Positions 1 to 64,000 of a DNA stretch of 64,000 nucleotides are shown here, piece by piece. The position numbers and the translations under genes are program-made. Numbering within the stretch: the stretch's first letter is position 1; each line of letters begins with the position of its first letter. The notes under the pieces are model-generated. The model saw only the letters and a program-made list of their open reading frames with translations. It did not search any database and was not told where the DNA came from. The DNA lies in assembly GCF_023516575.1 (NCBI RefSeq), contig NZ_JAMGBE010000001.1, positions 496,001 to 560,000 of the forward strand, read 5' to 3'. Origin of the DNA: Sphingomonas hankyongi. GTDB taxonomy: Bacteria > Pseudomonadota > Alphaproteobacteria > Sphingomonadales > Sphingomonadaceae.

Positions 1-1186
1 CGTAGCCGACGGTCATGACCTCCAGCGGCCCCCAATTGTTGCCCGGCGTGAGCGCCCGGGCCCGCTCCTTGAGCTCAATCTTCACCGGCCCAAGGAAGCC
101 CATCTTCCCGAGGAAATATTGCTGTCTCTGAGCCCCGACCTGAGCGGCAATCTGCGCCGTCCCGATGTTGGAGCTTTCCTTCATGATCTCGGCGACGGTG
201 CACGGACGCCCGAAAGGATGGGTGTCCGTGATCGTGTGCCCGTAGGCTCTCAAAGCGTCGGGACAATTGTAGATCTGGCCGAAGCTTTTGATGATGCCGC
301 TATCCATCGCCATCGCGACTGTGAACGGCTTGAACGTCGAGCCGAGCTCGTAAACGCCGAGCGTAGCACGATTGAATCGTGCTTCCTGGCTGCCCTGGCC
401 GGCTGCGTTCGGGTTCAGTTGCGGAAGCGAGGTCATCGCGAGGACTTCGCCGGTATGAATGTCCATGACGATGCCGGCCGCCCCTAACGCCGAGAACGTT
501 GTCATCGCGTCGAGCAACTCATGCTCGAGAGCCTGCTGTAGCCGACTGTCGATCGACAATATCAAAGGATCGCCGCGGGTGGCCGCGTCCGACAAATAAC
601 CATCGAACGCGCGTTCCATGCCGGCAACGCCGTGCCCGTCGATATCTGTGTAGCCAATCACGTGCGCGCCAAGGCTCGTCTGAGGGTAGAGCCGGTCCGG
701 CTCGCGCTGAACCGCGAGGCCTGGCTCACCCAGTGCGTTCACCGCTTCGACCAGGGCCGGTGCCGCGCGCCGGCGTAGGTAGAAGAACGGCTTACCCGAG
801 GTCAGCAGCGCATAATATTGCTCTTCGCTCTTCTCCGGCATGAGCCGGGCAAGATTGCGAGCAAGCTCCAGCTTGCTGCCGATCACCTTGGTCGGGTGAA
901 GCGCGATGATCCATGCGTCAATCGTTCGCGCCAGCGGCTCGCCGTCGCGGTCGACGATATCGCCGCGGTCCGGGATGAGCGTCGTCAGCCCGACCTTCCG
1001 CCCAGCATGATCGCCGAACGCTGCGAGGTACAGGATTCGGAGCGCGATCAACGCGATCACGCCGGCGTAGACCAGCATGCCGAACATCAGCCGCTGGTGC
1101 ATCAGGGCGAGGAGCTGGCGACGCTGGCCGACGAGCCGAAGCCGCTCGGGCCGTGGCGCGACGAGAGCGGGCGTCGGAGCGTTCAT
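1..1186 (-). CDS. ftsI: Penicillin-binding protein 2/3 (FtsI), septal peptidoglycan transpeptidase, partial
   Basis: The visible 395 residues are the N-terminal part; the gene runs off the left edge. FtsI cross-links septal peptidoglycan from the periplasmic face. A short cytoplasmic tail is followed by a membrane anchor near residues 33-52, a PBP dimerisation-type region (PDRGDIVDRDGEPLA), and the start of the transpeptidase domain with the active-site S-x-x-K motif in ELGSTFKPFT and the S-x-N motif in MKESSNIGT. The third motif (K-T-G) lies beyond the edge. The ATG overlaps the ftsL-like stop (ATGA), as expected for translational coupling in the dcw cluster. Confidence 0.93.
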   Translation of the reverse strand, partial: MNAPTPALVAPRPERLRLVGQRRQLLALMHQRLMFGMLVYAGVIALIALRILYLAAFGDHAGRKVGLTTLIPDRGDIVDRDGEPLARTIDAWIIALHPTKVIGSKLELARNLARLMPEKSEEQYYALLTSGKPFFYLRRRAAPALVEAVNALGEPGLAVQREPDRLYPQTSLGAHVIGYTDIDGHGVAGMERAFDGYLSDAATRGDPLILSIDSRLQQALEHELLDAMTTFSALGAAGIVMDIHTGEVLAMTSLPQLNPNAAGQGSQEARFNRATLGVYELGSTFKPFTVAMAMDSGIIKSFGQIYNCPDALRAYGHTITDTHPFGRPCTVAEIMKESSNIGTAQIAAQVGAQRQQYFLGKMGFLGPVKIELKERARALTPGNNWGPLEVMTVGY

Positions 1187-1878
1187 TGCGTCTTGGCGGA
1201 GTCCTTGGGCGTTTTCTTGACGGTGGGCGTAGCGGGCTTGGCCTGCAGCGGCGCGAGCGGATCGACCTTCGCCATCCGCACCTCTTTTGTCACCGGTTTG
1301 GCGGCCGCGAGGCCCGGCTTATCCACGGATTTCTTTTTGTCCGGCTTCGCCGCCGCGGCCGGAGCATCCGTGGACTTCAGCCCGGACGCCGGGGGCACGG
1401 CGGCGGGCTTTGCCGGGACCTCGCGCGTCCCGGATATCTTCAAACTTGCTTCATGGAACAGCGCGCGTGGATTCGACGCGGGGACCTTGCCCGTGTCATC
1501 CGCAGCAGGCTCGCCGATCGGCGCGCTCGCACCAGGCGCCGGCGCCGCGGCAAGCACGACAGGCGCGTCAAATTCCACCTTGCGCTCCGGCCTTGCGAGG
1601 CGGGCGAGCTCAAAGCTCCCCCCGAGCAACTGGTCGGCGGACGGCGCCGACAAGGCGAGCACCTTCACATTCCAGCGCTCCAGCTGGGCGAGGCGTCCGC
1701 GCGTACCGATCTCCGTCTGGAGCACGCGAAGGTCGCGCTGTGCCAGGACGATCTTGGTTTCGACATCTTCCAGCGAAGCGCGTTCGGATGCGACGCGAAG
1801 CGACACGAGATAGCAGCCAAGTGCTGCACCGGCGCAACTCGCGACCATGAAGACGGAGCGGAAGCTACGGGCACTCAT
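1183..1878 (-). CDS. ftsL: FtsL-like cell division protein with long low-complexity tail
   Basis: This 231-residue protein sits in the ftsL slot between rsmH and ftsI, overlapping both by ATGA junctions. I chose the ATG at 1878 over one 18 bases upstream because it makes the standard 4-base overlap with the rsmH stop. Residues about 5-28 form one membrane segment and about 29-70 a heptad-like coiled coil ([20 protein letters not shown]), the FtsL pattern. FtsL is normally near 100-130 residues; here a Pro/Ala/Lys-rich periplasmic extension of over 100 residues follows. Assignment is by topology and position, since FtsL sequences are poorly conserved. Confidence 0.75.
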
Positions 1879-2831
1879 TGCAAGGTGGCCTTCCATGCTG
1901 GGGCCGAGGTGCGCACCGCGCTGCGCAGCCGCGCCGAGCGGGCACGGGGATTCGCGGCCAGTTCGCGCTCCGTCGGGGAAACCGGCTTGGCGACCCGATC
2001 GAAAGTCGGTTCCTTCGGGTCGACAAGCACGGGACGGTGGCGCGAACCGGCCGGCGTCCCTCCGCTGCGCTCGCGGAAGAAGCGTTTAACGATGCGGTCC
2101 TCGAGACTGTGAAAGGTGACGACGGCCAGCCGGCCGCCAGGACGAAGTGCGCGTTCGGCGGCTTCAAGGCCCTGCTCGAGCTCCTCGAGTTCCGCGTTCA
2201 GGTGGATGCGGATCGCCTGGAATGTTCGCGTCGCCGGATCGCTCTTCTGCCCCGGCCAGAAGCCGGCGGCGCGGCGCACGATTGCAGCGAGCTCACCGGT
2301 GCGCCCGATCGGCCGTCCGGCCACGATTGCGCGTGCGATCGAACGGGCGCGCGGCTCCTCGCCATATTCGCGAAGGACGCGTGCGATCTCCGCTTCGTCG
2401 GCCTCGTTGACGAATTCGGCGGCGGTGAGCCCCGCCTGGCTCATCCGCATGTCGAGCGGCCCGTCAGTCTGGAAGGAGAAGCCCCGTTCCGCGCGGTCGA
2501 GCTGCATCGAGCTCACGCCGATATCCAGGGCGATTGCGTCGACCTGCCCGATGCCGCGCTCCGCCAGGACGCGGTCCATCTGGCTGAAATTCTCATTCAC
2601 CAATGTCAGCCGGGCGTCCGGGACGAGTGACCTTCCTTCCTCGATCGCGTCGGGGTCGCGATCGAAGGCGATCACTCGTCCCGCCCCCCAGGCAAGAATG
2701 GCTTTGGTGTAACCGCCCGCTCCGAATGTCCCGTCGACGACCGTCGCGCCCTCCTGAAGAGCGAGCGCCTCGACGACCTCGCCGACCAGCACAGGCACAT
2801 GGGGGCCGATGTTCCTGCCGGCGCCGGTCAT
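1875..2831 (-). CDS. rsmH: 16S rRNA (cytosine(1402)-N(4))-methyltransferase RsmH
   Basis: A 318-residue SAM-dependent methyltransferase that N4-methylates C1402 in the 16S rRNA decoding centre. The N-terminus carries [13 protein letters not shown] and the SAM-binding glycine-rich motif [15 protein letters not shown]; later come [18 protein letters not shown] and the C-terminal [16 protein letters not shown], both hallmarks of the family. Length is typical. It is second in the dcw cluster; its ATG overlaps the mraZ stop and its stop overlaps the ftsL start, so mraZ to ftsI is probably one transcript. Confidence 0.96.
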
Positions 2832-3319
2832 GCGGAGGCTCCGCGCTCTTCGAGGCGGAAGCGAGCGATGTCCTTGAGGTCCTCAGGGATGCGCGCGTCG
2901 CCCAGCAGCAATTGCGGGTTCCAGATCTGGAATGTCTCACCGGTGCCGAGGAAAAGGACGAGATCTTCGATCTGCCCTTTGCGGCGCATCATCGGGGGCA
3001 TGAGGATTCGGCCCGAACTGTCGTAAGGCACTTCCTCGGTGGCGGCGAACGCCATCAGATTGCGCTGCTGATATTCCAGCTGCGCGTCGGGGCTGGTCTC
3101 TTCCTTCTCGAGCAGGCGCTCCAGCTTGGCATGCTTGAGCGCGGCATATGCGGGGTCGTAGGCGCTGAGGCAGGGGAAAGCCTCGTGCTTGGCGAGGACC
3201 ACGGTGCGGGCGTCGCCGCGGCGTTCGATCACGGTGCGCAGGAATGACGGGATGGATACGCGGCCCTTTCCATCGACCGCGTTCAGCGCGCTGCCCTGAA
3301 ACAGATGCTCTAGCGCCAC
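2828..3319 (-). CDS. mraZ: Transcriptional regulator MraZ
   Basis: MraZ is the first gene of the dcw cluster and a DNA-binding regulator of its own operon. The product has two SpoVT/AbrB-like repeats, the first at [20 protein letters not shown] and the second at [20 protein letters not shown] place the start at a GTG at 3319 (163 residues) because a strong AAGGGGAG ribosome site lies about 9 bases upstream and the protein then begins VALEHLFQG, like the family; an ATG at 3376 would add 19 unrelated residues. Upstream lie four GGGAT repeats at 10-bp period, a likely self-binding site. Confidence 0.93.
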
Positions 3320-3450
3320 GCCAAACCACTCCCCTTCGCAGCGCGCGAGACGTCGTTCGCGGAGACGCGCTTTCACGTGCTCCGCGGCAGGATCGAATCA
3401 ACGGGATCGCCCCCCGCGCTACAGCCTGTGTTGGTAACTCAACGGGCTGC

Positions 3451-3485
3451 GGGATACAACGGGATTTTATGGGATTTTATGGGAT
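3451..3485. promoter_or_regulatory. Candidate MraZ box: four GGGAT repeats at 10-bp period
   Basis: GGGAT occurs at 3451, 3461, 3471 and 3481, each separated by 5 bases (ACAAC, TTTAT, TTTAT). Known MraZ boxes are direct TGGGN repeats with the same 10-bp period upstream of mraZ. The array lies 130-170 bases upstream of the mraZ GTG. On the mraZ strand the spacers create two TAAAAT hexamers that could be -10 elements, so binding could block the promoter; that last step is inference. Confidence 0.75.
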
Positions 3486-3566
3486 TGATTGGAAAATCGC
3501 GGTTTTCAGCGGTTTTCTTTGACGCTCATGCGGGATGTTCGATGCTCCTGCCAACCCTTTGAACCC

Positions 3567-3575
3567 TGTGGATAA
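3567..3575 (-). promoter_or_regulatory. Perfect DnaA box (TTATCCACA) upstream of the dcw cluster
   Basis: The minus strand reads TTATCCACA, identical to the consensus DnaA box. It lies about 250 bases upstream of the mraZ start, beyond the GGGAT array and next to the 3' end of the neighbouring minus-strand gene. A single 9-mer match can occur by chance, so function is uncertain; its place in the control region of the division cluster is what makes it notable. The rest of 3320-3600 shows no gene. Confidence 0.4.
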
Positions 3576-3600
3576 GTCTGTGACTCGCGAATCGCATGGC

Positions 3601-4323
3601 TCACTCGCGCTCAAGCGTATTGAGCTCCGCGAGCACAGCATCGAGATTCTGCTGTGCGCCGGCGATATGATCGACGTCGATCAGGTCGGCGTCGGCAATC
3701 ACCGTCGCCTTGCCCCGGCCCACAGCGCAACGGGCCACGAGGCCGTTTGCCTCGATTTCGCAATCGCCGACCAGCGAGCCCGGTGAATTCGCGATGATGT
3801 CGTAGCTCCCCAGCTTCATCTGCCGCGGTCCGCGGCGATCGGGAGCGTCGAGCCTCAGACCCCAGTGCCCGAGCAGCCCGGTGTCGGCAAACGTCGGCGT
3901 CGGCCGCAGTGGGTCGCCGAGCGGCCTTTCGCTTGGCCATTCCAGCATAGGATCCGCGAGCAGGAGCACGCGCCCGCCGCTGCGAACCCAATCATCCAGC
4001 GCGACCAGATTTTCTGGCGTCTGGGCGCGAGGATGCGCCATCAGGAGCAGACGGCCCTTGGCGAGCTCATTTGAGTCGGCAACGCTGATCGGCAGTACGC
4101 GATAGCGACCTTGCAAAGCCCTGAGCGCAGGCGAGCCAACATTGTTGATCGCGAAGTCCTCGCCGAACATCAGCGGCAAGCTGGTCAACAGGAGCAGTGG
4201 CGGCTTCGAAGCCTCGTTCGGCCTGCTGCCTAGACTATCTCGCCGAGCGGCAAAGGCAATCGCCGCGAGTATCAGCGCCAGCAACACGGCCGCCGCGACG
4301 GCGGCCCGCAGCCGCCGGCTCAT
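3601..4323 (-). CDS. DUF4350-type membrane-anchored protein
   Basis: A 240-residue protein with one N-terminal membrane segment (residues about 7-26) and an outside domain resembling the GATase-like DUF4350/GldG-type fold (LDDWVRSGGRVLLLADPML is the typical core). No catalytic residues can be claimed. DUF4350 proteins usually sit in operons with MoxR ATPase, DUF58 and transglutaminase-like genes; here only a small upstream membrane protein accompanies it, overlapping by 4 bases. The exact role is unknown. Confidence 0.65.
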   Translation of the reverse strand: MSRRLRAAVAAAVLLALILAAIAFAARRDSLGSRPNEASKPPLLLLTSLPLMFGEDFAINNVGSPALRALQGRYRVLPISVADSNELAKGRLLLMAHPRAQTPENLVALDDWVRSGGRVLLLADPMLEWPSERPLGDPLRPTPTFADTGLLGHWGLRLDAPDRRGPRQMKLGSYDIIANSPGSLVGDCEIEANGLVARCAVGRGKATVIADADLIDVDHIAGAQQNLDAVLAELNTLERE

Positions 4324-4553
4324 TGTCCGTCGGCGGCGCTGTTATTCGACGTGGCAGAAGCGCCCGGCGCCACGCCCAGCTCGGCGAGCGGTTCGTTCGG
4401 CTCGTTCTGCACGACTTGCTGCGACCCATTTGAATTATCGTCGCCGCTCGATTTGCTGATGATCGAGCCGAGCAGAACGAGCAGGAAGGCAAAGGCCAGA
4501 CCCGTCAAGCCGATGCGAATCCGCTGGGCGCTGCTACCGGCTTGATCAGGCAT
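4320..4553 (-). CDS. Small single-pass membrane protein, hypothetical
   Basis: A 77-residue protein from the first in-frame ATG (4553); a TTG start at 4586 would add 11 residues and neither start has a clear ribosome site. One membrane segment (RIGLTGLAFAFLLVLLGSII) is followed by a Ser/Asn/Gln-rich outside tail without motifs. Its stop overlaps the start of the DUF4350 gene (ATGA), so the two are probably co-translated. Family not recognised. Confidence 0.55.
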   Translation of the reverse strand: MPDQAGSSAQRIRIGLTGLAFAFLLVLLGSIISKSSGDDNSNGSQQVVQNEPNEPLAELGVAPGASATSNNSAADGQ

Positions 4554-4638
4554 CGCAATCGACGAAGCTATGTCCCGCTTCGACAATATGCAAGCAGCCC
4601 GATTGACTGTTGTTCACTATGGTGCGCAAGGCGCGCTC

Positions 4639-5019
4639 ATGACTCGCACTCCTCTGCTCATCACGCTCGCGGCGGCCGCTGCGCTCGCCGGCTGCAACAG
4701 CGAAAGCCACACCATCGTTTCGGGACCCGACGAAGGCGAGCCGACGAACGTCGCCGCCAACGCCAACGTGACGCTTCCTCCGTCGATCTCGGCGAGCAAG
4801 GTCTATCGTTGCGCCGACAATGACGTCGTGTACGTCGACTGGATGTCGGACGGAACGGCGAACATCCGCGCCAAGAAGGACGATAATCCAACGCACCTGA
4901 GCGCGGCCCAGCCGGGCAAGCCTCTGACCGCGCAAGGTTTCTCACTCAACGGCGCGCCAACGGCGTCCAGCGTGAAGATCGCTGTCCCCGGCCAGTCGGA
5001 AGAGACCTGCAAAGCTTGA
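4639..5019 (+). CDS. Putative lipoprotein, possibly MliC-like
   Basis: From ATG 4639 the 126-residue product has a classic lipoprotein signal, LAAAAALAGCNS, with lipobox LAGC. The mature part begins with a flexible Asn/Ala-rich linker and has a compact C-terminal domain with two cysteines, YRCADNDVVYVDW near the middle and ETCKA at the end, that could pair. The layout resembles membrane-bound C-type lysozyme inhibitors (MliC), but the similarity is weak. An earlier in-frame ATG at 4570 would put an odd leader before the signal peptide. It diverges from the minus-strand membrane protein gene. Confidence 0.65.
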   Translation: MTRTPLLITLAAAAALAGCNSESHTIVSGPDEGEPTNVAANANVTLPPSISASKVYRCADNDVVYVDWMSDGTANIRAKKDDNPTHLSAAQPGKPLTAQGFSLNGAPTASSVKIAVPGQSEETCKA

Positions 5020-5080
5020 TCGGTCTTTTCCGTATTCTTGCTCCGTGGCCTCATCTCTGCTGAGGCTGCGGAATTCTCCC

Positions 5081-6739
5081 ATGCTTGCAACCCGCCGCAC
5101 CTTCGCAATCGGCTCGCTGAGCGCGATCGCCGCTCTGCAAATTCCCACGCGCGCGTTCGCTCAAGCATCCGGCGGAATGGGCGCCGCGTTGGACTCGATC
5201 CGCGCTTATGCCGAGGCGCATCGGCGACGGTACGGCCTGCCGGGACTGACGCTCGCGCTGACTACGCCGGATGGCCTGAACACGGTCCTCAATTTCGGGC
5301 TGGCAGACGCCGACGCGCGCGCGCCAATCGGATCCGACACGCTGTTTCAGATCGGGTCGATCAGCAAATGTTTCGTCGGCGCACTGCTGCATCAATATGC
5401 ATCTGAAGGCCGCTTCAAGCTCAGCGATCGCCTGAACGCATTGCTTCCTTCGGTGCCGCTTCCGGAAGGAAATGCGGTGACCGTCCAGCATTTGCTGGAT
5501 CATGTCGCTGGCCTCCCCGGAGACGCGCCAGCCTTCCCCGACGGCGGTCTTTGGACCGCCTATGCGCCGGGCGCTCACTGGCATTATTCAAACACCGGCT
5601 ATGACATCCTGGGTAAGCTGGCGGAGCATGTCGGCGGCAAGCCGCTGGCTCAGCTTCTTCGCGACCGGATGTTCGTTCCGCTCGGCATGCGTCGCAGCCG
5701 CGGCGCAATCACCTGGGCCGACCGCCCGCAATATGCGCAAGGCTATGACGCCGCCGACATGTCCGCTCCCTGGGTCTGGGGAACACCGCTCGAACCGTCC
5801 GCCTGGGTCGACGTGACGTTCGGCGCCGGAAGCATCGGATCGACCGGCGACGACATGGTCCTGTTCCTTCGCTCGTTGGCGAATGCGGCGCAGGGCAAGG
5901 GCGGGTTGGGCCTCGGACCTCAGCAAGGCCTCGCCTTTACCCGCCAAGCGGTGCCCAGCGACACGCCCGGAATGCGCTACGGAAATGGCCTGATGCACGT
6001 CGCGAACGCGGGCCGCTCCTACCTGCATCATACCGGCGGCATGGTGAGCTTTTCCTCGTCCTTCCACCTGGACGTGGCAAACGGCATCGGCGCCTTCGCA
6101 AGCACGAACCTGAGCGGCTTTGCGGGCTACAGACCGCGGTTACTGACTCGCTTTGCCGTGGACGCGTTGACTCATGCTGGGGCAGGACGGCCACTGCCCT
6201 CTCCGCCACCATTCGATACGCCGCTCACGAATGCTGCCTCCTACGTTGGCAGATACAGCGGGCCAGCCGGCGAGTTCGAAATCCGAGCAGGCAGTCCGCT
6301 GACGATCGTCGCCGGTGGAGAGTCGGCGCCACTCCAGTCCTGGGGCGGCGAGACCTTTCGGACATTGCATCCCGCCTTTCGTTTCTTCTCTTTGCTGTTC
6401 GAGCGCAAAGGCACGACCGTCTCGCGGGCTCACTGGGGTCCGGCAAGCTTCGTGCGCGCCGGCAGCGGAGCCGCCCTGACGGCGTCCGATCCGGAACTCG
6501 CCAAGCTCGCCGGCCGGTTCGTCAATGACAGCCCGTGGTGGGGCACGAATGTGATAGTGGAGCGCGGCGGCAAGCTTTGGCTCGGCACGGAAACGCCCCT
6601 CACGCGAATCTCGAATAATGTCTGGCGGGTTGGCGAGGAGTCATGGTCGCCCGAACGGGCCGCGTTCACAGACTTCATCGACGGACGGCCGCAGACCTTG
6701 ATCTTCTCCGGCGAAAAGTTCCTGAGGCACGACGTCTAG
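5081..6739 (+). CDS. Serine hydrolase of the beta-lactamase (class C/AmpC-like) family
   Basis: The product is 552 residues from ATG 5081; a GTG at 5045 would add 12 residues before the signal. The N-terminus looks like a Tat signal (TRRTFAIGSLSAIAAL), giving periplasmic export. The active-site serine motif S-x-x-K is in QIGSISKCF, the Y-x-N motif in HWHYSNTGYD, and HTGG replaces the usual K-T-G. The C-terminal third is an extra beta-rich region as in esterase/D-aminopeptidase relatives. It could be an esterase, peptidase or PBP-like enzyme; true beta-lactamase activity is not implied. Confidence 0.8.
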   Translation: MLATRRTFAIGSLSAIAALQIPTRAFAQASGGMGAALDSIRAYAEAHRRRYGLPGLTLALTTPDGLNTVLNFGLADADARAPIGSDTLFQIGSISKCFVGALLHQYASEGRFKLSDRLNALLPSVPLPEGNAVTVQHLLDHVAGLPGDAPAFPDGGLWTAYAPGAHWHYSNTGYDILGKLAEHVGGKPLAQLLRDRMFVPLGMRRSRGAITWADRPQYAQGYDAADMSAPWVWGTPLEPSAWVDVTFGAGSIGSTGDDMVLFLRSLANAAQGKGGLGLGPQQGLAFTRQAVPSDTPGMRYGNGLMHVANAGRSYLHHTGGMVSFSSSFHLDVANGIGAFASTNLSGFAGYRPRLLTRFAVDALTHAGAGRPLPSPPPFDTPLTNAASYVGRYSGPAGEFEIRAGSPLTIVAGGESAPLQSWGGETFRTLHPAFRFFSLLFERKGTTVSRAHWGPASFVRAGSGAALTASDPELAKLAGRFVNDSPWWGTNVIVERGGKLWLGTETPLTRISNNVWRVGEESWSPERAAFTDFIDGRPQTLIFSGEKFLRHDV

Positions 6740-6785
6740 GACGCTGCCCTAGCCGCCGCTTCGCACGCCCGCTAATGGGCCGCGC

Positions 6786-9023
6786 ATGGACGTTCTAGAA
6801 GCTCCCCTCATCACAGCCGAAACCGTCGCCGAGCACGGGCTCAGCCCCGACGAATATCACCGCATCCTGAAAGCGCTCGGGCGCGAGCCGAACCTCGTCG
6901 AGCTCGGCATCTTCTCGGTCATGTGGTCGGAGCATTGCAGCTACAAGAGCTCGCGCGTCCACCTGAAAAAGCTGCCGACCGAGGCGCCGTGGGTGATCCA
7001 AGGGCCCGGCGAGAATGCCGGCGTGATCGATATCGGCGACGGGCACGCGGCGATCTTCAAGATGGAGAGCCATAACCATCCGTCTTACATTGAGCCCTAT
7101 CAGGGCGCGGCGACCGGCGTCGGCGGCATCCTGCGCGATGTGTTCACCATGGGTGCGCGGCCCGTCGCGAACATGAATGCATTGCGGTTCGGTCGGCCAG
7201 ATCATCCCAGGATGCGGCATCTGATCGCGGGTGTGGTCGCGGGCATCGGCGGCTACGGCAATTGCGTTGGCGTCCCGACCGTAGGCGGCGAAGTGAACTT
7301 CGACACTGCCTATGACGGCAACATCCTCGTCAACGCAATGACGGTCGGCGTCGCCAGGACCGACAAGATTTTCTATTCGGCCGCCAGCGGCATCGGCAAT
7401 CCGATCGTCTACGTAGGCTCGAAGACCGGCCGGGACGGGATTCATGGCGCAACCATGGCGTCCGCCGACTTCGACGAGAATAGCGACGAGAAGCGGCCCA
7501 CCGTCCAGGTTGGCGATCCCTTCACCGAGAAACTTCTGATCGAGGCGTGCCTGGAGCTGATGGCGACGGACGCGATCGTCGCCATCCAGGACATGGGCGC
7601 CGCTGGCCTCACCTCTTCGTCCGTGGAGATGGCGAGCAAGGGCGGCGCCGGCATCCGCCTCGACATGAATAAGGTGCCCTGCCGCGAAGAAGGCATGACG
7701 CCGTACGAAATGATGCTCTCCGAAAGCCAGGAGCGCATGCTGATGGTCTTGAAGCCGGGTCGCGAGGCGGAGGCCGAGAAGATCTTCCGCAAGTGGGAGC
7801 TGGACTTCGCGGTGATCGGCGAAGTCACGGACACCGGTCATATGGTGCTCGAGTTCGATGGCGACGTGGTCTGCGACATCCCGCTCAGACCCCTGGCCGA
7901 CGACGCGCCCTGCTACGACCGGCCTCACATGAGCCTCGACGAATATAAGTCCTGGGCCAGGGTCAAGCCGCTCGGAGACATGCCCGAGAGCACGGACATC
8001 GCCGCGGACCTGCTGAAGCTGATCGCCTCGCCCAATCTCGCTTCGCGGCGCTGGATCTGGGAGCAGTACGATCAGTCGGTCGGCGCCGACACGGTGCAGC
8101 GGCCAGGCGGAGACGCCGCCGTGGTCCGCGTACACGGTACCAGCAAGGCGCTGGCGATCACTACCGACTGCACGCCGCGTTATTGCTATGCGGATCCGTA
8201 CGAAGGCGGGAAGCAGGCGATCGCGGAGGCGTATCGCAACCTCTGCGCGGTCGGCGCGAAGCCGCTCGCGGTCACCAATTGCCTCAACTTCGGCAACCCG
8301 CAGCGCCCGGAGATCATGGCCCAGTTCGTCGAATGCCTCCGCGGCATGGGCGATGCTTGCCGCGCTCTCGACTTCCCGATCATCAGCGGCAACGTCTCGC
8401 TCTACAACGAGAGCAAGGCGACCGGCGGCGGAAGCGCCATCCTGCCCACGCCGGCCATCGGCGCGGTCGGACTGCTGGAGGATTGGCAACGGAATGCGAG
8501 CGTCGGGTTCAAGGGCGAGGGCGAGACGCTCGTGCTGCTTGGGCACTCCACCGGCCACGTCGGCCAGTCGCTCTGGCTGGACGTGATCCATGGTCGACGC
8601 GATGGTCCGCCTCCTCCGACCGATCTGGACGTCGAAAGCCGGCTCGGCGAATTGCTGCGGAAGCTGATCGGACGCGGACTGGTGTCGGCAGCGCACGACG
8701 TGGCTGATGGCGGAGCGCTCGTGGCCATCGCCGAAATGGCGCTCGCCGGCGGCCTGGGCGTCGAGGTCACCCTTCCCAACGTGGCGAACCCGGCCGCAAT
8801 CCTTTTCGGGGAGGACCAGGGTCGCGCATTGGTCACGACAGCGGACGCGGATGCGGTGATCGCCGAAGCGACGGCCGCCAACCTGTTCGCCGCATCGATC
8901 GGCAAAACGGGCGGGGACTGTGTAGCGGGACCTGGATTCAACGCGTCGCTTAGCGATCTGCGCGCTGCTCATGAAGGCTTCTTCCCGAGGCTGATGGGGG
9001 CCGAACTCACCCCGGAGTTCTGA
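6786..9023 (+). CDS. purL: Phosphoribosylformylglycinamidine synthase subunit PurL
   Basis: The 745-residue length marks the small PurL type, which works with separate PurQ and PurS subunits to convert FGAR to FGAM in purine synthesis using ATP and glutamine-derived ammonia. Diagnostic stretches are [12 protein letters not shown] near the N-terminus, [19 protein letters not shown] in the ATP site, and two AIRS-like halves (second half with [20 protein letters not shown]). purQ and purS are not in this window. The stop is shared with the next gene (TGATG). Confidence 0.96.
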
Positions 9024-9430
9024 TGCCTGCCGGCTACTCGGGTACGCCACTCGCAAAAAAGCTGTCGCTGAAGGACGGCATGCGTGTCTGGTGGGATGAC
9101 GTCCCGCATACGGTCCGCGACGAAATCGCAGCCGAAGACTTGCAGCTCAAGCTGCTGACCATTCCGGAAGCCCCGATCGATGCGGCGAACGTCTTCGTGA
9201 TCGAACGACCGAAGCTCGAGGCGACTCTCCATCAACTCATGCCGTTGCTCGCTCCATCGGGCTTCATCTGGGTCAGCTGGCCGAAGAAGGCGTCGAAGGT
9301 TCCCACCGACATCACTGAGGACACGATCCGCGAGGTCTGCCTGCCGATGGGCCTGGTTGACGTAAAGGTTTGCGCGATCGACGAGGTCTGGTCGGGCCTC
9401 AAGCTGCTGCGTCGAAAGGCCCGGCCCTAA
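9023..9430 (+). CDS. DUF3052 family protein
   Basis: A 135-residue cytosolic protein starting on the purL stop (TGATG), so translation is probably coupled to purL. It opens with GYSGTPLAKKLSLKDGMRV and contains LLAPSGFIWVSWPKKASK and DVKVCAIDEVWSGLKLL, the recognised pattern of the DUF3052 family found widely in bacteria. No catalytic function is known. It ends tail-to-tail with the following minus-strand gene, overlapping by 4 bases. Confidence 0.8.
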   Translation: MPAGYSGTPLAKKLSLKDGMRVWWDDVPHTVRDEIAAEDLQLKLLTIPEAPIDAANVFVIERPKLEATLHQLMPLLAPSGFIWVSWPKKASKVPTDITEDTIREVCLPMGLVDVKVCAIDEVWSGLKLLRRKARP

Positions 9431-9792
9431 CTCTTCTTCTTCTTTTTGGGCGCCGCCTTGGGCTCCTCGACGATGCGGTACGGTTGAAATTCGCAAAGCG
9501 TCGTCGACGACTGGACGTAGACGATGTCCTTCGTCCCGTCCGCTTTGATCATCACCGGCACGTCGTCCTTCATCTGCCAGAATTTCAAATCGTCCGGGCC
9601 CATGATCTGAGGCATGCCGTACTTGATGTAGTTGCTCTTGCTGAAGGCCACCGGCGTGTCGCTCTTGAACCAGTCCAGCTTCGACGCGGAGACATGGCCG
9701 GTCGGAACCAGCTTGTCGCCCTGCACGGCACAATAAGCCGCGGGCTCGGCCGGCTGAACTGCAATTGCCAGGGCAATGATCGCGGGGTTCAT
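9427..9792 (-). CDS. Hypothetical secreted protein with lysine-rich tail
   Basis: A 121-residue protein preceded by a good GAGGGAG ribosome site. The first 18 residues (MNPAIIALAIAVQPAEPA) look like a short signal peptide. Two cysteines (AYCAVQG, TTLCEFQ) could form one disulfide. The C-terminus is a run of lysines (PKKKKKS). I do not recognise the family. Its upstream region (9793-9900) holds no other gene. Confidence 0.65.
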   Translation of the reverse strand: MNPAIIALAIAVQPAEPAAYCAVQGDKLVPTGHVSASKLDWFKSDTPVAFSKSNYIKYGMPQIMGPDDLKFWQMKDDVPVMIKADGTKDIVYVQSSTTLCEFQPYRIVEEPKAAPKKKKKS

Positions 9793-9875
9793 GACAGGCT
9801 CCCTCGACTCAGGAGAAGCAAGTCGCCTTTAGCTCTCTCGCGTGACAGATGAAAGGTAAACCGTTTTAACGCAAA

Positions 9876-9907
9876 GATAATGCTACTTGCGAATAAGTCG
9901 CATTATC
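9876..9907. promoter_or_regulatory. Nested dyads upstream of bfd: candidate Fur/iron-responsive operator
   Basis: TGCGAAT-A-AGTCGCA (9888-9902) is a 7-1-7 dyad with one mismatch, the layout of Fur boxes. It is nested in outer arms GATAATGC (9876-9883) and GCATTATC (9900-9907), which match perfectly. The element ends 15 bases before the bfd ATG, overlapping the likely promoter. Fur or Irr control is inferred from the iron-storage genes downstream. Confidence 0.6.
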
Positions 9908-9922
9908 GATTATATAGGCAGG

Positions 9923-10117
9923 ATGATTGTCTGCCTTTGCAACCGTCTGACCGAATCCGACGTCCGAGAAGCGGGGCGCCGCGGCGCGGCAACGCCCGAG
10001 ACCGCCTATGCCTCGCTCGGGTGCGACGTGCAGTGCGGCTGTTGCCTCGACTACGCCCAGGAGGTCCTTGCGGAGGAACGGCCGAAGCGTCCGCACCTGC
10101 GCGTCGTCGCCGCCTGA
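9923..10117 (+). CDS. bfd: Bacterioferritin-associated ferredoxin Bfd
   Basis: A 64-residue [2Fe-2S] ferredoxin that delivers electrons to bacterioferritin so stored ferric iron can be reduced and released. The cluster ligands follow the BFD pattern: C-x-C near the N-terminus (MIVCLCNRLTESDV) and C-x2-C in DVQCGCCLDY. I chose the ATG at 9923 because it gives the canonical MIVCLCN start; an ATG at 9887 would fall inside the operator-like dyad. It is 54 bases upstream of bfr. Confidence 0.9.
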   Translation: MIVCLCNRLTESDVREAGRRGAATPETAYASLGCDVQCGCCLDYAQEVLAEERPKRPHLRVVAA

Positions 10118-10171
10118 CTTGACCGTTGTTAATTGCCGGCGCATCGCGCCCTTCGCGACGCGGAGGTGAGG

Positions 10172-10654
10172 ATGAAGGGCGATCCCAAGGTCATCGAGCT
10201 GCTGAACGACGCGCTCAAGGAAGAGCTGACCGCGATCAACCAATATTGGCTGCACTATCGCATGCTCGACAATTGGGGCGTGGCCAAGCTCGCCGAATAT
10301 GAGCGCAGCGAATCCATTGACGAGATGAAGCATGCCGACCGCCTGGCCGAGCGGATCCTGTTCCTCGACGGCCTACCCAATTTCCAGGCGCTTGGGCGCT
10401 TGCGGATCGGCGAGAATGTCGAGGAAATACTGCGCGCCGACATGGATGCGGAGCAGCAGGGCGCGACCCTGTATCGTGAGCTAATCGCTCACGCTGAGAC
10501 CGTTCGGGATTACGTGACGCGCGATCTGGCAGGCGAGATCCTCGCCGATGAAGAGAAGCACATCGACTTCATCGAGACGCAGTTCGAGTTGATCGGGCGG
10601 ATGGGCCTGCAGAATTACATCCAGCTTCAGAGCGAAGCCGCCGAGAGCGACTAG
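10172..10654 (+). CDS. bfr: Bacterioferritin
   Basis: A 160-residue haem-containing ferritin that oxidises and stores iron in a 24-mer shell. Ferroxidase ligands are visible in [27 protein letters not shown] (Glu and His, with Met as the haem ligand) and [12 protein letters not shown]. The start at 10172 has a strong GGAGGTGAGG site; an upstream ATG at 10133 adds unrelated residues. It follows bfd and shares its iron-responsive control region. The stop overlaps that of the convergent HPt gene. Confidence 0.95.
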
Positions 10655-11085
10655 ATCCGACCGAAATTCTGGTTGGTGACCTTGCGCCCGAAGCCAGCCT
10701 GGCCTGACCGGGTCATGAGAGGGTTGGTTGCCCTGTCGAAGAGATGGACAGTCTGATCGAACAGATTCCGTAACTCGACGACCTGCGGAACGAGCTCGTC
10801 CGGGAAGCGATGGGTTTCAACGCACAGGCGAGCGGTGGATTCGATCAATTCCGCGATCTTGGCGAGCGGCTCGGCGCCGAGCTGCCGGGCTTCGCCCTTG
10901 ATCGTGTGCGCAGGGATGACGAGCGCAGGAGTATTCTCCTCACGCATCGCTTCCTCGATCTGCGCGACGGACTTCGAGCCATCCTCGCGGAAATAGCTAA
11001 GGATCCGGATGAAACCCGGTCCCAGCTCCGAGCGATTCTTCTCGAATAGCCCCCAGTCGACGATATCCGGCTGCTCGTCGTTCAC
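10651..11085 (-). CDS. Hpt (histidine phosphotransfer) domain protein
   Basis: A 144-residue stand-alone HPt protein. The phosphorylatable histidine is in [20 protein letters not shown], matching the H-x-L-K-G-x-A-x2-[LIF]-G-A family pattern, within an expected four-helix bundle. A flexible C-terminal tail (from about residue 118) follows. No histidine kinase or response regulator is adjacent, so the partner is elsewhere. It follows der on the same strand after 76 bases and overlaps bfr tail-to-tail. Confidence 0.85.
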
Positions 11086-11161
11086 TTTAATTCCTCGCCT
11101 CCCGATCCGTTCGGGCGTGCTCCCACGCCGTCATTGCTAAGGGCAAAGAGTAAACTTTGGC

Positions 11162-12511
11162 TTAGCGTGTCCGCCGATCGAAGGGATTTGCCCTGCCGCG
11201 AAATTCCAACCGCAGCGGCACCGGCCCGAGTTTCAGGTCGCGGCGCATCGCATTGAGGAGATACCGTCGATAGCTGTCCGGAAGCTCTTCGAGCCGATTT
11301 CCGAAGACGACGAAACTCGGGGGCCTGGATTTCACCTGGGTGATGTAGCGCAGCTTGATCCGCTGACCTTTCGGCGCAGGCGGAGGATTGGCTTCGACAG
11401 CAGCCTCGAACCAGCGGTTGAGCTCTCCCGTCGGGATGCGCTTGCTCCAGGCGTCGCGCAGGTCGAACGCCACGTCCAGCACGGTGTCGATGCCCTTGCC
11501 GGTTTTCGCCGACACTGTGAGCAAAGGCACGTCGCGCAATTGCGACAGGCCCTCTGAGAGCGCCGCTTTCACTCCGTTGAACAGTGAGGACGCGTTCTCC
11601 GCGACATCCCATTTATTGAGCGCGAGGATCAGCGCGCGCCCTTCTTCGATCGTTTGCGATGCGATCCGCAAATCCTGAGATTCGAGGCCGCGCGTCGCAT
11701 CGAGCAAGAGCACTACAACCTCGGCATAGTCGATGGCTCGGCGCGTGTCGGCGGCCGACAGGCGTTCAAGCTTGTCGTCGACCTTGGACCGCTTCCTCAG
11801 TCCTGCGGTATCGACCAGCCGCACAGGCCGGCCCTTCCATTCCCAGTCGAGGCTGATGGAGTCCCTCGTGATCCCGGCTTCCGGCCCGGTAATCATCCTA
11901 TCCTCGCCAATCATCCGGTTGACGAGAGTCGATTTGCCTGCGTTCGGGCGGCCCACGATCGCGACCTTCAGCGCGTGCTCGCCCTCCTCTTCCTCGTCGG
12001 CCTCGAAATGTTCGTGCTCGACGTGCGGGCGAAGCGCCTCGAACAGGTCGGCAACGCCTTCCCCATGCTCCGCACTGATCGCAACCGGATCGCCAAGGCC
12101 CAGACGATAGGCCTCATAAGCCCCTTCCTGCCCTGCCCTGCCTTCGGCCTTGTTTGCCACCACGATGACGGGTGTAGTCTCGGCGCGAAGCCAGCGGGCA
12201 ATTTCCTCGTCGAGCGGAGTGACGCCCTCGCGGCCATCGATCAGGAACAAGGCCGCATCCGCATCGCGCACAGCAGCCTCGGTCTGCTGGCGCATTCGAC
12301 CGGGCAAGGTTTGGGGATCTTCATCTTCGAACCCGGCCGTATCGAATATGCGGAACTCCAGCCCCAGCAGGTTCGCGTCGCCCTCACGCCGGTCGCGCGT
12401 CACCCCCGGCTGATCGTCGACGAGCGCCAGCCGCTTGCCGACCAGGCGGTTGAACAGAGTCGACTTGCCCACATTAGGGCGGCCGACAATCGCTACGGTA
12501 GGCAAGGGCAT
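11162..12511 (-). CDS. der: Ribosome biogenesis GTPase Der (EngA)
   Basis: The 449-residue protein has two consecutive G domains and a KH-like C-terminus, the unique layout of Der, which acts in 50S subunit assembly. P-loops are GRPNVGKST near residue 8 and GRPNAGKST near residue 188; DTAG motifs follow each, and NKAEG/NKWD provide guanine specificity. The KH-like part contains ELNRWFEAAVEANPPP and RIKLRYITQVKSRPPSF. It follows bamB in the order also seen in Escherichia coli (yfgM-bamB-der). Confidence 0.96.
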   Translation of the reverse strand: MPLPTVAIVGRPNVGKSTLFNRLVGKRLALVDDQPGVTRDRREGDANLLGLEFRIFDTAGFEDEDPQTLPGRMRQQTEAAVRDADAALFLIDGREGVTPLDEEIARWLRAETTPVIVVANKAEGRAGQEGAYEAYRLGLGDPVAISAEHGEGVADLFEALRPHVEHEHFEADEEEEGEHALKVAIVGRPNAGKSTLVNRMIGEDRMITGPEAGITRDSISLDWEWKGRPVRLVDTAGLRKRSKVDDKLERLSAADTRRAIDYAEVVVLLLDATRGLESQDLRIASQTIEEGRALILALNKWDVAENASSLFNGVKAALSEGLSQLRDVPLLTVSAKTGKGIDTVLDVAFDLRDAWSKRIPTGELNRWFEAAVEANPPPAPKGQRIKLRYITQVKSRPPSFVVFGNRLEELPDSYRRYLLNAMRRDLKLGPVPLRLEFRGRANPFDRRTR

Positions 12512-12551
12512 GGAAGGGCCGATAGCAGCGCCTTGCGGCGCGCGGGAGGCC

Positions 12552-13886
12552 TTACCTGTACGCGTGCAGCTGCGCGGCGTCGTCGTAGATGTAGAGCGTC
12601 GAATTGGCGACGACCGGCGGCAGGCTGATGCCGGCGCTCACCCGCGTCTGGCTCTGATAGCTTCCGCTTGCCGGATCGACGTTTACGATGACACCGTTCG
12701 ATCCGACCACGATCAGCCGGTCGCCAGCGAGGATGGGACCCTTATAGTCGATCTGCGCCTTCTTCGACTTGGGGCGCTGGAACTGCGGCAGCTGGTTAAC
12801 CCAGCGAATGTGACCGTTGCTGCGCTGGATGCAGATCAGCTTGGCATCGTCCGTGACGACGAACACCCAGTCGGGCGTGACCCACGGCGTCGCGATGCCC
12901 GCGATGTTGAGCTCCCACTGGCGCTGACCGCTCGTGAGCTCGAGCGCGACCATACGACCGCCCTGACCGAGCGCGATCACCTGGCCGTTGTCGATGACCG
13001 GGCTCGCGTCGATGTCGGAAAGAGACGCCACGCTGGTCTGAATGCTCGTGCGCTGGAGCGCGTCCTGCCAAACCATACGTCCGTTCTCGTAGCGATAAGC
13101 ATTCAGCTCGCCGGACGAGAAGCCAGCGACCACGGTGCCGGAACCGACAGCAGGAGAAGCGGAGCCGAAGATCCCCGCGATCTCCAGTGCCGCCGCCTGC
13201 GACCAGTTGGTCGCACCGTCAGCCTCCTTGAGCGAGAAAATCTGGTTGTCCTGAGTCATCACATAAATTGTGTCGGCGGCCACCGTCGGAGCGCCGCGAA
13301 GCGGGCCAGCCGGGCGCACCTGCCAGACAATGCCTCCGTTTCGCTCGTCCATCGACGCGACATATCCGAGGCCGTTGGTGGCGATGATACGTCCGTTCGA
13401 ATAGGCGATGCCGCCGCCGTATAGCGACGCTTCATTGCCTTTATCGCTGGGGGTTTGGCTTGCCCAAAGCAGCGCCCCGGTTTGCGCGTCGAATGAGCGC
13501 ACCGCTCCGAGCGTGTCGATCGTGAAGATGTGCCCGTTGGCAACGATGGGAGCCGCAGCGAGCCGCGCCGTCAGGCTACTGCCGCGTCCGGCCGAAACCG
13601 TGAACGCCTGCCCCAGCGCCGTGCCGAGCGCCAGGTGGCCCATCGACTTGGTCGCATTGCCGCCCGTCATGGCCCAATCGGTGTTCGCGACTGCCGGAGG
13701 CAGGCTCATCGGCATCGACAGCGTCGCCGGATCGACCTGTACGTCGCCCTCGACGTCGAGAACCGGAATGCGCTCGCCGAGCACGGGGGTCTTGGGCGCC
13801 GACTTCTTGAACACGCTGCAGCCGCTGCCCGCGAGCAGGACGGCAGCGAGGACGGCAATTCGCAGGTTCTTATTCTTATGGATCAT
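12552..13886 (-). CDS. bamB: Outer membrane protein assembly factor BamB
   Basis: A 444-residue lipoprotein of the BAM complex, which inserts beta-barrels in the outer membrane. The N-terminus LAAVLLAGSGCSVFKK ends in a lipobox cysteine. The mature part is a PQQ-like beta-propeller with repeated blades (VRSFDAQTGALLWASQ, GYVASMDERNGGIVWQ, LICIQRSNGHIRWVNQ). It lies 8 bases downstream of the TPR protein gene, with an AGGA site just after that stop, and 40 bases upstream of der. Confidence 0.92.
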   Translation of the reverse strand: MIHKNKNLRIAVLAAVLLAGSGCSVFKKSAPKTPVLGERIPVLDVEGDVQVDPATLSMPMSLPPAVANTDWAMTGGNATKSMGHLALGTALGQAFTVSAGRGSSLTARLAAAPIVANGHIFTIDTLGAVRSFDAQTGALLWASQTPSDKGNEASLYGGGIAYSNGRIIATNGLGYVASMDERNGGIVWQVRPAGPLRGAPTVAADTIYVMTQDNQIFSLKEADGATNWSQAAALEIAGIFGSASPAVGSGTVVAGFSSGELNAYRYENGRMVWQDALQRTSIQTSVASLSDIDASPVIDNGQVIALGQGGRMVALELTSGQRQWELNIAGIATPWVTPDWVFVVTDDAKLICIQRSNGHIRWVNQLPQFQRPKSKKAQIDYKGPILAGDRLIVVGSNGVIVNVDPASGSYQSQTRVSAGISLPPVVANSTLYIYDDAAQLHAYR

Positions 13887-13894
13887 CGTCGGTC

Positions 13895-14593
13895 CTACTG
13901 GGCCGGCGCTTCCAGCGCCGCGCTCACGTCCACGCCGAGGCTAGCGGCGAGTTGCACGGAACGGGCGCGGATCGCATCCGGAACGGTCTTGTCCTTGGCA
14001 ATTGCAGCGAAAAGCTGCGCCGCCTCTTGCTTCTTCCCTTGCTTGATCTTGGCTGCAGCGGTCATCTCGCCGGCCGTTCCAAACCACGGGTTACCAGGCT
14101 TGGCCAACGGGTCGAGCCGCGCAACCACCTCTTCTGGCTTAAGCTTGTCGAACTCAAGAGCGGTCTGTCTGATCAATGCGAGGTCGCGATAAGGCTTGGG
14201 CAGCTTGTCGTCGCTTGCAACCTGGTGGAATTTTTCAGTGGCCAGCTTGAGGTCGTTGTCCTCAATCGCCATCACGGCGCGGGTGACGAGGGCCGAGGCG
14301 CGAACGGCATTCGAACCGTCCTTCGATAGCGCGTCCAGCTGCTCCGACACGCCCTTTCGGTTGTTGGCTCCCAAGCGCTGGTAGATGTCGCTGATCTGCT
14401 CGACCTGGGCCTGGGCCCGCGCTTCCTGACGGTGCTGCCAGTAAATCCAGCCTCCGCTGGCCGCCAGGAGCAGAAGGACAGCGCCCACCATCCAGCCGCC
14501 GTATTTCTTTCCGAAATCGGCCAGGCGATCGCGACGGAGGTTCTCGTCGACCTCCCGCAGGAACGTGTCAGTGATATTCGGGGGTTGCGCCAA
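13895..14593 (-). CDS. TPR-like membrane-anchored protein, YfgM-type
   Basis: A 232-residue protein with a short cytoplasmic start (ITDTFLREVDENLRRDRL), one membrane segment near residues 33-51 (WMVGAVLLLLAASGGWIYW) and a periplasmic helical TPR-like domain. In Escherichia coli the equivalent YfgM is a chaperone-like partner of the SecYEG/PpiD translocon. The order yfgM-bamB-der is preserved here, which strengthens the call. The 14594-14722 stretch upstream holds its promoter region and no gene. Confidence 0.8.
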   Translation of the reverse strand: MAQPPNITDTFLREVDENLRRDRLADFGKKYGGWMVGAVLLLLAASGGWIYWQHRQEARAQAQVEQISDIYQRLGANNRKGVSEQLDALSKDGSNAVRASALVTRAVMAIEDNDLKLATEKFHQVASDDKLPKPYRDLALIRQTALEFDKLKPEEVVARLDPLAKPGNPWFGTAGEMTAAAKIKQGKKQEAAQLFAAIAKDKTVPDAIRARSVQLAASLGVDVSAALEAPAQ

Positions 14594-14722
14594 AGACGTG
14601 CCTCAGTCCGCTCGGTCGGGGTTCACTTCGCCGGTCGCTTCCTTCCCCATAGCTGATGAACGGAAGCTGGCGGCGCTTCGTCTAGCGGCTGTGCGGGCAA
14701 ACGCAAAGGGGGTGGACTCCAG

Positions 14723-15442
14723 CTATCTAGGACGAGGCTCCAGATAGAGGTACTGATCGTCGAAATCGGCGACGCCCTGTAACTCCGGGAGATTCAATAT
14801 GGTCGCTCGGCGGCCCTCCACCTGAATCAGGTTCATCCGGCGAAGCTCCTGAAGAGTCCGGTTCACGTGAACCGACGTCAGCCCCAAGCACTCGCCGAGC
14901 TCTACCTGCGTGAGTGGGAAGTCGTAGGAATTACCGTCAGTGAGACCGGAGATCCTCAGGCGAACCAACAGCTCGCAAAAGAGGTGGGCCATACGCGCGA
15001 GGGCGGATCTGCGTCCGAGAGACAACATCCACTCGCGATGGATAGCGGCGTCGATGTTGGTCATCGTCCAATAAAGCCGCGCAATATGCGGAAAGTCAGC
15101 CGTGAGCTTTCGCAGCCGTTCATGCGGGACGACCGCCATGCGACAAGGAGTCAGCGTTACCAGGTCATGATCGAGGGTCTTCAGCGTGAAGCCATGAAGG
15201 TCGGCAAAGTCCCCTGGCACGTGCAGCTCGGTCATTTGCCTCTGCCCGCTGGGGAGATCCTTCGCCCGGCCCAACCATCCCTTGCAGAGCAGCAAGCTCT
15301 CGCGGATGTCGCGACCGGCATGCACGATTGTCGAGTGCGCCGGGTGATCCACGATGTCACCGATCATCCCGTAGATTGCCGCCTCTTCCTCAGGCGACAC
15401 GCTGTCGCGAAGACGCAGCTTTTTCATGTGATACTCAAGCAT
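14723..15442 (-). CDS. Crp/Fnr family transcriptional regulator
   Basis: From ATG 15442 the protein has 239 residues: an N-terminal cyclic-nucleotide-binding-like beta roll (about 20-130) and a C-terminal winged helix with recognition motif LTQVELGECLGLTSVHVNRT. The N-terminus lacks the cysteine cluster of Fnr and the strict cAMP-contact residues of Crp are not evident, so the signal is unknown. Longer in-frame starts up to 15538 exist but read as non-conserved sequence overlapping the upstream gene. Sphingomonads carry many such paralogues. Confidence 0.85.
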   Translation of the reverse strand: MLEYHMKKLRLRDSVSPEEEAAIYGMIGDIVDHPAHSTIVHAGRDIRESLLLCKGWLGRAKDLPSGQRQMTELHVPGDFADLHGFTLKTLDHDLVTLTPCRMAVVPHERLRKLTADFPHIARLYWTMTNIDAAIHREWMLSLGRRSALARMAHLFCELLVRLRISGLTDGNSYDFPLTQVELGECLGLTSVHVNRTLQELRRMNLIQVEGRRATILNLPELQGVADFDDQYLYLEPRPR

Positions 15443-15530
15443 GTGCAGTCCCCGTGAAGGGCCTTGAGCACTGACTGCTAGGGGATCAGCGCTACCGCGT
15501 TCCTGATACAGGTTAGGACGCGCGCCGCGA

Positions 15531-15767
15531 TCATGCATCGGGAGCGAGATGGGCTACCGAAAGGGTCACGACATGCCGAGCGAGCAGCTTATTGCGATCG
15601 GAAACTCGCACTTCCACGGCGGCGACCGCTTCGCCGGCAATCACATCGGCGGCTACACGGACGGCGCTCCGGATCGCATTCCGGGAAGCGTCTTCGAGCG
15701 AGGGATAGTCGTTTTGCTCCGAGCTATCGAAATCAGAGTTGATCATGCGAATGTGGAAGTGCGGCAT
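15531..15767 (-). CDS. DUF6894 family small protein
   Basis: A 78-residue protein from the ATG at 15767 (MPHFHIRMINSD), with the pattern of short DUF6894 proteins: an aromatic N-terminal strand, an acidic middle (YPSLEDASRNAIRSAVRVAA) and a C-terminal strand ending in LARHVVTLSVAHL. An ATG 12 bases further upstream is possible. It precedes the Crp-type regulator on the same strand. The function of the family is unknown. Confidence 0.7.
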   Translation of the reverse strand: MPHFHIRMINSDFDSSEQNDYPSLEDASRNAIRSAVRVAADVIAGEAVAAVEVRVSDRNKLLARHVVTLSVAHLAPDA

Positions 15768-15814
15768 CACACCGTTCACTAGGACCGGACACCCGCTTGC
15801 TCCGCTTAACCAGG

Positions 15815-16690
15815 TTATATTTTAGGCTTGGGCTGGTACATCTGCTCGGTCGTCGGGAAACTGCGCGAGCGAACCTCGGCGGCATAGGCCGCCGCCGCTT
15901 GCCCGATCCGCGTAGCCAGATCGTCAAAGCGCTTCACGAACCTGGGCGTTCTTTCGAAGAGGCCGAGCATGTCCTCCGTGACGAGCACCTGGCCGTCGCA
16001 CTCGGCGGAAGCACCGATCCCAATGACCGGCGCCTCGACAGCTCTGGATATATCCGTCGCGATCCCCTCCATCACACCTTCGACGACGATCGCAAATGCG
16101 CCGGCGTCATTCGCGGCGCGAGCGTCGGCCAGAATCTTTTTGGCCTCCTTGTCGCTCTTCCCCCGAGCGCCGTAGCCGCCGAGTATGTTAACCGCCTGCG
16201 GCGTGAGACCGACATGCCCGATCACCGGTATCCCCCGATGGGTGAGGAACGCGATCGTCTCCGCCATCGCTTCGCCGCCCTCGAGCTTCACTGCAGCGCA
16301 GCCGGTTTCCTTCATGATCCGGGACGCGGAGGCGAAGGCTTGCTCCGGCGAACCCTCGTAGCTGCCAAAGGGCATGTCGACGCCGACGAGCGCATGCCAG
16401 CTGCCCCGGACGACCGCGGCGCCGTGCGCGCACATCATCTCCATGGTCACAGGGATGGTGGACGGCAGGCCATAAATAACCTGGCCCAAGCTGTCGCCGA
16501 CAAGCAGGATGTCGCAGTGCGGATCGAGCAGCTGCGCCATGCGCATCGTATATGCGGTGAGCATCACGATCGGCTGCTCGGTCTTGCCGCCTGCCTTGCG
16601 CGCACGAATTGAGGGAGCGGTAGTCCGCTTTCCGGGCACCGGCGACGGCGTCGCGCGGCTGGTCGAGGTGTCGATAGTGAAGGTCGACAT
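15815..16690 (-). CDS. panB: 3-methyl-2-oxobutanoate hydroxymethyltransferase
   Basis: A 291-residue enzyme of pantothenate (CoA precursor) synthesis that adds a hydroxymethyl group from methylene-THF to alpha-ketoisovalerate. Family markers are [20 protein letters not shown] and [20 protein letters not shown] with metal-binding Asp residues, [14 protein letters not shown], and [20 protein letters not shown]. Length is slightly above the usual 260-280 because of an N-terminal Ser/Thr-rich stretch. panC is not adjacent. Confidence 0.95.
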
Positions 16691-16757
16691 GGCCGAGGCT
16701 TCTAGCGGCGGACCGCAACAGCCGCCAGTGGAGCATCGCTACGCACCTGCAACGATA

Positions 16758-16783
16758 GGAACTTTTGACCTTTCCAAGGCGTC
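16758..16783 (+). promoter_or_regulatory. Candidate EcfG-type general stress promoter (GGAAC-N17-CGTC)
   Basis: GGAAC at 16758-16762 is followed after 17 bases by CGTC at 16780-16783. The alphaproteobacterial general stress sigma factor EcfG recognises GGAAC-N16/17-CGTT, so this matches at all but the last base. It lies 47 bases upstream of the small reading frame at 16831. A second identical layout occurs at 61639. Confidence 0.45.
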
Positions 16784-16830
16784 GAAACGGCAAGTGCGGG
16801 CGCGCCTCGCGTGATCGATGGAGTTCAAAG

Positions 16831-17019
16831 ATGTTAGATCGCCATTGGCTTGGCGACATCGGACTTGCGGTGCTCCTTGCCGTGCCGACAGTCGCGTTAT
16901 CCAAGCCGCAAGCACCGGATTTCGACCGGCATTCCACCGCCACTGCGCTCGTCAAGCAAGCCGCGGCCGCGGACCGCTCGCCGGCCGATCGGCGCTTCGC
17001 GCTGACTGGCCGCGCCTAG
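16831..17019 (+). CDS. Small hypothetical protein with signal-like N-terminus
   Basis: A 62-residue reading frame with GGAG 7 bases upstream of its ATG. Residues about 8-24 are hydrophobic (GDIGLAVLLAVPTVALS) and may be a signal peptide; the rest is a short polar tail without motif. A general-stress-type promoter match lies 47 bases upstream, which supports expression. Its stop overlaps that of the convergent membrane protein gene (shared CTAG). No family recognised; small size keeps confidence low. Confidence 0.4.
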   Translation: MLDRHWLGDIGLAVLLAVPTVALSKPQAPDFDRHSTATALVKQAAAADRSPADRRFALTGRA

Positions 17020-17447
17020 CTAAGCCAGCCCCGCTGCCCCGAATGCCGCGCGAACCAGAACACGGTCCATGTGAGTGCGGTCACCACGATCGCAACCAGG
17101 AGATCGTTGGCTGACATATTCTCGCGGAGCGGCGTCACCAGGATCAGGCCTGCGAGCCAAATGAGCACCGCCACCAGAGACACGAGCAGCGCTGGCACGG
17201 AGAGCTTCTTCTTCATCACCAGCAAGATCGTGCCGGCGAGCCCAACCCATACCGCAACCGCGTAAGCACCCGTTACCCAGATGGGCTCCGCCTCGAACGC
17301 AGCCCGCTGATCGAGCGGCATCGCGGCCGGATCCGCGAGCACATGCATAAGGTAACTGATACAGCCCAGGCCCATGAAGAGCAGCGACGCGATCGCTGCC
17401 GGCATGAACCAGCCGGCAAGCGGCCTCGGTGCATATTCGTTGTCCAT
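17016..17447 (-). CDS. Four-segment integral membrane protein, hypothetical
   Basis: A 143-residue inner-membrane protein from ATG 17447, preceded by a strong GAGGGGGA site; an ATG 18 bases upstream is less well placed. Four hydrophobic segments are visible (near AAIASLLFMGLGCISYL, VTGAYAVAVWVGLAGTILLV, VPALLVSLVAVLIWLAGLIL and LLVAIVVTALTWTVFWF). No catalytic motif. The gene follows cysA by 12 bases on the same strand and might be read from the sulfate operon, but a role in transport is not shown. Confidence 0.65.
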   Translation of the reverse strand: MDNEYAPRPLAGWFMPAAIASLLFMGLGCISYLMHVLADPAAMPLDQRAAFEAEPIWVTGAYAVAVWVGLAGTILLVMKKKLSVPALLVSLVAVLIWLAGLILVTPLRENMSANDLLVAIVVTALTWTVFWFARHSGQRGWLS

Positions 17448-17477
17448 CAATTCCCCCTCGGTCAATTCGCGCCTGCG

Positions 17478-18194
17478 TCAGGACAGGAATGTACGCACGA
17501 AGTCGCTTTCAGGACGAGCCTCAATTTCCTCCGGCGGAGCGAATTGCTCTATCCGGCCCTCGTTCAACAGAGCCACGCGATCGGCCAGCGTGAACGCCTC
17601 CTCGTGATCGTGCGTAACGAAAACGCTCGTCAGTTCCAGCTCCTCGTGGATGGTGCGCAGCGCGCCGCGCAGTTCGCGGCGAACCTTCGCGTCCAGCGCG
17701 CCGAACGGCTCGTCCAGAAGCAGGATTTTCGGATCGCGGGCAAGCGCACGCGCCAGCGCGACCCGCTGCCGCTGACCGCCTGAAAGCTGGCTTGGATATC
17801 GGTCGCCCAAGCCAGGAAGCTGCACGAGCTCCAGCAGCTGCGTAACACGGCGCTTGATCTCGCCACCCTTCGGCCGACTGCGGCGAGGCATCACGGTCAG
17901 GCCGAACGCGATGTTGTCCGCCACGGTCATGTGACCGAACAGGGCATAATGCTGGAACACGAATCCGATCCCGCGCGAAGCGGCGGATGATTTCGTCACA
18001 TCCCGGTTCCCGAACCGTACGCACCCGGCTTCGGGCGTCTCAAGTCCGGCGATGATGCGCAGCAACGTCGTCTTGCCCGAACCGGAAGGACCAAGCAGGG
18101 CAACGAACTCGCCGTTCCCGATTTCGAGCGAAACGCCATTGAGCGCGGGATAGTCGGAGAAGGTTTTCGACACCCCCTCAATGTGGATCGACAT
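17478..18194 (-). CDS. cysA: Sulfate ABC transporter ATP-binding protein, short form
   Basis: The ATPase of the sulfate importer. The 238-residue protein has Walker [10 protein letters not shown], signature [16 protein letters not shown], Walker [13 protein letters not shown] and the H-loop VTHDHEEAF. CysA is normally about 330-360 residues with a C-terminal TOBE/regulatory region; this copy stops at the ATPase core. The start at 18194 ([12 protein letters not shown]) lies 1 base after the cysW stop. It is the last transporter gene of the sbp-porin-cysT-cysW-cysA operon. Confidence 0.88.
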
Positions 18195-18195
18195 A

Positions 18196-19059
18196 TCAGG
18201 TCCGCGCAGCAAGTGCGGCTCGATATCTCCACTCGAGCGCGCTCTTGAGAGCAAGGGTGACGAGCGCAAGGAGCGTGAGGAGCGAGGCGACGGCGAAGGC
18301 GGCGACAAAGTTGTACTCATTGTAGAGAACCTCGACGTGGAGCGGCATTGTGTTCGTCTCGCCGCGGATGTGCCCGGAAACGACGCTGACCGCTCCGAAC
18401 TCGCCCATCGCACGGGCGTTGCATAGCAGGACTCCGTAGAGGAGGCCAAAGCGGATGTTGGGTAGCGTGACGTGCCAGAATGTCTGCCACCCGGAAGCGC
18501 CCAGCGTCAGCGCTGCTTCTTCATCGGCCCTGCCCTGTGCAGTCATCAGCGGGATTAGCTGGCGAGCGACGAACGGGAACGTGACGAAGACCGTCGCCAG
18601 GACGAGCCCGGGAAGCGCAAAGATGATCTGGATGTCCCGGTCGATGAGCCAGGTGCCGAACCATCCCTGCGCGCCAAATAGCAGAACCCAGACGAGGCCC
18701 GACACCACCGGCGAGACCGAGAAGGGCAGTTCGATGAACGCGATCAGCACCGCCTTTCCGCCGAACTGGAACTTGGAGATCGCCCAGGCGGCTGCGACGC
18801 CGAAAATGGTGTTCAGCGGCACGGCGATCGCTGCAACGAGCACCGTAAGCTTGATCGCCGCGCGTGCATCCGGCTCCGAAACGGCCGCGGCCCAAGCCTT
18901 CGCCCCGGCACGGAAGGCCTCGGACATGACCGCCCACAGGGGCAGCAGGAGCATGAGCGCGATATATGCGAAAGCCGCCGCCATCAGCAGCGCCTTCACG
19001 AGCGGCGGTTCGCGCAAGGTCGACCGGGTTCCCACTAGCTGCGCCTGCGTCGCTGCCAA
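18196..19059 (-). CDS. cysW: Sulfate ABC transporter permease CysW
   Basis: A 287-residue inner-membrane permease with six predicted segments. The EAA loop that contacts the ATPase is visible as [22 protein letters not shown], and the cysW-type ending [22 protein letters not shown] is present. It overlaps the end of cysT by about 25 bases and precedes cysA by 1 base. Its partner CysT forms the heterodimeric channel through which sulfate (or thiosulfate) passes. Confidence 0.92.
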
Positions 19060-19874
19060 TGTTGAAGCAGGTTGAGCACGAGCAGCATCGCGAAGGACAC
19101 GGCCAGCATCACCGTCGCGATGGCTGCGGCGCCGGCATAATCATATTCCTCCAGCTGCGTGATGATCAGCAGCGGCGCGATTTCCGACTGGAACGGCATA
19201 TTGCCGGCGATGAAGATGACGGAGCCGTACTCGCCGGCTCCGCGGGCGAATGCGAGCGCGAAGCCGGTTGCGAGAGCAGGAAGGATCGTCGGCAGGATGA
19301 CCCGCCAGAAAGTCTGCCACCGGCTTGCACCTAGCGTAAGGGCCGCTTCTTCCATTTCGCTCGAAACTTCGGCGAGCACGGGCTCCACGGTTCGCACGAT
19401 GAAGGGCAAGCCGATGAAGACGAGAGCGACCACGACGCCCGCCGGCTTGTAGGCTACCGGCAAGCCGAGCGGGGCGAGCACTTTCCCGATCATTCCCGTG
19501 TCCGCGTAGAGCGCGGTCAGAGCGATGCCCGCCACCGCTGTCGGCAAGGCGAACGGCAAGTCGACGAGCGCTCCGAAGAGCCGTTTGAAGGGAAAGCTGT
19601 ACCGCACCAGCACCCAGGCGACGAGCAAGCCGAACACGCAATTGACCGCTGCGGCGAGAAGCGCCGCGCCGAACGTCAGGCGGTAGGAGGCGAGCGCCCG
19701 CGGCGACCCGGCCGCCGCCCAGAAAGCATCCCAGCCGTCGGTCGTGCTTTTCAGGAATACCGCGCTCAGCGGGATGAGGACGATCGCCGAGAGCCAGAAA
19801 ATGGTGATGCCCAGAGAGAGGCCGAACCCTGGCAGCGGGGAGTGACGACTGCTTCGGGCAATAACGCTGGGCAT
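19035..19874 (-). CDS. cysT: Sulfate ABC transporter permease CysT (CysU)
   Basis: A 279-residue permease, the first of the two sulfate channel subunits. I chose ATG 19874 because GGAG lies 6 bases upstream; the in-frame ATG at 19952 falls inside the upstream porin gene. Motifs include the [14 protein letters not shown] segment and the EAA loop [20 protein letters not shown], with [16 protein letters not shown] near the C-terminus. The gene starts 13 bases after the porin stop, fixing the porin inside the operon. Confidence 0.92.
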
Positions 19875-19887
19875 CACCATCTCCAGG

Positions 19888-21381
19888 TCAGAAGTCCAGG
19901 TGGAGCCGCGTTGCCACGACATCCCCCTTGGTCTCAGACCCGACCGGGTCAAGAGGCGTGTTGTCGCCCCAGAACCGGACCCAGTTGAACATGAGCTTGG
20001 CGAAGGGATTGAAATACCAGTTCAGGCCGAGTGTGACGCTGCTCGCCTCATTGCCTGCCCGCGCCGGAAGCGGCGTGCTGGATAGATCCAGATGATCGTA
20101 ACGAAGGGCGACTTCGAAAGCGCCGAGGCCGTCCTTGCCGAGTTCCCGGAAAGGCCGAACCCGATCGAAATTGCCGCCGCGGAACGGTCGCGTTTCGCCT
20201 GTCAGCATGTAAGCGGCATATCCATAAAAGCCGGTGAAATGCTCGTCGGCGAAGCCGTTGCGATCCAGCCACAGGCGCCCGGCCTCGCCCGCGACGGTCA
20301 GAGGCCCGAATACGCCTGCTGCTTCCAATCCGCCGTAGCGAAGTGACTCGACGTCGGGGATGATGCCGCTGTCGGCGATATTGCCGTTGTCGACGCGAAT
20401 GTTCGGACGGTCGCTCAGGCGAACAGCGTCCTCGACGTCGCCGGCCGCGTTCGCGACCTTGAGAGCCGTGCGATAGTAGCCTGAAACCCCGAGATGGACG
20501 ATCTTGCCCGCGTCGAAGACGGGCTCCCAGGTCGCGCGGCCGTTCACGCCCCAGCTTTCATCTGGGGTGTCGGTGACCGGCGTATTGGTCGACCGGCTTA
20601 CGCTCTCATTGTCGCCGAAAAGTCCCACCGCGAGATTCAGATTCTCCCTGGGCGCATAAGCCGCCGAAATGCCGATCCTGCGCTCCGCCCCGGCATTACC
20701 GAAGGCGTTCGTGAACATGCCGCGTTCCAGAAAGATGTTGTAATTGTCGCTGTTGTTGGACTCGAGCCCGAACGGCGCCTTGTGCTGCCCCAGCGTAAGG
20801 ACTGTCTTCGGAATCTTCGTGTACTGGAGATAGGCGTCGGTGATGTTCACCGCATTGCCAGCGAAATCGACTTCGACGCGGTAATTCCACCATTTGAAAG
20901 CCGTACCTTCGAAGCCCAGACGGGCCCTCCGGAAGGCGGTGCCGTTGTTATAGTCATAGCCGCCTTCGCGTTCGAAGAAGGCAGCGGCATCCGCCTCTAC
21001 GACGCCGCGTGGCTTGAAGGTGAATTGACCCGTGGGCTCAGAGATGGTCGGGGCCCAGGAGAACTGGGCAGCTTTTGCCGCGCGCGTCTCGACGGTTTGC
21101 AACCGGCCCTCGTTCAGCTCCGCCTGTTGCTCGAGCTCCGCGTTGCGCGCCTCAAGCTGTTTCACTCGCGTTTCGAGCGCGTTCAGGCGATCGAGAACTG
21201 GATCGCCGGTCGGCTTGGCGGCCTGAACCTGCTGGGAGTCCTGTTCACTGGGCTCCAGCGTGTCGATCGGCGAGGCGTCGGCCTGGTCTGGAGTCGTTGT
21301 CGTCAGATCCTCGCCTTCCTGAGCCCAGGCGGGCGTAGCGAGGGCGAGCAGCGAGGCGCCCGCAAGCAGCAGGATACGCAT
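19888..21381 (-). CDS. Phosphate/sulfate-selective porin of the OprO/OprP type
   Basis: A 497-residue outer-membrane protein with signal peptide (MRILLLAGASLLALATPAWA), a periplasmic coiled coil at about residues 60-105 (LDRLNALETRVKQLEARNAE) and a 16-strand-type barrel ending in ATRLHLDF, aromatic last residue as in barrels. The OprO/P family carries anions such as phosphate. Its place between sbp and cysT, with gaps of 34 and 13 bases, suggests it admits sulfate for the adjacent importer. The start has AAGGGG about 8 bases upstream. Confidence 0.85.
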   Translation of the reverse strand: MRILLLAGASLLALATPAWAQEGEDLTTTTPDQADASPIDTLEPSEQDSQQVQAAKPTGDPVLDRLNALETRVKQLEARNAELEQQAELNEGRLQTVETRAAKAAQFSWAPTISEPTGQFTFKPRGVVEADAAAFFEREGGYDYNNGTAFRRARLGFEGTAFKWWNYRVEVDFAGNAVNITDAYLQYTKIPKTVLTLGQHKAPFGLESNNSDNYNIFLERGMFTNAFGNAGAERRIGISAAYAPRENLNLAVGLFGDNESVSRSTNTPVTDTPDESWGVNGRATWEPVFDAGKIVHLGVSGYYRTALKVANAAGDVEDAVRLSDRPNIRVDNGNIADSGIIPDVESLRYGGLEAAGVFGPLTVAGEAGRLWLDRNGFADEHFTGFYGYAAYMLTGETRPFRGGNFDRVRPFRELGKDGLGAFEVALRYDHLDLSSTPLPARAGNEASSVTLGLNWYFNPFAKLMFNWVRFWGDNTPLDPVGSETKGDVVATRLHLDF

Positions 21382-21415
21382 TTGATTACCCCTTTGGATT
21401 AGTCGGCGAGCGGGA

Positions 21416-22429
21416 TCAGCGCTTGGCGGCTTCGAATATCTGGTCGAACAGTCCGCCGTCGTTGAAGTGAGTTCCCTGCGCTTTCGCCCAGCCGCCGAAG
21501 CTTCGGTCAATCGTGAACAAGGTCATGTTCGGGAACGTGCCCTTGTACTTCGCCGCGACCTGCGGATTGCGCGGCCTATAGTAATTACGCGCGATGATCT
21601 CCTGAGCCTGCGGGGTGTAGAGGAACTTGAGATATGCCTCCGCAACCGCGCGCGTTTTGTGACGGTCGACATTTTTGTCGACGACCGCAACCGGTGGCTC
21701 GGCCAGGATCGAGACGGACGGCCGGACAATGTCGAACTTGCCTTTGCCGAGCTCCTTGGTCGCGAGGAACGCTTCATTCTCCCAGGCCAGCAGGACGTCC
21801 CCCTGCCCGCGCTCGACGAACGTCGTCGTTGCCCCGCGCGCGCCGGAATCGAGCACTGGAACATTGCGGAAGAGCTTCACCATGAAATCCTTGGCCTTGG
21901 CCAGGCTGCCGGTCGTCTTGCGGGCGTAGCCCCAGGCGGCGAGATAATTCCATCGCGCGCCGCCGCTCGTCTTCGGATTGGGAGTAATGACCTTCACCCC
22001 GGGACGAACAAGATCGTTCCAGTCGCGGATGTTCTTCGGGTTCCCTTTGCGCACCAGGAACACGATCGTCGAATAATAAGGCGTGCTGTTGAGCGGCAGG
22101 CGCTTCTGCCAGTTGGATGCGATCAGGCCCCGCTGGGCGATCTCATCTATGTCGTAGGCCAGCGCGAGCGTCACGACGTCGGCCTGCAGGCCGTCTATCA
22201 CGGCCCGCGCCTGCTTTCCGGAGCCGCCGTGGCTCTGCCTGATTTCAACTTGTTGCTTGGCCTGTGCGGCCCACCGCTGGGCAAAGGCCGCGTTGATGTT
22301 TTTGTACAGTTCGCGCGTCGGATCGTACGACACGTTGAGCAGCTGAACCGGTGCGGCGAGCGCCGTCGATGGCGTTAGCGCGACCGCTGCGAGCGTTACC
22401 GAAAGGACCAGTTTCCTTGCGAATGTCAT
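21416..22429 (-). CDS. sbp: Sulfate-binding periplasmic protein
   Basis: A 337-residue solute-binding protein starting at ATG 22429 with GGGGAG upstream. After the signal peptide ([13 protein letters not shown]) comes [20 protein letters not shown], then the sulfate-binding pattern [19 protein letters not shown], and [20 protein letters not shown]. It captures sulfate or thiosulfate for CysTWA. This is the first structural gene of the operon; its upstream gap holds a dyad and a possible promoter. Confidence 0.94.
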
Positions 22430-22470
22430 CACCGACTCCCCTGTTTCCTGAGTCGACTAATGGCTAAACC

Positions 22471-22485
22471 CTAGTTCTCTACTAG
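22471..22485. promoter_or_regulatory. Inverted repeat CTAGT-N5-ACTAG upstream of sbp
   Basis: A perfect 5+5 dyad with a 5-base spacer lies about 42 bases upstream of the sbp start. On the minus strand it sits between a TTGTCT (-35-like) and TAGCCA (-10-like) pair spaced by 17 bases. The Rrf2-type regulator gene is immediately upstream, so this is the natural candidate for its operator. Promoter assignment is tentative. Confidence 0.5.
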
Positions 22486-22523
22486 ACAATAGGGGAATAT
22501 GTTCAACTCGCCGCTGCCGGGCC

Positions 22524-22961
22524 TCAATTCGGCGCGGCCAGCCGGTCTTCCCACTGGCCGGCTTCGGCCAACGAGATTCCATCGAGGACTGCCGTACTCT
22601 GGTCCCGCAAGATAGAAAATGCGCGGCGAATCGCGCACGTCGCCTCGTCGTGACAGTCGCCGCATGGCGCGTAGAAATTGACGCTCGCGCAGGACACCAG
22701 GGCGATCGGCCCTTCCATCGTCCGCACAATTTCGCCGAACGATATCTCCTCCGGTCGCCGGGAGAGAACATATCCGCCCTTGGGACCGCGAGCGCTTTTG
22801 ACGAGGCCGGCCTTTTTCAGGTCGAGCATGATGAGCTCGAGGTATTTCGGAGGGACGCGCTGCGTTTCCGCAATGCGACTGAGCTGCGTGGGACCATTGC
22901 CCTGCTCCTCGGCCAGGAACAGCAGGGAGCGGAGCGCATAACGGGTCTTCTGGGCGATCAT
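22524..22961 (-). CDS. Rrf2 family transcriptional regulator
   Basis: A 145-residue winged-helix regulator; start at ATG 22961 gives the family opening MIAQKTRYALRSLLFLAEE. The recognition region is LSRIAETQRVPPKYLELIML and the wing SARGPKGGYVLSRRPEEI. Four cysteines (VSCASVNFYAPCGDCHDEATC) could bind an Fe-S cluster as in IscR/NsrR, or sense thiols as in CymR. Position ahead of the sulfate operon suggests it controls sulfur acquisition, replacing the LysR-type CysB of enterics; this is inference. Confidence 0.85.
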   Translation of the reverse strand: MIAQKTRYALRSLLFLAEEQGNGPTQLSRIAETQRVPPKYLELIMLDLKKAGLVKSARGPKGGYVLSRRPEEISFGEIVRTMEGPIALVSCASVNFYAPCGDCHDEATCAIRRAFSILRDQSTAVLDGISLAEAGQWEDRLAAPN

Positions 22962-23129
22962 GTCGAGTTCAAGACTAGCCTTTAGCTGTGCTGGAGGCAA
23001 AGCGGCCTGACGCTGCGGCAGAACGGTCTGCGGCGCGACCGCAAGAGCATCCCGCCACAGGCCTCATTCGTTCCGGTGCTGGGTCCAAGTAAGGGACCTT
23101 CGGCAGATCAGACGAGCAGGAGAGGATGC

Positions 23130-23828
23130 ATGGCCCAGCACGGTTATCTACACGGAGAGTATGACCGCGACTTTACCGGCGACGACGATCGCAGCGACCG
23201 GTGGAGAGATCGCGACGAGGATCGGAATATCATGTTCGACCGGGGTGACCGCGAGCGCAGTTGGCGTAATCGCGACGAGGGCCGCTGGCGTGGCGGCCGT
23301 GAAGATGATCGCGGATTTTTCACGCGCATGGGCGACGAGGCGCAATCCTGGTTCCGCGACGACGAGGACGAGGGAAGCCGTGACCGCGGGCGCTTGCGCG
23401 GACGCGGCGGCTCGGACGCGAGCGAATGGTTCGGCGGCCGCACAGAGCGCCAGGGCGGCACGGCCGGCTTCGGCTGTCGGTCCGACTGGGAGCGTTCCCC
23501 GCGCAGCTTCAGCAGCAACCGCGACGATCATTATCGCAGCTGGCGCGACAAGCAGGTGCAGGCGCTGGACCAAGATTATGCGGATTATTGCCGCGAGCGC
23601 GAACAGCAGTTCCATAGCGACTTCGACGCCTGGCGCAGCCAGCGACAACAGAACCGCGGGCTCCGCGGACAATGGGGCGCGGAGCAAGGCCGCGGACCGG
23701 ACGAACAGACGTTCACCCCGCAAACGACGGCGGTCGGCAACACGATGACGACCAGCGAAACGCATGAGCCGCAATCGACGACGGAGGAAGAGAGCACCTC
23801 GACCATCGGAACGCGCGGCAAGCGCTAA
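23130..23828 (+). CDS. SWFGD-like highly charged protein, hypothetical
   Basis: A 232-residue protein very rich in Arg, Asp, Glu and Gly; it starts at ATG 23130 after AGGAGAGG. It contains EAQSWFRDDEDEGSRDRGR, like the named SWFGD motif of sphingomonad proteins, and an aromatic, helical segment near residues 135-170 (YRSWRDKQVQALDQDYADY) that looks like the folded part. The tail is Thr/Ser/Glu-rich. No signal peptide or membrane segment. Likely cytosolic and disordered; function unknown. Confidence 0.7.
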   Translation: MAQHGYLHGEYDRDFTGDDDRSDRWRDRDEDRNIMFDRGDRERSWRNRDEGRWRGGREDDRGFFTRMGDEAQSWFRDDEDEGSRDRGRLRGRGGSDASEWFGGRTERQGGTAGFGCRSDWERSPRSFSSNRDDHYRSWRDKQVQALDQDYADYCREREQQFHSDFDAWRSQRQQNRGLRGQWGAEQGRGPDEQTFTPQTTAVGNTMTTSETHEPQSTTEEESTSTIGTRGKR

Positions 23829-23847
23829 CGCTTAGAGACGAATGAAA

Positions 23848-23880
23848 GAGGGCGGGGCCCGTACGGCTCCGCCCTTTTCT
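23848..23880 (+). terminator. Intrinsic terminator after the SWFGD-like gene
   Basis: GGGCGGGGCC (23850-23859) pairs with GGCTCCGCCC (23865-23874) through one G-T wobble, followed by TTTTCT. It serves the plus-strand gene ending at 23828 and, with the pyrimidine-rich other side, may also stop the convergent L,D-transpeptidase gene, which ends at 23879. Confidence 0.75.
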
Positions 23881-24484
23881 AGCCTTCGATGATGACTTCC
23901 GACCCGATCTTGGTGAGGCCGAAGAGCTTCTCGGCGAACTTAAGAGGCATGCGTACGCACCCGTGACTTGCCGGATAGCCGGGATTGTTTCCGCCGTGGA
24001 AGGCGATGCCATATTCGTCGATGCGCTGCATGAACGGCATCGGCGCATTGTCGTATTTCTTGGAGCGGTACATCTTCCGCTTCTCGAGCACTTTCCAGTT
24101 GCCGAGCGGCGTGACCATGCCGGTCCTGGCACTCGAGATCGTGGTCGCGCCGACCACCCGGTCGCCACGATAGACGTAGGCCATCTGGGTTTTGAGATCG
24201 AGCACGACGCGCGTCTCACCCTCGGTGGGGATCGCGCTCGCCCAAACAAACTGACCCGGCTTCAGGCCGCGCGTTCCAAGCTCTGCGACCATATCCTTAT
24301 ATGCCTGGGGCGCGGCTCCCAGGCTCCAGCGGTAATTCACCGGCTGGGCTACCGGATGGGCCGGACGCGCTACCGGTTGGGGCCTCGGTTTCTGCCCGCC
24401 GAACAGCCCGAATAATCTCGCGTCCGCGGCGCTGGACAGGCCAACGAGCGCCGCGACCAATATCGCCAGTTTGCTGAACCGCAT
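23879..24484 (-). CDS. L,D-transpeptidase (YkuD domain)
   Basis: A 201-residue exported enzyme that forms 3-3 peptidoglycan cross-links or attaches proteins to peptidoglycan. The signal peptide is LAILVAALVGLSSAADA. The catalytic YkuD motif is complete: FHGGNNPGYPASHGCVRMPL, with His and the active-site Cys. A Pro/Gln linker precedes the domain ([16 protein letters not shown]). It ends convergently with the SWFGD-like gene. Confidence 0.9.
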   Translation of the reverse strand: MRFSKLAILVAALVGLSSAADARLFGLFGGQKPRPQPVARPAHPVAQPVNYRWSLGAAPQAYKDMVAELGTRGLKPGQFVWASAIPTEGETRVVLDLKTQMAYVYRGDRVVGATTISSARTGMVTPLGNWKVLEKRKMYRSKKYDNAPMPFMQRIDEYGIAFHGGNNPGYPASHGCVRMPLKFAEKLFGLTKIGSEVIIEG

Positions 24485-24596
24485 TGCCGCCTTCGCCTCG
24501 ATTCCGTTGGCGAATGATCAGCAATAACGGTCGGGCCGTGTCAATGTGCCGGTAAACGGCAAGTTACTGGTTAACATCGCTATTCGCTGCATTACA

Positions 24597-24615
24597 GGGA
24601 GTTCATTTGACTCCC
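24597..24615. repeat. Small dyad GGGAGT-N7-ACTCCC in the 24485-24712 gap
   Basis: A perfect 6+6 inverted repeat between the divergent L,D-transpeptidase and NTF2-like genes. There is no T run, so it is more likely an operator than a terminator; no regulator is adjacent. The rest of the 228-base gap shows no gene, only promoter space. Confidence 0.35.
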
Positions 24616-24712
24616 GTAACAAGCGGGCGCAACCGGTCGCTCCGCCGGCACCGCAAATGGGGATGATCGTGCCGGTCACTTCTGTCCCGTTTGCGACAGC
24701 AGGGGGGTAGCG

Positions 24713-25195
24713 ATGAGCACTTCCAGGATTCGACTTCTCACCATTTGTGCAGCGTCATCCATGTTCGTCATCCCGGCTCCGGCCGCGGCGGCAGATGACC
24801 CTCGCGTAGCGGGGGAAATCATTGCGCTAGCCAGGTCGCAGTGGGCGGCCGAGATAGCGGGCCAACCCGCGGCGCAGCAGATGTCGCAGCTCGCCGACGA
24901 TTATACCGAGTTCAACGGCGACTATCCGACGCGTATCGACGGCAAGGACCTGGCGGTGCGCATGGGTGAAGTCGCGCCTTACGCGAAGCCGGTCTTAGCC
25001 GACATGTCGAACGCAAAGGTGCAGGTCTATGGCGACACGGCGATCCTGACCTACAACTATACAGGGATGACCCGGAGCGCGGATGGCAAGGTCAACCCTT
25101 CAGTTGCGAAATCGACCCGCGTGTACGTGAAGCAGGGCGGCCAGTGGCGACTGGTGCACGCCAATTTCGCTCCCGTTGTTCCGCCGCAGCCTTGA
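24713..25195 (+). CDS. Exported NTF2-like (DUF4440/SnoaL-type) protein
   Basis: A 160-residue protein with signal peptide (CAASSMFVIPAPAAAADD) and a cone-shaped NTF2-like fold predicted from the alternating pattern, including QLADDYTEFNGDYPTRIDGK, AKVQVYGDTAILTYNYTGM and a closing GGQWRLVHANFAPV, the typical DUF4440 end. Such domains can be enzymes or binding pockets; no catalytic dyad can be assigned. Confidence 0.75.
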   Translation: MSTSRIRLLTICAASSMFVIPAPAAAADDPRVAGEIIALARSQWAAEIAGQPAAQQMSQLADDYTEFNGDYPTRIDGKDLAVRMGEVAPYAKPVLADMSNAKVQVYGDTAILTYNYTGMTRSADGKVNPSVAKSTRVYVKQGGQWRLVHANFAPVVPPQP

Positions 25196-25203
25196 TAGGA
25201 TTG

Positions 25204-25227
25204 GAGCCCGCGTCGGGGAGCGGGCTC
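25204..25227. terminator. Hairpin between convergent NTF2-like gene and guaA
   Basis: GAGCCCGC (25204-25211) and GCGGGCTC (25220-25227) form an 8-bp stem with an 8-base loop. It reaches into the guaA stop codon and has only a weak T run, so termination strength is uncertain. Confidence 0.4.
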
Positions 25228-26785
25228 ATTCCCACTCGATCGTGCCGGGCGGCTTCGACGTATAATCGTAGACCACCCGATTGATTCCGGCGACCTCGTT
25301 GACGATGCGCGTCGCCACCCGGCTCAGGAACTCGGGCGCGAACGGATAAGTGTCGGCGGTCATGCCGTCGACGCTCGTCACGGCGCGCAGCGCGCATACG
25401 CTGTCGTAGGTGCGATAGTCGCCCATGACGCCGACCGTGCGCACTGGAAGCAGCACCGCGAACGCCTGCCAGATCGCATCGTAGAGGCCCGCGTTGCGGA
25501 TCTCCTCCAGATAGATGGCATCTGCCTTGCGCAATATGTCGCAGCGCTCCTTGGTCACTTCGCCGGGAATGCGGATCGCCAGGCCCGGGCCCGGGAATGG
25601 ATGGCGGTCGACGAACGCTTCCGGAAGTCCAAGCTCGCGCCCGAGCTCGCGGACCTCGTCCTTGAACAATTCGCGCAGCGGCTCGACCAGCTTCATGTTC
25701 ATCCGCTCGGGCAGCCCGCCGACATTATGGTGGCTCTTGATCGTCACCGACGGGCCGCCTGTGAAGCTGACGCTTTCTATGACGTCGGGATAAAGCGTCC
25801 CTTGCGCGAGGAAATCCGCGCCGCCGATCTTCTTCGCCTCGGCCTCGAACACGTTAATGAACTCGGCGCCAATGAACTTGCGCTTGGCCTCCGGGTCGGT
25901 GACGCCCTCAAGCCCGCCGAGGAAATCCGCGCTCGCGTCCACGTGTACGAGCGGGATGTTGTAGCTTCCCCGGAATAGGCTCACGACCTGTTCGGCTTCC
26001 CCGAGCCTCATGAGCCCGTGATCCACGAACACGCACGTGAGCTGCTCGCCGATTGCCTCGTGAATGAGGACTGCGGCGACAGCGCTGTCGACGCCGCCCG
26101 ACAGGCCGCAGATGACCCGGCCGCTGCCGACCTGCTCGCGGATCTCCGCGATCTTCGCGTCGCGGAAGCTGGCCATCGTCCAGTCGCCGGCACAGCCGCA
26201 AATATGCCGCGCGAAATTAGCGAGCAGCTTGCCGCCGTCAGGTGTGTGCACCACCTCCGGGTGGAACATGACCGTGAAGCGCTTGGCGTCTTCGTTGGTC
26301 GCGATCGCGAACGGCGCGCCTTCGGACGTCGCCACGACATCGAAGCCCGGGGCGAGCGTCTCGACGCGGTCGCCGTGGCTCATCCACACCTGATGCGTTT
26401 CGCCGACCTGCCAAAGCCCGTCGAACAAAGCGCTCGGCGCCTTCACCTCGACATACGCCCGACCGAATTCCTTCTGGTCGGACGCGACCACTTTGCCGCC
26501 TAGCTGCTGGTGCAGGGTCTGCTGTCCGTAACAGATGCCGAGCAAAGGAACCCCGCTGTCGAATGCGATTTGCGGTGCGCTCGGCGCGTCCTCCCACATG
26601 ACCGAGGATGGGCCGCCGGAGAAGATCACGCCTTTCGGCTGCATCCGCTCGAATGCCTCGGCGGCGGCGTTGAACGGAACGATTTCCGAATAGACGCCAG
26701 CTTCGCGGATGCGGCGAGCGATCAGCTGGGTGACCTGGCTGCCGAAGTCGATGATGAGGATGGAATCTGTGGGCTGGACCGTCAT
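25226..26785 (-). CDS. guaA: GMP synthase (glutamine-hydrolysing)
   Basis: A 519-residue enzyme that aminates XMP to GMP. The N-terminal class I glutaminase has the nucleophile cysteine in [15 protein letters not shown] and the catalytic His-x-Glu in [12 protein letters not shown]; the ATP-pyrophosphatase has the PP-loop [16 protein letters not shown]. The C-terminal dimer domain ends GTIEWE, the family's usual ending. Length and domain order are canonical. It is a single gene facing away from the next plus-strand gene. Confidence 0.97.
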
Positions 26786-26891
26786 GGCGGGCGGTTAGTG
26801 GCGGGCGTCCATCCTGTAAACCCGACGTGGCAGCTTGTCTTTCTCAACGCCGCCTTTAGCGTCTCTCACAATCACGTTGGGGGGCAGTATC

Positions 26892-27893
26892 ATGTTGCGT
26901 CGAGTTGCGATGCGTAGTGTGCACGGGTTGGTCGTTGGGGCGGCCGCGGTCCTTGGTGCGCTGAATGGGAGTGCGGTTCACGCGCAATATTCCATCGCCG
27001 CCCCTGATCCCGATGCTCCGCACATCATGTGCAAAGCATATAAGGTAGGGACCAACGACGTGTGGGCGTCCGGGGAGGCGCCGAACGTACGGGAATCGTA
27101 CAGCCGGTTCGAATATTACGCACGGAAGTATGACGAGAATCTACGTTCCGATTGCCAGCGCTTCACGAATATCGACCCGGATTACCGCAAGAGCTTCGAA
27201 CCCGGCGAGACCTATCAAGGCAGCTTTGGCGATACATACACGCTGATCCAGGCACCGTTCCTGCCTGAGGATTGGTCGACCACGCCGACCCCCGAGGAAA
27301 AGACGAAGGCACAAGCGGAGAAGAAGGGCAGGAAAGGCGAGGCGGCAAAGCCGGCCACCGCCGAGGCGGCTTCCCCCGAACCAAAGAAATCCGCTGCCCA
27401 GATCGCCGCCGAGGAAGCGGCGGCGCGCAAGGCAAAGTACGAGGCCGAATTCCAGGCGAAGCAGGACGAATATGAGCGCCAGCTCGCCGAGCGTGAGCGC
27501 AAGATCCAGGAGTTCAACGAACTCACGGCGAAGATGGAAGCGCAAAAGCAGGCCAATCTCGCAGCCGCCGCAGCCGCTGCGGACGCGTATAAGAAAGAGC
27601 AGGATAAGTACGCGGATGTCGTTCGCCAGCATCAGGACGAGGTTGCGCGCTACGAGGCCCAGGTGAACGGGACAGCGGCCAATCCCCCGGCCGGCAAACC
27701 CGGCCGCTTCCAGGTCACCGGCGGGATTGTCGACACGCGGGATGCGGCAATGGCGTCCCTGATGCGAGATCCGCGCGGACCCCAGATTACCGATATCCGG
27801 TGCGACGAAATCACGTTCTACAATCCGCCTAAATGGAGCTGCTTCGGGTTCGTCATCGAAACGAGGACGCCGGGGCAAGGAAGCGCCCAATAG
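26892..27893 (+). CDS. Exported protein with long charged coiled coil, hypothetical
   Basis: A 333-residue protein from ATG 26892 with signal peptide (GAAAVLGALNGSAVHA). An N-terminal domain with cysteines (HIMCKAYKVGTNDVW, RSDCQRFTNID) is followed by an Ala/Glu/Lys/Gln-rich coiled coil at about residues 140-260 (EYERQLAERERKIQEFNEL) and a C-terminal domain with ITDIRCDEITFYNPPKWSC. The layout resembles periplasmic linker or cell-wall-binding proteins, but I do not recognise a family. Confidence 0.65.
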   Translation: MLRRVAMRSVHGLVVGAAAVLGALNGSAVHAQYSIAAPDPDAPHIMCKAYKVGTNDVWASGEAPNVRESYSRFEYYARKYDENLRSDCQRFTNIDPDYRKSFEPGETYQGSFGDTYTLIQAPFLPEDWSTTPTPEEKTKAQAEKKGRKGEAAKPATAEAASPEPKKSAAQIAAEEAAARKAKYEAEFQAKQDEYERQLAERERKIQEFNELTAKMEAQKQANLAAAAAAADAYKKEQDKYADVVRQHQDEVARYEAQVNGTAANPPAGKPGRFQVTGGIVDTRDAAMASLMRDPRGPQITDIRCDEITFYNPPKWSCFGFVIETRTPGQGSAQ

Positions 27894-27897
27894 AGTT

Positions 27898-27917
27898 ACT
27901 TAAGTAGCCGCTTAAGT
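27898..27917. promoter_or_regulatory. Inverted repeat ACTTAAG-N6-CTTAAGT upstream of arsR-type gene
   Basis: A perfect 7+7 dyad with a 6-base spacer, ending 37 bases before the regulator start. Together with the second dyad over the start codon it forms a two-site control region sharing the CTTAAG half-site, as expected for an autoregulated ArsR protein. Regulator binding is inferred. Confidence 0.6.
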
Positions 27918-27946
27918 GTCTTGCGCGCGCAGGCGACGCGGGATAC

Positions 27947-27962
27947 TTAAGCGCATGCTTAA
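27947..27962. promoter_or_regulatory. Palindrome TTAAGCGCATGCTTAA over the regulator start codon
   Basis: A perfect 16-base palindrome with the ATG of the ArsR-type gene (27955) at its centre. It repeats the TTAAG half-site of the upstream dyad. Binding here would block both transcript elongation and start-codon access; binding itself is inferred. Confidence 0.6.
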
Positions 27963-28299
27963 CGATTCGCCTCAGCTCGATCGTGCATTTCAGGCGCTGG
28001 CGGACCCGGTGCGGCGCGGCATGCTGGCGCGCCTGTCGCGCGGCGCCGCTTCCGTTTCCGAGCTGGCCGCTCCACTGGACATCAGCCTGCCGGCGGTGAT
28101 GCAACACCTCAAAGCGCTTGAGCAAAGCGGTCTGGTGCGATCCGAGAAAAAGGGCCGGGTGCGCACGGTTCAGCTTGAGCCCAAGGCCCTCTCCGCCGCC
28201 GAAGCCTGGATCGCCGGCCGTCGCGCGGAATGGGAGGCGCGGCTCGACCGCTTCGAGGCTCACCTTTCGACCCTTAAACGCGACGGAGAACCGCAATGA
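27955..28299 (+). CDS. ArsR family winged-helix regulator
   Basis: A 114-residue regulator with the ArsR opening LDRAFQALADPVRRGMLARL and recognition helix SVSELAAPLDISLPAVMQHLKAL, then a wing VRSEKKGRVRTVQLEPK. No metal-binding ELCVC motif is present, so this belongs to the non-metal ArsR group usually paired with an SRPBCC/AHSA1 gene. It overlaps that gene by ATGA. Two dyads with CTTAAG half-sites flank or cover its start, pointing to autoregulation. Confidence 0.88.
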   Translation: MLNDSPQLDRAFQALADPVRRGMLARLSRGAASVSELAAPLDISLPAVMQHLKALEQSGLVRSEKKGRVRTVQLEPKALSAAEAWIAGRRAEWEARLDRFEAHLSTLKRDGEPQ

Positions 28300-28793
28300 C
28301 CAACGAGACCGACCTCGTCCTCGAACGCACGCTCGATGCACCGATCGACCTCGTCTGGATGGCGTACACTGACCCCGAACATCTCAAGCAGTGGTTCGCG
28401 CCGAAGCCGTACCAGATCACCGAGTGCCAGCTCGACCTCACCCCCGGCGGCATCTTCCGTATCCGAATGGTCGGCCCGGACGGATTCGACACCGGCCATG
28501 GAACGCCAGGTTGCGTGCTGGAGGTGGAAGACCAGCGCAAGCTGACATGGACCAGCGCGCTTGGCCCAGGCTATCGTCCGAACGAGATGGGGGAAGGCTG
28601 CGAATCCTTCCCGTTCACGGCGATTGTGACGTTCGAAGACGCTGGCAACGGCAAGACCGCTTACAGGGCCGTCGCGATCCATAAGGACATCGCCGACAAG
28701 GAGGCCCACGAGAAGATGGGCTTCCACGACGGCTGGGGTACGGTCGCGTCCCAGCTGGAGGAACATGCGCGCAGCCTCGCGGTTCGCGCCTGA
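28296..28793 (+). CDS. SRPBCC (AHSA1-type) domain protein
   Basis: A 165-residue START-like/Bet v 1-fold protein. The start LVLERTLDAPIDLVWMAYTDPEHLKQWFAPKP is the standard AHSA1 opening (shown here in part), and GWGTVASQLEEHARSL closes the last helix. These proteins have a hydrophobic pocket; ligands are rarely known. Co-translated with the ArsR-type regulator, a very common pair in soil bacteria that may respond to a small hydrophobic compound. Confidence 0.87.
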   Translation: MTNETDLVLERTLDAPIDLVWMAYTDPEHLKQWFAPKPYQITECQLDLTPGGIFRIRMVGPDGFDTGHGTPGCVLEVEDQRKLTWTSALGPGYRPNEMGEGCESFPFTAIVTFEDAGNGKTAYRAVAIHKDIADKEAHEKMGFHDGWGTVASQLEEHARSLAVRA

Positions 28794-28801
28794 CAAAGAA
28801 A

Positions 28802-28831
28802 GTGCGCCGGAGTCTTTCGACCCCGGCGCAC
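28802..28831 (-). terminator. Terminator between SRPBCC gene and Gly/Tyr-rich gene
   Basis: GTGCGCCGG and CCGGCGCAC form a perfect 9-bp stem around a 12-base loop. On the minus strand the stem is followed by TTTCTTT, so it best serves the minus-strand gene ending at 28856; it also lies 9 bases after the plus-strand SRPBCC stop. Confidence 0.7.
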
Positions 28832-28855
28832 CTCACGTGACGATTTCGTCAGTTC

Positions 28856-29452
28856 TTAATATCGGCGATAGCCGTAGGCCGCATACGGGTCATTCGGGTT
28901 GTACTGATTGTACTGGCTGTACCCGTTGTAATTGGAGCCGTACACGCCCTGCGCCCGATCGATATCGACGTCGGTAATGTAGCCGCGATAATCGGTCTTG
29001 CACTTGAACGTCAGGTCGACGGGCGCCTGGCCGTTATAGCCGTAAGCCGCGCCGTAGCGGCCGCTCGTCGCGACGCCACGGATCGTGAGTCCACCGCTCG
29101 AGCGCTGCTCAACGCGGCTGATGCCGAGCACGTGGCCCTGGCCATAGCTGTTGTTATAGCCATAACCGTTATAGCCGTAGCCGTTGTAGCCGGCATTGCC
29201 GACAAGGCGGGCCTGAACGGCGTTGGTGCACTGGCTCACGGCGACCTGGCTGTTGGCCCCATAGCCGTAGCCATTGTAGCCGCCGTAGCCGTTGTAGCCG
29301 CCATAGCCGCCGCCCAGCACCTGCCCGATAACCTGGCCGACGACGTTGCCGCCGTAACCGTAGCCCGGATAATATTGCGCAGCAGCCGGGGCCGCGGCGA
29401 ACAACGCAGTGGCCACAGCGCCACCCGCCAAAATCTTGGTCAAAGCCTTCAT
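28856..29452 (-). CDS. Secreted Gly/Tyr/Asn-rich repeat protein
   Basis: A 198-residue protein with signal peptide (GGAVATALFAAAPAAAQ). The mature N-terminal half consists of degenerate GYGGYNGYG repeats, and a second Gly/Tyr/Asn block closes the C-terminus (NYNGYSQYNQYNPNDPYAAY). Between them is a folded-looking part with two cysteines (VSQCTNAVQARLVGN and VDLTFKCKTDYRGYI) that could pair. The composition resembles adhesive or amyloid-prone surface proteins; function is unknown. Its terminator is at 28802-28831. Confidence 0.7.
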   Translation of the reverse strand: MKALTKILAGGAVATALFAAAPAAAQYYPGYGYGGNVVGQVIGQVLGGGYGGYNGYGGYNGYGYGANSQVAVSQCTNAVQARLVGNAGYNGYGYNGYGYNNSYGQGHVLGISRVEQRSSGGLTIRGVATSGRYGAAYGYNGQAPVDLTFKCKTDYRGYITDVDIDRAQGVYGSNYNGYSQYNQYNPNDPYAAYGYRRY

Positions 29453-29668
29453 GGCCCACTCTCCTCAAACTCAATTCCCGACTCGCCCGTGACAACGCAC
29501 GGGTCCGCTGTTTGAGTTTCTATCGTTACGTGGTTGTAGCGAAGCTTAACCGATCAGTTGCCAATCGTTCAGCCGGCTGACAGCGCTCGTTCATCGAAAG
29601 CGCAGGGAAAGCCGGCTCGAGCTTCTCTAAGGGCGCTGGGAAGATGCCGTTTCGATTGCTGCTTCATG

Positions 29669-29686
29669 AACACAAGTAACTGTGTT
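29669..29686. promoter_or_regulatory. Inverted repeat AACACA-N6-TGTGTT upstream of the TbpB-like gene
   Basis: A perfect 6+6 dyad about 80 bases upstream of the start. A TTGACC hexamer (about 29708) follows and may be a -35 element. The 313-base gap between the Gly/Tyr-rich gene and this gene holds no other gene. Whether the dyad binds an iron or haem regulator cannot be told from sequence. Confidence 0.35.
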
Positions 29687-29765
29687 TGTTAAAGGAATTA
29701 GCCAGCCTTACTTGACCCGATGACCGGTGCGAGTCATGCAGTGGCAATCTGAAAGGGGGGCAAAG

Positions 29766-30650
29766 ATGCCTGTAATCAAACGTCTTGCGTTCACCGCGAC
29801 GGCCCTCGCGCTTGCTGCGTCGCCGGCAGTTGCAGCGAATACGACGCTGACCAATTTGACGGAATCGCAGGCTTTCCCGGCGATGCAGTCGACAATCAAA
29901 TACACCAGGGTCAGCACGACGAAGGCAACCGGCACCGGCAATTACGCCCGGGCGACGAGCACAGTTCGCTATGACAAGGCGACGAACAGCTACATCCTCC
30001 GCGACACCGGAAGCCTTGCTCTGACGTCGACCTTCGACCTCGACAATGCGGACGCGTCGTCGACGCCCCAATTCACGGTCGTGAAGCACGGCACCAACGA
30101 AACGCTGCGCATATATAATCCAGGCGCGACCACGCAGGGCATTGCCCTGACGTACACTGGCTACGGGCAATGGCGGCGCACGGGTACGCCCCAGTTCGGA
30201 ACCGGCACCGCGGTCAATGACACATATTTCGTCTACGGCCTGAAAACGCCATCCGCCGATGTGCCTCGCACCGGCAGCGCGACATATACGACGGCGCTCG
30301 ATGGGACCTACGCCAACGGCACCGGCGTCTATGCCGTCAACGGAACGGGCAGCCTGACGGCGAACTTCGGCGCCGGCACCGGAACGATCAACTACTCGGC
30401 CAATTTGGCGGGCGTTCGCGAAGGCGACAGCGCGGCGCTTGCAGGCCTTGGCGCACTGACCGGGGGCGCTGGCACGATCACCTATCGCAGTTCCGGATTC
30501 ACCTCGACCGTCGCCGCCACTGGCGGTGGCTTCGCGCTGGGCGTGAACGGGAACTTCTACGGCCCGGCGGCGCAGGAAATCGGCGGGCTCTTCCGGCTGA
30601 CCGGGAACGGCGGAAACGGCCAGGGTGCCATCGTCGGCACGCGTCCGTAG
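29766..30650 (+). CDS. Secreted TbpB/HphA-like beta-barrel protein, probable Slam substrate
   Basis: A 294-residue protein with signal peptidase I-type signal (AFTATALALAASPAVAAN) and no lipobox, so probably secreted rather than lipid-anchored. The N-terminal half is beta-rich. The C-terminal half is like the TbpB-type 8-strand barrel: FVYGLKTPSADVPRTGSATY, SLTANFGAGTGTINYSANL and the hallmark end NGNFYGPAAQEIGGLFRL. In known systems such proteins bind transferrin, lactoferrin, haemoglobin or haem and are exported by Slam. A Slam homologue starts 73 bases after its terminator-bounded end. The ligand here is unknown. Confidence 0.78.
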   Translation: MPVIKRLAFTATALALAASPAVAANTTLTNLTESQAFPAMQSTIKYTRVSTTKATGTGNYARATSTVRYDKATNSYILRDTGSLALTSTFDLDNADASSTPQFTVVKHGTNETLRIYNPGATTQGIALTYTGYGQWRRTGTPQFGTGTAVNDTYFVYGLKTPSADVPRTGSATYTTALDGTYANGTGVYAVNGTGSLTANFGAGTGTINYSANLAGVREGDSAALAGLGALTGGAGTITYRSSGFTSTVAATGGGFALGVNGNFYGPAAQEIGGLFRLTGNGGNGQGAIVGTRP

Positions 30651-30672
30651 AGGATCGTCCGGCGAATTTGCG

Positions 30673-30697
30673 AAGGGGGCTCCGCGGGGCCCCCTTT
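30673..30697 (+). terminator. Hairpin between TbpB-like gene and Slam gene
   Basis: AAGGGGGC (30673-30680) pairs with GCCCCCTT (30689-30696), followed by a short T run. It would attenuate read-through so that the secreted protein is made in excess over its Slam transporter, if both share a promoter. Confidence 0.6.
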
Positions 30698-30723
30698 CGC
30701 TGTGAGAAGCTGACTGGAAGCCG

Positions 30724-32043
30724 ATGCTGCTCCCTCTGATCTTATCGGCACTTGCGGTGCAGGGTGCCTCAGCTTCGCCACTAGACCCTTGCGCTGGACA
30801 AGCCAATTGCACCCGGGCCGGCGCGGCGCAACTATTCGCCCTCGCCGATCGGCTGTTCACACAGGGCGATCTCGCCGGCGCGGAAGTCATCCTCATCGCC
30901 TTGCAGCAGGATCCCGACCCGAAGCTTCGGGCCGAGGCGCGTTTCCGCCTCGCCGCGGTACGCGAGGAGCGTGGAGACATAACTGGCGCGGTCGCAGCAC
31001 TTCGCGAGCTGCTTGCGGAGCAGCCTGACGCGCAGCGGGCAAGGCTCGAGCTGAGCCGCCTTCTCGCGGCTGAAGGAAAGCCCGACGAAGCGCGCCGCGA
31101 GCTCGCCCACGCGCAGGAGGCAGGCCTCCCTCCCGACGTCGCGCGAACCGTCAGCCGTTTCTCCAACCTCCTGAGCGCAACCAAGCGCCGCGGCGGCTCA
31201 GTGGAAATCACCGCAGGACCGGACAGCAACGTCAATCGATCGACCAGCAGTCAGTTGATCGACACCGTCATTGCTCCGTTCCAGCTCGACCCCGATGCGC
31301 GGCGCCAATCGGGAATGGGAGTCACCGCCAGCCTGGAAGGATATTCCCGCGATGATCTTGGAAAAACTACCGTCCTCACGCGCGCCGGGGCCCGCGGCGA
31401 CTTCTTTATGGGCAAGGGACGCTTCAACGACGTCCAGGCCTATGCGGGAAGCGGGCCCGAGTTCGACACCAAGATCGGGCGCATCCGGCCCGCCGCGACC
31501 GTCGAACGGCGCTGGTTTGGCGGACATCCCTACAGCGTAGGGTTCGGAGGCGCGTTGAGCTGGATCGGAAAGGCGACCGCCAAGAGCCAGGTTGAGATCG
31601 ACGCGTCGATCGTGCGGCAATGGGTCAATGACAATGATGTGCTGGACGGCACGCGCTACGCCGCTGTCGTGACTTACGACCGCGCTTTATCGGAGGATAC
31701 CACTGCACGCTTCAACCTGCGCGGCGCGATCCTGGATGCGGCTGCCAACGCGGAATCGCTTCGCCAGGGCGCGGCAGAAGCGATCCTCGCCCACGATCTG
31801 GGCTTCGCCAATGTCTTCGCGAATTTGGCGTACACGAAGACCCATGGCCAAGCAGTGCTACCGCTGTTCGGCAAGGCGCGTGACGATGACCGCCTCGACG
31901 CAGGCGCCGGAATCGTTGCGCGGCGGGCATTCGGGGGTTTCTCGCCGTTGCTGCGGGTGACCTACACCCGCAGCTGGTCGAATATCGAATTGTACGATTA
32001 CAAGCGCGCGCGCCTCGACTTCGGGCTCACGCGCGGGTTCTGA
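30724..32043 (+). CDS. Slam (surface lipoprotein assembly modifier) homologue, DUF560
   Basis: A 439-residue outer-membrane protein. After a signal peptide (LILSALAVQGASAS) come TPR-like helices at about residues 35-150 (AEARFRLAAVREERGDITGA, RARLELSRLLAAEGKPDEA, then GLPPDV) and a barrel of about 280 residues opening with VEITAGPDSNVNRSTSSQ, the D-x-N-x-N signature of the family, and ending RLDFGLTRGF. Slam proteins move TbpB-like cargo across the outer membrane. The preceding gene encodes such a cargo. No TonB receptor gene is adjacent. Confidence 0.85.
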   Translation: MLLPLILSALAVQGASASPLDPCAGQANCTRAGAAQLFALADRLFTQGDLAGAEVILIALQQDPDPKLRAEARFRLAAVREERGDITGAVAALRELLAEQPDAQRARLELSRLLAAEGKPDEARRELAHAQEAGLPPDVARTVSRFSNLLSATKRRGGSVEITAGPDSNVNRSTSSQLIDTVIAPFQLDPDARRQSGMGVTASLEGYSRDDLGKTTVLTRAGARGDFFMGKGRFNDVQAYAGSGPEFDTKIGRIRPAATVERRWFGGHPYSVGFGGALSWIGKATAKSQVEIDASIVRQWVNDNDVLDGTRYAAVVTYDRALSEDTTARFNLRGAILDAAANAESLRQGAAEAILAHDLGFANVFANLAYTKTHGQAVLPLFGKARDDDRLDAGAGIVARRAFGGFSPLLRVTYTRSWSNIELYDYKRARLDFGLTRGF

Positions 32044-32048
32044 CTTGC

Positions 32049-32468
32049 TCAGGCCGCTTCGAATTCTTCCTCGGTCATGACCGGGCCGCTGTCCTGGCCC
32101 TTGGCGGCCACGTCGCGGTCGACGAACTCGATCACCGAGATCGGCGCTGCGTCCGAAGCGCGGATGCCGGCCTTGATGATGCGCGTGTAGCCGCCGTTGC
32201 GGTCGGCGTAGCGCGGACCGATCACGTCGAACAGCTTGGTGAGCTGCGCATCGTCCATCAGCCGCGACTGGGCGAGACGGCGGTTCGAAAGGCCGCCATG
32301 CTTGGCGAGCGTGATCAGCTTCTCGACATAGGGGCGAAGTTCCTTCGCCTTGGCCGTCGTGGTCGTGATCTGCTCGTGCTTGATGAGCGCGGCTGCCATG
32401 TTGCGGAACAGGGCCGCACGGTGGCTCGAGGTGCGCTGAAGCTTACGTCCGCCAACGCGATGGCGCAT
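32049..32468 (-). CDS. rplQ: 50S ribosomal protein L17
   Basis: A 139-residue ribosomal protein with the canonical start [20 protein letters not shown] and [11 protein letters not shown]. The C-terminal extension after [19 protein letters not shown] is common in alphaproteobacteria. rplQ normally follows rpoA at the end of the alpha operon; here the upstream neighbour is a desaturase gene 122 bases away, so rplQ has its own promoter or the operon end was split. It converges closely with the Slam gene. Confidence 0.96.
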
Positions 32469-32590
32469 GGGTCATTCCTTTCGTTCGTCAGGGGACCGTG
32501 CAAGGTATCCCCGGCCAGGCGGACTTTCGGGAGCCGCCATTCATCCCAAATGACAACGGCGAGCGCTGACGCCCGCCGGATGCGCAGCCC

Positions 32591-33694
32591 TCAAGCGGAA
32601 ATGCGGCGATTAGTCAAGGTGCTGGCTGCCAGGCGGGCGACCAGCGGCGTCAGGCCGCGATGGCTGCTGGCGTGATAGACCGACCCCGCGTCCAACTCCC
32701 GGCAGAGGCGGCGGTGCGCTTCGCCCAGCGCATGATAAGGCAGTCCCGGCAGCAAATGGTGCAGCGCGTGGTAACGCAGCCCGACCGGAGCCCACAGAGC
32801 GGGTAGCGTGCCTGGCGGTGGCACGTTGACGCTATCGAGATATTGCTCGGTCACGCTCATCGGCTCGCCCTCATTCTCCCAAAGGTGGGCAACGAGCGTG
32901 CGGATCTGGTTGAGGAACATCACGCCCGACGAGATGGCGAGGAACAGCAGGAACTCGCGCATGGGAATGACCCCAGTCGCAACCATCGTCAGGAGCGCGA
33001 TCGCCCACAGGCTGCAGGCAGTCTCCATCAACGCCCATTCGCGCGCGAAATCCCCTTCGGGCGCCGGGCGGCGGAACTTCGGGTTGATCTGCAGCCCCGA
33101 ATATTTCTCCACGACCACGCGGCGCAGCTTCCTGGAAAGAAGCGACAGCGGCGCGAGGATTCCAAACCGGATAAGCATCCCGATCGGCGCTAGCGCCGCG
33201 GCCACCAGGAACACCGGCAAGGTCCAGGGCTTCATCAGCGCGAGCGGCAGATATTCGGGGTCGTTGACGGTCCCGTAATAACGCTTGGCGTGATGCTGGT
33301 TGTGCACGCCCTCGTACATGAAGCTCGGCACGAGCAGCGGAATGCCGACGATCAGGTTCCAGACAAGGCGGAAGCCGGGAACGGCGCCGCTCTTGATGTG
33401 CGTCAGCTCATGGATGAACGAGCCCGCGCGATAAAGCGCGAGCACCGCGACCAACCCGGCCGCAATGGCGATCCATGCCGAAGCCGAGAGCATAGCGGCG
33501 AACAGTGCGCCATATCCCAAAAGCGCCGAGCCGATGAGGTCGGCCCAATAGATGCGAGCATTGGGGACGTTCAGCTCACGAGTGAGGCTCGCCGCGGCCT
33601 TGAGCATCGCGGCATCGTCTTGCGCGCGCGCCGTCGACTGCCGCGCTGGCGCAGCATTAGTGCGTGGACGATCGAGGGTCGCTGTCTGGTTCAT
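32591..33694 (-). CDS. Fatty acid desaturase family membrane protein
   Basis: A 367-residue di-iron membrane enzyme. The three His clusters are visible: FIHELTHIKSG, GVHNQHHAKRYYG and YHALHHLLPGLPYHALGEAH. Several hydrophobic segments lie between them (LLGYGALFAAMLSASAWIAI and others). It probably introduces a double bond or hydroxyl into a lipid chain; the substrate (fatty acid, sphingolipid or carotenoid) cannot be fixed. The unusual N-terminal 45 residues are Ala/Arg-rich and likely cytosolic. Confidence 0.85.
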   Translation of the reverse strand: MNQTATLDRPRTNAAPARQSTARAQDDAAMLKAAASLTRELNVPNARIYWADLIGSALLGYGALFAAMLSASAWIAIAAGLVAVLALYRAGSFIHELTHIKSGAVPGFRLVWNLIVGIPLLVPSFMYEGVHNQHHAKRYYGTVNDPEYLPLALMKPWTLPVFLVAAALAPIGMLIRFGILAPLSLLSRKLRRVVVEKYSGLQINPKFRRPAPEGDFAREWALMETACSLWAIALLTMVATGVIPMREFLLFLAISSGVMFLNQIRTLVAHLWENEGEPMSVTEQYLDSVNVPPPGTLPALWAPVGLRYHALHHLLPGLPYHALGEAHRRLCRELDAGSVYHASSHRGLTPLVARLAASTLTNRRISA

Positions 33695-33801
33695 ATTGTC
33701 TTTGGAAGAACGCTATTTGCCCGGAGATAGTGGCGGCATCGTGGCGCTACAATGAATGACGTTGGCTGGCGCTTGCTCCTTGTAGCGGCTAGCCGTACGC
33801 C

Positions 33802-34944
33802 ATGAATTCGCCGTCAGTGACGATCCGTCCGGTCGAGACCAAGGCCGACCGCAAAGCCTTCGTGGACTTCGCCTGGCGCGTCTACCGCGACGATCCCGCT
33901 TGGGTACCGCCCCTGAAGGACGAGGTTCATGGCCTCATCACGCCGGGCAAGAACCCCTGGTTCGAGCATGCGCGCGCCCAGCTCTGGCTTGCCGAGCGCA
34001 ACGGCGAGATCGTCGGGCGCATCAGTGCGCAGGTGGATGAGCTGGTGCTCGAGCAGATGGGCGCCGGGACGGGCCAGTGGGGCATGTTCGAAGCGCTGGA
34101 TGCCGAGGCTGCGTCAGCGCTCATCGCCACCGCCGAGGATTGGCTGCGCGCTCAAGGGATGACCAGCGCGCTTGGACCGATCAGCCTTTCGATCTGGGAT
34201 GAGCCCGGGCTGGAGATCGAAGGCTTCGACCAGGATCCAACCGCGATGATGGGCCATCATCGCCCGGAATATCGGGGTTGGATCGAAGGGGCTGGCTACG
34301 AGAAGGCGAAGGACCTGCTGACCTACGAAGTCGACATCGCCAGCTGGGACGATCCCAAGATCAACCGCCTGATCGCCGCCGGCGAGCGGAACCAGCGCAT
34401 TCGCATCCGGATGGTCGACAAGTCGAAGTTCGACCAAGAAGCCCGGATCATCCTCAACCTCCTCAACGACGCCTGGTCGGGCAATTGGGGATATGTGCCG
34501 CTGACAGAATCCGAGATCGCTTATGCCGGCAAGAAGCTGAAGCCGATCATCTACAATGAGCTCGTGCGGGTGGCCGAGCTGGATGGCGAGCCGGTCGCGT
34601 TCATGATCACCATCCCGGACATCAACGAGCTGACCAAGGACCTTAACGGCGAACTGTTCCCCTTCAACTTCATCAAGCTCTTGTGGCGGCTTCGCAAACC
34701 GAAGGTGAAGCGCGCGCGCGTGCCCTTGATGGGAGTCGCGAAGAAGCTGCACCACTCGCGCCTGGCGAGCATGCTGGCCTTCATGCTCATCGAATATACG
34801 CGGCGCGATTGTGTCGGGAAGTTTGGAATCAACACCGGCGAGTTCGGCTGGATCCTCGAGGACAACAAGGGAATGCTGTCGATCGCCGAGCTGCCGGGCG
34901 CTCGCGTCAATCATCGCTACCGGATCTACCAAAAGACGCTCTGA
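33802..34944 (+). CDS. GNAT-fold (N-acetyltransferase-like) protein
   Basis: A 380-residue soluble protein. Its start, VTIRPVETKADRKAFVDFAW, and the following YRDDPAWVPPLKDE pattern mark a conserved bacterial family usually annotated as acetyltransferase-like. The middle has GPISLSIWDEPGLEIEGFDQ and the end IAELPGARVNHRYRIYQ. No acetyl-CoA P-loop (Q-x2-G-x-G/A) is evident, so catalysis is not assured. It diverges from the desaturase gene across a 107-base gap. Confidence 0.75.
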   Translation: MNSPSVTIRPVETKADRKAFVDFAWRVYRDDPAWVPPLKDEVHGLITPGKNPWFEHARAQLWLAERNGEIVGRISAQVDELVLEQMGAGTGQWGMFEALDAEAASALIATAEDWLRAQGMTSALGPISLSIWDEPGLEIEGFDQDPTAMMGHHRPEYRGWIEGAGYEKAKDLLTYEVDIASWDDPKINRLIAAGERNQRIRIRMVDKSKFDQEARIILNLLNDAWSGNWGYVPLTESEIAYAGKKLKPIIYNELVRVAELDGEPVAFMITIPDINELTKDLNGELFPFNFIKLLWRLRKPKVKRARVPLMGVAKKLHHSRLASMLAFMLIEYTRRDCVGKFGINTGEFGWILEDNKGMLSIAELPGARVNHRYRIYQKTL

Positions 34945-34959
34945 CCGCCGACGTTTTCG

Positions 34960-36756
34960 TTAGTGCGCGGCGTGGGAAATCGGCCCTTCGTCACCCTCAG
35001 CTGCAATGCGCAGGTTCTGCATCATGCCATGGTCACCGTGGTACATGATGTGGCAATGCGTCACGAAGTCGCCCGTGAAACGCTCGTATCGCGTGCGGAA
35101 TGCGATGCGGACGTTCTCCTTCACAAAGACGGTATCCTTCCACTGGCCCTTCAGGCCCGCATAATCGGGATCGAACACGGCGCTTTTCGGATCGGTGACG
35201 TCGCGTCCTTCAGCATCCTGAATCGAGATGATTTGGAACGGATTGACGTGGATATGCAGGGGATGGTCGTCGATGAGCGAGGTGGCCCGCCATTCCTCCG
35301 CCTTGCCCAATGGCAGGACCGCGTCGATCCGGTCGTGATCGTAGGTCCTTCCATTGACGTGAAATATTTCGGCGTTCGGACCTTCGATGATGTTCAGGGT
35401 GACTTCGCGGTAGCCGCTCACTTCCTGCTCGGTGATCGGCTTGTGCCATGTGAAGGATGACAGCTTCAGGCCGTCCCTCAGATCGCTGACGACGCGATCG
35501 CGAATGGGCGCTCGTTCCGTGCCGCCCAGGGCGGTTTCCGCGGAACGGATCAAGGCGGACTGGAGCTGAGCTTCCGCGTCGACGTCGACTGGCGCAGTCC
35601 CTCGCGCCTCAACAAGCGCGACCATCCGGGGCGGATTATTCCTCTTCAGGTTGATCCGGCTGGTGTCGTTGACCATGCAATATTTGCCCGCGGCGGGCAG
35701 CCGGATCAGGAGGTCTGTGCGCTCGCCTGCAAATAGTACGGCCTCGTCGGTCGGGCGAATTGAGGAGCGCGTGAGCCCGTCCATCGCGATCTGCCACATC
35801 GGCAGGGGCTGGCCGACGCAATAGCGCTCTCGCCACGCGATCTGCTGCTCGGCCCTCACCTTGCGCAGCGGCGGCGCGGCGGGATCCAGACGATAGAGCC
35901 GCATCCGCATCGATTCTCCGGTGCCCGCGTTGATGAGGCGCCACCGCTCGAATGTCCCTGCCTTCGCGCCGCCAAGCTCTGGTTCTACCTTGCCGTTGAT
36001 GCCGGTGAAGCGGCCCGAGAATCGCCAGCCCCAATCATTGTCGAAGCTTTCGATTCGACCGATCTTGCCTGGCGAGCAGGTGAAAGGCCGTACCGGTTCG
36101 CCTTCCTTGTTTCGCTCGCCCTCGATGACGCCTTTCTCGTCCAGACACCCATATTCCATCTGCTGGAAGATCATCACCCGCTCCGGAAAGGCTCGTCCGC
36201 GCTCGTCCCTGAGCAGGATGTCGATGTCGCCGGGCGTGGTCAGCGTCGGAAGCCGATTGCCAGTGACGATCAGCGCGCCGGCCATTCCGCTACCCACCTG
36301 GGCGAAGCCGGCGCCGTGGCGATGCGGATGGTACCAGTAGGTGCCCGCGGGATGATCGACGGGTATCTCGTAGCGATATTGGAAGTCCTCGCCGGGAGCG
36401 ATCGACACGAGCACGTTGTCGCTATGCCCGGAGGGCGAGATCCACAGTCCGTGCGTGTGGAGATTGGTGTCGTTGAAGCAGGTTTGGGTCGCGCGTTGCT
36501 CTGCGGTGCAGGGCTCCAGTCGATTGGCAATGTCGATCGCGAGCTCCTGGCCGGGCGCGACACGAATGGTGGGCGCTACGAAATCGCCATCGCGAATGCC
36601 GTCTCCTCGAAACGATCGTAGCTCGACGCGATCGTCCTGGAGCGTCCACGGATTGTAGATCTTGCCGGGCGCGCGCCCGACTTCAAAATGATAATGCAGA
36701 GGCGCAGCGGCCGCCGACGCCATCGCTAATGCCACGCTCGCGGTGATCGCCCCCAT
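34960..36756 (-). CDS. Exported multicopper oxidase
   Basis: A 598-residue periplasmic oxidase from ATG 36756 (GGGGGAG upstream); an ATG at 36786 adds residues before the signal MGAITASVALAMASAAAA. All four copper motifs are present: NLHTHGLWISPSGH, GTYWYHPHRHGAGF, HPLHIHVNPFQI and the type 1/3 motif VTHCHIMYHGDHGMM. Such enzymes oxidise cuprous ions, metals or phenols. There is no copA/copB/cus gene nearby, so a role in copper tolerance is only one option. Confidence 0.9.
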   Translation of the reverse strand: MGAITASVALAMASAAAAPLHYHFEVGRAPGKIYNPWTLQDDRVELRSFRGDGIRDGDFVAPTIRVAPGQELAIDIANRLEPCTAEQRATQTCFNDTNLHTHGLWISPSGHSDNVLVSIAPGEDFQYRYEIPVDHPAGTYWYHPHRHGAGFAQVGSGMAGALIVTGNRLPTLTTPGDIDILLRDERGRAFPERVMIFQQMEYGCLDEKGVIEGERNKEGEPVRPFTCSPGKIGRIESFDNDWGWRFSGRFTGINGKVEPELGGAKAGTFERWRLINAGTGESMRMRLYRLDPAAPPLRKVRAEQQIAWRERYCVGQPLPMWQIAMDGLTRSSIRPTDEAVLFAGERTDLLIRLPAAGKYCMVNDTSRINLKRNNPPRMVALVEARGTAPVDVDAEAQLQSALIRSAETALGGTERAPIRDRVVSDLRDGLKLSSFTWHKPITEQEVSGYREVTLNIIEGPNAEIFHVNGRTYDHDRIDAVLPLGKAEEWRATSLIDDHPLHIHVNPFQIISIQDAEGRDVTDPKSAVFDPDYAGLKGQWKDTVFVKENVRIAFRTRYERFTGDFVTHCHIMYHGDHGMMQNLRIAAEGDEGPISHAAH

Positions 36757-36844
36757 ATGCGCTCCCCCTGGGTTCCCCACGCGCACTGATGGTTGGTGTG
36801 GACCCTAATCCCCGCTCCTGCAAGGAGCGGATTCAACTCCTCCT

Positions 36845-37291
36845 TCAGGACAATTCGAAGGTCAGCGAACCGTTCATCGGAACAGCATTCCACTGGGCCG
36901 TCAGGTCGTCGAGCCGCGCGCGAATGGCCTGCACGTCCCCGACCGATACCGGGACAGCAGAATGGCCGCGCGCGTCGCAGGCATGCTCGTAGGTGGCGAG
37001 CAGCTCCTCGGCAGGGACGCGCCCGCCCCACATCTCGGCCTGGAAGCTCTCGACGAGCCGTTCCACGGACTCTTCCGCGTCCCCGCCGCTGGTTCCGAAG
37101 TCCGGGGCCTGGCCGCCGGCGACAAGCGACAGGAAGCCGCGGTGCGCCAGAATGCTCTCGACGCCATAATGCACCATGTCATGCGGGATGATCCCCTGCT
37201 TCGGGCAGTCGACGGTTTCCGACGATCCGTCGGGCCGCTCGATCAGCAGCGCGTCATATTTCCCGCCGCGCTTGGTGAACGTCAGCCGCAC
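36845..37291 (-). CDS. Hypothetical soluble protein
   Basis: A 148-residue protein opening MRLTFTKRGGKYDALLIERP and containing CPKQGIIPHDMVHYGVESIL, a conserved-looking segment of small uncharacterised proteins in alphaproteobacteria. The C-terminal half is helical and acidic (VPAEELLATYEHACDARG). No signal or membrane segment. It starts 4 bases after the xth stop on the same strand and may be co-transcribed. Confidence 0.7.
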   Translation of the reverse strand: MRLTFTKRGGKYDALLIERPDGSSETVDCPKQGIIPHDMVHYGVESILAHRGFLSLVAGGQAPDFGTSGGDAEESVERLVESFQAEMWGGRVPAEELLATYEHACDARGHSAVPVSVGDVQAIRARLDDLTAQWNAVPMNGSLTFELS

Positions 37292-37295
37292 GGTC

Positions 37296-38069
37296 TCAAC
37301 TCAGCTCCACCCAGGTCGGCGCGTGATCGCTCGCTTTCTCCTGCGCCCTCGCCCATTTATCGACGCCGGCGCCGCGCAGCATGTCCGTCGCCTCAGGCGA
37401 GCAAAGCAGGTGGTCGAGGCGGAAGCCGAGGTCCCGCTGCCAGCAACCCGCGGTATAGTCCCAGAAGGTGTAGAGCTTCTCCTCGTTCGGATGGAATGCG
37501 CGCAACGCATCGGTCCAGCCCTGATTGACGATCCGGCGCCAGGCAGCGCGGGTTTCCGGTTGCATCACCGCATCGTTCTGCGTCGCGCGGGCTGAGAAGA
37601 CGTCGCGGTCTTCGGGTACGACGTTCCAGTCCCCGCACAGGACAACCGGCCGCTCGTCCTTGAGAAGGCCCGCTGCATGCTCGCCTAGGCGTTCCATCCA
37701 CCGAAGCTTGTAGTCGAACTTCTCCGTCCCGATCGGATTGCCGTTCGGAAGGTAAATCGAGGCTACGACCAACCCGCGCACCTCGGCCTCGATATAGCGA
37801 CTATGGGTGTCGTCCGGATCGCCGGGAAGACCGACGCGGCGCAGTTCCGGCGAATCCCCTTTGGCGAGGATCGCAACGCCGTTGAAACCCTTTTGCCCGT
37901 GCCAGACGGCGCTGTAGCCCGCAGCTTCTATGTCGGCGATGGGCAGCGCCTCGTCGGCGCATTTGAGTTCCTGGAGGCAGGCGATTTCGGGCTGCTCGCG
38001 CTCGAGCCATTCGACCAGACGCGGGAGGCGCGCGCGTATTCCGTTTAAGTTGTAAGTGGCGAGCTTCAT
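37296..38069 (-). CDS. xth: Exodeoxyribonuclease III
   Basis: A 257-residue AP endonuclease/3' exonuclease for base excision repair. The EEP-fold motifs are complete: ATYNLNGIRARL, CLQELKCADEALP (catalytic Glu), VASIYLPNGNPIG, LCGDWNVVPEDRDVF (Asp/Asn) and the closing KASDHAPTWVEL (Asp-His). Length is canonical. The following erpA-type gene lies 23 bases upstream on the same strand. Confidence 0.95.
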   Translation of the reverse strand: MKLATYNLNGIRARLPRLVEWLEREQPEIACLQELKCADEALPIADIEAAGYSAVWHGQKGFNGVAILAKGDSPELRRVGLPGDPDDTHSRYIEAEVRGLVVASIYLPNGNPIGTEKFDYKLRWMERLGEHAAGLLKDERPVVLCGDWNVVPEDRDVFSARATQNDAVMQPETRAAWRRIVNQGWTDALRAFHPNEEKLYTFWDYTAGCWQRDLGFRLDHLLCSPEATDMLRGAGVDKWARAQEKASDHAPTWVELS

Positions 38070-38092
38070 GGGCCGGCCCTAAACGCTGAAGG

Positions 38093-38425
38093 CTAGACCG
38101 AGAAGCTGCTTCCGCAGCCGCATCCGGACTGGGCGTTCGGATTCGTGACCCGGAATGACGCGCCGCCGAGATCCTCGACGAAGTCGACCGCCGACCCGCG
38201 CACCAGTTCGAGGCTCATCGGATCGACGACGAGCTTCACCCCGTCCGTTTCCGCGATGGCATCTTCTGCCTCCGGCCTGTCTGCCAGCTCGAACTTGTAG
38301 GTGAAACCGGCGCAGCCGCCGCCATCCACGGCGAGACGGAGGATTGCGGGCTTCTGCTGCCGAGCGGCGATCCACGCCACCCGCTTGGCGGCGCTCTCGG
38401 TAAGGCTGATGGAAGCTTCGCTCAC
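38093..38425 (-). CDS. erpA: A-type iron-sulfur carrier (ErpA/IscA family)
   Basis: A 110-residue carrier that passes Fe-S clusters to apo-proteins. The three conserved cysteines are in DGGCAGFTYKFEL and NAQSGCGCGSSFSV. The family members ErpA, IscA and SufA are hard to separate by eye; absence of isc or suf neighbours favours ErpA. It lies between xth and the M23 peptidase on the same strand. Confidence 0.88.
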   Translation of the reverse strand: MSEASISLTESAAKRVAWIAARQQKPAILRLAVDGGGCAGFTYKFELADRPEAEDAIAETDGVKLVVDPMSLELVRGSAVDFVEDLGGASFRVTNPNAQSGCGCGSSFSV

Positions 38426-38466
38426 GGGAGCGAGATAGGAAGCGCCCCGCTTGGGGGCAAGGAAAC

Positions 38467-39417
38467 TTACTTGCCGCCCGTGCCCGGTCCGCCAAGCGCA
38501 ACCGCATCCATCGACGCAGTGCCGGAACGGCGCTGCATGGCAAGCACGTAATCGGTCGACTTCATGAAGGGGATCGGGTTCACGGCCCGCCCGTCGATCC
38601 GCACTTCATAATGAAGGTGGTTACCGGTCGAGCGACCTGTCGAGCCCATGCGGCCGATCAACTGGCCACGAGCGATCTTGTCGCCCGAGTGAACCAGGAT
38701 CGCCGAAAGGTGCCCGTAGCGCGTGGTGATGCCGCGGCCATGATCGACCTCGATCAGGTTGCCGTACCCGCCCGAGTTCCAGCCAGAGCGGAGCACGGTG
38801 CCATCGGCGGTCGCGTAGATCGGCGTTCCATAGGGTCCGGCAAGATCGATGCCGGGGTGCATTGCTGCGCCGCCGCGGAACGGGTCTGAACGAACGCCAA
38901 AGGCGCTCGTGAAGGATGCGTTCTGCTTGACCGGCTTATCGGAAGGAATGGCGATCACGCCGTCCTGAAGCTGGTCGAGCTTTTTCCAGCTGTTGAAGAG
39001 GGCTTTGAAGGTGGCGTTGGTGCCGCCGTCGAACGGACCGCCGACGCCATCGTTTCCGGCCTTGGCCGGATAGAAGCCAAGCTTGCGAAGCGAAGCCTCA
39101 TCGACCTCTTCACCGGCGAGCGCTGCTGCGAGCGCGATCTGGCGTTGCTCTACCTGCTGGACACGGCGCTCGGTCTCGGCCGCGAGCTTCGCGACTTCGG
39201 CGGAATAGCCGTCACTATTGGCAGTGGCGATGGGAGCATCGGGAGAAGCGACGAGGCGGGCAGTGGCGAAGCCGGCCCAGCCGATCATCGCGAACAGGAA
39301 TGCGCAGAAGACGAGCTGAACGGACGCGGTAATCCGGAAGCGCCGAAGCTTGGAACCGTCGTGAATGAAAAAGTCCCGGTCCCGGAACACACCTGCGGCG
39401 GCCAGAAGTTGCGCCAT
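38467..39417 (-). CDS. M23 family metallopeptidase, membrane-anchored
   Basis: A 316-residue LytM-type endopeptidase from ATG 39417. One membrane segment (VQLVFCAFLFAMIGWAGFA, about residues 37-55) is followed by a coiled coil (KLAAETERRVQQVEQRQIAL) and the M23 domain with MHPGIDLAGPYGTPIYAT (His/Asp zinc ligands), TTRYGHLSAI and STGNHLHYEVRIDG (H-x-H). The intact zinc site suggests active cleavage of peptidoglycan cross-bridges during division or growth rather than an EnvC-like degenerate role. Confidence 0.9.
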   Translation of the reverse strand: MAQLLAAAGVFRDRDFFIHDGSKLRRFRITASVQLVFCAFLFAMIGWAGFATARLVASPDAPIATANSDGYSAEVAKLAAETERRVQQVEQRQIALAAALAGEEVDEASLRKLGFYPAKAGNDGVGGPFDGGTNATFKALFNSWKKLDQLQDGVIAIPSDKPVKQNASFTSAFGVRSDPFRGGAAMHPGIDLAGPYGTPIYATADGTVLRSGWNSGGYGNLIEVDHGRGITTRYGHLSAILVHSGDKIARGQLIGRMGSTGRSTGNHLHYEVRIDGRAVNPIPFMKSTDYVLAMQRRSGTASMDAVALGGPGTGGK

Positions 39418-39683
39418 TTTGCCTCGCTCCAAACTCCAGGCGCCACGCGCAAACGCACGGCTCCTGATCAGCCATTAAAGTAAGGAGCTCCCCAGCCCCC
39501 CTGCCGTCATGCGGATGCCCGCCGCTCGAAAGCAGGAGTGGAGACTGAACGCGGATGGTTAATGAATTCAACAGCAGGTTCCCCTTAGCGGGACGAACCG
39601 CCGGGTGAGTGCGATGAGCCGATCTGAACGGCGTGTCGCCAGCAATTTCAAGCCGTTGTGCGCTGCAACAATCTGTCCAAATC

Positions 39684-39704
39684 GATTCGCAAGCGAATCT
39701 TTTT
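39684..39704 (+). ncRNA. Attenuator-like terminator hairpin in the serC leader (candidate serC RNA motif)
   Basis: GATTCGC and GCGAATC form a perfect inverted repeat followed directly by TTTTT, an intrinsic terminator on the plus strand. No plus-strand gene precedes it: the gene to the left is minus-strand and starts at 39417. It therefore lies in the untranslated leader of serC, 92 bases before the ATG, as expected for attenuation. A smaller hairpin (GTTG/CAAC, about 39654-39668) precedes it. A conserved two-hairpin serC leader is known upstream of alphaproteobacterial serC-serA operons; the match is by position and layout. Confidence 0.6.
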
Positions 39705-39796
39705 CCGCCTGCCTTGCGGTCGCCAAAATCGGCCGTACAACCGTCGGCGGGCCACGCCGTCCCAACGCGGCGCGAGCTCTCTGAGAGGAGAGTGAC

Positions 39797-40963
39797 ATGA
39801 CTGAATCCGCCGAAGCCGGTGCCATCGTGCGCCGTGCAAAACCCGATATCCTGCCTCCCAATCCGCATTTTTCGTCCGGTCCCTGCGCAAAGCCGCCGGG
39901 CTGGTCACCCGCTGCGCTGCGCACCGATTCGCTTGGACGTTCGCACCGCGGCGCGATCGGCAAGGCGAGGTTGAAAGACGCGATCGAGCGAACGCACGCG
40001 CTGCTCCGGCTGCCGGCGGACTACCGGCTTGGGATCGTACCCGCTTCCGACACCGGAGCCGTTGAAATGGCGCTCTGGTCCATCCTCGGTCCGCGCCCCG
40101 TGACCATGCTCGCATGGGAGAGCTTCGGCGCCGGCTGGGTCACCGATGTGATCAAGCAGCTCAGGCTGGAAGCCGAGGTCCGGACCGCCGACTATGGCGA
40201 TATTTGCGACTTGAACGCGGTCGATCCTGCGAGCGACATTGTCTTCACCTGGAACGGCACGACGAGCGGGGTGCGCGTGCCCAATGCGGAATGGATCGCG
40301 GCCGACCGCACAGGCCTGTCGATTTGCGACGCGACGTCGGCGGCCTTTGCCCAGGACATCGACTGGGCCAAAATCGATGTCGGCACTTTCAGCTGGCAGA
40401 AAGCGCTCGGAGGAGAAGGCGGGCACGGGATGCTCGTGCTGAGCCCGCGCGCGGTCGAGCGGCTCGAAAGCGAGCCTGCTCCCCGTCCGCTGCCCAAGCT
40501 CTTCCGCATGACGAAAGGCGGCAAGCTGATCGACGGGATCTTCAAGGGCGATACGATCAACACGCCGTCGATGCTGTGCGTTGAAGACTGGCTGTTCGCG
40601 CTGAGCTGGGCCGAGCGGATCGGCGGCCTCGAGGCGCTGATCGCCCGGGCCGATGCCAATGCCGCCGCGCTCGGCGATTGGGTTAAGCGTGCCGATTGGA
40701 TCGAGCATCTTCCGTCCGACCCGTCGATAAGATCGAACACCTCGGCCTGCCTGCAGTTCGCAGATCGCTCCGACCCAGAAGCGAATGGGGCTCGGCAGAA
40801 AGCCATCGTGAAACTGCTCGATGACGAGGGCGCCGCATATGACATCGGCGCCTACCGCGATGCGCCCCCCGGACTTCGCATCTGGTGCGGCGCGACCGTG
40901 GAGACATCGGACATTGAAGCTCTCGGGCCCTGGCTCGACTGGGCCTGGGAGCAAACGGCATGA
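39797..40963 (+). CDS. serC: Phosphoserine aminotransferase
   Basis: A 388-residue PLP enzyme of serine synthesis (and of pyridoxal synthesis). The alphaproteobacterial type begins [15 protein letters not shown]; the PLP-binding lysine is in [16 protein letters not shown]. It starts after GAGAGGAG and overlaps serA by ATGA, so the two are co-translated. A leader hairpin with a T run 92 bases upstream suggests attenuation control of the operon. Confidence 0.95.
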
Positions 40964-42552
40964 ACAATGAAGTACGCGTGCTCATCGCCGACAAGATGGA
41001 CCCGAGGGCGGCCGGAATCTTCCGCGACCGCGGCATCCACGTCGATGAAAAGCCGGGCCTCTCTCCCGAAGAATTCGCAAAGGCCATCGGCGACTATGAC
41101 GGCCTGGCGGTGCGCAGCTCCACGCGGGTCACTGCGGCAATCATGGACGCCGCCGCGCCGCGGCTGAAGGTCATCGCCCGCGCGGGGATTGGCGTCGACA
41201 CCATCGACGTCCCTGCTGCCAGCGCGCGGGGTATCGTCGTCATGAATACGCCGTTCGGAAATTCCATAACGACCGCGGAGCATGCGATTGCCATGCTCTT
41301 CGCCCTCGCCCGCGAAATTCCGCAGGCCGATCAGTCCACGCAGTCCGGCAAGTGGGAGAAGAACCGCTTCATGGGGGTGGAGCTCACCGGCAAGACGCTC
41401 GGGCTGGTCGGCTGCGGCAATATCGGATCGATCGTGGCGGACCGTGCACATGGGCTCAAGATGAAAGTCGTCGCCTACGACCCCTTTCTTTCGCCCGAAC
41501 GCGCGATCGAATTGGGCGTCGAGAAGGTCGAGCTGGACGAGCTGCTCTCCCGGGCTGACTTCATCACTCTTCACACGCCGCTGACCGACCAGACGCGCGG
41601 CATCCTCTCGAGAGAAGCGCTTGCGAGCACCAAGCGCGGCGTAAGGATCGTCAATTGCGCTCGCGGCGGACTCATCGACGAACCCGCGCTGAAAGAGGCG
41701 CTGGATAGCGGCCATGTGGCCGGCGCAGCCCTCGACGTGTTCGCCGAGGAACCTGCGAAGGACAATCCCCTGTTCGGGACTCCGGGCCTGATTTGTACAC
41801 CGCATCTCGGCGCCTCGACGACCGAGGCGCAGGTGAACGTTGCGATCCAGATCGCCGAGCAGATGAGCGACTTCCTGCTGCTCGGCGGCATCACCAATGC
41901 AGTCAATGTGCCCTCGCTGTCTGCGGAAGAGGCCCCGCGCCTGAAGCCCTATATGAACCTCGCGGAACAACTCGGACGACTGGTCGGGCAGATCGCCGGA
42001 ACCGGAATCCGCTCGATCGACATCGAGGTCGAAGGCCATGCCGCGGAGCTCAACATCAAGCCGATCACCGGCGCTGTCCTCGCCGGACTGATGGGCACCT
42101 GGTCCGACACCGTGAATATGGTCAACGCACCCTTCCTGGCGAAGGATCGCGGCATCGGCGTTCGCGAGATCCGCAACGAAGGCGAGGGCGATTACCACAC
42201 GTTGCTCGCCGTGACGGTCGGCACCGAGGATCAGGGAGCCCGCCGCGTCGAAGGCACGATCTTCGGCAATCGCGCCGCGCGTCTCGTCAACATATTCGGC
42301 GTTCCGATCGAGGCCGAGCTGACCGGCCAGATGATCTACATCGTCAACGACGACCAGCCCGGGTTCATCGGCGCACTCGGCACCCAGCTTGGCGAGAACA
42401 GGATAAATATCGCGACGTTCAACCTCGGCCGCCGCAAGGATGAGCGGGAAGCGATCGCGCTCATTGCGGTCGACGATCCTATCTCCGCGGAGGTTGCTCA
42501 GCAGCTGCACGAACTGCCGGGCGTGCGGGAGGTGGTGCCGCTCAGCTTCTAG
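40960..42552 (+). CDS. serA: D-3-phosphoglycerate dehydrogenase
   Basis: A 530-residue dehydrogenase catalysing the first step of serine synthesis. The NAD-binding motif is [10 protein letters not shown]; catalytic residues lie in [10 protein letters not shown] and [11 protein letters not shown]. The length shows the long form with intervening (ASB) and C-terminal ACT domains ([15 protein letters not shown]), the latter able to bind serine for feedback control. It ends tail-to-tail with pcm over a shared CTAG. Confidence 0.96.
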
Positions 42553-43223
42553 GCGTCGAGCTCGAGCTGCGTGAACCGCACGGGCATCACGTGGCGCGTC
42601 GACAGGTTGCCGTCAGCACCCTTCTCCACGACGCTCAGCTGCTGAATCTCCGTCGACCCGAGGGGGATGACCAGCCGCCCGCCGGAGCTAAGCTGTTGGA
42701 GGAGTGGCTCGGGCGTCTCCTCCGCCGCGGCCGTAACGATGATGCGGTCGAACGGCGCGTGCTCCTCCCAGCCGCGCGAGCCGTCGCCAACGCGAACTGC
42801 GATGTCGTAACCGATGGCGGCAAAGCGCGCCGCGGCGGCTTCGGCGAACTCCTCGACGACATCGACGCTGAATACTGTTGCGCCCATGTCCGCCATGACC
42901 GCGGCCTGATAGCCGAGACCGGTTCCCACCTCGAGCACGCGCATTCCGGGTTCGATCTCGAGCAGGTCGATCATCAGTGCCGATATGAATGGCTGCGAGA
43001 TGGTCTTGTCGAAGCCGATCGGGAGGGGCGTGTCCTGATAGGACATGAGGATCAGCGACTGCGGAACGAACAAATGGCGCGGCACGTCCATCAAGGCGCG
43101 TCGAAGCTGCGGGCCCGGCGCATCCCTGCCGATCTCGTCCCCCGCCAGGTCGAAATGGATGTCGATCACCTCGACCATTTGCCGACGATAGATCGCCAGA
43201 TGCTGCTCGGTGAGCGGCTTCAT
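42549..43223 (-). CDS. pcm: Protein-L-isoaspartate O-methyltransferase
   Basis: A 224-residue methyltransferase that repairs isoaspartyl damage. ATG 43223 (MKPLTEQHLAIYRRQMVEV) fits family length; an earlier start adds 28 Arg/Ser-rich residues. Motifs: SYQDTPLPIGFDKTISQPFI, the SAM motif VLEVGTGLGYQAAVMA and FDRIIVTAAAEETPEPLL. It overlaps serA tail-to-tail and is divergent from purA. Confidence 0.93.
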   Translation of the reverse strand: MKPLTEQHLAIYRRQMVEVIDIHFDLAGDEIGRDAPGPQLRRALMDVPRHLFVPQSLILMSYQDTPLPIGFDKTISQPFISALMIDLLEIEPGMRVLEVGTGLGYQAAVMADMGATVFSVDVVEEFAEAAAARFAAIGYDIAVRVGDGSRGWEEHAPFDRIIVTAAAEETPEPLLQQLSSGGRLVIPLGSTEIQQLSVVEKGADGNLSTRHVMPVRFTQLELDA

Positions 43224-43321
43224 GACGGCTCGAACGGACCCGCGAGACTGTCGTTCCGATGGCTGTCTTTGACCACCGCTTCCGCCTCGCCTAGAGCGCC
43301 GCGGCAATCAAGGGGAACAAC

Positions 43322-44611
43322 GTGGCAAACGTGACCGTCATCGGCGCCCAGTGGGGCGACGAAGGCAAGGGAAAGATCGTCGATTGGCTGGCCAGCCGGG
43401 CAGACATGGTGGTCCGCTTCCAGGGCGGACATAACGCCGGCCACACGCTCGTCGTCGGTGACGAGACTTACAAGCTCTCGCTTCTTCCCAGCGGCATTGT
43501 CCGCGGCACGCCCTCGGTCATCGGGAACGGCGTGGTGCTCGACCCCTGGGCACTCAAGGCCGAAGTCGAAAAGATCGCTGCTCAGGGGATCAATGTGACC
43601 CCCGAGGTTCTGATGGTCGCGGAAACATGCCCGCTGATCCTCCCTATCCACCGCGACCTCGACGCGCTTCGAGAGGATGCCTCCGGCGCCGGCAAGATCG
43701 GCACGACACGCCGCGGCATCGGCCCCGCCTATGAAGACAAGGTCGGTCGCCGCGCGATCCGTGTCTGCGACCTCGCCCATCTCGACGATCTCGAACCCTT
43801 GCTCGACCGGCTCTGCGCGCATCACGACGCGCTGCGCGCCGGCTTCGGCGAGCCGCCCGTCGACCGCGCCCGGCTTCGGTCCGACCTCGCCGAGATCGCC
43901 CAGTTCGTGCTTCCCTTCGCCCGGCCGGTGTGGCGCGACCTCGATACCGCTTTCCGCCGCGGCAAGCGCATCCTCTTCGAAGGTGCTCAAGGCGTGCTCC
44001 TCGATGTCGATCACGGCACCTATCCGTTCGTCACCTCGTCCAACACCGTCGCTGGAACGACCGGCTCCGGCAGCGGGATGGGTCCGAATGCCGCCGGTTT
44101 CGTCCTCGGCATCGTCAAGGCCTACACCACCCGCGTCGGCTCCGGCCCCTTCCCAACCGAGCAGGACAACGAGGTCGGCCAGAAGCTGGGCGAGCGCGGC
44201 CACGAGTTCGGCACCGTCACCGGCCGCCGCCGGCGCTGCGGCTGGTTCGACGCGGTCCTCGTCCGCCAGGCAGCCGCGGTGAGTGGGATCACCGGCATCG
44301 CGCTCACCAAGCTCGACGTCCTCGACGGCTTCGAGACGGTGAAGATCTGCACAGGCTACAAGATCGACGGCCGCAAATATGACTATCTCCCCCCTCACGC
44401 GGCCGACCAGATGCGCGTCGAGCCCGTCTATGAGGAGTTCAAGGGCTGGGAGGGCTCGACCCGTGGAGCGCAGAGCTGGGCCGACTTGCCTGCCCGCGCA
44501 ATCAAATATGTCCGTCGCGTGGAGGAGCTGATCCGCTGCCCCGTCGCGCTGGTGAGCACCAGCCCCGAGCGGGACGACACGATTCTCGTTCGCGACCCCT
44601 TCGCGGGTTAG
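43322..44611 (+). CDS. purA: Adenylosuccinate synthetase
   Basis: A 429-residue enzyme joining IMP and aspartate with GTP, the first committed step to AMP. It starts with GTG (43322) after AAGGGGAA and opens [20 protein letters not shown], the GTP-binding P-loop region; other signatures are [25 protein letters not shown], and [17 protein letters not shown]. Length is canonical. Confidence 0.96.
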
Positions 44612-44883
44612 TGCCGCACTTCGAACTCGCGATAACCCGCGGGTTCGGCCTCTTCCGTCTCGAATGTCTCGACCTTCGCATGCGCGGGCCCATCGCGCAT
44701 CAGCGTAAGCAGCCGTTCGACGCTGTCATCTTCGCCCTCGACATGGGCCTCGACCGAGCCGTCGTCGCAATTGCGCACCCAGCCATGCACGCCGAGTTGC
44801 CGCGCTTCGTCTCGCGTCCATGCGCGGAAGAAGACGCCCTGCACCCGCCCGGCCACGCGAACATGCCGCGCGACCGTCGGCAT
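44608..44883 (-). CDS. acyP: Acylphosphatase
   Basis: A 91-residue enzyme hydrolysing acyl phosphates. The substrate-binding arginine is in [18 protein letters not shown] and the catalytic asparagine in [18 protein letters not shown]. The ATG shares a base with the fabI stop (TGATG), so it is translated as the last gene of the fabI group. It converges with purA, overlapping by 4 bases. Confidence 0.92.
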
Positions 44884-45686
44884 CACACCGTCGCGATGTC
44901 GGGCGCGTCCTCGGCCTTCATTCCGACGACATTGTAGCCCGCGTCGACGTGGTGGACCTCGCCGGTGACACCGGAAGACAGATCCGACAGCAGGTACAGG
45001 CCGGCGCCGCCGACGTCCTCGATCGTCACGTTCCGCCGCAGCGGCGCGTTCAGCTCGTTCCACTTCATGATGTAGCGGAAATCGCCGATCCCGCTCGCGG
45101 CCAGGGTCTTGATCGGACCGGCGGAGATGGCGTTCACGCGAATGGCTTCCGGACCGAGGTCCATCGCCAGATATTTGACGCTGGTCTCGAGCGCCGACTT
45201 GGCAACGCCCATGACATTGTAGTGCGGAATGACCTTCTCGGCGCCGTAATAGGTCAGCGTGAGGAGCGAGCCGCCGTTGGGCATCATCGCCCGGGCGCGC
45301 TGCGCGACGGCTACGAAGCTGTAGACCGAGATATTCATCGTCATCAGGAAATTGTCGACGCTCGTGTCGACGAACTTCCCGCGCAGCTCGTTCTTGTCGG
45401 AATAGCCGATGGCGTGGACCACGAAATCAAGCGAGTCCCAGCGCTTGCCCAGCTCCGCGAAAGCGGCGTCGAGCGCATCGTTGCTGCTGACATCGCAGTC
45501 GATCAGCATGTCCGAGCCAAGCTCCATCGCCAGCGGCCGCACTCGCTTCTCAAGCGCCTCGCCCTGGTAGGAGAAAGCGAGCTCCGCGCCCTGCTCACCC
45601 AGCGAACGGGCGATGCCCCATGCCAGCGAACGATCGTTGGCAAGGCCCATGATCAACCCGCGCTTGCCTTGCATCAGTCCTGTCAA
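44883..45686 (-). CDS. fabI: Enoyl-[acyl-carrier-protein] reductase (NADH)
   Basis: A 267-residue short-chain-type reductase for the last step of fatty acid elongation. It begins MQGKRGLIMGLANDRSLAWG, has HAIGYSDKNELRGKFVDTS, and the catalytic Tyr-x6-Lys as YNVMGVAKSALE. The end reads GLYLLSDLSSGVTGEVHHVD. It overlaps the upstream YihY-type gene by ATGA and the downstream acyP by one base. Confidence 0.95.
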   Translation of the reverse strand: MTGLMQGKRGLIMGLANDRSLAWGIARSLGEQGAELAFSYQGEALEKRVRPLAMELGSDMLIDCDVSSNDALDAAFAELGKRWDSLDFVVHAIGYSDKNELRGKFVDTSVDNFLMTMNISVYSFVAVAQRARAMMPNGGSLLTLTYYGAEKVIPHYNVMGVAKSALETSVKYLAMDLGPEAIRVNAISAGPIKTLAASGIGDFRYIMKWNELNAPLRRNVTIEDVGGAGLYLLSDLSSGVTGEVHHVDAGYNVVGMKAEDAPDIATV

Positions 45687-46717
45687 AGTTGCGGTCCCCC
45701 AGTTTCCAGCTCAGATTCAACGTCCTCGCCCGGCTGAGGCTCCTCGACTTCGAGCTCGTCGGTGTAAGGTCCGCTGTAAACCTCGCCCTTTAGCGCGGTG
45801 GCGCCCGCTTCCGCCAGCGCTGCGTTCAATTCCGCGCCCATCACCACGCCAAGCCCGATGATGAAGAAGAACAGCAAGGCGATCATCACTCCCGCAAGAC
45901 TACCGTAGGTGAGGTTATAGCCGCCGACCCAGCGCATTGCCTGCGGCAGGATCTCGACCGTTCCGAGCCACCACACGGTAATCAGCAGCGCGCCCGGCCA
46001 CTTCCGGCAGCCGCGCCTGCGGTAGCGGGACGGCGTTAGCGCGAAGAACAGGGCGTAGAAGGTCACAAGCAGGGCCAGAGCCGGGATGATGCGGTAGACC
46101 TCGACCGTCCCGATCACGTTGGTGGCGAACGGCAGCCACGCCTCGATGGCATGCTGGACCGAGCTCAAAGCGACGCTCGCGGCGAACGCGAACATCAGCA
46201 GCACCACGGCCATCAGGATGAATGCGAGCGAGCCGAGCCGATATTCCCAGAAAGGCGCGCAATATTTCACGCCATAGGCGCGGCGAAGAATATCGCGGAT
46301 GGTCTCGACGAAGCTTGCGGCGGTCCACAGGCCGATGAGCGCGCCGAGCCACAGCAAGGGCCCGGTCCTCGCGGTGAGCACCTCCCCGATCGGCTCGCGC
46401 AGGGTGTCGGCGACATTGGGGGGAAGCTCGGCAAGGATCGTCGCCACAGCCTTCGCGCCGTCCTCCCCCTGGCCCAGCAACTGGGCGACGGCCGTCGCCA
46501 GGATGAAGAAGGGAAAGAGCGCGAGGATGGAGAGGTAGGCGAGATTACCAGCGTGAATGAAGCCGTCATTGTAGACGCCGACGAGTATGCGCTTGACCAC
46601 CTCCAGGATGGTGACCCGCGGCTTGAGCTTCTCCTCGACCTCCGTGCCGAAGGCCGCCCGCATGCTCGCGAGACGCTTGCGCCTAGCTTCGGGCGATTGA
46701 GGAGAAAGATCTCTCAT
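45683..46717 (-). CDS. YihY/virulence factor BrkB family membrane protein
   Basis: A 344-residue inner-membrane protein with about six hydrophobic segments (LAYLSILALFPFFILATAVAQ being the first). The family opening near residue 55, with HAGNLAYLSILALFPF, and GGYNLTYGSLAGVMIALLFF are typical. It was once misnamed ribonuclease BN; the true role is unknown, possibly lipid transport. The acidic C-terminal tail is cytosolic. The gene overlaps fabI and follows the DnaJ-like gene by 10 bases. Confidence 0.88.
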   Translation of the reverse strand: MRDLSPQSPEARRKRLASMRAAFGTEVEEKLKPRVTILEVVKRILVGVYNDGFIHAGNLAYLSILALFPFFILATAVAQLLGQGEDGAKAVATILAELPPNVADTLREPIGEVLTARTGPLLWLGALIGLWTAASFVETIRDILRRAYGVKYCAPFWEYRLGSLAFILMAVVLLMFAFAASVALSSVQHAIEAWLPFATNVIGTVEVYRIIPALALLVTFYALFFALTPSRYRRRGCRKWPGALLITVWWLGTVEILPQAMRWVGGYNLTYGSLAGVMIALLFFFIIGLGVVMGAELNAALAEAGATALKGEVYSGPYTDELEVEEPQPGEDVESELETGGPQL

Positions 46718-46727
46718 TCAGCCTTCG

Positions 46728-47693
46728 CTACACCCCCCATGACGCGCGCGGATTGCCTCCGCCGTCCCATTTTTCGGCAAACTTCTGCAGCTCGGCATCG
46801 TCGGGGGGAACGTCGACATCGACCGACACGAGCTGGTCGCCGCGCTTACCGTCCTTGCCCATGAAACCGCGACCCTTGAGGCGCAGCACCTTCCCGGAAG
46901 TGGTGCCCTTGGGAATCGTCAGCATGACCGGGCCCTCCGGCGTCGGCACCTTGATCTTGGCGCCAAGCACAGCCTCCTTGAGCGTGATCGGCAATGACAG
47001 CCGGATGTCGTTTCCGTCGCGGCTGAAAAAGCGATGCGGCGCGATCTCTATGGTGATGATTGCGTCTCCGCGCCCCGCGGGGCCGTCCTCGCCCTTGCCT
47101 GCAAGCCGGATTCGCGTCCCATCCTCCAAACCTTTCGGGAGCTTGAGATCGATCGACTTGCCGTCGGCGAGGGTGATCCGCTGCGGCTTCAGTGCGACTG
47201 CGTCGTCGAACGCAACCTTCAGCCGGTAGGCGACGTCCGCGCCTTTCTGAGGCGCGCGCGCCCGCTGCCGGAAGCCGCCGAACCCGCCGCTTCCCGCGCC
47301 GCGCGACCGGCCGGTGGCCGCACCGAACAGCCCCTCGAACAGGTCGCTGAGGTCCGGCGATTCCCCACCCCCGAAGTTGAAGCTCTCGAATCCCGCGCCG
47401 GCTCCAGGATGCTGGCTCGCGCCGCCGTAGCTGCCGCCCCCGAAACCCGCGCCGAACGGCATCTTCGGATTGCCTTCCTCATCGATCTCGCCGCGATCGT
47501 AGCGGGCGCGCTTATCCTTGTCGGACAGCAGGTCGTAGGCGTTGGTCACCTCGGCGAAGCGCTTGGCCGCTTCCGGATTGTCCTTGTTGCGATCGGGGTG
47601 AAGCTGCTTGGCGAGGCTGCGATAGGCCTTCTTGATCTCGTCCTCGCCCGCGCCGCGCTTGATGCCGAGACGGTGATAGAGGTCGAGTGCCAT
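46728..47693 (-). CDS. DnaJ-type co-chaperone (CbpA-like, no zinc finger)
   Basis: A 321-residue J-protein. The J domain (residues 1-70) holds the HPD motif in KQLHPDRNKDNPEAAKRF. A Gly/Ser-rich linker (GFGGGSYGGASQHPGAG) leads to two beta-sandwich client-binding domains (RITLADGKSIDLKLPKG; VMLTIPKGTTSGKVLRLKG). The zinc-finger cysteines of DnaJ are missing, so it is CbpA-type. It would stimulate DnaK ATPase. No chaperone genes are adjacent. Confidence 0.88.
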   Translation of the reverse strand: MALDLYHRLGIKRGAGEDEIKKAYRSLAKQLHPDRNKDNPEAAKRFAEVTNAYDLLSDKDKRARYDRGEIDEEGNPKMPFGAGFGGGSYGGASQHPGAGAGFESFNFGGGESPDLSDLFEGLFGAATGRSRGAGSGGFGGFRQRARAPQKGADVAYRLKVAFDDAVALKPQRITLADGKSIDLKLPKGLEDGTRIRLAGKGEDGPAGRGDAIITIEIAPHRFFSRDGNDIRLSLPITLKEAVLGAKIKVPTPEGPVMLTIPKGTTSGKVLRLKGRGFMGKDGKRGDQLVSVDVDVPPDDAELQKFAEKWDGGGNPRASWGV

Positions 47694-48006
47694 TCATCTC
47701 CTCATGCAATAACCGTAGCGGCCTGACCAGATGGGATGCCCTGAGCGCGTTCGCCACCGTCCCGTTCGAAAGTCACGAAGTTGCCAGTGTGGCGCGCGAT
47801 TCAACGCGCCCGCGCAGAGCGGCGAGCGCCGGGCGAAGTTGACGGCATTGTGACCTTCGTTGGAGCGTTCGCCGGCTCCGCCAACGCAACGTGGCGTCCC
47901 TCTGTTGTCGATCCGGATTGCCCATCGCCCAGTCCTGAGCATGAATCAGGGACTGTAGGACAGCGATTTTCAGCGGTCGACCGATGGCTGGGCCGCTCGT
48001 GGCAGG

Positions 48007-48025
48007 AATGGGTGGAAAGCGGACA
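48007..48025 (+). repeat. Sphingomonad-type dispersed repeat, copy 1 (partial)
   Basis: AATGGGTGGAAAGCGGACA, one arm plus loop of the hairpin repeat TGTCCGC-AATGGGTSGAAA-GCGGACA. The left arm has decayed. It lies in the 47694-48116 gap, which holds the upstream region of the dnaJ-like gene but no convincing gene. Confidence 0.6.
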
Positions 48026-48116
48026 CTAGCAAATCATCAAGTGCGCAGATCACAAATTCGTTGGTGGGAATCGTGCCGGCATTGTTCCGGATGGGTGTGG
48101 AGCGTAATCTGCGCGG

Positions 48117-49880
48117 GTGGACGCGACGGGCAGCGTAGAGATTTTCATCTCCTATGCGCGATCCTGCGAACAGCACGCTATGCGCATCGCGGCGGTGCTG
48201 GAGGAGCAGGGATATACGGTCTGGTGGGACGAAGACCTCCCTGCCCACCGCCCCTACAGCGAGGTGATCGAAGAGCGCTTGCGCTCTTCGCGCGCAGTGC
48301 TCGTTATTTGGTCGGCTGGTGCGGTAAGATCAGAATGGGTGCGTGCGGAAGCAGACGCGGCTCGTCTCATGCACAAGCTCGTCCAACTTAGCATCGATGG
48401 GGTGCTTCCACCGATGCCCTTCAACCAAATCCAATGCCCCGCGCTCGATGGATGGGCCGGCGATCGCGAGGATCGCAAATGGCGCAAGATCGAGGCGAGT
48501 ATCGCTGAGCTGGTGCGCGGAACAGGACCGGTCGCCCCGCATCAGCGGCCAAGCGAAGTAAGCCCCGCCAAGCAGTCGGTCTGCGTGCTGCCCTTCGTCA
48601 ACATGAGTGGCGACCTCGATCAGGAATATTTCAGCGATGGCATCACGGAAGATTTGATCACCGACTTGTCGAAAGTCTCGGCGCTAGGCGTCATCGCTCG
48701 CAACACCAGCTTTACATTCAAAGGCCGGGCAATCGAAGCGCGGTCCTTGGGCAGGGAACTTCGAGTCACCCACATTGTCGAAGGGAGCGTACGCAAGTCG
48801 GGCGGTCGCCTCAGGATTACTGCGCAGTTGATCGACGCGTCCATCGGTCATCATCTGTGGGCAGAGCGCTACGACAGGGAGCTCGCCGATATCTTCGACA
48901 TTCAGGACGAGATCTCCCACGCGATCGTCGATGCGCTGAAGATCAAGCTTTTGCCTGCCGAAAGAACTGCCATTGAGCAGCGCGGCACGGAGAATGCGGA
49001 TGCTTACAATCTCTATCTCATGGCGCGCCAGCATTGGGCCGTCGGCAATGACGGGGATTGGGACCGCGAAGAGCTCATTATCCGCATCTGCGAGCGGGCA
49101 ATCGATATCGACCCGAGTTACGCGAATGCCTGGGCGCTTATGGCGATCGCGCAAACTCAAATACGCTTCCGAAAGGGGAGGAAAGACGTTGACGGCCTGC
49201 CGTCGGCAGAGCGCGCGCTCGAACTTAACCCTCATCTCGCCGAGGCTCACGCAGTCAGAGCTTGGTCCCTGCTTGAGCAGGAGCGCGCCGATGAAGCCAA
49301 TGAGGAGGTCGCAACGGCGCTTAGGCTTGATCCGGAGAGTTGGGAGGTCAACCGGGTCGCCGGCAAGGTCCTGTTCCTACAGGGCCGGCTTAGAGAAGCC
49401 GCAACCTGTTACGCCAAGGCCTCAGAGCTCATGGAGGCTGACTATAGCGCGTCAGGCATGCTCGAGTGTTGTTACCGCGGCCTCGGCGATCTCGAAGGGT
49501 CACGGCGCGCGGCGCAGATGACTTTGCGCCGCGTGGAGAAAGCGCTTGTAAATAACCCCCGCGACGCGGCCGCCATGGCGAATGGCGCAGGGAGTCTGGC
49601 GGTTCTGGGCGACCATCGAAAAGCTCGTGAGTGGGCGGAAAGCGCCCTGTCCCTAGATCCCCACAACTACATCCTGCGGGCTAATATCGCCTGCGCGTTC
49701 GCCCGCGAGCTCAACGATCACGAGCGTGCGATGGACCTGGTGGAAGATACGCTCATCCATCTAGGACAGGACCATGTGCGGCACGTTGCGCACGATCCAG
49801 ACTTCAAAGCGCTTCACCAATATCCGCGCTTCATAAAGATTCTGGACGATGCGCGGCGCCGCCTCGCTGCTTCCAAATAG
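48117..49880 (+). CDS. TIR domain protein with TolB-like middle and TPR C-terminus
   Basis: The 587-residue protein starts at a GTG; an in-frame stop at 48105 rules out a longer form, and the ribosome site is weak. Residues 1-130 are a TIR domain: VEIFISYARSCEQ, QGYTVWWDEDLPAHR and SEWVRAEADAARLM, where Glu is the likely NADase/cyclising residue. Residues about 150-300 are a TolB-N/CadC-like region (VCVLPFVNMSGDLDQEYFSD, RVTHIVEGSVRKSGGRLRI), and 310-560 are TPR repeats. It could be a regulator or an NAD-depleting defence protein. No partner effector gene is beside it. Confidence 0.82.
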   Translation: MDATGSVEIFISYARSCEQHAMRIAAVLEEQGYTVWWDEDLPAHRPYSEVIEERLRSSRAVLVIWSAGAVRSEWVRAEADAARLMHKLVQLSIDGVLPPMPFNQIQCPALDGWAGDREDRKWRKIEASIAELVRGTGPVAPHQRPSEVSPAKQSVCVLPFVNMSGDLDQEYFSDGITEDLITDLSKVSALGVIARNTSFTFKGRAIEARSLGRELRVTHIVEGSVRKSGGRLRITAQLIDASIGHHLWAERYDRELADIFDIQDEISHAIVDALKIKLLPAERTAIEQRGTENADAYNLYLMARQHWAVGNDGDWDREELIIRICERAIDIDPSYANAWALMAIAQTQIRFRKGRKDVDGLPSAERALELNPHLAEAHAVRAWSLLEQERADEANEEVATALRLDPESWEVNRVAGKVLFLQGRLREAATCYAKASELMEADYSASGMLECCYRGLGDLEGSRRAAQMTLRRVEKALVNNPRDAAAMANGAGSLAVLGDHRKAREWAESALSLDPHNYILRANIACAFARELNDHERAMDLVEDTLIHLGQDHVRHVAHDPDFKALHQYPRFIKILDDARRRLAASK

Positions 49881-49924
49881 CGGACTGCTCTGTCGACCTG
49901 AGCGGGCAGTATCGCGAATGACCA

Positions 49925-49945
49925 GACTGGGTGGAGGGCGGACGT
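49925..49945 (+). repeat. Sphingomonad-type dispersed repeat, copy 2 (diverged)
   Basis: ACTGGGTGGAGGGCGGACGT resembles the right half of the repeat family, with two changes in the loop. It directly follows the TIR-TPR gene. Confidence 0.45.
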
Positions 49946-49951
49946 CAGCCA

Positions 49952-50143
49952 CTATTGTTGTTGATGGGTGGAAAGGATGACGTCACGGCAAGAGCTCCCG
50001 CCGCGCGTCGTAGCCCCATGCAGTTTCAGTTCACGACGCGCTTCTTCCACCGCCAACCTAATGAGCGCTGCGGACTCGGCAATGTCCGACCCTGATTCTA
50101 ATGCCCCGACTGCCAAAGATATCGCGGTCAAGCGCTGCCCCAC
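49952..50143 (-). pseudogene. Short reading frame resembling a histidine-kinase dimerisation segment, probable remnant
   Basis: A 63-residue frame (GTG at 50143) reading VGQRLTAISLAVGALESGSD and IRLAVEEARRELKLHGATTR. The same frame continues upstream for about 15 residues (TRLDTIDEE) to a stop with no ATG. The pattern resembles the HisKA_3 helix of sensor kinases, but the phospho-histidine is absent and no ATPase domain follows. A decayed fragment is the best reading; an independent small gene is possible. Confidence 0.3.
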
Positions 50144-50342
50144 TTCTTCATCGATGGTGTCCAGGCGTGTGGCGTGACCGGAGCGCTCTCATCTTAATCT
50201 TGGCCAGCGCGTGCTCCAATATCACCTGGCGTACGGGGGCTTCCTTCGCTCGTCCGCGCATGTCCGGGAGCTTTGAAGCCGTGCGCAAAGCCCTTCGTAA
50301 ACCCATTTGCCGAGCAGCCTCGGCATTCGTGAGCACAGCATT

Positions 50343-50372
50343 AATGTCCGCAATGGGTCGAAAGCGGACGTA
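50343..50372 (+). repeat. Sphingomonad-type dispersed repeat, copy 3 (complete hairpin)
   Basis: TGTCCGC (50345-50351) and GCGGACG (50364-50370) flank a 12-base AATGGGTCGAAA loop. On the minus strand it translates as VRFRPIADI. It sits in the 49881-50416 gap together with copy 2 and the kinase-like remnant; 50148-50340 holds nothing else recognised. Confidence 0.75.
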
Positions 50373-50416
50373 AGCAACAGTCTGGCAATTGCACGTAATT
50401 GCGGCATGATGCGCCG

Positions 50417-50839
50417 ATGCTGGCGTGGCGTCGACAGGCTCAGCCGTTCGGATTGACCGTGCTTTTGGGTTCAGTAGCAGGCGCGACCATCGTCGCTGCC
50501 AGCATCTTTGGATTGCCGGATTCGGGTGAGTGGATTGGGGCCGTGCTCGTGACGGCCCTTGTGGCGCTAATGGCCCTGCCCTTCGTCGCACTCGGATTGG
50601 GCATCTTTGGCGTTCCGCTGACGACTTTATTGGACCGGCGCGCTTATCGATGGTGGGGTGGAACTATCGCCGTCCTATTGGGTGCGATCGTGGGTAAGTT
50701 GATGTTCCTGGTCATGGACACGCTGTTGAGGTTCAACGGCTGGTTCCCAGGCGTTAGCGAGCCCGGAATCGCATTTGGCGCGCCCACCGCATTTGCTTGG
50801 TGGCTGATCATGCGGAATCGTCTGTCCGCACGCGAATAA
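50417..50839 (+). CDS. Integral membrane protein, hypothetical
   Basis: A 140-residue protein from ATG 50417 with four hydrophobic segments: FGLTVLLGSVAGATIVAASI, IGAVLVTALVALMALPFVAL, WWGGTIAVLLGAIVGKLMFL and AFGAPTAFAWWLIMRN. No charged catalytic motif. Neighbours are repeats and small genes, so context gives no clue. Family not recognised. Confidence 0.6.
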   Translation: MLAWRRQAQPFGLTVLLGSVAGATIVAASIFGLPDSGEWIGAVLVTALVALMALPFVALGLGIFGVPLTTLLDRRAYRWWGGTIAVLLGAIVGKLMFLVMDTLLRFNGWFPGVSEPGIAFGAPTAFAWWLIMRNRLSARE

Positions 50840-50896
50840 TGTGTGCTGGTGAATGATCGCCAAGCCTTCGCCTCGAAGCAGACGATCAACGGCCAG

Positions 50897-51691
50897 TTAA
50901 GGTCTCCCGGTAAGTAGCGGTGTTGGCGGCGGCGGAGCGAACTCCAGCGGCGCTACTGCCGCGCCGGGTGAGTCCGCCGTGACGACGCGGTACAGTGCCT
51001 TCCCAACGCCACTGTAGGTGATCGCCTCGATCAGAATGAAAGCGCTCAGCATCGCTGCGATTCCCCAGCGCCAAGCCGGATGAACGCTTCCGCTTCGCCG
51101 CAGGTCTGCGACAACCCCGGCGATCGGAAACAGCAGGCCCGCCGCGAACGACGCTTCCCACGCCCAAGGTTGTATGAGCGGCATGGGAAGAAGGCGACCG
51201 AACCCAGGCCCCATCAGCATGGCCATGCCGCAAAGGTGGAGGCGGCGGTGCCACTCGGTGCGCCTCCTCAGCGCGATTGCCGAGCCGGTCAGGAGAGCAA
51301 AGGCCAGAATCGAAACTGGGTCAAAAACCAGGAAGTGCAACGGCCTGAAAAAGAAGGGCACCTGGCCGCGGCGCACCATCGCTATCGTCACCGCGAAGCC
51401 GAGCACAATCATCGGCACGATCCAGCCCGCGGCAACCCAGCCGAGGCGGCGGTGGATCTCCATGCGGTCGCTCGCCACGAGGATATTTTGCGTGAGGTAG
51501 ATCGCTATCCAACCCATGAAAATGATTGCATGGGCGTGGACGAGAGGCGGCGAGTAAAAGGTCGATCGCCCCATCGCCAGCTGATTGGAGAAGCCCGCTA
51601 CGATCACGAAGGCCATCGCGATTGCTGCAAAAAGAAAGAAGCGCTCGTCCCCCCGTCGGTGCGCGTTCGGTATTTCGGTGAGAGTGGCCAT
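50897..51691 (-). CDS. Seven-segment membrane protein with conserved histidines
   Basis: A 264-residue protein from ATG 51691 with strong GAGGGGGA upstream. About seven hydrophobic segments are visible. Histidine pairs VHAHAIIFMGWIAIYLTQN and MEIHRRLGWVAAGWIVPM, plus TEWHRRLHLCGM, resemble membrane cytochrome b561-like or DUF2306-like proteins, so haem binding is conceivable but unproven. A Pro-rich tail ends the protein. It is convergent with the small membrane gene to its left. Confidence 0.65.
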   Translation of the reverse strand: MATLTEIPNAHRRGDERFFLFAAIAMAFVIVAGFSNQLAMGRSTFYSPPLVHAHAIIFMGWIAIYLTQNILVASDRMEIHRRLGWVAAGWIVPMIVLGFAVTIAMVRRGQVPFFFRPLHFLVFDPVSILAFALLTGSAIALRRRTEWHRRLHLCGMAMLMGPGFGRLLPMPLIQPWAWEASFAAGLLFPIAGVVADLRRSGSVHPAWRWGIAAMLSAFILIEAITYSGVGKALYRVVTADSPGAAVAPLEFAPPPPTPLLTGRP

Positions 51692-51777
51692 CAAGTCCCC
51701 CTCAAACTGAGGACCGTCAGATTAGCGGAGCGGCGGCCGTGTTCAAGGAAATGCGCCGACCAGCAAGCCGTCGCTTG

Positions 51778-51808
51778 AATATCCGCAATGGGGCGGAAAG
51801 CGGACATT
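51778..51808 (+). repeat. Sphingomonad-type dispersed repeat, copy 4 (complete hairpin)
   Basis: ATCCGC and GCGGACATT flank AATGGGGCGGAAA. The minus strand reads SAFRPIADI in one frame. It lies in the 203-base gap between the divergent membrane protein and lipocalin-like genes. Confidence 0.7.
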
Positions 51809-51893
51809 CCGCATCCCGATACAACAAGCGTATAGGGCCCCGTCACCGCTATGAGTCGGGCGGCGGCCTGTGATCCTGCAAAGGAGAAAGGCC

Positions 51894-52373
51894 ATGAACG
51901 CACGATCGAAAGTCGCACTCCTCGCAAGTCTCGCCCTCGCAATTCCGCAAATCGCGGTCGCGTCGCCGGCCCCGAGCGCGAAACTGTGGAACGGCACCTG
52001 GCACCTGGATACAGCGAAGTCGAAGTTCGCTTCTTCCGCCAAACAACAAAGCGAGACGCGGACCTATACGGTTTCCGGCAACAAGATCACGATGAAGTCC
52101 AGCTCGAAAGACGCGTCCGGCAAGACGATGAATTTCAGCTATTCGGCCGCGTGGGACGGCAAATGGTATCCAATGACCGGCAATCCGAATGCGGACCGTA
52201 TCGCGGTAACCGCCGTCAGCGAGCGTGAGATCAAGGCCAAATCGACGCTTCATGGGAAAGCATCGACGGAATCGAAAGCGGCGGTATCGGCAGATGGCAA
52301 GCACCTGACGCTCACGAGGAAAATGCTTCGACTGAAGGGCGCGCCGACCGACGTGCTGGAGTTTTCGCGTTAA
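51894..52373 (+). CDS. Exported small beta-rich protein
   Basis: A 159-residue protein from ATG 51894 (GGAGAAAGG upstream) with a signal peptide (KVALLASLALAIPQIAVA). The mature start LWNGTWHLDTAKSKFASS matches the W-x-L-D-x-x-K-S-x-F opening of a lipocalin-like exported family in soil bacteria; beta strands follow (TRTYTVSGNKITMKSSSK). Function unknown; a hydrophobic-ligand or cell-surface role is possible. Confidence 0.7.
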   Translation: MNARSKVALLASLALAIPQIAVASPAPSAKLWNGTWHLDTAKSKFASSAKQQSETRTYTVSGNKITMKSSSKDASGKTMNFSYSAAWDGKWYPMTGNPNADRIAVTAVSEREIKAKSTLHGKASTESKAAVSADGKHLTLTRKMLRLKGAPTDVLEFSR

Positions 52374-52508
52374 GCTGTCAGTTGAGACCTGAGGTGCGGA
52401 GTGCCGTTCATCATGGCCTCACGAGAGCTTCCGCAACAACGGTTAAGAAAATCGGTTCGCTAACCTTGGGTAAGCTGTCGGCCGCCGGCTGGCGAGATAA
52501 ATAGTGCC

Positions 52509-52582
52509 CCATCCCAAACGCACGCGACGCGAGGTCTTGGGATGGAAGGCTCGCCCGACCCCCCGAGAGTCAGGCGAGCCTT
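52509..52582. other. Two back-to-back perfect hairpins, possible structured RNA
   Basis: CCATCCCAA (52509-52517) pairs with TTGGGATGG (52537-52545), and AAGGCTCGCC (52546-52555) with GGCGAGCCTT (52573-52582); the stems abut with no gap. Loops are 19 and 17 bases, with GAGG and CCCCCC exposed. It lies in the gene-free 52374-52638 gap. A small RNA, an untranslated leader or a decayed repeat are all possible. A GGTTA/TAACC dyad lies just before it. Confidence 0.4.
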
Positions 52583-52638
52583 CTTCGCTCGTGAGAATCC
52601 GTGCAGGACACGCCTCTCGCTAAGCCATTCCTTCGACA

Positions 52639-52815
52639 TCAATTGTTCTGACGTTTATCCCGCGCAGCCGATTTGCATTGAGGGCATACGTCCTCGTGGA
52701 AAGGCGGATAGTCGGCGATCGCGAAGCTCCTGTTTGGATAATCAGGGCAATGCTGGTCGAAGTGCCAAAACTTCTGCCACCTGCTGCCGTCACGGCCGCG
52801 ACGAAATTCCACCAT
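52639..52815 (-). CDS. Small cysteine-containing hypothetical protein
   Basis: A 58-residue protein from ATG 52815 (GGGA upstream) reading WQKFWHFDQHCPDYPNRSF and HEDVCPQCKSAARDK. The W-H-F...C...C-x2-C layout is like small sphingomonad proteins of unknown role; with only three cysteines plus a histidine a zinc site is possible. A longer in-frame form to 52968 is Arg-rich and unlikely. Confidence 0.5.
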   Translation of the reverse strand: MVEFRRGRDGSRWQKFWHFDQHCPDYPNRSFAIADYPPFHEDVCPQCKSAARDKRQNN

Positions 52816-53103
52816 TATGATCCCAGCCTCGATGACCGTTTCCCTACGCGCGTGGGGGATGTTCGCGCGACGCGCCGTTTTACGAATTGCGACAGGAATT
52901 TGCCTTTTCACGAAAGAGGAAGAGCGGCGCCGCCAATGCGAAGTCCGAGCTGGAAGGGGCAATTGCAAAGGCGGCTCGGTACTTTCGCGCCGAGCCGCCT
53001 CTACGCGAGAAGCGATTTCTCAAGCTTCGGGGGACTCAGCCGAGAAATCGCCCCTCAATGACGGGCGTTCCCATGTCCGCAACTTGGAAACCGAGATGAC
53101 CTC

Positions 53104-53301
53104 TTATCGCGAGGCTCTGGCCAACATTCTGCTCGGCGGAAACTTGGCGACGAGGCGGCCTTCCCGCCACAGCTCCGACCTCACCGGCAGATGCCTCTCG
53201 TAAGCTGCATCTATGGCGTCGGGATCGGAGTGACAGTCGATGCGATCGGAGCGGATGAACTTGCCGCTCGGATCCAAATAGTGAAGACGGTAATCGGTCA
53301 T
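53104..53301 (-). CDS. Small hypothetical protein of a sphingomonad-type family
   Basis: A 65-residue protein reading YRLHYLDPSGKFIRSDRIDC, then DAIDAAYERHLPVRSELWRE and RLVAKFPPSR, the short beta-alpha-beta pattern of a family that occurs in many copies in sphingomonads. The ATG follows AGGAACC. No function is known. The 53302-53600 stretch upstream holds repeat copy 5 and nothing else recognised. Confidence 0.6.
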   Translation of the reverse strand: MTDYRLHYLDPSGKFIRSDRIDCHSDPDAIDAAYERHLPVRSELWREGRLVAKFPPSRMLARASR

Positions 53302-53533
53302 GGTTCCTGTCCATGCCGCAGTCCTTCAAGGCCCGAACTCAGCAACTTCCCGGACAAGGCGGGGCGTGTAGCTACTAGATTTGTTCCTAACCTATGTTAC
53401 GCCTTGTCTGAGGTGCTGCTCATTGAGATTCGGCAAAAATCAGCATGCTGCCGGCCTCAACACGCTCCCCAACAGGGGCCAAGGGGTGGGCGTGGCTCGG
53501 GTTAGCGGCTCGGCCTCCCCCTTCGGACGCCGG

Positions 53534-53553
53534 GCCGCTTTCCACCCCTCATG
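53534..53553 (-). repeat. Sphingomonad-type dispersed repeat, copy 5 (partial)
   Basis: The minus strand reads CCATGAGGGGTGGAAAGCGG, matching GGGTGGAAAGCGG of the family. The outer arm is lost. It has the opposite orientation to the other copies. Confidence 0.5.
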
Positions 53554-53600
53554 GTCGAAACAAGTGGGCTGAGCTCAGAATCTTGCGCCGAGGCGCACTC

Positions 53601-53816
53601 TCAGCTGGTGAGACCGGCTTCGGCCTTCCTGATGGCTTCTTGCTCGCGAAACTTCTCTGATCGTTCTGCCTTTGCGGCCAGCGCGTTCCAAGCTGCTTCG
53701 GATCGAAGCGATCGCTCGCGCACATGGTCGAGCGTTGCCGCGTCCGCCTCCGCCCGCGCCTGCTCGGCACGGGCGAGGAAGAAGTGCAGGTTCGACGAGC
53801 GCAAAATCTCTGCCAT
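53601..53816 (-). CDS. Small helical protein in the cold-shock operon
   Basis: A 71-residue all-helical protein (SSNLHFFLARAEQARAEADA, SEAAWNALAAKAERSEKFRE) starting 10 bases after the csp stop on the same strand, so probably co-transcribed. The pattern of a short hydrophobic opening followed by charged Ala-rich helix recurs in sphingomonad genes placed near csp genes. Function unknown. Confidence 0.6.
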   Translation of the reverse strand: MAEILRSSNLHFFLARAEQARAEADAATLDHVRERSLRSEAAWNALAAKAERSEKFREQEAIRKAEAGLTS

Positions 53817-53826
53817 GACGTATCGC

Positions 53827-54099
53827 CTACTCCGCGGCGCCGTCATTCTCTTCGGCCGCTTCGGCCGACGCGGTTTCGTCCGCGGCCGGCTCGTCCGCCG
53901 AGCGCAGGTTGGCGGCGGCCATCTTGCCGCGACGATCTTCCTCCAGGTCGTAAGCGACCCGCTGGTTCTCGCGAAGGGTGCGCATGCCCGCGCGCTCCAC
54001 GGCCGTGATGTGGACGAAGGCATCCGGACCGCCCTCATCCGAGGAGATGAAGCCGTAGCCTTTGTCTTCGTTAAAGAATTTGACGGTGCCTGTGGGCAT
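53827..54099 (-). CDS. Cold shock domain protein
   Basis: A 90-residue CspA-type protein with RNP motifs GTVKFFNEDKGYGFI and DAFVHITAVERAG. The ATG at 54099 is 7 bases after GGAAGG; the ATG at 54105 is too close to it. A C-terminal Ala/Glu/Asp-rich tail (DEPAADETASAEAAEENDG) extends the usual 67-residue domain. It binds single-stranded RNA or DNA. The 215-base gap to the divergent acetyltransferase gene allows a long untranslated leader. Confidence 0.93.
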   Translation of the reverse strand: MPTGTVKFFNEDKGYGFISSDEGGPDAFVHITAVERAGMRTLRENQRVAYDLEEDRRGKMAAANLRSADEPAADETASAEAAEENDGAAE

Positions 54100-54314
54100 A
54101 TTCATTCCTTCCCATGGCGGACCAAATGACGATCCGCTTCGTGCTAGGAGCGACAAGACAGGGAAGAAGGCCGCAGAGCGCCTTTGACCGTCGATTTGCG
54201 GCTAGTAGCGAGCGCTTGATAGGCCCGAAACGACCGAAATGTAAGGCAGGAATCTCTGAGGCTTCGGTGGAATGCGGACTTGCCGGTCGCCAGTTGCGAT
54301 GCGTAAACGCCCTC

Positions 54315-54782
54315 ATGAAAGTCCGGCCGTTCCAGGAAAGCGACGCAGCGGCGCTAGCCGAGATCTTCTTCACCGCCGTGCATGAGATTGCGGGCGCTCA
54401 TTACGGTGAGGAGCAAATCCACGCCTGGGCCCCGGCAATTCCATCGGCTGACCGCTTCCTGGCGCGTGCGCGCGACGGCCGGACTTTGCTGGTCGCCGTA
54501 GACGACAATGACCTGCCCATTGCGTACGGAGACTGCGAGGCGGACGGCCACGTCGATCACCTCTTCTGCCGTCCGGGCTATTCACGGAAAGGCGTCGCCG
54601 CCGCGCTTTACGAGGAGCTCGAGCGCACCGTGCGAACGGCAGGCATATCGCGGCTCTATGTGGAAGCCAGCGAGCCGGCGCGGCGGTTCTTCGAGAAGCA
54701 TGGCTTTGCGGTCGAGAGCCGCAACGATTTCGAGATCGGCGGCGTGCCGATCCACAATTGGCGGATGGCGAAGGATCTGTAG
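54315..54782 (+). CDS. GNAT family acetyltransferase
   Basis: A 155-residue protein from ATG 54315 with the GNAT order: MKVRPFQESDAAALAEIFF, DHLFCRPGYSRKGVAAALYE (acetyl-CoA P-loop R-x2-G-x-A), and ISRLYVEASEPARRFFEKHGF. It resembles YafP-type putative acetyltransferases. The substrate cannot be inferred. Confidence 0.85.
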   Translation: MKVRPFQESDAAALAEIFFTAVHEIAGAHYGEEQIHAWAPAIPSADRFLARARDGRTLLVAVDDNDLPIAYGDCEADGHVDHLFCRPGYSRKGVAAALYEELERTVRTAGISRLYVEASEPARRFFEKHGFAVESRNDFEIGGVPIHNWRMAKDL

Positions 54783-54791
54783 CCAGTACGC

Positions 54792-54974
54792 CTAGTTTGA
54801 ACGCGCCGCGGCGTCGTCCGCGCTCCTGGCGTCTTCGACCTCCAGTTTGGCCGCCTCCTCCTCAAGCTCGCTCGCCATGTCGTCGAGAATGTGGCGCGTC
54901 TGATCGTCCGTCGCGTGCCTGGCGAGTTCGCGGCAGTGGGCGCCCCGAGCCCTTAAGGCTGCGGTTTCGGCCAT
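54792..54974 (-). CDS. Small helical hypothetical protein
   Basis: A 60-residue protein reading ARGAHCRELARHATDDQTRH and ILDDMASELEEEAAKLEVED, a short two-helix pattern common among unannotated sphingomonad genes. It converges with the acetyltransferase gene. Function unknown. The gap upstream (54975-55093) shows no further gene. Confidence 0.55.
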   Translation of the reverse strand: MAETAALRARGAHCRELARHATDDQTRHILDDMASELEEEAAKLEVEDARSADDAAARSN

Positions 54975-55093
54975 GGGAGTAAAACGATTCTACTGTTGTT
55001 TGTGTCCGGCCTGCGGGCAAAACCTCATTCCCTTCTGCGGGCCAGGCGCTAGCCATAGGGGTTTTTCAGGTCACACTTACCATATGGACGTAA

Positions 55094-55465
55094 GCACTCT
55101 GGCGCGTCGGAAACCGGAACAGCTCAGGCTATCGTCTCGGGAATAAGGCGTTGGTGACGGGCTGGCTAAGCTATCTTGTAGGCTCGAATGTCGGTGCAAC
55201 GGCACGCGCCGAGCTCACGCATCAAGACCGCATCCACGGGGAATATGACGGGCCGCACTTCGAAGACATGCCTCCCGACTTCCCGGCAAACTATGGCGGC
55301 GAACTTCTGATGGGCGCGATCGGCCTGAACTGGGAACCGACCATCGGAAGCAGACGCGGGCCACAACTGGGAATCGAGGTTGGAGTCCCGCTCTATCAAA
55401 ACGTCAATGGAGTGCAGCTTCCCCAACGATGGCAGCTGTCCGCCGGCATCAAGCAGTTCTTCTAG
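55094..55465 (+). pseudogene. C-terminal remnant of an outer-membrane transporter (MetA-pathway phenol degradation-like)
   Basis: The open frame begins after a TAA at 55091 with ALWRVGNRNSSGYRLGNKAL and continues through MGAIGLNWEPTIGSRRGPQL to VGVPLYQNVNGVQLPQRW and ends AGIKQFF. This is like the last quarter of a family often encoded with copper-tolerance or phenol genes. The rest of the barrel and any signal peptide are missing, so it is a truncated relic; a GTG at 55151 could not make a working barrel. Confidence 0.6.
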
Positions 55466-55569
55466 GCAGTTCGAGCGCGGAGATTAGGGCACGCGCGGCG
55501 TCCGCATTGTGCTACAAGGCCGGCGGGACTCGAACACTTATCGTTTCTATAAAAGTCGGGTCTCCAACG

Positions 55570-55604
55570 AACGGCTCGGTAGACCCCTTTCCGGGCCGTT
55601 TGTG
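55570..55604 (+). terminator. Terminator-like hairpin between pseudogene and glycine-zipper gene
   Basis: AACGGCTCGG (55570-55579) pairs with CCGGGCCGTT (55591-55600), one wobble, followed by a weak T-rich tail. It lies in the 55466-55641 gap, which also has a tRNA-3'-like fragment but no gene. Confidence 0.5.
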
Positions 55605-55641
55605 TCAGCGGTCAACGGAAGGCGCCGCCTGGTCAGCTCAG

Positions 55642-55953
55642 CTAGCAGCGCACCTTATAATCATAGTGCACCTGACCGTTCTGATCGACCCAATAGCAGT
55701 AGCCGCGCGTGTCCCGATTGTAGGTCTGCGTTCCGATCACCGAACCGATGAGACCGCCAACGCCGGCGCCGATCGCCGCCCCGGCACCAGTGCCGAAGCC
55801 CGGAATCACCGAGCCCGCGATCGCTCCGGCGCCGGCGCCAAGCGCCGCTCCAATGGCCGTGGACTTCACCGCGTAATCGGTATGGGGATTTGTTGCGCAG
55901 CCTGTAAGCGCCAGGCTGGTCGCCGCAGCGGCTGAAAAGAGCAGACGTGTCAT
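55642..55953 (-). CDS. Glycine-zipper lipoprotein
   Basis: A 103-residue outer-membrane lipoprotein: the signal AAATSLALTGCATN has lipobox LTGC. Glycine-zipper helices follow (AIGAALGAGAGAIAGSVIPG and AAIGAGVGGLIGSVIGTQTY), the 2TM glycine-zipper pattern of SlyB/OsmB-like stress proteins. The C-terminus YCYWVDQNGQVHYDYKVRC has paired cysteines. It may help envelope integrity. Confidence 0.82.
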   Translation of the reverse strand: MTRLLFSAAAATSLALTGCATNPHTDYAVKSTAIGAALGAGAGAIAGSVIPGFGTGAGAAIGAGVGGLIGSVIGTQTYNRDTRGYCYWVDQNGQVHYDYKVRC

Positions 55954-56115
55954 GCTTCGACCTTCCGGTTCTTATTCCCCCGCGGCAATCATGCCGCACC
56001 GGCGTCGGCGCTCGTGGACGGTGCCGGAAGCCGAAAATATCGGGAAAAGCGTGGAGCTGTTCAGGACGCGGCGTCTGGGTCGCTGGAATCGGCGGCACGC
56101 AAGTAGTAAAGCCAA

Positions 56116-56156
56116 GGGCGACCCGGCCTTGGGGGCATCCATCAACCGGGTCGCCC
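56116..56156. repeat. Long hairpin in the 55954-56344 gap
   Basis: GGGCGACCCGG and CCGGGTCGCCC form an 11-bp perfect stem with a 19-base loop, followed by CTTCG rather than a T run. The 391-base gap between the divergent-ended lipoprotein and GFA genes holds no convincing gene. Confidence 0.4.
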
Positions 56157-56344
56157 CTTCGCGCCCGATAAGGGCCGTGCCGTCGCCAACGTTAAGCGGC
56201 GGAGGGATCGCGGCTTCTCACGGGCGTGACGGAGAGGACCCTGCTTGAGCGCAGGTCTCGCCGCGATGGAGAGACTCCCGCATCGCGCGAGAGTCGCACA
56301 TCGCTGAGAACACGCAAAAGCGCCTCCGATAAAACCCTTGGAAA

Positions 56345-56881
56345 TCAGCGATCTGTGGATAGCGGGCGCTTCACCATCCGCGGTTCGCGGAGGATCGACG
56401 GAGCATTGGGAGCCCCGTCGAGCTGAAGCGCGTGATCAAGATAGATTTCTACGCCAGGCGGAAGGATCACGCCGGCCTGCGCGTGGCGCGTGAAGATATG
56501 GCGCGACTTGCCTGGCCCGCGGTCGAACCAATTGGGATCGTCGAAAGTACCCCCAAGGAGCCCGAGGAAATCCGGAAAGCGCTCGAACGAGAGATACAGG
56601 CTGGTGCCGCATCGTCCGCAGAAGTGGACTTTGACGATCTTCCCGCTGCCGTCCGATCGGCGCTCATAGGCCTTCGGCGCGCCCCGGACCTCCATATCCT
56701 CCCGGCGAAAGATCGGTTCGACCAAATAGGCCGATCCCGTGAGCCGCTGGCAGAAGGTGCAGTAGCAGACCGTCACGCGAACCGGCTCGGCACTTGTCGT
56801 GTACCGCACGTCGCCACACAGGCAGCCGCCCTCGTGGGGTTTGGCGGACGCAACTGCTCCTGGAGAATTTGGATTGGTCAC
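56345..56881 (-). CDS. GFA family (glutathione-dependent formaldehyde-activating-like) protein
   Basis: A 178-residue zinc protein. Cysteine clusters are GGCLCGDVRYTTS, VCYCTFCQRLTGS and VHFCGRCGTSLYLSF, the full GFA/CENP-V set. I place the start at a GTG (56881) with GGGG upstream, as the family begins shortly before the first cluster; a longer frame to 57004 runs into the pdxH promoter. Most GFA proteins do not act on formaldehyde, so the substrate is open. Confidence 0.85.
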   Translation of the reverse strand: MTNPNSPGAVASAKPHEGGCLCGDVRYTTSAEPVRVTVCYCTFCQRLTGSAYLVEPIFRREDMEVRGAPKAYERRSDGSGKIVKVHFCGRCGTSLYLSFERFPDFLGLLGGTFDDPNWFDRGPGKSRHIFTRHAQAGVILPPGVEIYLDHALQLDGAPNAPSILREPRMVKRPLSTDR

Positions 56882-57006
56882 GTGAGCGCCCCTAGGCCAA
56901 AGCTTCCGACTGGTCGAATTGACGCGTTGGATGGCGGGCAACCGACCATTTCCGCCTTTGCCAACCGCCCTTGTGGCCGCCATCGAGGCGGCGCTAAGGC
57001 GCACAG

Positions 57007-57585
57007 GTGACCGACCCGTTCGCCCTCTTCGAAGAATGGCTCGCCGAGGCTCGAGAAGGCGAGGTGAACGATCCCGAAGCCATGGCCTTCGCCAGCGCCG
57101 ACCCCGACGGCCGCCCGTCCGTTCGCATCGTCCTGCTGCGCCATGTCGGCCGCGACGGTTTCGGCTTCTTCACCAACCTGGACAGCCGCAAGGGCACTGA
57201 GCTGGCGGCAAACCCATTTGGCGCTCTCGCCATCCATTGGAAGTCGCTGCGGCGCCAGGTCCGCGCGGAAGGTCGCGTCGAGCAGGTCTCGGACGCGGTA
57301 GCGGACGCCTATTTCGCCTCGCGAAGCCGGGATTCGCGGATCGGTTCCTGGGCGTCCGACCAATCCCGCCCGCTCGAGAGCCGCGAGAATTTCGAGCGGC
57401 GCGTCGAGGAGATGCATGAGCGCTTCGAAAGCGAGGAGGTGCCGCGCCCGCCGCGCTGGTCGGGCTTCCTCCTGACGCCCGACAAGATCGAGTTCTGGAG
57501 CGACCGGCCGCACCGGCTGCACGAGCGCCGCCTGTTCACGCGGCAGGCGGACGGCAACTGGTCCGAGGGATTGCTTTACCCATGA
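57007..57585 (+). CDS. pdxH: Pyridoxamine 5'-phosphate oxidase
   Basis: A 192-residue FMN enzyme making pyridoxal phosphate. It starts with GTG 57007. Motifs: GRPSVRIVLLRHVGRDGFGF, FFTNLDSRKGTELAANP, and the closing signature near WSDRPHRLHERRLFTRQADG. The stop overlaps the CDF gene by ATGA. serC, which also feeds this pathway, is elsewhere in the window. Confidence 0.95.
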   Translation: MTDPFALFEEWLAEAREGEVNDPEAMAFASADPDGRPSVRIVLLRHVGRDGFGFFTNLDSRKGTELAANPFGALAIHWKSLRRQVRAEGRVEQVSDAVADAYFASRSRDSRIGSWASDQSRPLESRENFERRVEEMHERFESEEVPRPPRWSGFLLTPDKIEFWSDRPHRLHERRLFTRQADGNWSEGLLYP

Positions 57586-58520
57586 CCAAACCTCCCATCA
57601 CGACCGAAGAGCGGTCCCGGCTGACCGCTCGGGCTGCGGTTGCCAGCACCGCAATGGCGATCACCCTGATCGCGATGAAGTCCTGGGCGGCGTTCCAGAC
57701 GGGGTCTATGGCGATGCTCGGGTCGCTCGCCGACAGCGGGCTGGACCTGGTCGCGAGCCTGATCGTGCTGCTGGGGGTGCGCGTCGCCGCGCAGCCCGCG
57801 GATCACGAGCATCGCTTCGGGCATGGAAAGGCGGAGGCCCTGGCCGCCCTTGTCCAAATCATCCTGATAACGCTTTCGGCATTGTTCATCGGCGTGCGGT
57901 CGATCCAGCGCCTGTTGAGCGGCGCGGAAACGGGTGCTGCTGAGCTCGGCATCGGTGTGTCCATCGTCGCTATCGTCCTGACGATCGTTCTCATCACCTA
58001 CCAGCGCCACGTCGTGCGCCGTACCGGCTCTCTCGCGATCGGCACGGACCGTCTGCATTATTCGTCCGACCTGCTGCTCAATGGATCGGTCATCCTCGCG
58101 CTGGTGCTCGACCAATATGCAGGGTTCGTTGGCGCCGATGCCATTTTCGGCCTGCTGATCGCCCTGTGGCTGATGTGGGGAGCATGGAGCGCGTCCAGCC
58201 ACGCGCTCGACCAATTGATGGACCGCGAATGGCCCGACGAGCTGCGCGAACGCTTCCTTGCGGCGGCGAAGGAATATCCGGAGCTTGCCGGGCTCCATGA
58301 CTTCCGGACCCGCACCAGCGGGACGCATAATTTCGCGCAGTTCCACGTGTGGGTCCCCGCGCATTGGACCGTGCAGGAGGCGCACGATCGCCTCGACCGA
58401 GCCGAGGAAGATCTGCAGCGGCGCTTTCCCGACACCGAGATCCTGATCCACGTCGATCCGGAAGGGCAGACGGACCGCGAGACAATCCTTCCGTCGGAGA
58501 TTACGGAGCGCGCGACATGA
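57582..58520 (+). CDS. Cation diffusion facilitator family transporter
   Basis: A 312-residue metal/H+ antiporter with six membrane segments. The zinc-site motif is SLADSGLDLVASLIVLLGVR (two Asp) and the second site DHEHRFGHGKAEALAALV (His, Asp-like region); the cytosolic C-terminal domain has HNFAQFHVWVPAHW. It resembles FieF/zinc-type exporters. It overlaps pdxH and the PhzF-like gene by 4 bases each, so the three are co-translated. Confidence 0.92.
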   Translation: MTKPPITTEERSRLTARAAVASTAMAITLIAMKSWAAFQTGSMAMLGSLADSGLDLVASLIVLLGVRVAAQPADHEHRFGHGKAEALAALVQIILITLSALFIGVRSIQRLLSGAETGAAELGIGVSIVAIVLTIVLITYQRHVVRRTGSLAIGTDRLHYSSDLLLNGSVILALVLDQYAGFVGADAIFGLLIALWLMWGAWSASSHALDQLMDREWPDELRERFLAAAKEYPELAGLHDFRTRTSGTHNFAQFHVWVPAHWTVQEAHDRLDRAEEDLQRRFPDTEILIHVDPEGQTDRETILPSEITERAT

Positions 58521-59299
58521 CCTCCCTTCCCTTCTTCCAGGTCGATGCTTTCGCCGAACGCCCCCTGACCGGCAATCCCGCGGCGGTCATGCCGCTCGAG
58601 CGCTGGCTCGACGATGAGCTGATGCAGGCGATCGCGGCGGAGAATAATCTCAGCGAGACGGCGTTCACGGTCGCGAGCGATTGCGATGAGGCCGACTATG
58701 ATCTGCGCTGGTTCACACCCGCCGCCGAGGTAGACATGTGCGGCCATGCGACCATTGCCGCGGGCCATGTATTGATGACGGGTCATCCGGTCCGGTTCGC
58801 CACCAAGGCCGGCGTCCTGCTCGTGTCGCGGCGCGACGATTTGCTCGAGCTCGACCTGCCCGCAGCGGATCTGACGGAAGTCCGCGAGCCGGCGATGTGC
58901 GAGGCTCTTGGAATCCCGGACGCGCCGGCCTGGTTCGCCGCCGGATGCAATGACGCGGCGATCGTCGAGCTCGCCGACGAAGCCGCAGTCCGCGCCGTAC
59001 GCCCGGATTACAAGGCGCTCGCGGGCGTTCCGCGAATGGCTGTCGTGACGGCCCGCGGCGACGCGGAAACGATCGTCAGTCGCGTGTTCGTGCCTTATCT
59101 CGGCATCGACGAAGACCCGGTCACCGGTTCGGCGCATGCGGCGCTCGTGCCTTACTGGGCCGAGCGGCTCGGCCGAAAACAGTTCACTTCGCTGCAGGCA
59201 AGCAAGCGCACCGGCCTGCTCCACTGTCGGCTTGAAGGGGACCGGGTCATTCTCGGCGGTCAATGCCGAACCATGATCGTCGGCAATTTCCAGCTCTAG
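58517..59299 (+). CDS. PhzF family isomerase/epimerase
   Basis: A 260-residue PhzF-fold protein starting LPFFQVDAFAERPLTGNPAA, with the catalytic Glu in NNLSETAFTVAS and the second-domain motifs RWFTPAAEVDMCGHATIA and DPVTGSAHAALVPYW. The phenazine role applies only where a phz operon is present; there is none here, so it is probably an uncharacterised isomerase. It overlaps the CDF gene by ATGA. Confidence 0.88.
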   Translation: MTSLPFFQVDAFAERPLTGNPAAVMPLERWLDDELMQAIAAENNLSETAFTVASDCDEADYDLRWFTPAAEVDMCGHATIAAGHVLMTGHPVRFATKAGVLLVSRRDDLLELDLPAADLTEVREPAMCEALGIPDAPAWFAAGCNDAAIVELADEAAVRAVRPDYKALAGVPRMAVVTARGDAETIVSRVFVPYLGIDEDPVTGSAHAALVPYWAERLGRKQFTSLQASKRTGLLHCRLEGDRVILGGQCRTMIVGNFQL

Positions 59300-59760
59300 C
59301 TGCGCAGCTTTTCCTCGAGCGCGTCGAGCAAGGGAAGCTGGCTTGGGAGCATGATCTCGCGCGCTTCGCCAATGGTGAGCCAGCGCGCTTCAACGGCTTC
59401 GGGAAAGCGCTCACGCCGCCCGCTTTTGGGCGGCCATTCCATCTCGAATTCGGCGCTGGCGATGGCCGATGGATCCAGGTCGCCTTCAACGGCGAAGGCC
59501 TCCACGACCTTGCCGCCGGACTGACGCACTGTTGCGAGGGCGGCCGGGACGCCGGTGAGGCGGGTGCCGGTCTCCTCCTCGAACTCGCGCAAGGCGGCAT
59601 CGAGCGCACCCTCGCCGGGTTCCACCGCACCCTTAGGGATCATCCAGGCGCCAACGTCCTTGTTCTTCCAGAATGGCCCGCCGGGCTTGATCAGGAGGAC
59701 CTGAGTGTTCCCGTCGCGGGTCCGGAACAGGAGGATCCCCGCACTATGCAGCCGCGACAT
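59296..59760 (-). CDS. NUDIX hydrolase
   Basis: A 154-residue hydrolase from ATG 59760. The Nudix box is complete: [20 protein letters not shown] followed by TG (G-x5-E-x7-R-E-x2-E-E-x-G). The opening [20 protein letters not shown] is typical of DATP pyrophosphohydrolase-like members. It overlaps the mnmA 3' end by 17 bases, on the same strand, and meets the PhzF-like gene tail-to-tail. Confidence 0.9.
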
Positions 59761-60862
59761 CGGGCACATTCTGCCGGGCGGCAACGGTCTCGGCAATCCA
59801 GCCGCCGCCGAGGAGGCGCGTGCCGTCATAAGCGACCGCCGCCTGCCCCGGAGCCACGCCATACTCGGGATTTGAGAAGCTCACCCAGTCGCCCTCAACG
59901 CTGGCCGGCACCGCCGGCGCGAGCGAGCGGACCTTCACGCTGACCTCATGCTGCTGCTCACCGAGCCAATTCCAGTCGCTGACGCGCATGGCGCCAACGG
60001 CGAGCGCCGAGCGGGGCCCGACAACCAGCCGCCGGCGCTCCGGATCGATGCTCACGACATAAAGCGGCTCGCCCTGGCCACCGATCTCGATTCCGCGGCG
60101 CTGTCCAACCGTGAAATGGACCACGCCGCGGTGCCGTCCGAGCACTCGCCCGTCGAGGTCCACGATATCGCCCGGCGCCTCCGTTTCGGGACGGATCCGC
60201 TTCACGAGGCCCGCATAGTCGCCATCCGGGACGAAGCAGATGTCCTGGCTGTCGGGCTTCCCTGCGACTTCGAGATCGAGCTCGGCCGCAAGCCGCCGCA
60301 CGTCGCTCTTGGGAAGGTCGCCCAGCGGAAAGCGCAGATATTCCAGCTGCTCGCGCGTGGTGCCGTAGAGGAAGTAGCTCTGGTCGCGCCGTGGATCGCT
60401 GCCCTTGTGAAGCTCAACGCGATCGCCGTTCGCCACCCGCCGGACGTAATGGCCCGTCGCCAGGCAATCGGCTCCAAGCTCGCGCGCAAAGGCGATGAGA
60501 TCGGTGAACTTCACGCCCTGGTTGCACAAGGCACAGGGAATTGGCGTGCGGCCTTGCGCATATTCGTCGACGAACCGGTCGATGACATCCGCACGGAAGC
60601 GGCTCTCATAATCGAGGACATAGTGAGCGATACCGAGACGGTCGGCGACCATCTTGGCGTCGTAAATGTCCTGTCCTGCGCAGCAGGCCCCGGAGCGGCG
60701 TACCGCCTCGCCATGGTCGTACAGCTGCATCGTGACGCCGATGACCTCCGCACCTGTGCGTGCAGCGAGGGCAGCCGTCACGGAACTGTCGACGCCGCCG
60801 GACATGGCGACGACGATTCTGGCGCCGCCTGCGGGGCGGTTCAGGGCGAAATCGACAAACAT
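59744..60862 (-). CDS. mnmA: tRNA-specific 2-thiouridylase MnmA
   Basis: A 372-residue enzyme that thiolates U34 of tRNAs for Glu, Gln and Lys. The ATP PP-loop is [16 protein letters not shown], the nucleophilic cysteine in [15 protein letters not shown] and the second in [15 protein letters not shown]. The C-terminal barrel has [20 protein letters not shown]. Length is canonical. A small gene diverges from its upstream side. Confidence 0.95.
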
Positions 60863-60948
60863 CGGAAAATCTCTTCAGCCGCTCTTTACCCGAATTTCAC
60901 TCCTCGCCGCTAGAGCGAGGGCAAGGAGAACGGGAGGGGGCTTGTCGC

Positions 60949-61161
60949 TTGGCGCGTCACGAGAAGGATTTTCACGCGACGGGTGAGCCGGTGAGCCTCG
61001 ACGAGTTGCTCGATCTCCTTGAGTGCGCTGGGGAATCAGCGCGTCATGCGGCAATCGCCTGCTACCTTTCGGCAGGCGACGGGTGGCGCGACGCGGTGAA
61101 GCAACTCGGCGGTGCGTTCGCAGAAAGGGAGACAGGGTTAAAGGAGCGTAAGCCTGACTAA
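60949..61161 (+). CDS. Small helical hypothetical protein, start uncertain
   Basis: A frame of 70 residues if it begins at TTG 60949, or 56 if at GTG 60991. It reads VSLDELLDLLECAGESARHA and LSAGDGWRDAVKQLGGAFAE, a regular helical pattern. It is in the gap between mnmA and sciP and its codon use looks coding, but the start has no clear ribosome site. Function unknown. Confidence 0.4.
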   Translation: MARHEKDFHATGEPVSLDELLDLLECAGESARHAAIACYLSAGDGWRDAVKQLGGAFAERETGLKERKPD

Positions 61162-61250
61162 CCGAGGCGTTAACCAGCGCGTTTCAGAATATTTTCAACG
61201 CGGGCCGCTTAAGAGGCTCGAACTGGCAATGATTAAGCAGGTGTAACGGA

Positions 61251-61550
61251 ATGCTCGAGAACCAGAAGATTCGTCCGGCTCAGGTCATCGGGCCCCTCGG
61301 CGAGCCGCTGACGCTCGATTCGTTGCCCCCTGCGGCAACGACGCGATGGGTCGTGCGCCGCAAGGCCGAGGTCGTTGCCGCGGTCGCCGGTGGCCTTCTG
61401 AGCGTCGACGAAGCCTGCAAGCGCTATTCGCTGAGCCTCGAGGAATTCACCAGTTGGCAACGTGCCGTCGACCGCAGCGGAATGCCCGGCCTGCGCGTGA
61501 CCCGCATCAAGCAGTATCGCGATCAGTACGAGCGCCAGCAGCGCTACTGA
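61251..61550 (+). CDS. sciP: SciP-type cell-cycle regulator (DUF1153)
   Basis: A 99-residue DNA-binding protein nearly identical in pattern to Caulobacter SciP, which blocks CtrA-dependent transcription. It has VIGPLGEPLTLDSLPP, TTRWVVRRKAEVVAAVAGG, a helix-turn-helix with LLSVDEACKRYSLSLEEFTS and the end SGMPGLRVTRIKQYRDQYE. TTAA half-sites lie upstream (GTTAACC near 61170) but a full CtrA box is not clear. Confidence 0.88.
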   Translation: MLENQKIRPAQVIGPLGEPLTLDSLPPAATTRWVVRRKAEVVAAVAGGLLSVDEACKRYSLSLEEFTSWQRAVDRSGMPGLRVTRIKQYRDQYERQQRY

Positions 61551-61638
61551 TTCGTTACAGCGGCAAAGCGATCCAGCTTTTCCGCCGCTTTCAGCTGCAT
61601 TCCGCGCAGCAAATTTCTAGACAGACCCTTCCGAATCC

Positions 61639-61664
61639 GGAACAACTAAGGCGCATCACGCGTC
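61639..61664 (+). promoter_or_regulatory. Candidate EcfG-type general stress promoter upstream of GlsB/YeaQ gene
   Basis: GGAAC (61639-61643), 17 bases, then CGTC (61661-61664), 65 bases before the start at 61729. It is the same layout as at 16758. GlsB/YeaQ-type proteins are stress-induced in several bacteria, which supports the call. The last base differs from the CGTT consensus. Confidence 0.5.
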
Positions 61665-61728
61665 TGTGATGCCGGAAACGGCCGCCGCTTCATCGTACAG
61701 GCGGCTCGACAAAGAGGAGGGAAAGCTG

Positions 61729-61980
61729 ATGGGAATTATCATTTGGCTGATCGTCGGCGGTATTTGTGGCTGGCTTGCTAGCCTCATCATGCGCACCGAT
61801 GCTCAGCAAGGCATCATCCTCAACATCGTCGTCGGCATTGTCGGCGCGGTGATCGCGGGTCTGCTGTTCGGTGGCAGCATCAACCAGGGCGTCACGATCG
61901 AGACGTTCCTCTATTCGCTTCTCGGTGCGGTCATCCTGCTCGCAATCGTCAACCTGATCCGCAGGGGTTCGGTCCGCTAG
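61729..61980 (+). CDS. GlsB/YeaQ/YmgE family stress-response membrane protein
   Basis: An 83-residue protein from ATG 61729 (AGGAGGGAAAG upstream) with three hydrophobic segments: IIIWLIVGGICGWLASLIM, GIILNIVVGIVGAVIAGLLF and FLYSLLGAVILLAIVNLI. Glycine-rich helices are the family mark. A strong terminator follows at 62002. A second family member lies at 62840-63106 on the other strand. Confidence 0.85.
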   Translation: MGIIIWLIVGGICGWLASLIMRTDAQQGIILNIVVGIVGAVIAGLLFGGSINQGVTIETFLYSLLGAVILLAIVNLIRRGSVR

Positions 61981-62001
61981 CCGTAACTTGCTTCAACATC
62001 C

Positions 62002-62034
62002 AAGGCCGCGCGGCATGTGCCGCGCGGCCTTTTT
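62002..62034 (+). terminator. Strong intrinsic terminator
   Basis: AAGGCCGCGCGGCA and TGCCGCGCGGCCTT form a perfect 14-bp stem around TG, followed by TTTTCTTT. It stops the GlsB/YeaQ gene and, with its A-rich left side, may also limit the convergent SIMPL gene. Confidence 0.92.
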
Positions 62035-62042
62035 CTTTGCTG

Positions 62043-62765
62043 CTAACGGAGCTCGAAAGTCATCGCGAGGCTGAGCTGAACCTTCTGCTCGCCGGGATCG
62101 ATCTTGGTGCTCGCAGACTGCGCGCGCGCTTCCATCATCACGGGCATCGGCGGCGGCACGGGATAATTGCCCCCGCTTTCGCTGACGGCGAGAAGGCGCA
62201 CGACGCGCATCCCCAGCGTACGGGCATAGAGCTCCGCCCGCGCGCGACCAGCGGCAAGCGCCTTGGTGCGCGCTTCATCCAGCGCCTCTTCCGGCTTGTC
62301 GATGGTCAAGCTGGGCCCATTGATCTGGTTCGCGCCCACCGCGACCAGCGCGTCGAGGATATCTCCCGTCGCCGCAATGTCGCGAAACCGCACATTGACC
62401 TGATTGGACGCCGTGTAGCCGGTCAATCGAGGCGGCTGGTTTTCGGCATAGCGATATTCGGGATTAAGGCTGATGTTGCTCGTCTGGATGTCGCGGTCTG
62501 CGATCCCAGCCTTCTTCAGCGCGTCGCGCACGCGGTCCATCTGGGCGGCATTCTGCTGCAAGGCCGCACGAGCCGTCGCGGCGCGCGTCACGACGCCTGC
62601 AGAGACGGTTGCCACGTCGGGGACCCGCGTGGTTTCGCCAGTCGCGCTGATATCGAGGCGGGTGCCCGCGATCGCTTCCGAAAAAGTCGGCGCCGCCTGG
62701 GCAACAGCAGCAGAAGGCGCCAGCGCCGCGCCAAGCGCGAGCGCCGCGATCAATGCACGTTTCAT
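62043..62765 (-). CDS. SIMPL domain (DUF541) exported protein
   Basis: A 240-residue periplasmic protein with signal peptide (ALALGAALAPSAAVAQ). The SIMPL pattern opens DISATGETTRVPDVATVSAG, continues with DRDIQTSNISLNPEYRY and ends near ARAELYARTLGMRVVRLLAV. Family members occur in bacterial envelopes with unknown role. It lies between two GlsB/YeaQ-type genes. Confidence 0.88.
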   Translation of the reverse strand: MKRALIAALALGAALAPSAAVAQAAPTFSEAIAGTRLDISATGETTRVPDVATVSAGVVTRAATARAALQQNAAQMDRVRDALKKAGIADRDIQTSNISLNPEYRYAENQPPRLTGYTASNQVNVRFRDIAATGDILDALVAVGANQINGPSLTIDKPEEALDEARTKALAAGRARAELYARTLGMRVVRLLAVSESGGNYPVPPPMPVMMEARAQSASTKIDPGEQKVQLSLAMTFELR

Positions 62766-62839
62766 TGAGCAATCCTTGATTTTTGCGTCACAACCGCCAG
62801 CGTTGTCCGCCAGCCATGGCTGCTACCTGAACGTAACGA

Positions 62840-63106
62840 TCAGACCCGGCGACGTCCGGCGATGACCCGGTAGATCAGGAGAAGCAGGAACGCGCCAACG
62901 ACCGCAGCCACGAAGCCGGCACCTTCGTTCGTGTCGTACCAGCCGATAGCCTTGCCGATCCAGCCGGCCAGCAGAGCGCCGGCAATGCCGAGCAGGATAG
63001 TGACGATGCAGCCGCCCGGATCTCGGCCCGGCATAAGCAGTTTCGCGATTCCGCCGGCGATCCCGCCGATGACAATCCAGGCAAGGATTCCATAATCTTG
63101 CATCAT
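62840..63106 (-). CDS. GlsB/YeaQ/YmgE family membrane protein (second copy)
   Basis: An 88-residue protein; ATG 63106 has GGGGA 6 bases upstream, and ATG 63103 is an alternative. Three glycine-rich hydrophobic segments: ILAWIVIGGIAGGIAKLLM, CIVTILLGIAGALLAGWIG and GFVAAVVGAFLLLLIYRVI. It is a diverged paralogue of the protein at 61729-61980. Confidence 0.85.
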   Translation of the reverse strand: MMQDYGILAWIVIGGIAGGIAKLLMPGRDPGGCIVTILLGIAGALLAGWIGKAIGWYDTNEGAGFVAAVVGAFLLLLIYRVIAGRRRV

Positions 63107-63312
63107 GATTCGTCCCCTTTTTCCGCGCGGTGCTTTTACAAGCATGCGCCAATGCCCAAATTGCGCTAACGCGCGCTTGCGGCGCAAGTGCCGCCGTTAG
63201 TCGAAAAGCAGTAGCGAGGCCGACGGCGCAGGCGTCTGTTGCGGTCGGTGCCTTATTAGGCTAATACACCATCGACGCATTTTTGGCAGATTCGGTAACT
63301 GAGCGAGGAATG

Positions 63313-64000
63313 ATGAACCGCGAAACTTCTATCCACAGCTCCGACACGCTCGTGGTGGTTGATCGTTCGCGCCAGCGCCGGCGGTGGATCATCATCGCCG
63401 TGGCGGCGGTCCTGCTTCTCGCGCTTGGCGTCGCGCTGATGATGCGCGGCGGCGAATCCAAGACCGCGGATACAGCCGCGGGCAGCGCGCAGGTACCGAA
63501 CGTCAGTGTCGTTGTCCCGGGTCGCACCCAGGTGGGCAAAACGATTACGGCTAGCGGTCCGCTTGGCGCTCGGCGCGACCAGCCGGTCGGCATCGCCGGA
63601 TCCGGCGGCCGGGTCGTACGAGTCTTCGTGGATGCGGGCAGCTGGGTCCGCGCGGGCCAGGTTCTCGCCGTCGTCGACCGCTCGGTCCAGGCGCAGCAGG
63701 CTGCGCAGCTCGCCGCACAGGTCGATGCGGCGCGCGCCAACGCGGCACTCGCACAGAGCAATTATGAGCGGGCGCTCGCCCTCAAGGGCCGCGGCTTCGT
63801 CTCCAAGGCAGAGATCGATTCCAAGAAGGCGACGCGCGACTCCGCTTATGCCCAGGTTCGCGTAGCGCAGGCGCAGCTTGCGGCCACGCGCGCCGAGATC
63901 GGCCGTCTCAACGTGACCGCCCCGACGAGCGGGCTTATTCTTTCGCGCAGCGTCGAGGCGGGCCAGGTTGTCGGTGCCGGATCGCCAGCCTTGTTCCGCC
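63313..64000 (+). CDS. RND efflux periplasmic adaptor (HlyD/AcrA family), partial
   Basis: The first 229 residues of a membrane-fusion protein; the gene leaves the right edge. A cytoplasmic start is followed by a membrane anchor (WIIIAVAAVLLLALGVALMM), the beginning of a biotinyl-lipoyl hybrid domain (GIAGSGGRVVRVFVDAGSWV) and an alpha-helical hairpin (ANAALAQSNYERALALKGRG), then LNVTAPTSGLILSRSVEAGQ. The adaptor bridges an inner-membrane RND pump and an outer-membrane channel, which should follow to the right. ATG at 63310 is an alternative start. Confidence 0.9.
   Translation, partial: MNRETSIHSSDTLVVVDRSRQRRRWIIIAVAAVLLLALGVALMMRGGESKTADTAAGSAQVPNVSVVVPGRTQVGKTITASGPLGARRDQPVGIAGSGGRVVRVFVDAGSWVRAGQVLAVVDRSVQAQQAAQLAAQVDAARANAALAQSNYERALALKGRGFVSKAEIDSKKATRDSAYAQVRVAQAQLAATRAEIGRLNVTAPTSGLILSRSVEAGQVVGAGSPALFR

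Follow-up and report, generated by a model that had tools for sequence, protein, structure and literature searches.

A predicted two-gene Slam export pair with an unlipidated TbpB-like cargo in Sphingomonas hankyongi

Introduction

Which protein does a Slam carry through the outer membrane of a sphingomonad, and what could that protein bind? Slams have been reported in all clades of Proteobacteria (part of the text of Hooda et al. 2017, PMC5449769), and the experimentally verified Slam systems all fall within an animal-associated cluster (available sections of PMC12282271). Here, we analysed a 64-kb stretch of the S. hankyongi genome, in the following called the window. An initial annotation, made from its letters, had proposed a Slam homologue next to a TbpB-like secreted protein, to which we refer as the cargo. 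The folds that we predicted for both proteins, the linkage of their genes, the missing lipobox and the missing receptor neighbour support this proposal. We consider it very likely that the pair is a two-gene type 11 secretion system (T11SS) with Slam-type export of an unlipidated cargo, an estimate that does not extend to the ligand. The features of the region are listed in Table 1.

Table 1. Coordinates of the pair and of the features around it, given as positions in the window
Feature	Position	Strand	Description	Basis
Gly/Tyr-rich gene	28856..29452	-	198-aa protein on the other flank of the pair; context	no Pfam/NCBIfam match
Possible ribosome-binding stretch	29754..29765	+	AGGGGGGCAAAG, ahead of the cargo ATG	read by eye
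Cargo gene	29766..30650	+	ATG at 29766, stop ends at 30650	ORF translation, profile searches, AlphaFold2 model
GC-rich hairpin	30674..30695	+	9-bp stem, loop CGCG, weak T tract; the 'terminator' of the initial annotation	folding
Slam gene	30724..32043	+	439-aa outer-membrane protein (Slam / T11SS) that ends in F439; TPR helices, then 14 strands	Pfam, alignment, model
rplQ	32049..32468	-	ribosomal protein L17, convergent with the Slam gene; context, outside the system	neighbourhood scan

Predicted folds of the two proteins

The Slam scores 42.2 bits against PF04575 (SlipAM, cut-off 22), a family with no second match in the whole genome, and its N-terminus scores 39.2 bits against TPR_19 (cut-off 25). 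Its model, built from a 52-row alignment (pLDDT 90.8, pTM 0.73; 296 of 421 residues at pLDDT of at least 90), consists of seven helices followed by 14 strands of at least 12 residues each. Among solved structures, BcsC and OmpG come closest to it in shape; a solved Slam structure was not among the 50 matches listed for this model. By its SlipAM score, N-terminal TPR helices and predicted C-terminal 14 strands, the protein is the TPR-barrel Slam homologue that had been proposed. It shares the TPR and barrel layout with Slam1 and Slam2 of Neisseria but differs from them in that PF24575 (TPR_Slam) stays below its cut-off (27.9 bits, cut-off 35.2) and in the unlipidated cargo beside it.

The cargo has 294 residues, with a signal peptide of SPI type at approximately residues 1–23 (by eye) and a mature part of 271 residues that is rich in Thr, Gly and Ala and contains few charged residues. 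An AGGGGGG motif at 29754–29760 lies 5' of its ATG. Reading the translation and counting the mature part revealed zero cysteines. The protein thus has no lipobox, and the non-lipid signal peptide of the initial annotation stands. The cargo is present in one copy in the genome (search at E up to 0.1), and it comprises a single handle-barrel unit with no repeat stretch.

Taken alone, the cargo sequence stays under both Pfam and NCBIfam cut-offs, which speaks against reading the pair as an export system. It scores 17.1 bits against PF01298 (TbpB_B_D, cut-off 26) and 34.8 bits against NF041636 (slam_lipo, the NCBIfam model of Slam-dependent surface lipoproteins, cut-off 80); both the score and the absent lipobox cysteine place it outside the latter family. 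At the level of the cargo family, PF01298 matches 60 of the 73 alignment rows (E up to 0.01), and the profile of these 73 rows finds TbpB chains in the PDB with an E value of 7e-23. The AlphaFold2 model from the same alignment (mean pLDDT 89.5) contains a handle and an eight-strand barrel, as in TbpBBD cargos. Its top Foldseek match is the TbpB C-lobe 5kkx (E 2e-9), with a moderate overlay (TM-score 0.53 by query, 0.61 by target); further matches are hemophilins (7re4, 8gm3), HpuA, factor H-binding protein and NHBA. The TbpB/HphA-type C-terminal barrel suspected from the sequence was thus recovered, and the structure prediction suggested as a check returned the expected layout for both proteins. 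TbpB is both the first Foldseek match and the best profile match of the cargo; the cargo differs from it in that it has a single lobe where TbpB has two, lacks the lipid anchor and has no receptor gene in the window.

Linkage of the pair across the Sphingomonadales

To find the pair elsewhere, we searched 396 genomes of the order Sphingomonadales, with the window's own genome counted in. Cargo matches occurred in 60 of these genomes (E up to 0.001) and Slam matches in 103 (E up to 1e-5). The initial annotation had treated Slam systems as a matter of pathogens, a view that is not supported: they are common here, and two papers from 2021 (PMC8406197) and 2025 (PMC12282271) already include sphingomonad members.

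Linkage was counted for 106 of the 120 Slam rows, leaving aside the 14 with the poorest E values (from 2.9e-7 upwards). A cargo match lies within 5 kb of the Slam in 45 of the 106 rows; among the 58 strongest rows, including that of the window, 43 have such a match and 15 do not. In addition, we scanned with the Slam alignment and retained the best 80 of 148 relatives as loci. A profile of eight cargos detected a cargo ORF at 77 of these best 80 of 148 loci and none at L092, L114 and L137. The frequent proximity to the strongest Slams, together with the cargo ORFs at nearly all of these loci, argues that the pairing is not due to chance. At 54 loci, the cargo is located upstream of the Slam; 14 of these pairs overlap by four bases and the gaps reach at most 140 bases, values that were taken from the longest possible ORFs, such that real gaps may be larger. 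The spacing in these relatives is as in one operon. In the window, 73 bases lie between cargo and Slam. The cargos themselves vary in size; for instance, those of L102, L099, L093, L117 and others have approximately 570–1030 residues with two or three units, and some carry long Pro-Thr repeats.

The 15 strongest Slams without a nearby cargo match indicate that adjacency is not strict. The Slam of the window might thus export another protein or be inactive, with its TbpB-like neighbour remaining periplasmic. However, the reading frames of both genes are intact, the conserved positions of the Slam are retained (F439 in 15 of 15 aligned sequences) and the site of the pair is shared by three genomes, and we regard this explanation as very unlikely. 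That the two genes are a Slam-type export pair is a conclusion in which we have high confidence.

A terminator had been noted between the two genes, from which an excess of cargo over exporter was proposed. The GC-rich hairpin with its 9-bp stem is present, but it ends in a run of only three T's, the 91-base stretch that contains it folds no better than shuffled sequences (z -0.82) and a terminator scan reported none between the cargo and Slam genes. In L076, the 60-base spacer likewise forms a strong hairpin. An excess of cargo over exporter is possible, but the case for it is weak, given the poor T tract and the operon-like spacing in the 54 relatives with an upstream cargo.

State of the lipid anchor

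Signal peptides and lipoboxes were assigned with a simple rule, supplemented by visual reading of the sequences. Among the 94 cargo ORFs of the best 80 of 148 loci, the rule detects a lipobox in 84, and three more were recognized by eye (L089, L143 and L150). Five ORFs were of SPI type by rule, including those of L089 and L143, which show a lipobox when read. Another five were ambiguous by rule; here, L150 has a lipobox on reading, and one ORF each of L094, L104, L132 and L139 remains ambiguous. The only clear SPI types, with a signal like that of the window's cargo, are the two ORFs of L075 (Sphingomonas sp. URHD0057) and that of L076 (a metagenome bin).

We mapped the anchor state onto a Slam tree of 53 rows, comprising 43 of the best 80 loci, nine other Slams and the window. 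In this tree, 41 loci are labelled as lipidated, of which L094 and L104 owe the label to another cargo ORF of the same locus and L089 and L150 to reading by eye. The window, L075 and L076 form one clade (support 100/99), and the anchor state changes once; the node linking this clade to the other sphingomonad Slams is without resolution. Since the cargo beside the outgroup Slam of L009 has a lipobox (LTLAACGG), the anchor was, by parsimony, probably lost in the branch of the window, L075 and L076. The cargos of L065, which belongs to the same genus, and of L073 are lipidated as well (by eye). Judged from their signal peptides, most relatives' cargos are predicted to remain on the cell surface, and we suggest with moderate confidence that the cargo of the window is released instead of anchored.

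What the cargo may bind

In the mechanism that we propose, the cargo would be synthesised with a Sec signal peptide, cleaved by signal peptidase I and passed through the periplasm. The adjacent Slam would recognise its C-terminal barrel and carry it through the outer membrane; as the branch of the window has no lipobox, the cargo would then be released or loosely held. The N-terminal handle may bind another surface or a ligand outside the cell that is not haem. We infer export, its direction and the role of the barrel from the characterised Slams, whereas a binding role of the cargo and its ligand are guesses.

Hemophilin, HphA and HrpC resemble the cargo of the window in design, as they are unlipidated Slam cargos with an N-terminal handle and a C-terminal eight-strand barrel. 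The cargo could be a hemophilin-type haemophore, that is, a secreted protein that picks up haem and passes it to a TonB receptor encoded elsewhere. Besides the hemophilins among the Foldseek matches, the 73-row profile finds hemophilins in the PDB (E 2e-7 to 0.0096) and HphA_C matches three of the 73 family domains (E up to 0.01). The receptor may be distant, as the genome contains 16 TonB-receptor Plug matches, three on the same contig and 13 on other contigs. However, haem is held by H43 and H106 in HphA and by one His in hemophilin (part of PMC8560813), whereas the single His in the mature cargo is not conserved: in any column of the alignment, His occupies at most 8% of the rows, and 19 of the 73 rows have none. 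The window is also free of Plug matches, and the closest one on the contig is approximately 177 kb from the cargo gene, which agrees with the earlier remark that the pair has no adjacent TonB receptor. Furthermore, a FecCD permease has no match in the genome (E up to 0.001), and the nine neighbours scanned do not include a haem oxygenase. Given the one unconserved His, the missing nearby receptor and the missing FecCD match, haem uptake as by HphA is unlikely and haem ranks low as a ligand; a haemophore appears improbable, although hemophilin itself manages with one His. In line with the initial annotation, we infer that the ligand would be other than a host protein.

At 21 of the best 80 of 148 loci, an ORF that groups with a Pfam-confirmed TonB receptor in clustering is located no more than approximately 6 kb from the pair, which is not informative because these genomes are rich in such receptors. 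A cobalamin riboswitch is present at 8 of 29 loci scanned, namely at 7 of the 21 that had been selected because a receptor is close by (L117, L135, L138, L104, L112, L128 and L149) and at 1 of 8 others (L094). The riboswitch is followed by the receptor, a binding-protein-like lipoprotein (by eye), a permease that resembles BtuC and an ABC ATPase, the last assigned in L138 via clustering only. In five scanned loci (L117, L128, L135, L138 and L149), the best NCBIfam model of the receptor is a B12 receptor, below its cut-off. In L117 and L135, Slam and cargo come after the transport genes and share their strand. A large opposite-strand ORF separates the transport genes from the Slam in L104, L112, L128 and L094 (PepO-like in L112, E 8.5e-87, below cut-off), and in L149 approximately 2.5 kb without assignment lie between them. 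From this, sphingomonad Slam cargos might be corrinoid (B12) binders, with the lipidated ones serving BtuB as co-receptors on the cell surface, next to btu-like genes under riboswitch control (Erythrobacter/Novosphingobium branch), and with the branch of the window as a released binder. The link may be mere shared gene order. An RNA scan found no cobalamin riboswitch at the window, L075 and L076; the one in the window's genome (C3:424187-424811) directly precedes a TonB-receptor plug on a contig that differs from that of the pair. We consider B12 binding extremely unlikely.

The exported protein could also be an adhesin or matrix protein that attaches to surfaces, or to the envelope of the cell that makes it, and has no small ligand. 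The Thr/Gly/Ala-rich composition with its few charges would fit, as would the relatives, many of whose cargos contain two (41 of 92 proteins) or three (15 of 92) near-full handle-barrel units, some of them with long Pro-Thr repeats. Moreover, the available sections of one paper liken Sphingomonas repeats to the elastic linker of a Xanthomonas endoglucanase and propose adhesion for related Psychrobacter PTD repeats (PMC12282271). By contrast, the cargo of the window is a single unit without repeats, and among the nine neighbours scanned with Pfam, three of them without a match, there is no polysaccharide or biofilm family and none that indicates a binding role. We regard adhesion as a tentative alternative that deserves consideration, below our preferred reading of a handle that binds a ligand or another surface.

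Chromosomal site

The pair is convergent with rplQ in all three genomes of the unanchored branch. In nine other genus members, the slot between rplQ and the Gly/Tyr-rich gene contains a different large ORF in five (L185–L188 and L190; prolyl oligopeptidase-like by eye) and no large ORF in three (L191–L193), and in one (L189) the gene order is rearranged. The G+C content of the two genes (0.642 and 0.651) resembles that of the window (0.633, sd 0.023), and composition thus gives no sign of a recent arrival of the pair as foreign DNA.

The Gly/Tyr-rich protein has matches near rplQ in the genus members examined. On the 5' side of rplQ, where rpoA is usual, a fatty acid desaturase is found (32049-33694), as also in L186, L187, L188, L190, L055 and L076. 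The only Rfam match of the window above the gathering score is a serC leader RNA (RF00517, 39745-39797, 46.3 bits).

Conclusion

The kind of system described here is already known in the family. Grossman et al. 2021 (PMC8406197, in the sections available) describe TXISS/T11SS subcluster 1C as largely composed of environmental Sphingomonadaceae, with no characterised member; like the window, it comprises the Slam (DUF560) of environmental sphingomonads, and TbpBBD genes nearby were surveyed. The same source reports that HrpB of Xenorhabdus was shown to export the soluble, unlipidated cargo HrpC. 'Sphingomonas surface proteins', the T11SS cargos presented by Grossman et al. 2025 (PMC12282271), who count 18 lipoproteins and 12 soluble proteins among them, are sphingomonad cargos with handle-barrel units, as is the cargo of the window; however, they have several barrel units and Pro-Thr repeats, whereas the latter has one unit and no repeats. 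In the literature examined, we found no description of an unanchored single-unit branch beside rplQ and, among the matches listed, no experiment on a sphingomonad Slam.

Several cargos of the verified animal-associated Slams take host iron or haem. This machinery is also common in the order studied here, whose members are mostly free-living; its cargo has no conserved His that could hold haem, and in one small branch, in which the pair occupies a fixed chromosomal site, the lipid anchor is missing. The anchored and unanchored cargos form a natural pair for studying the barrel's own part in export and what such proteins bind in the absence of a host.
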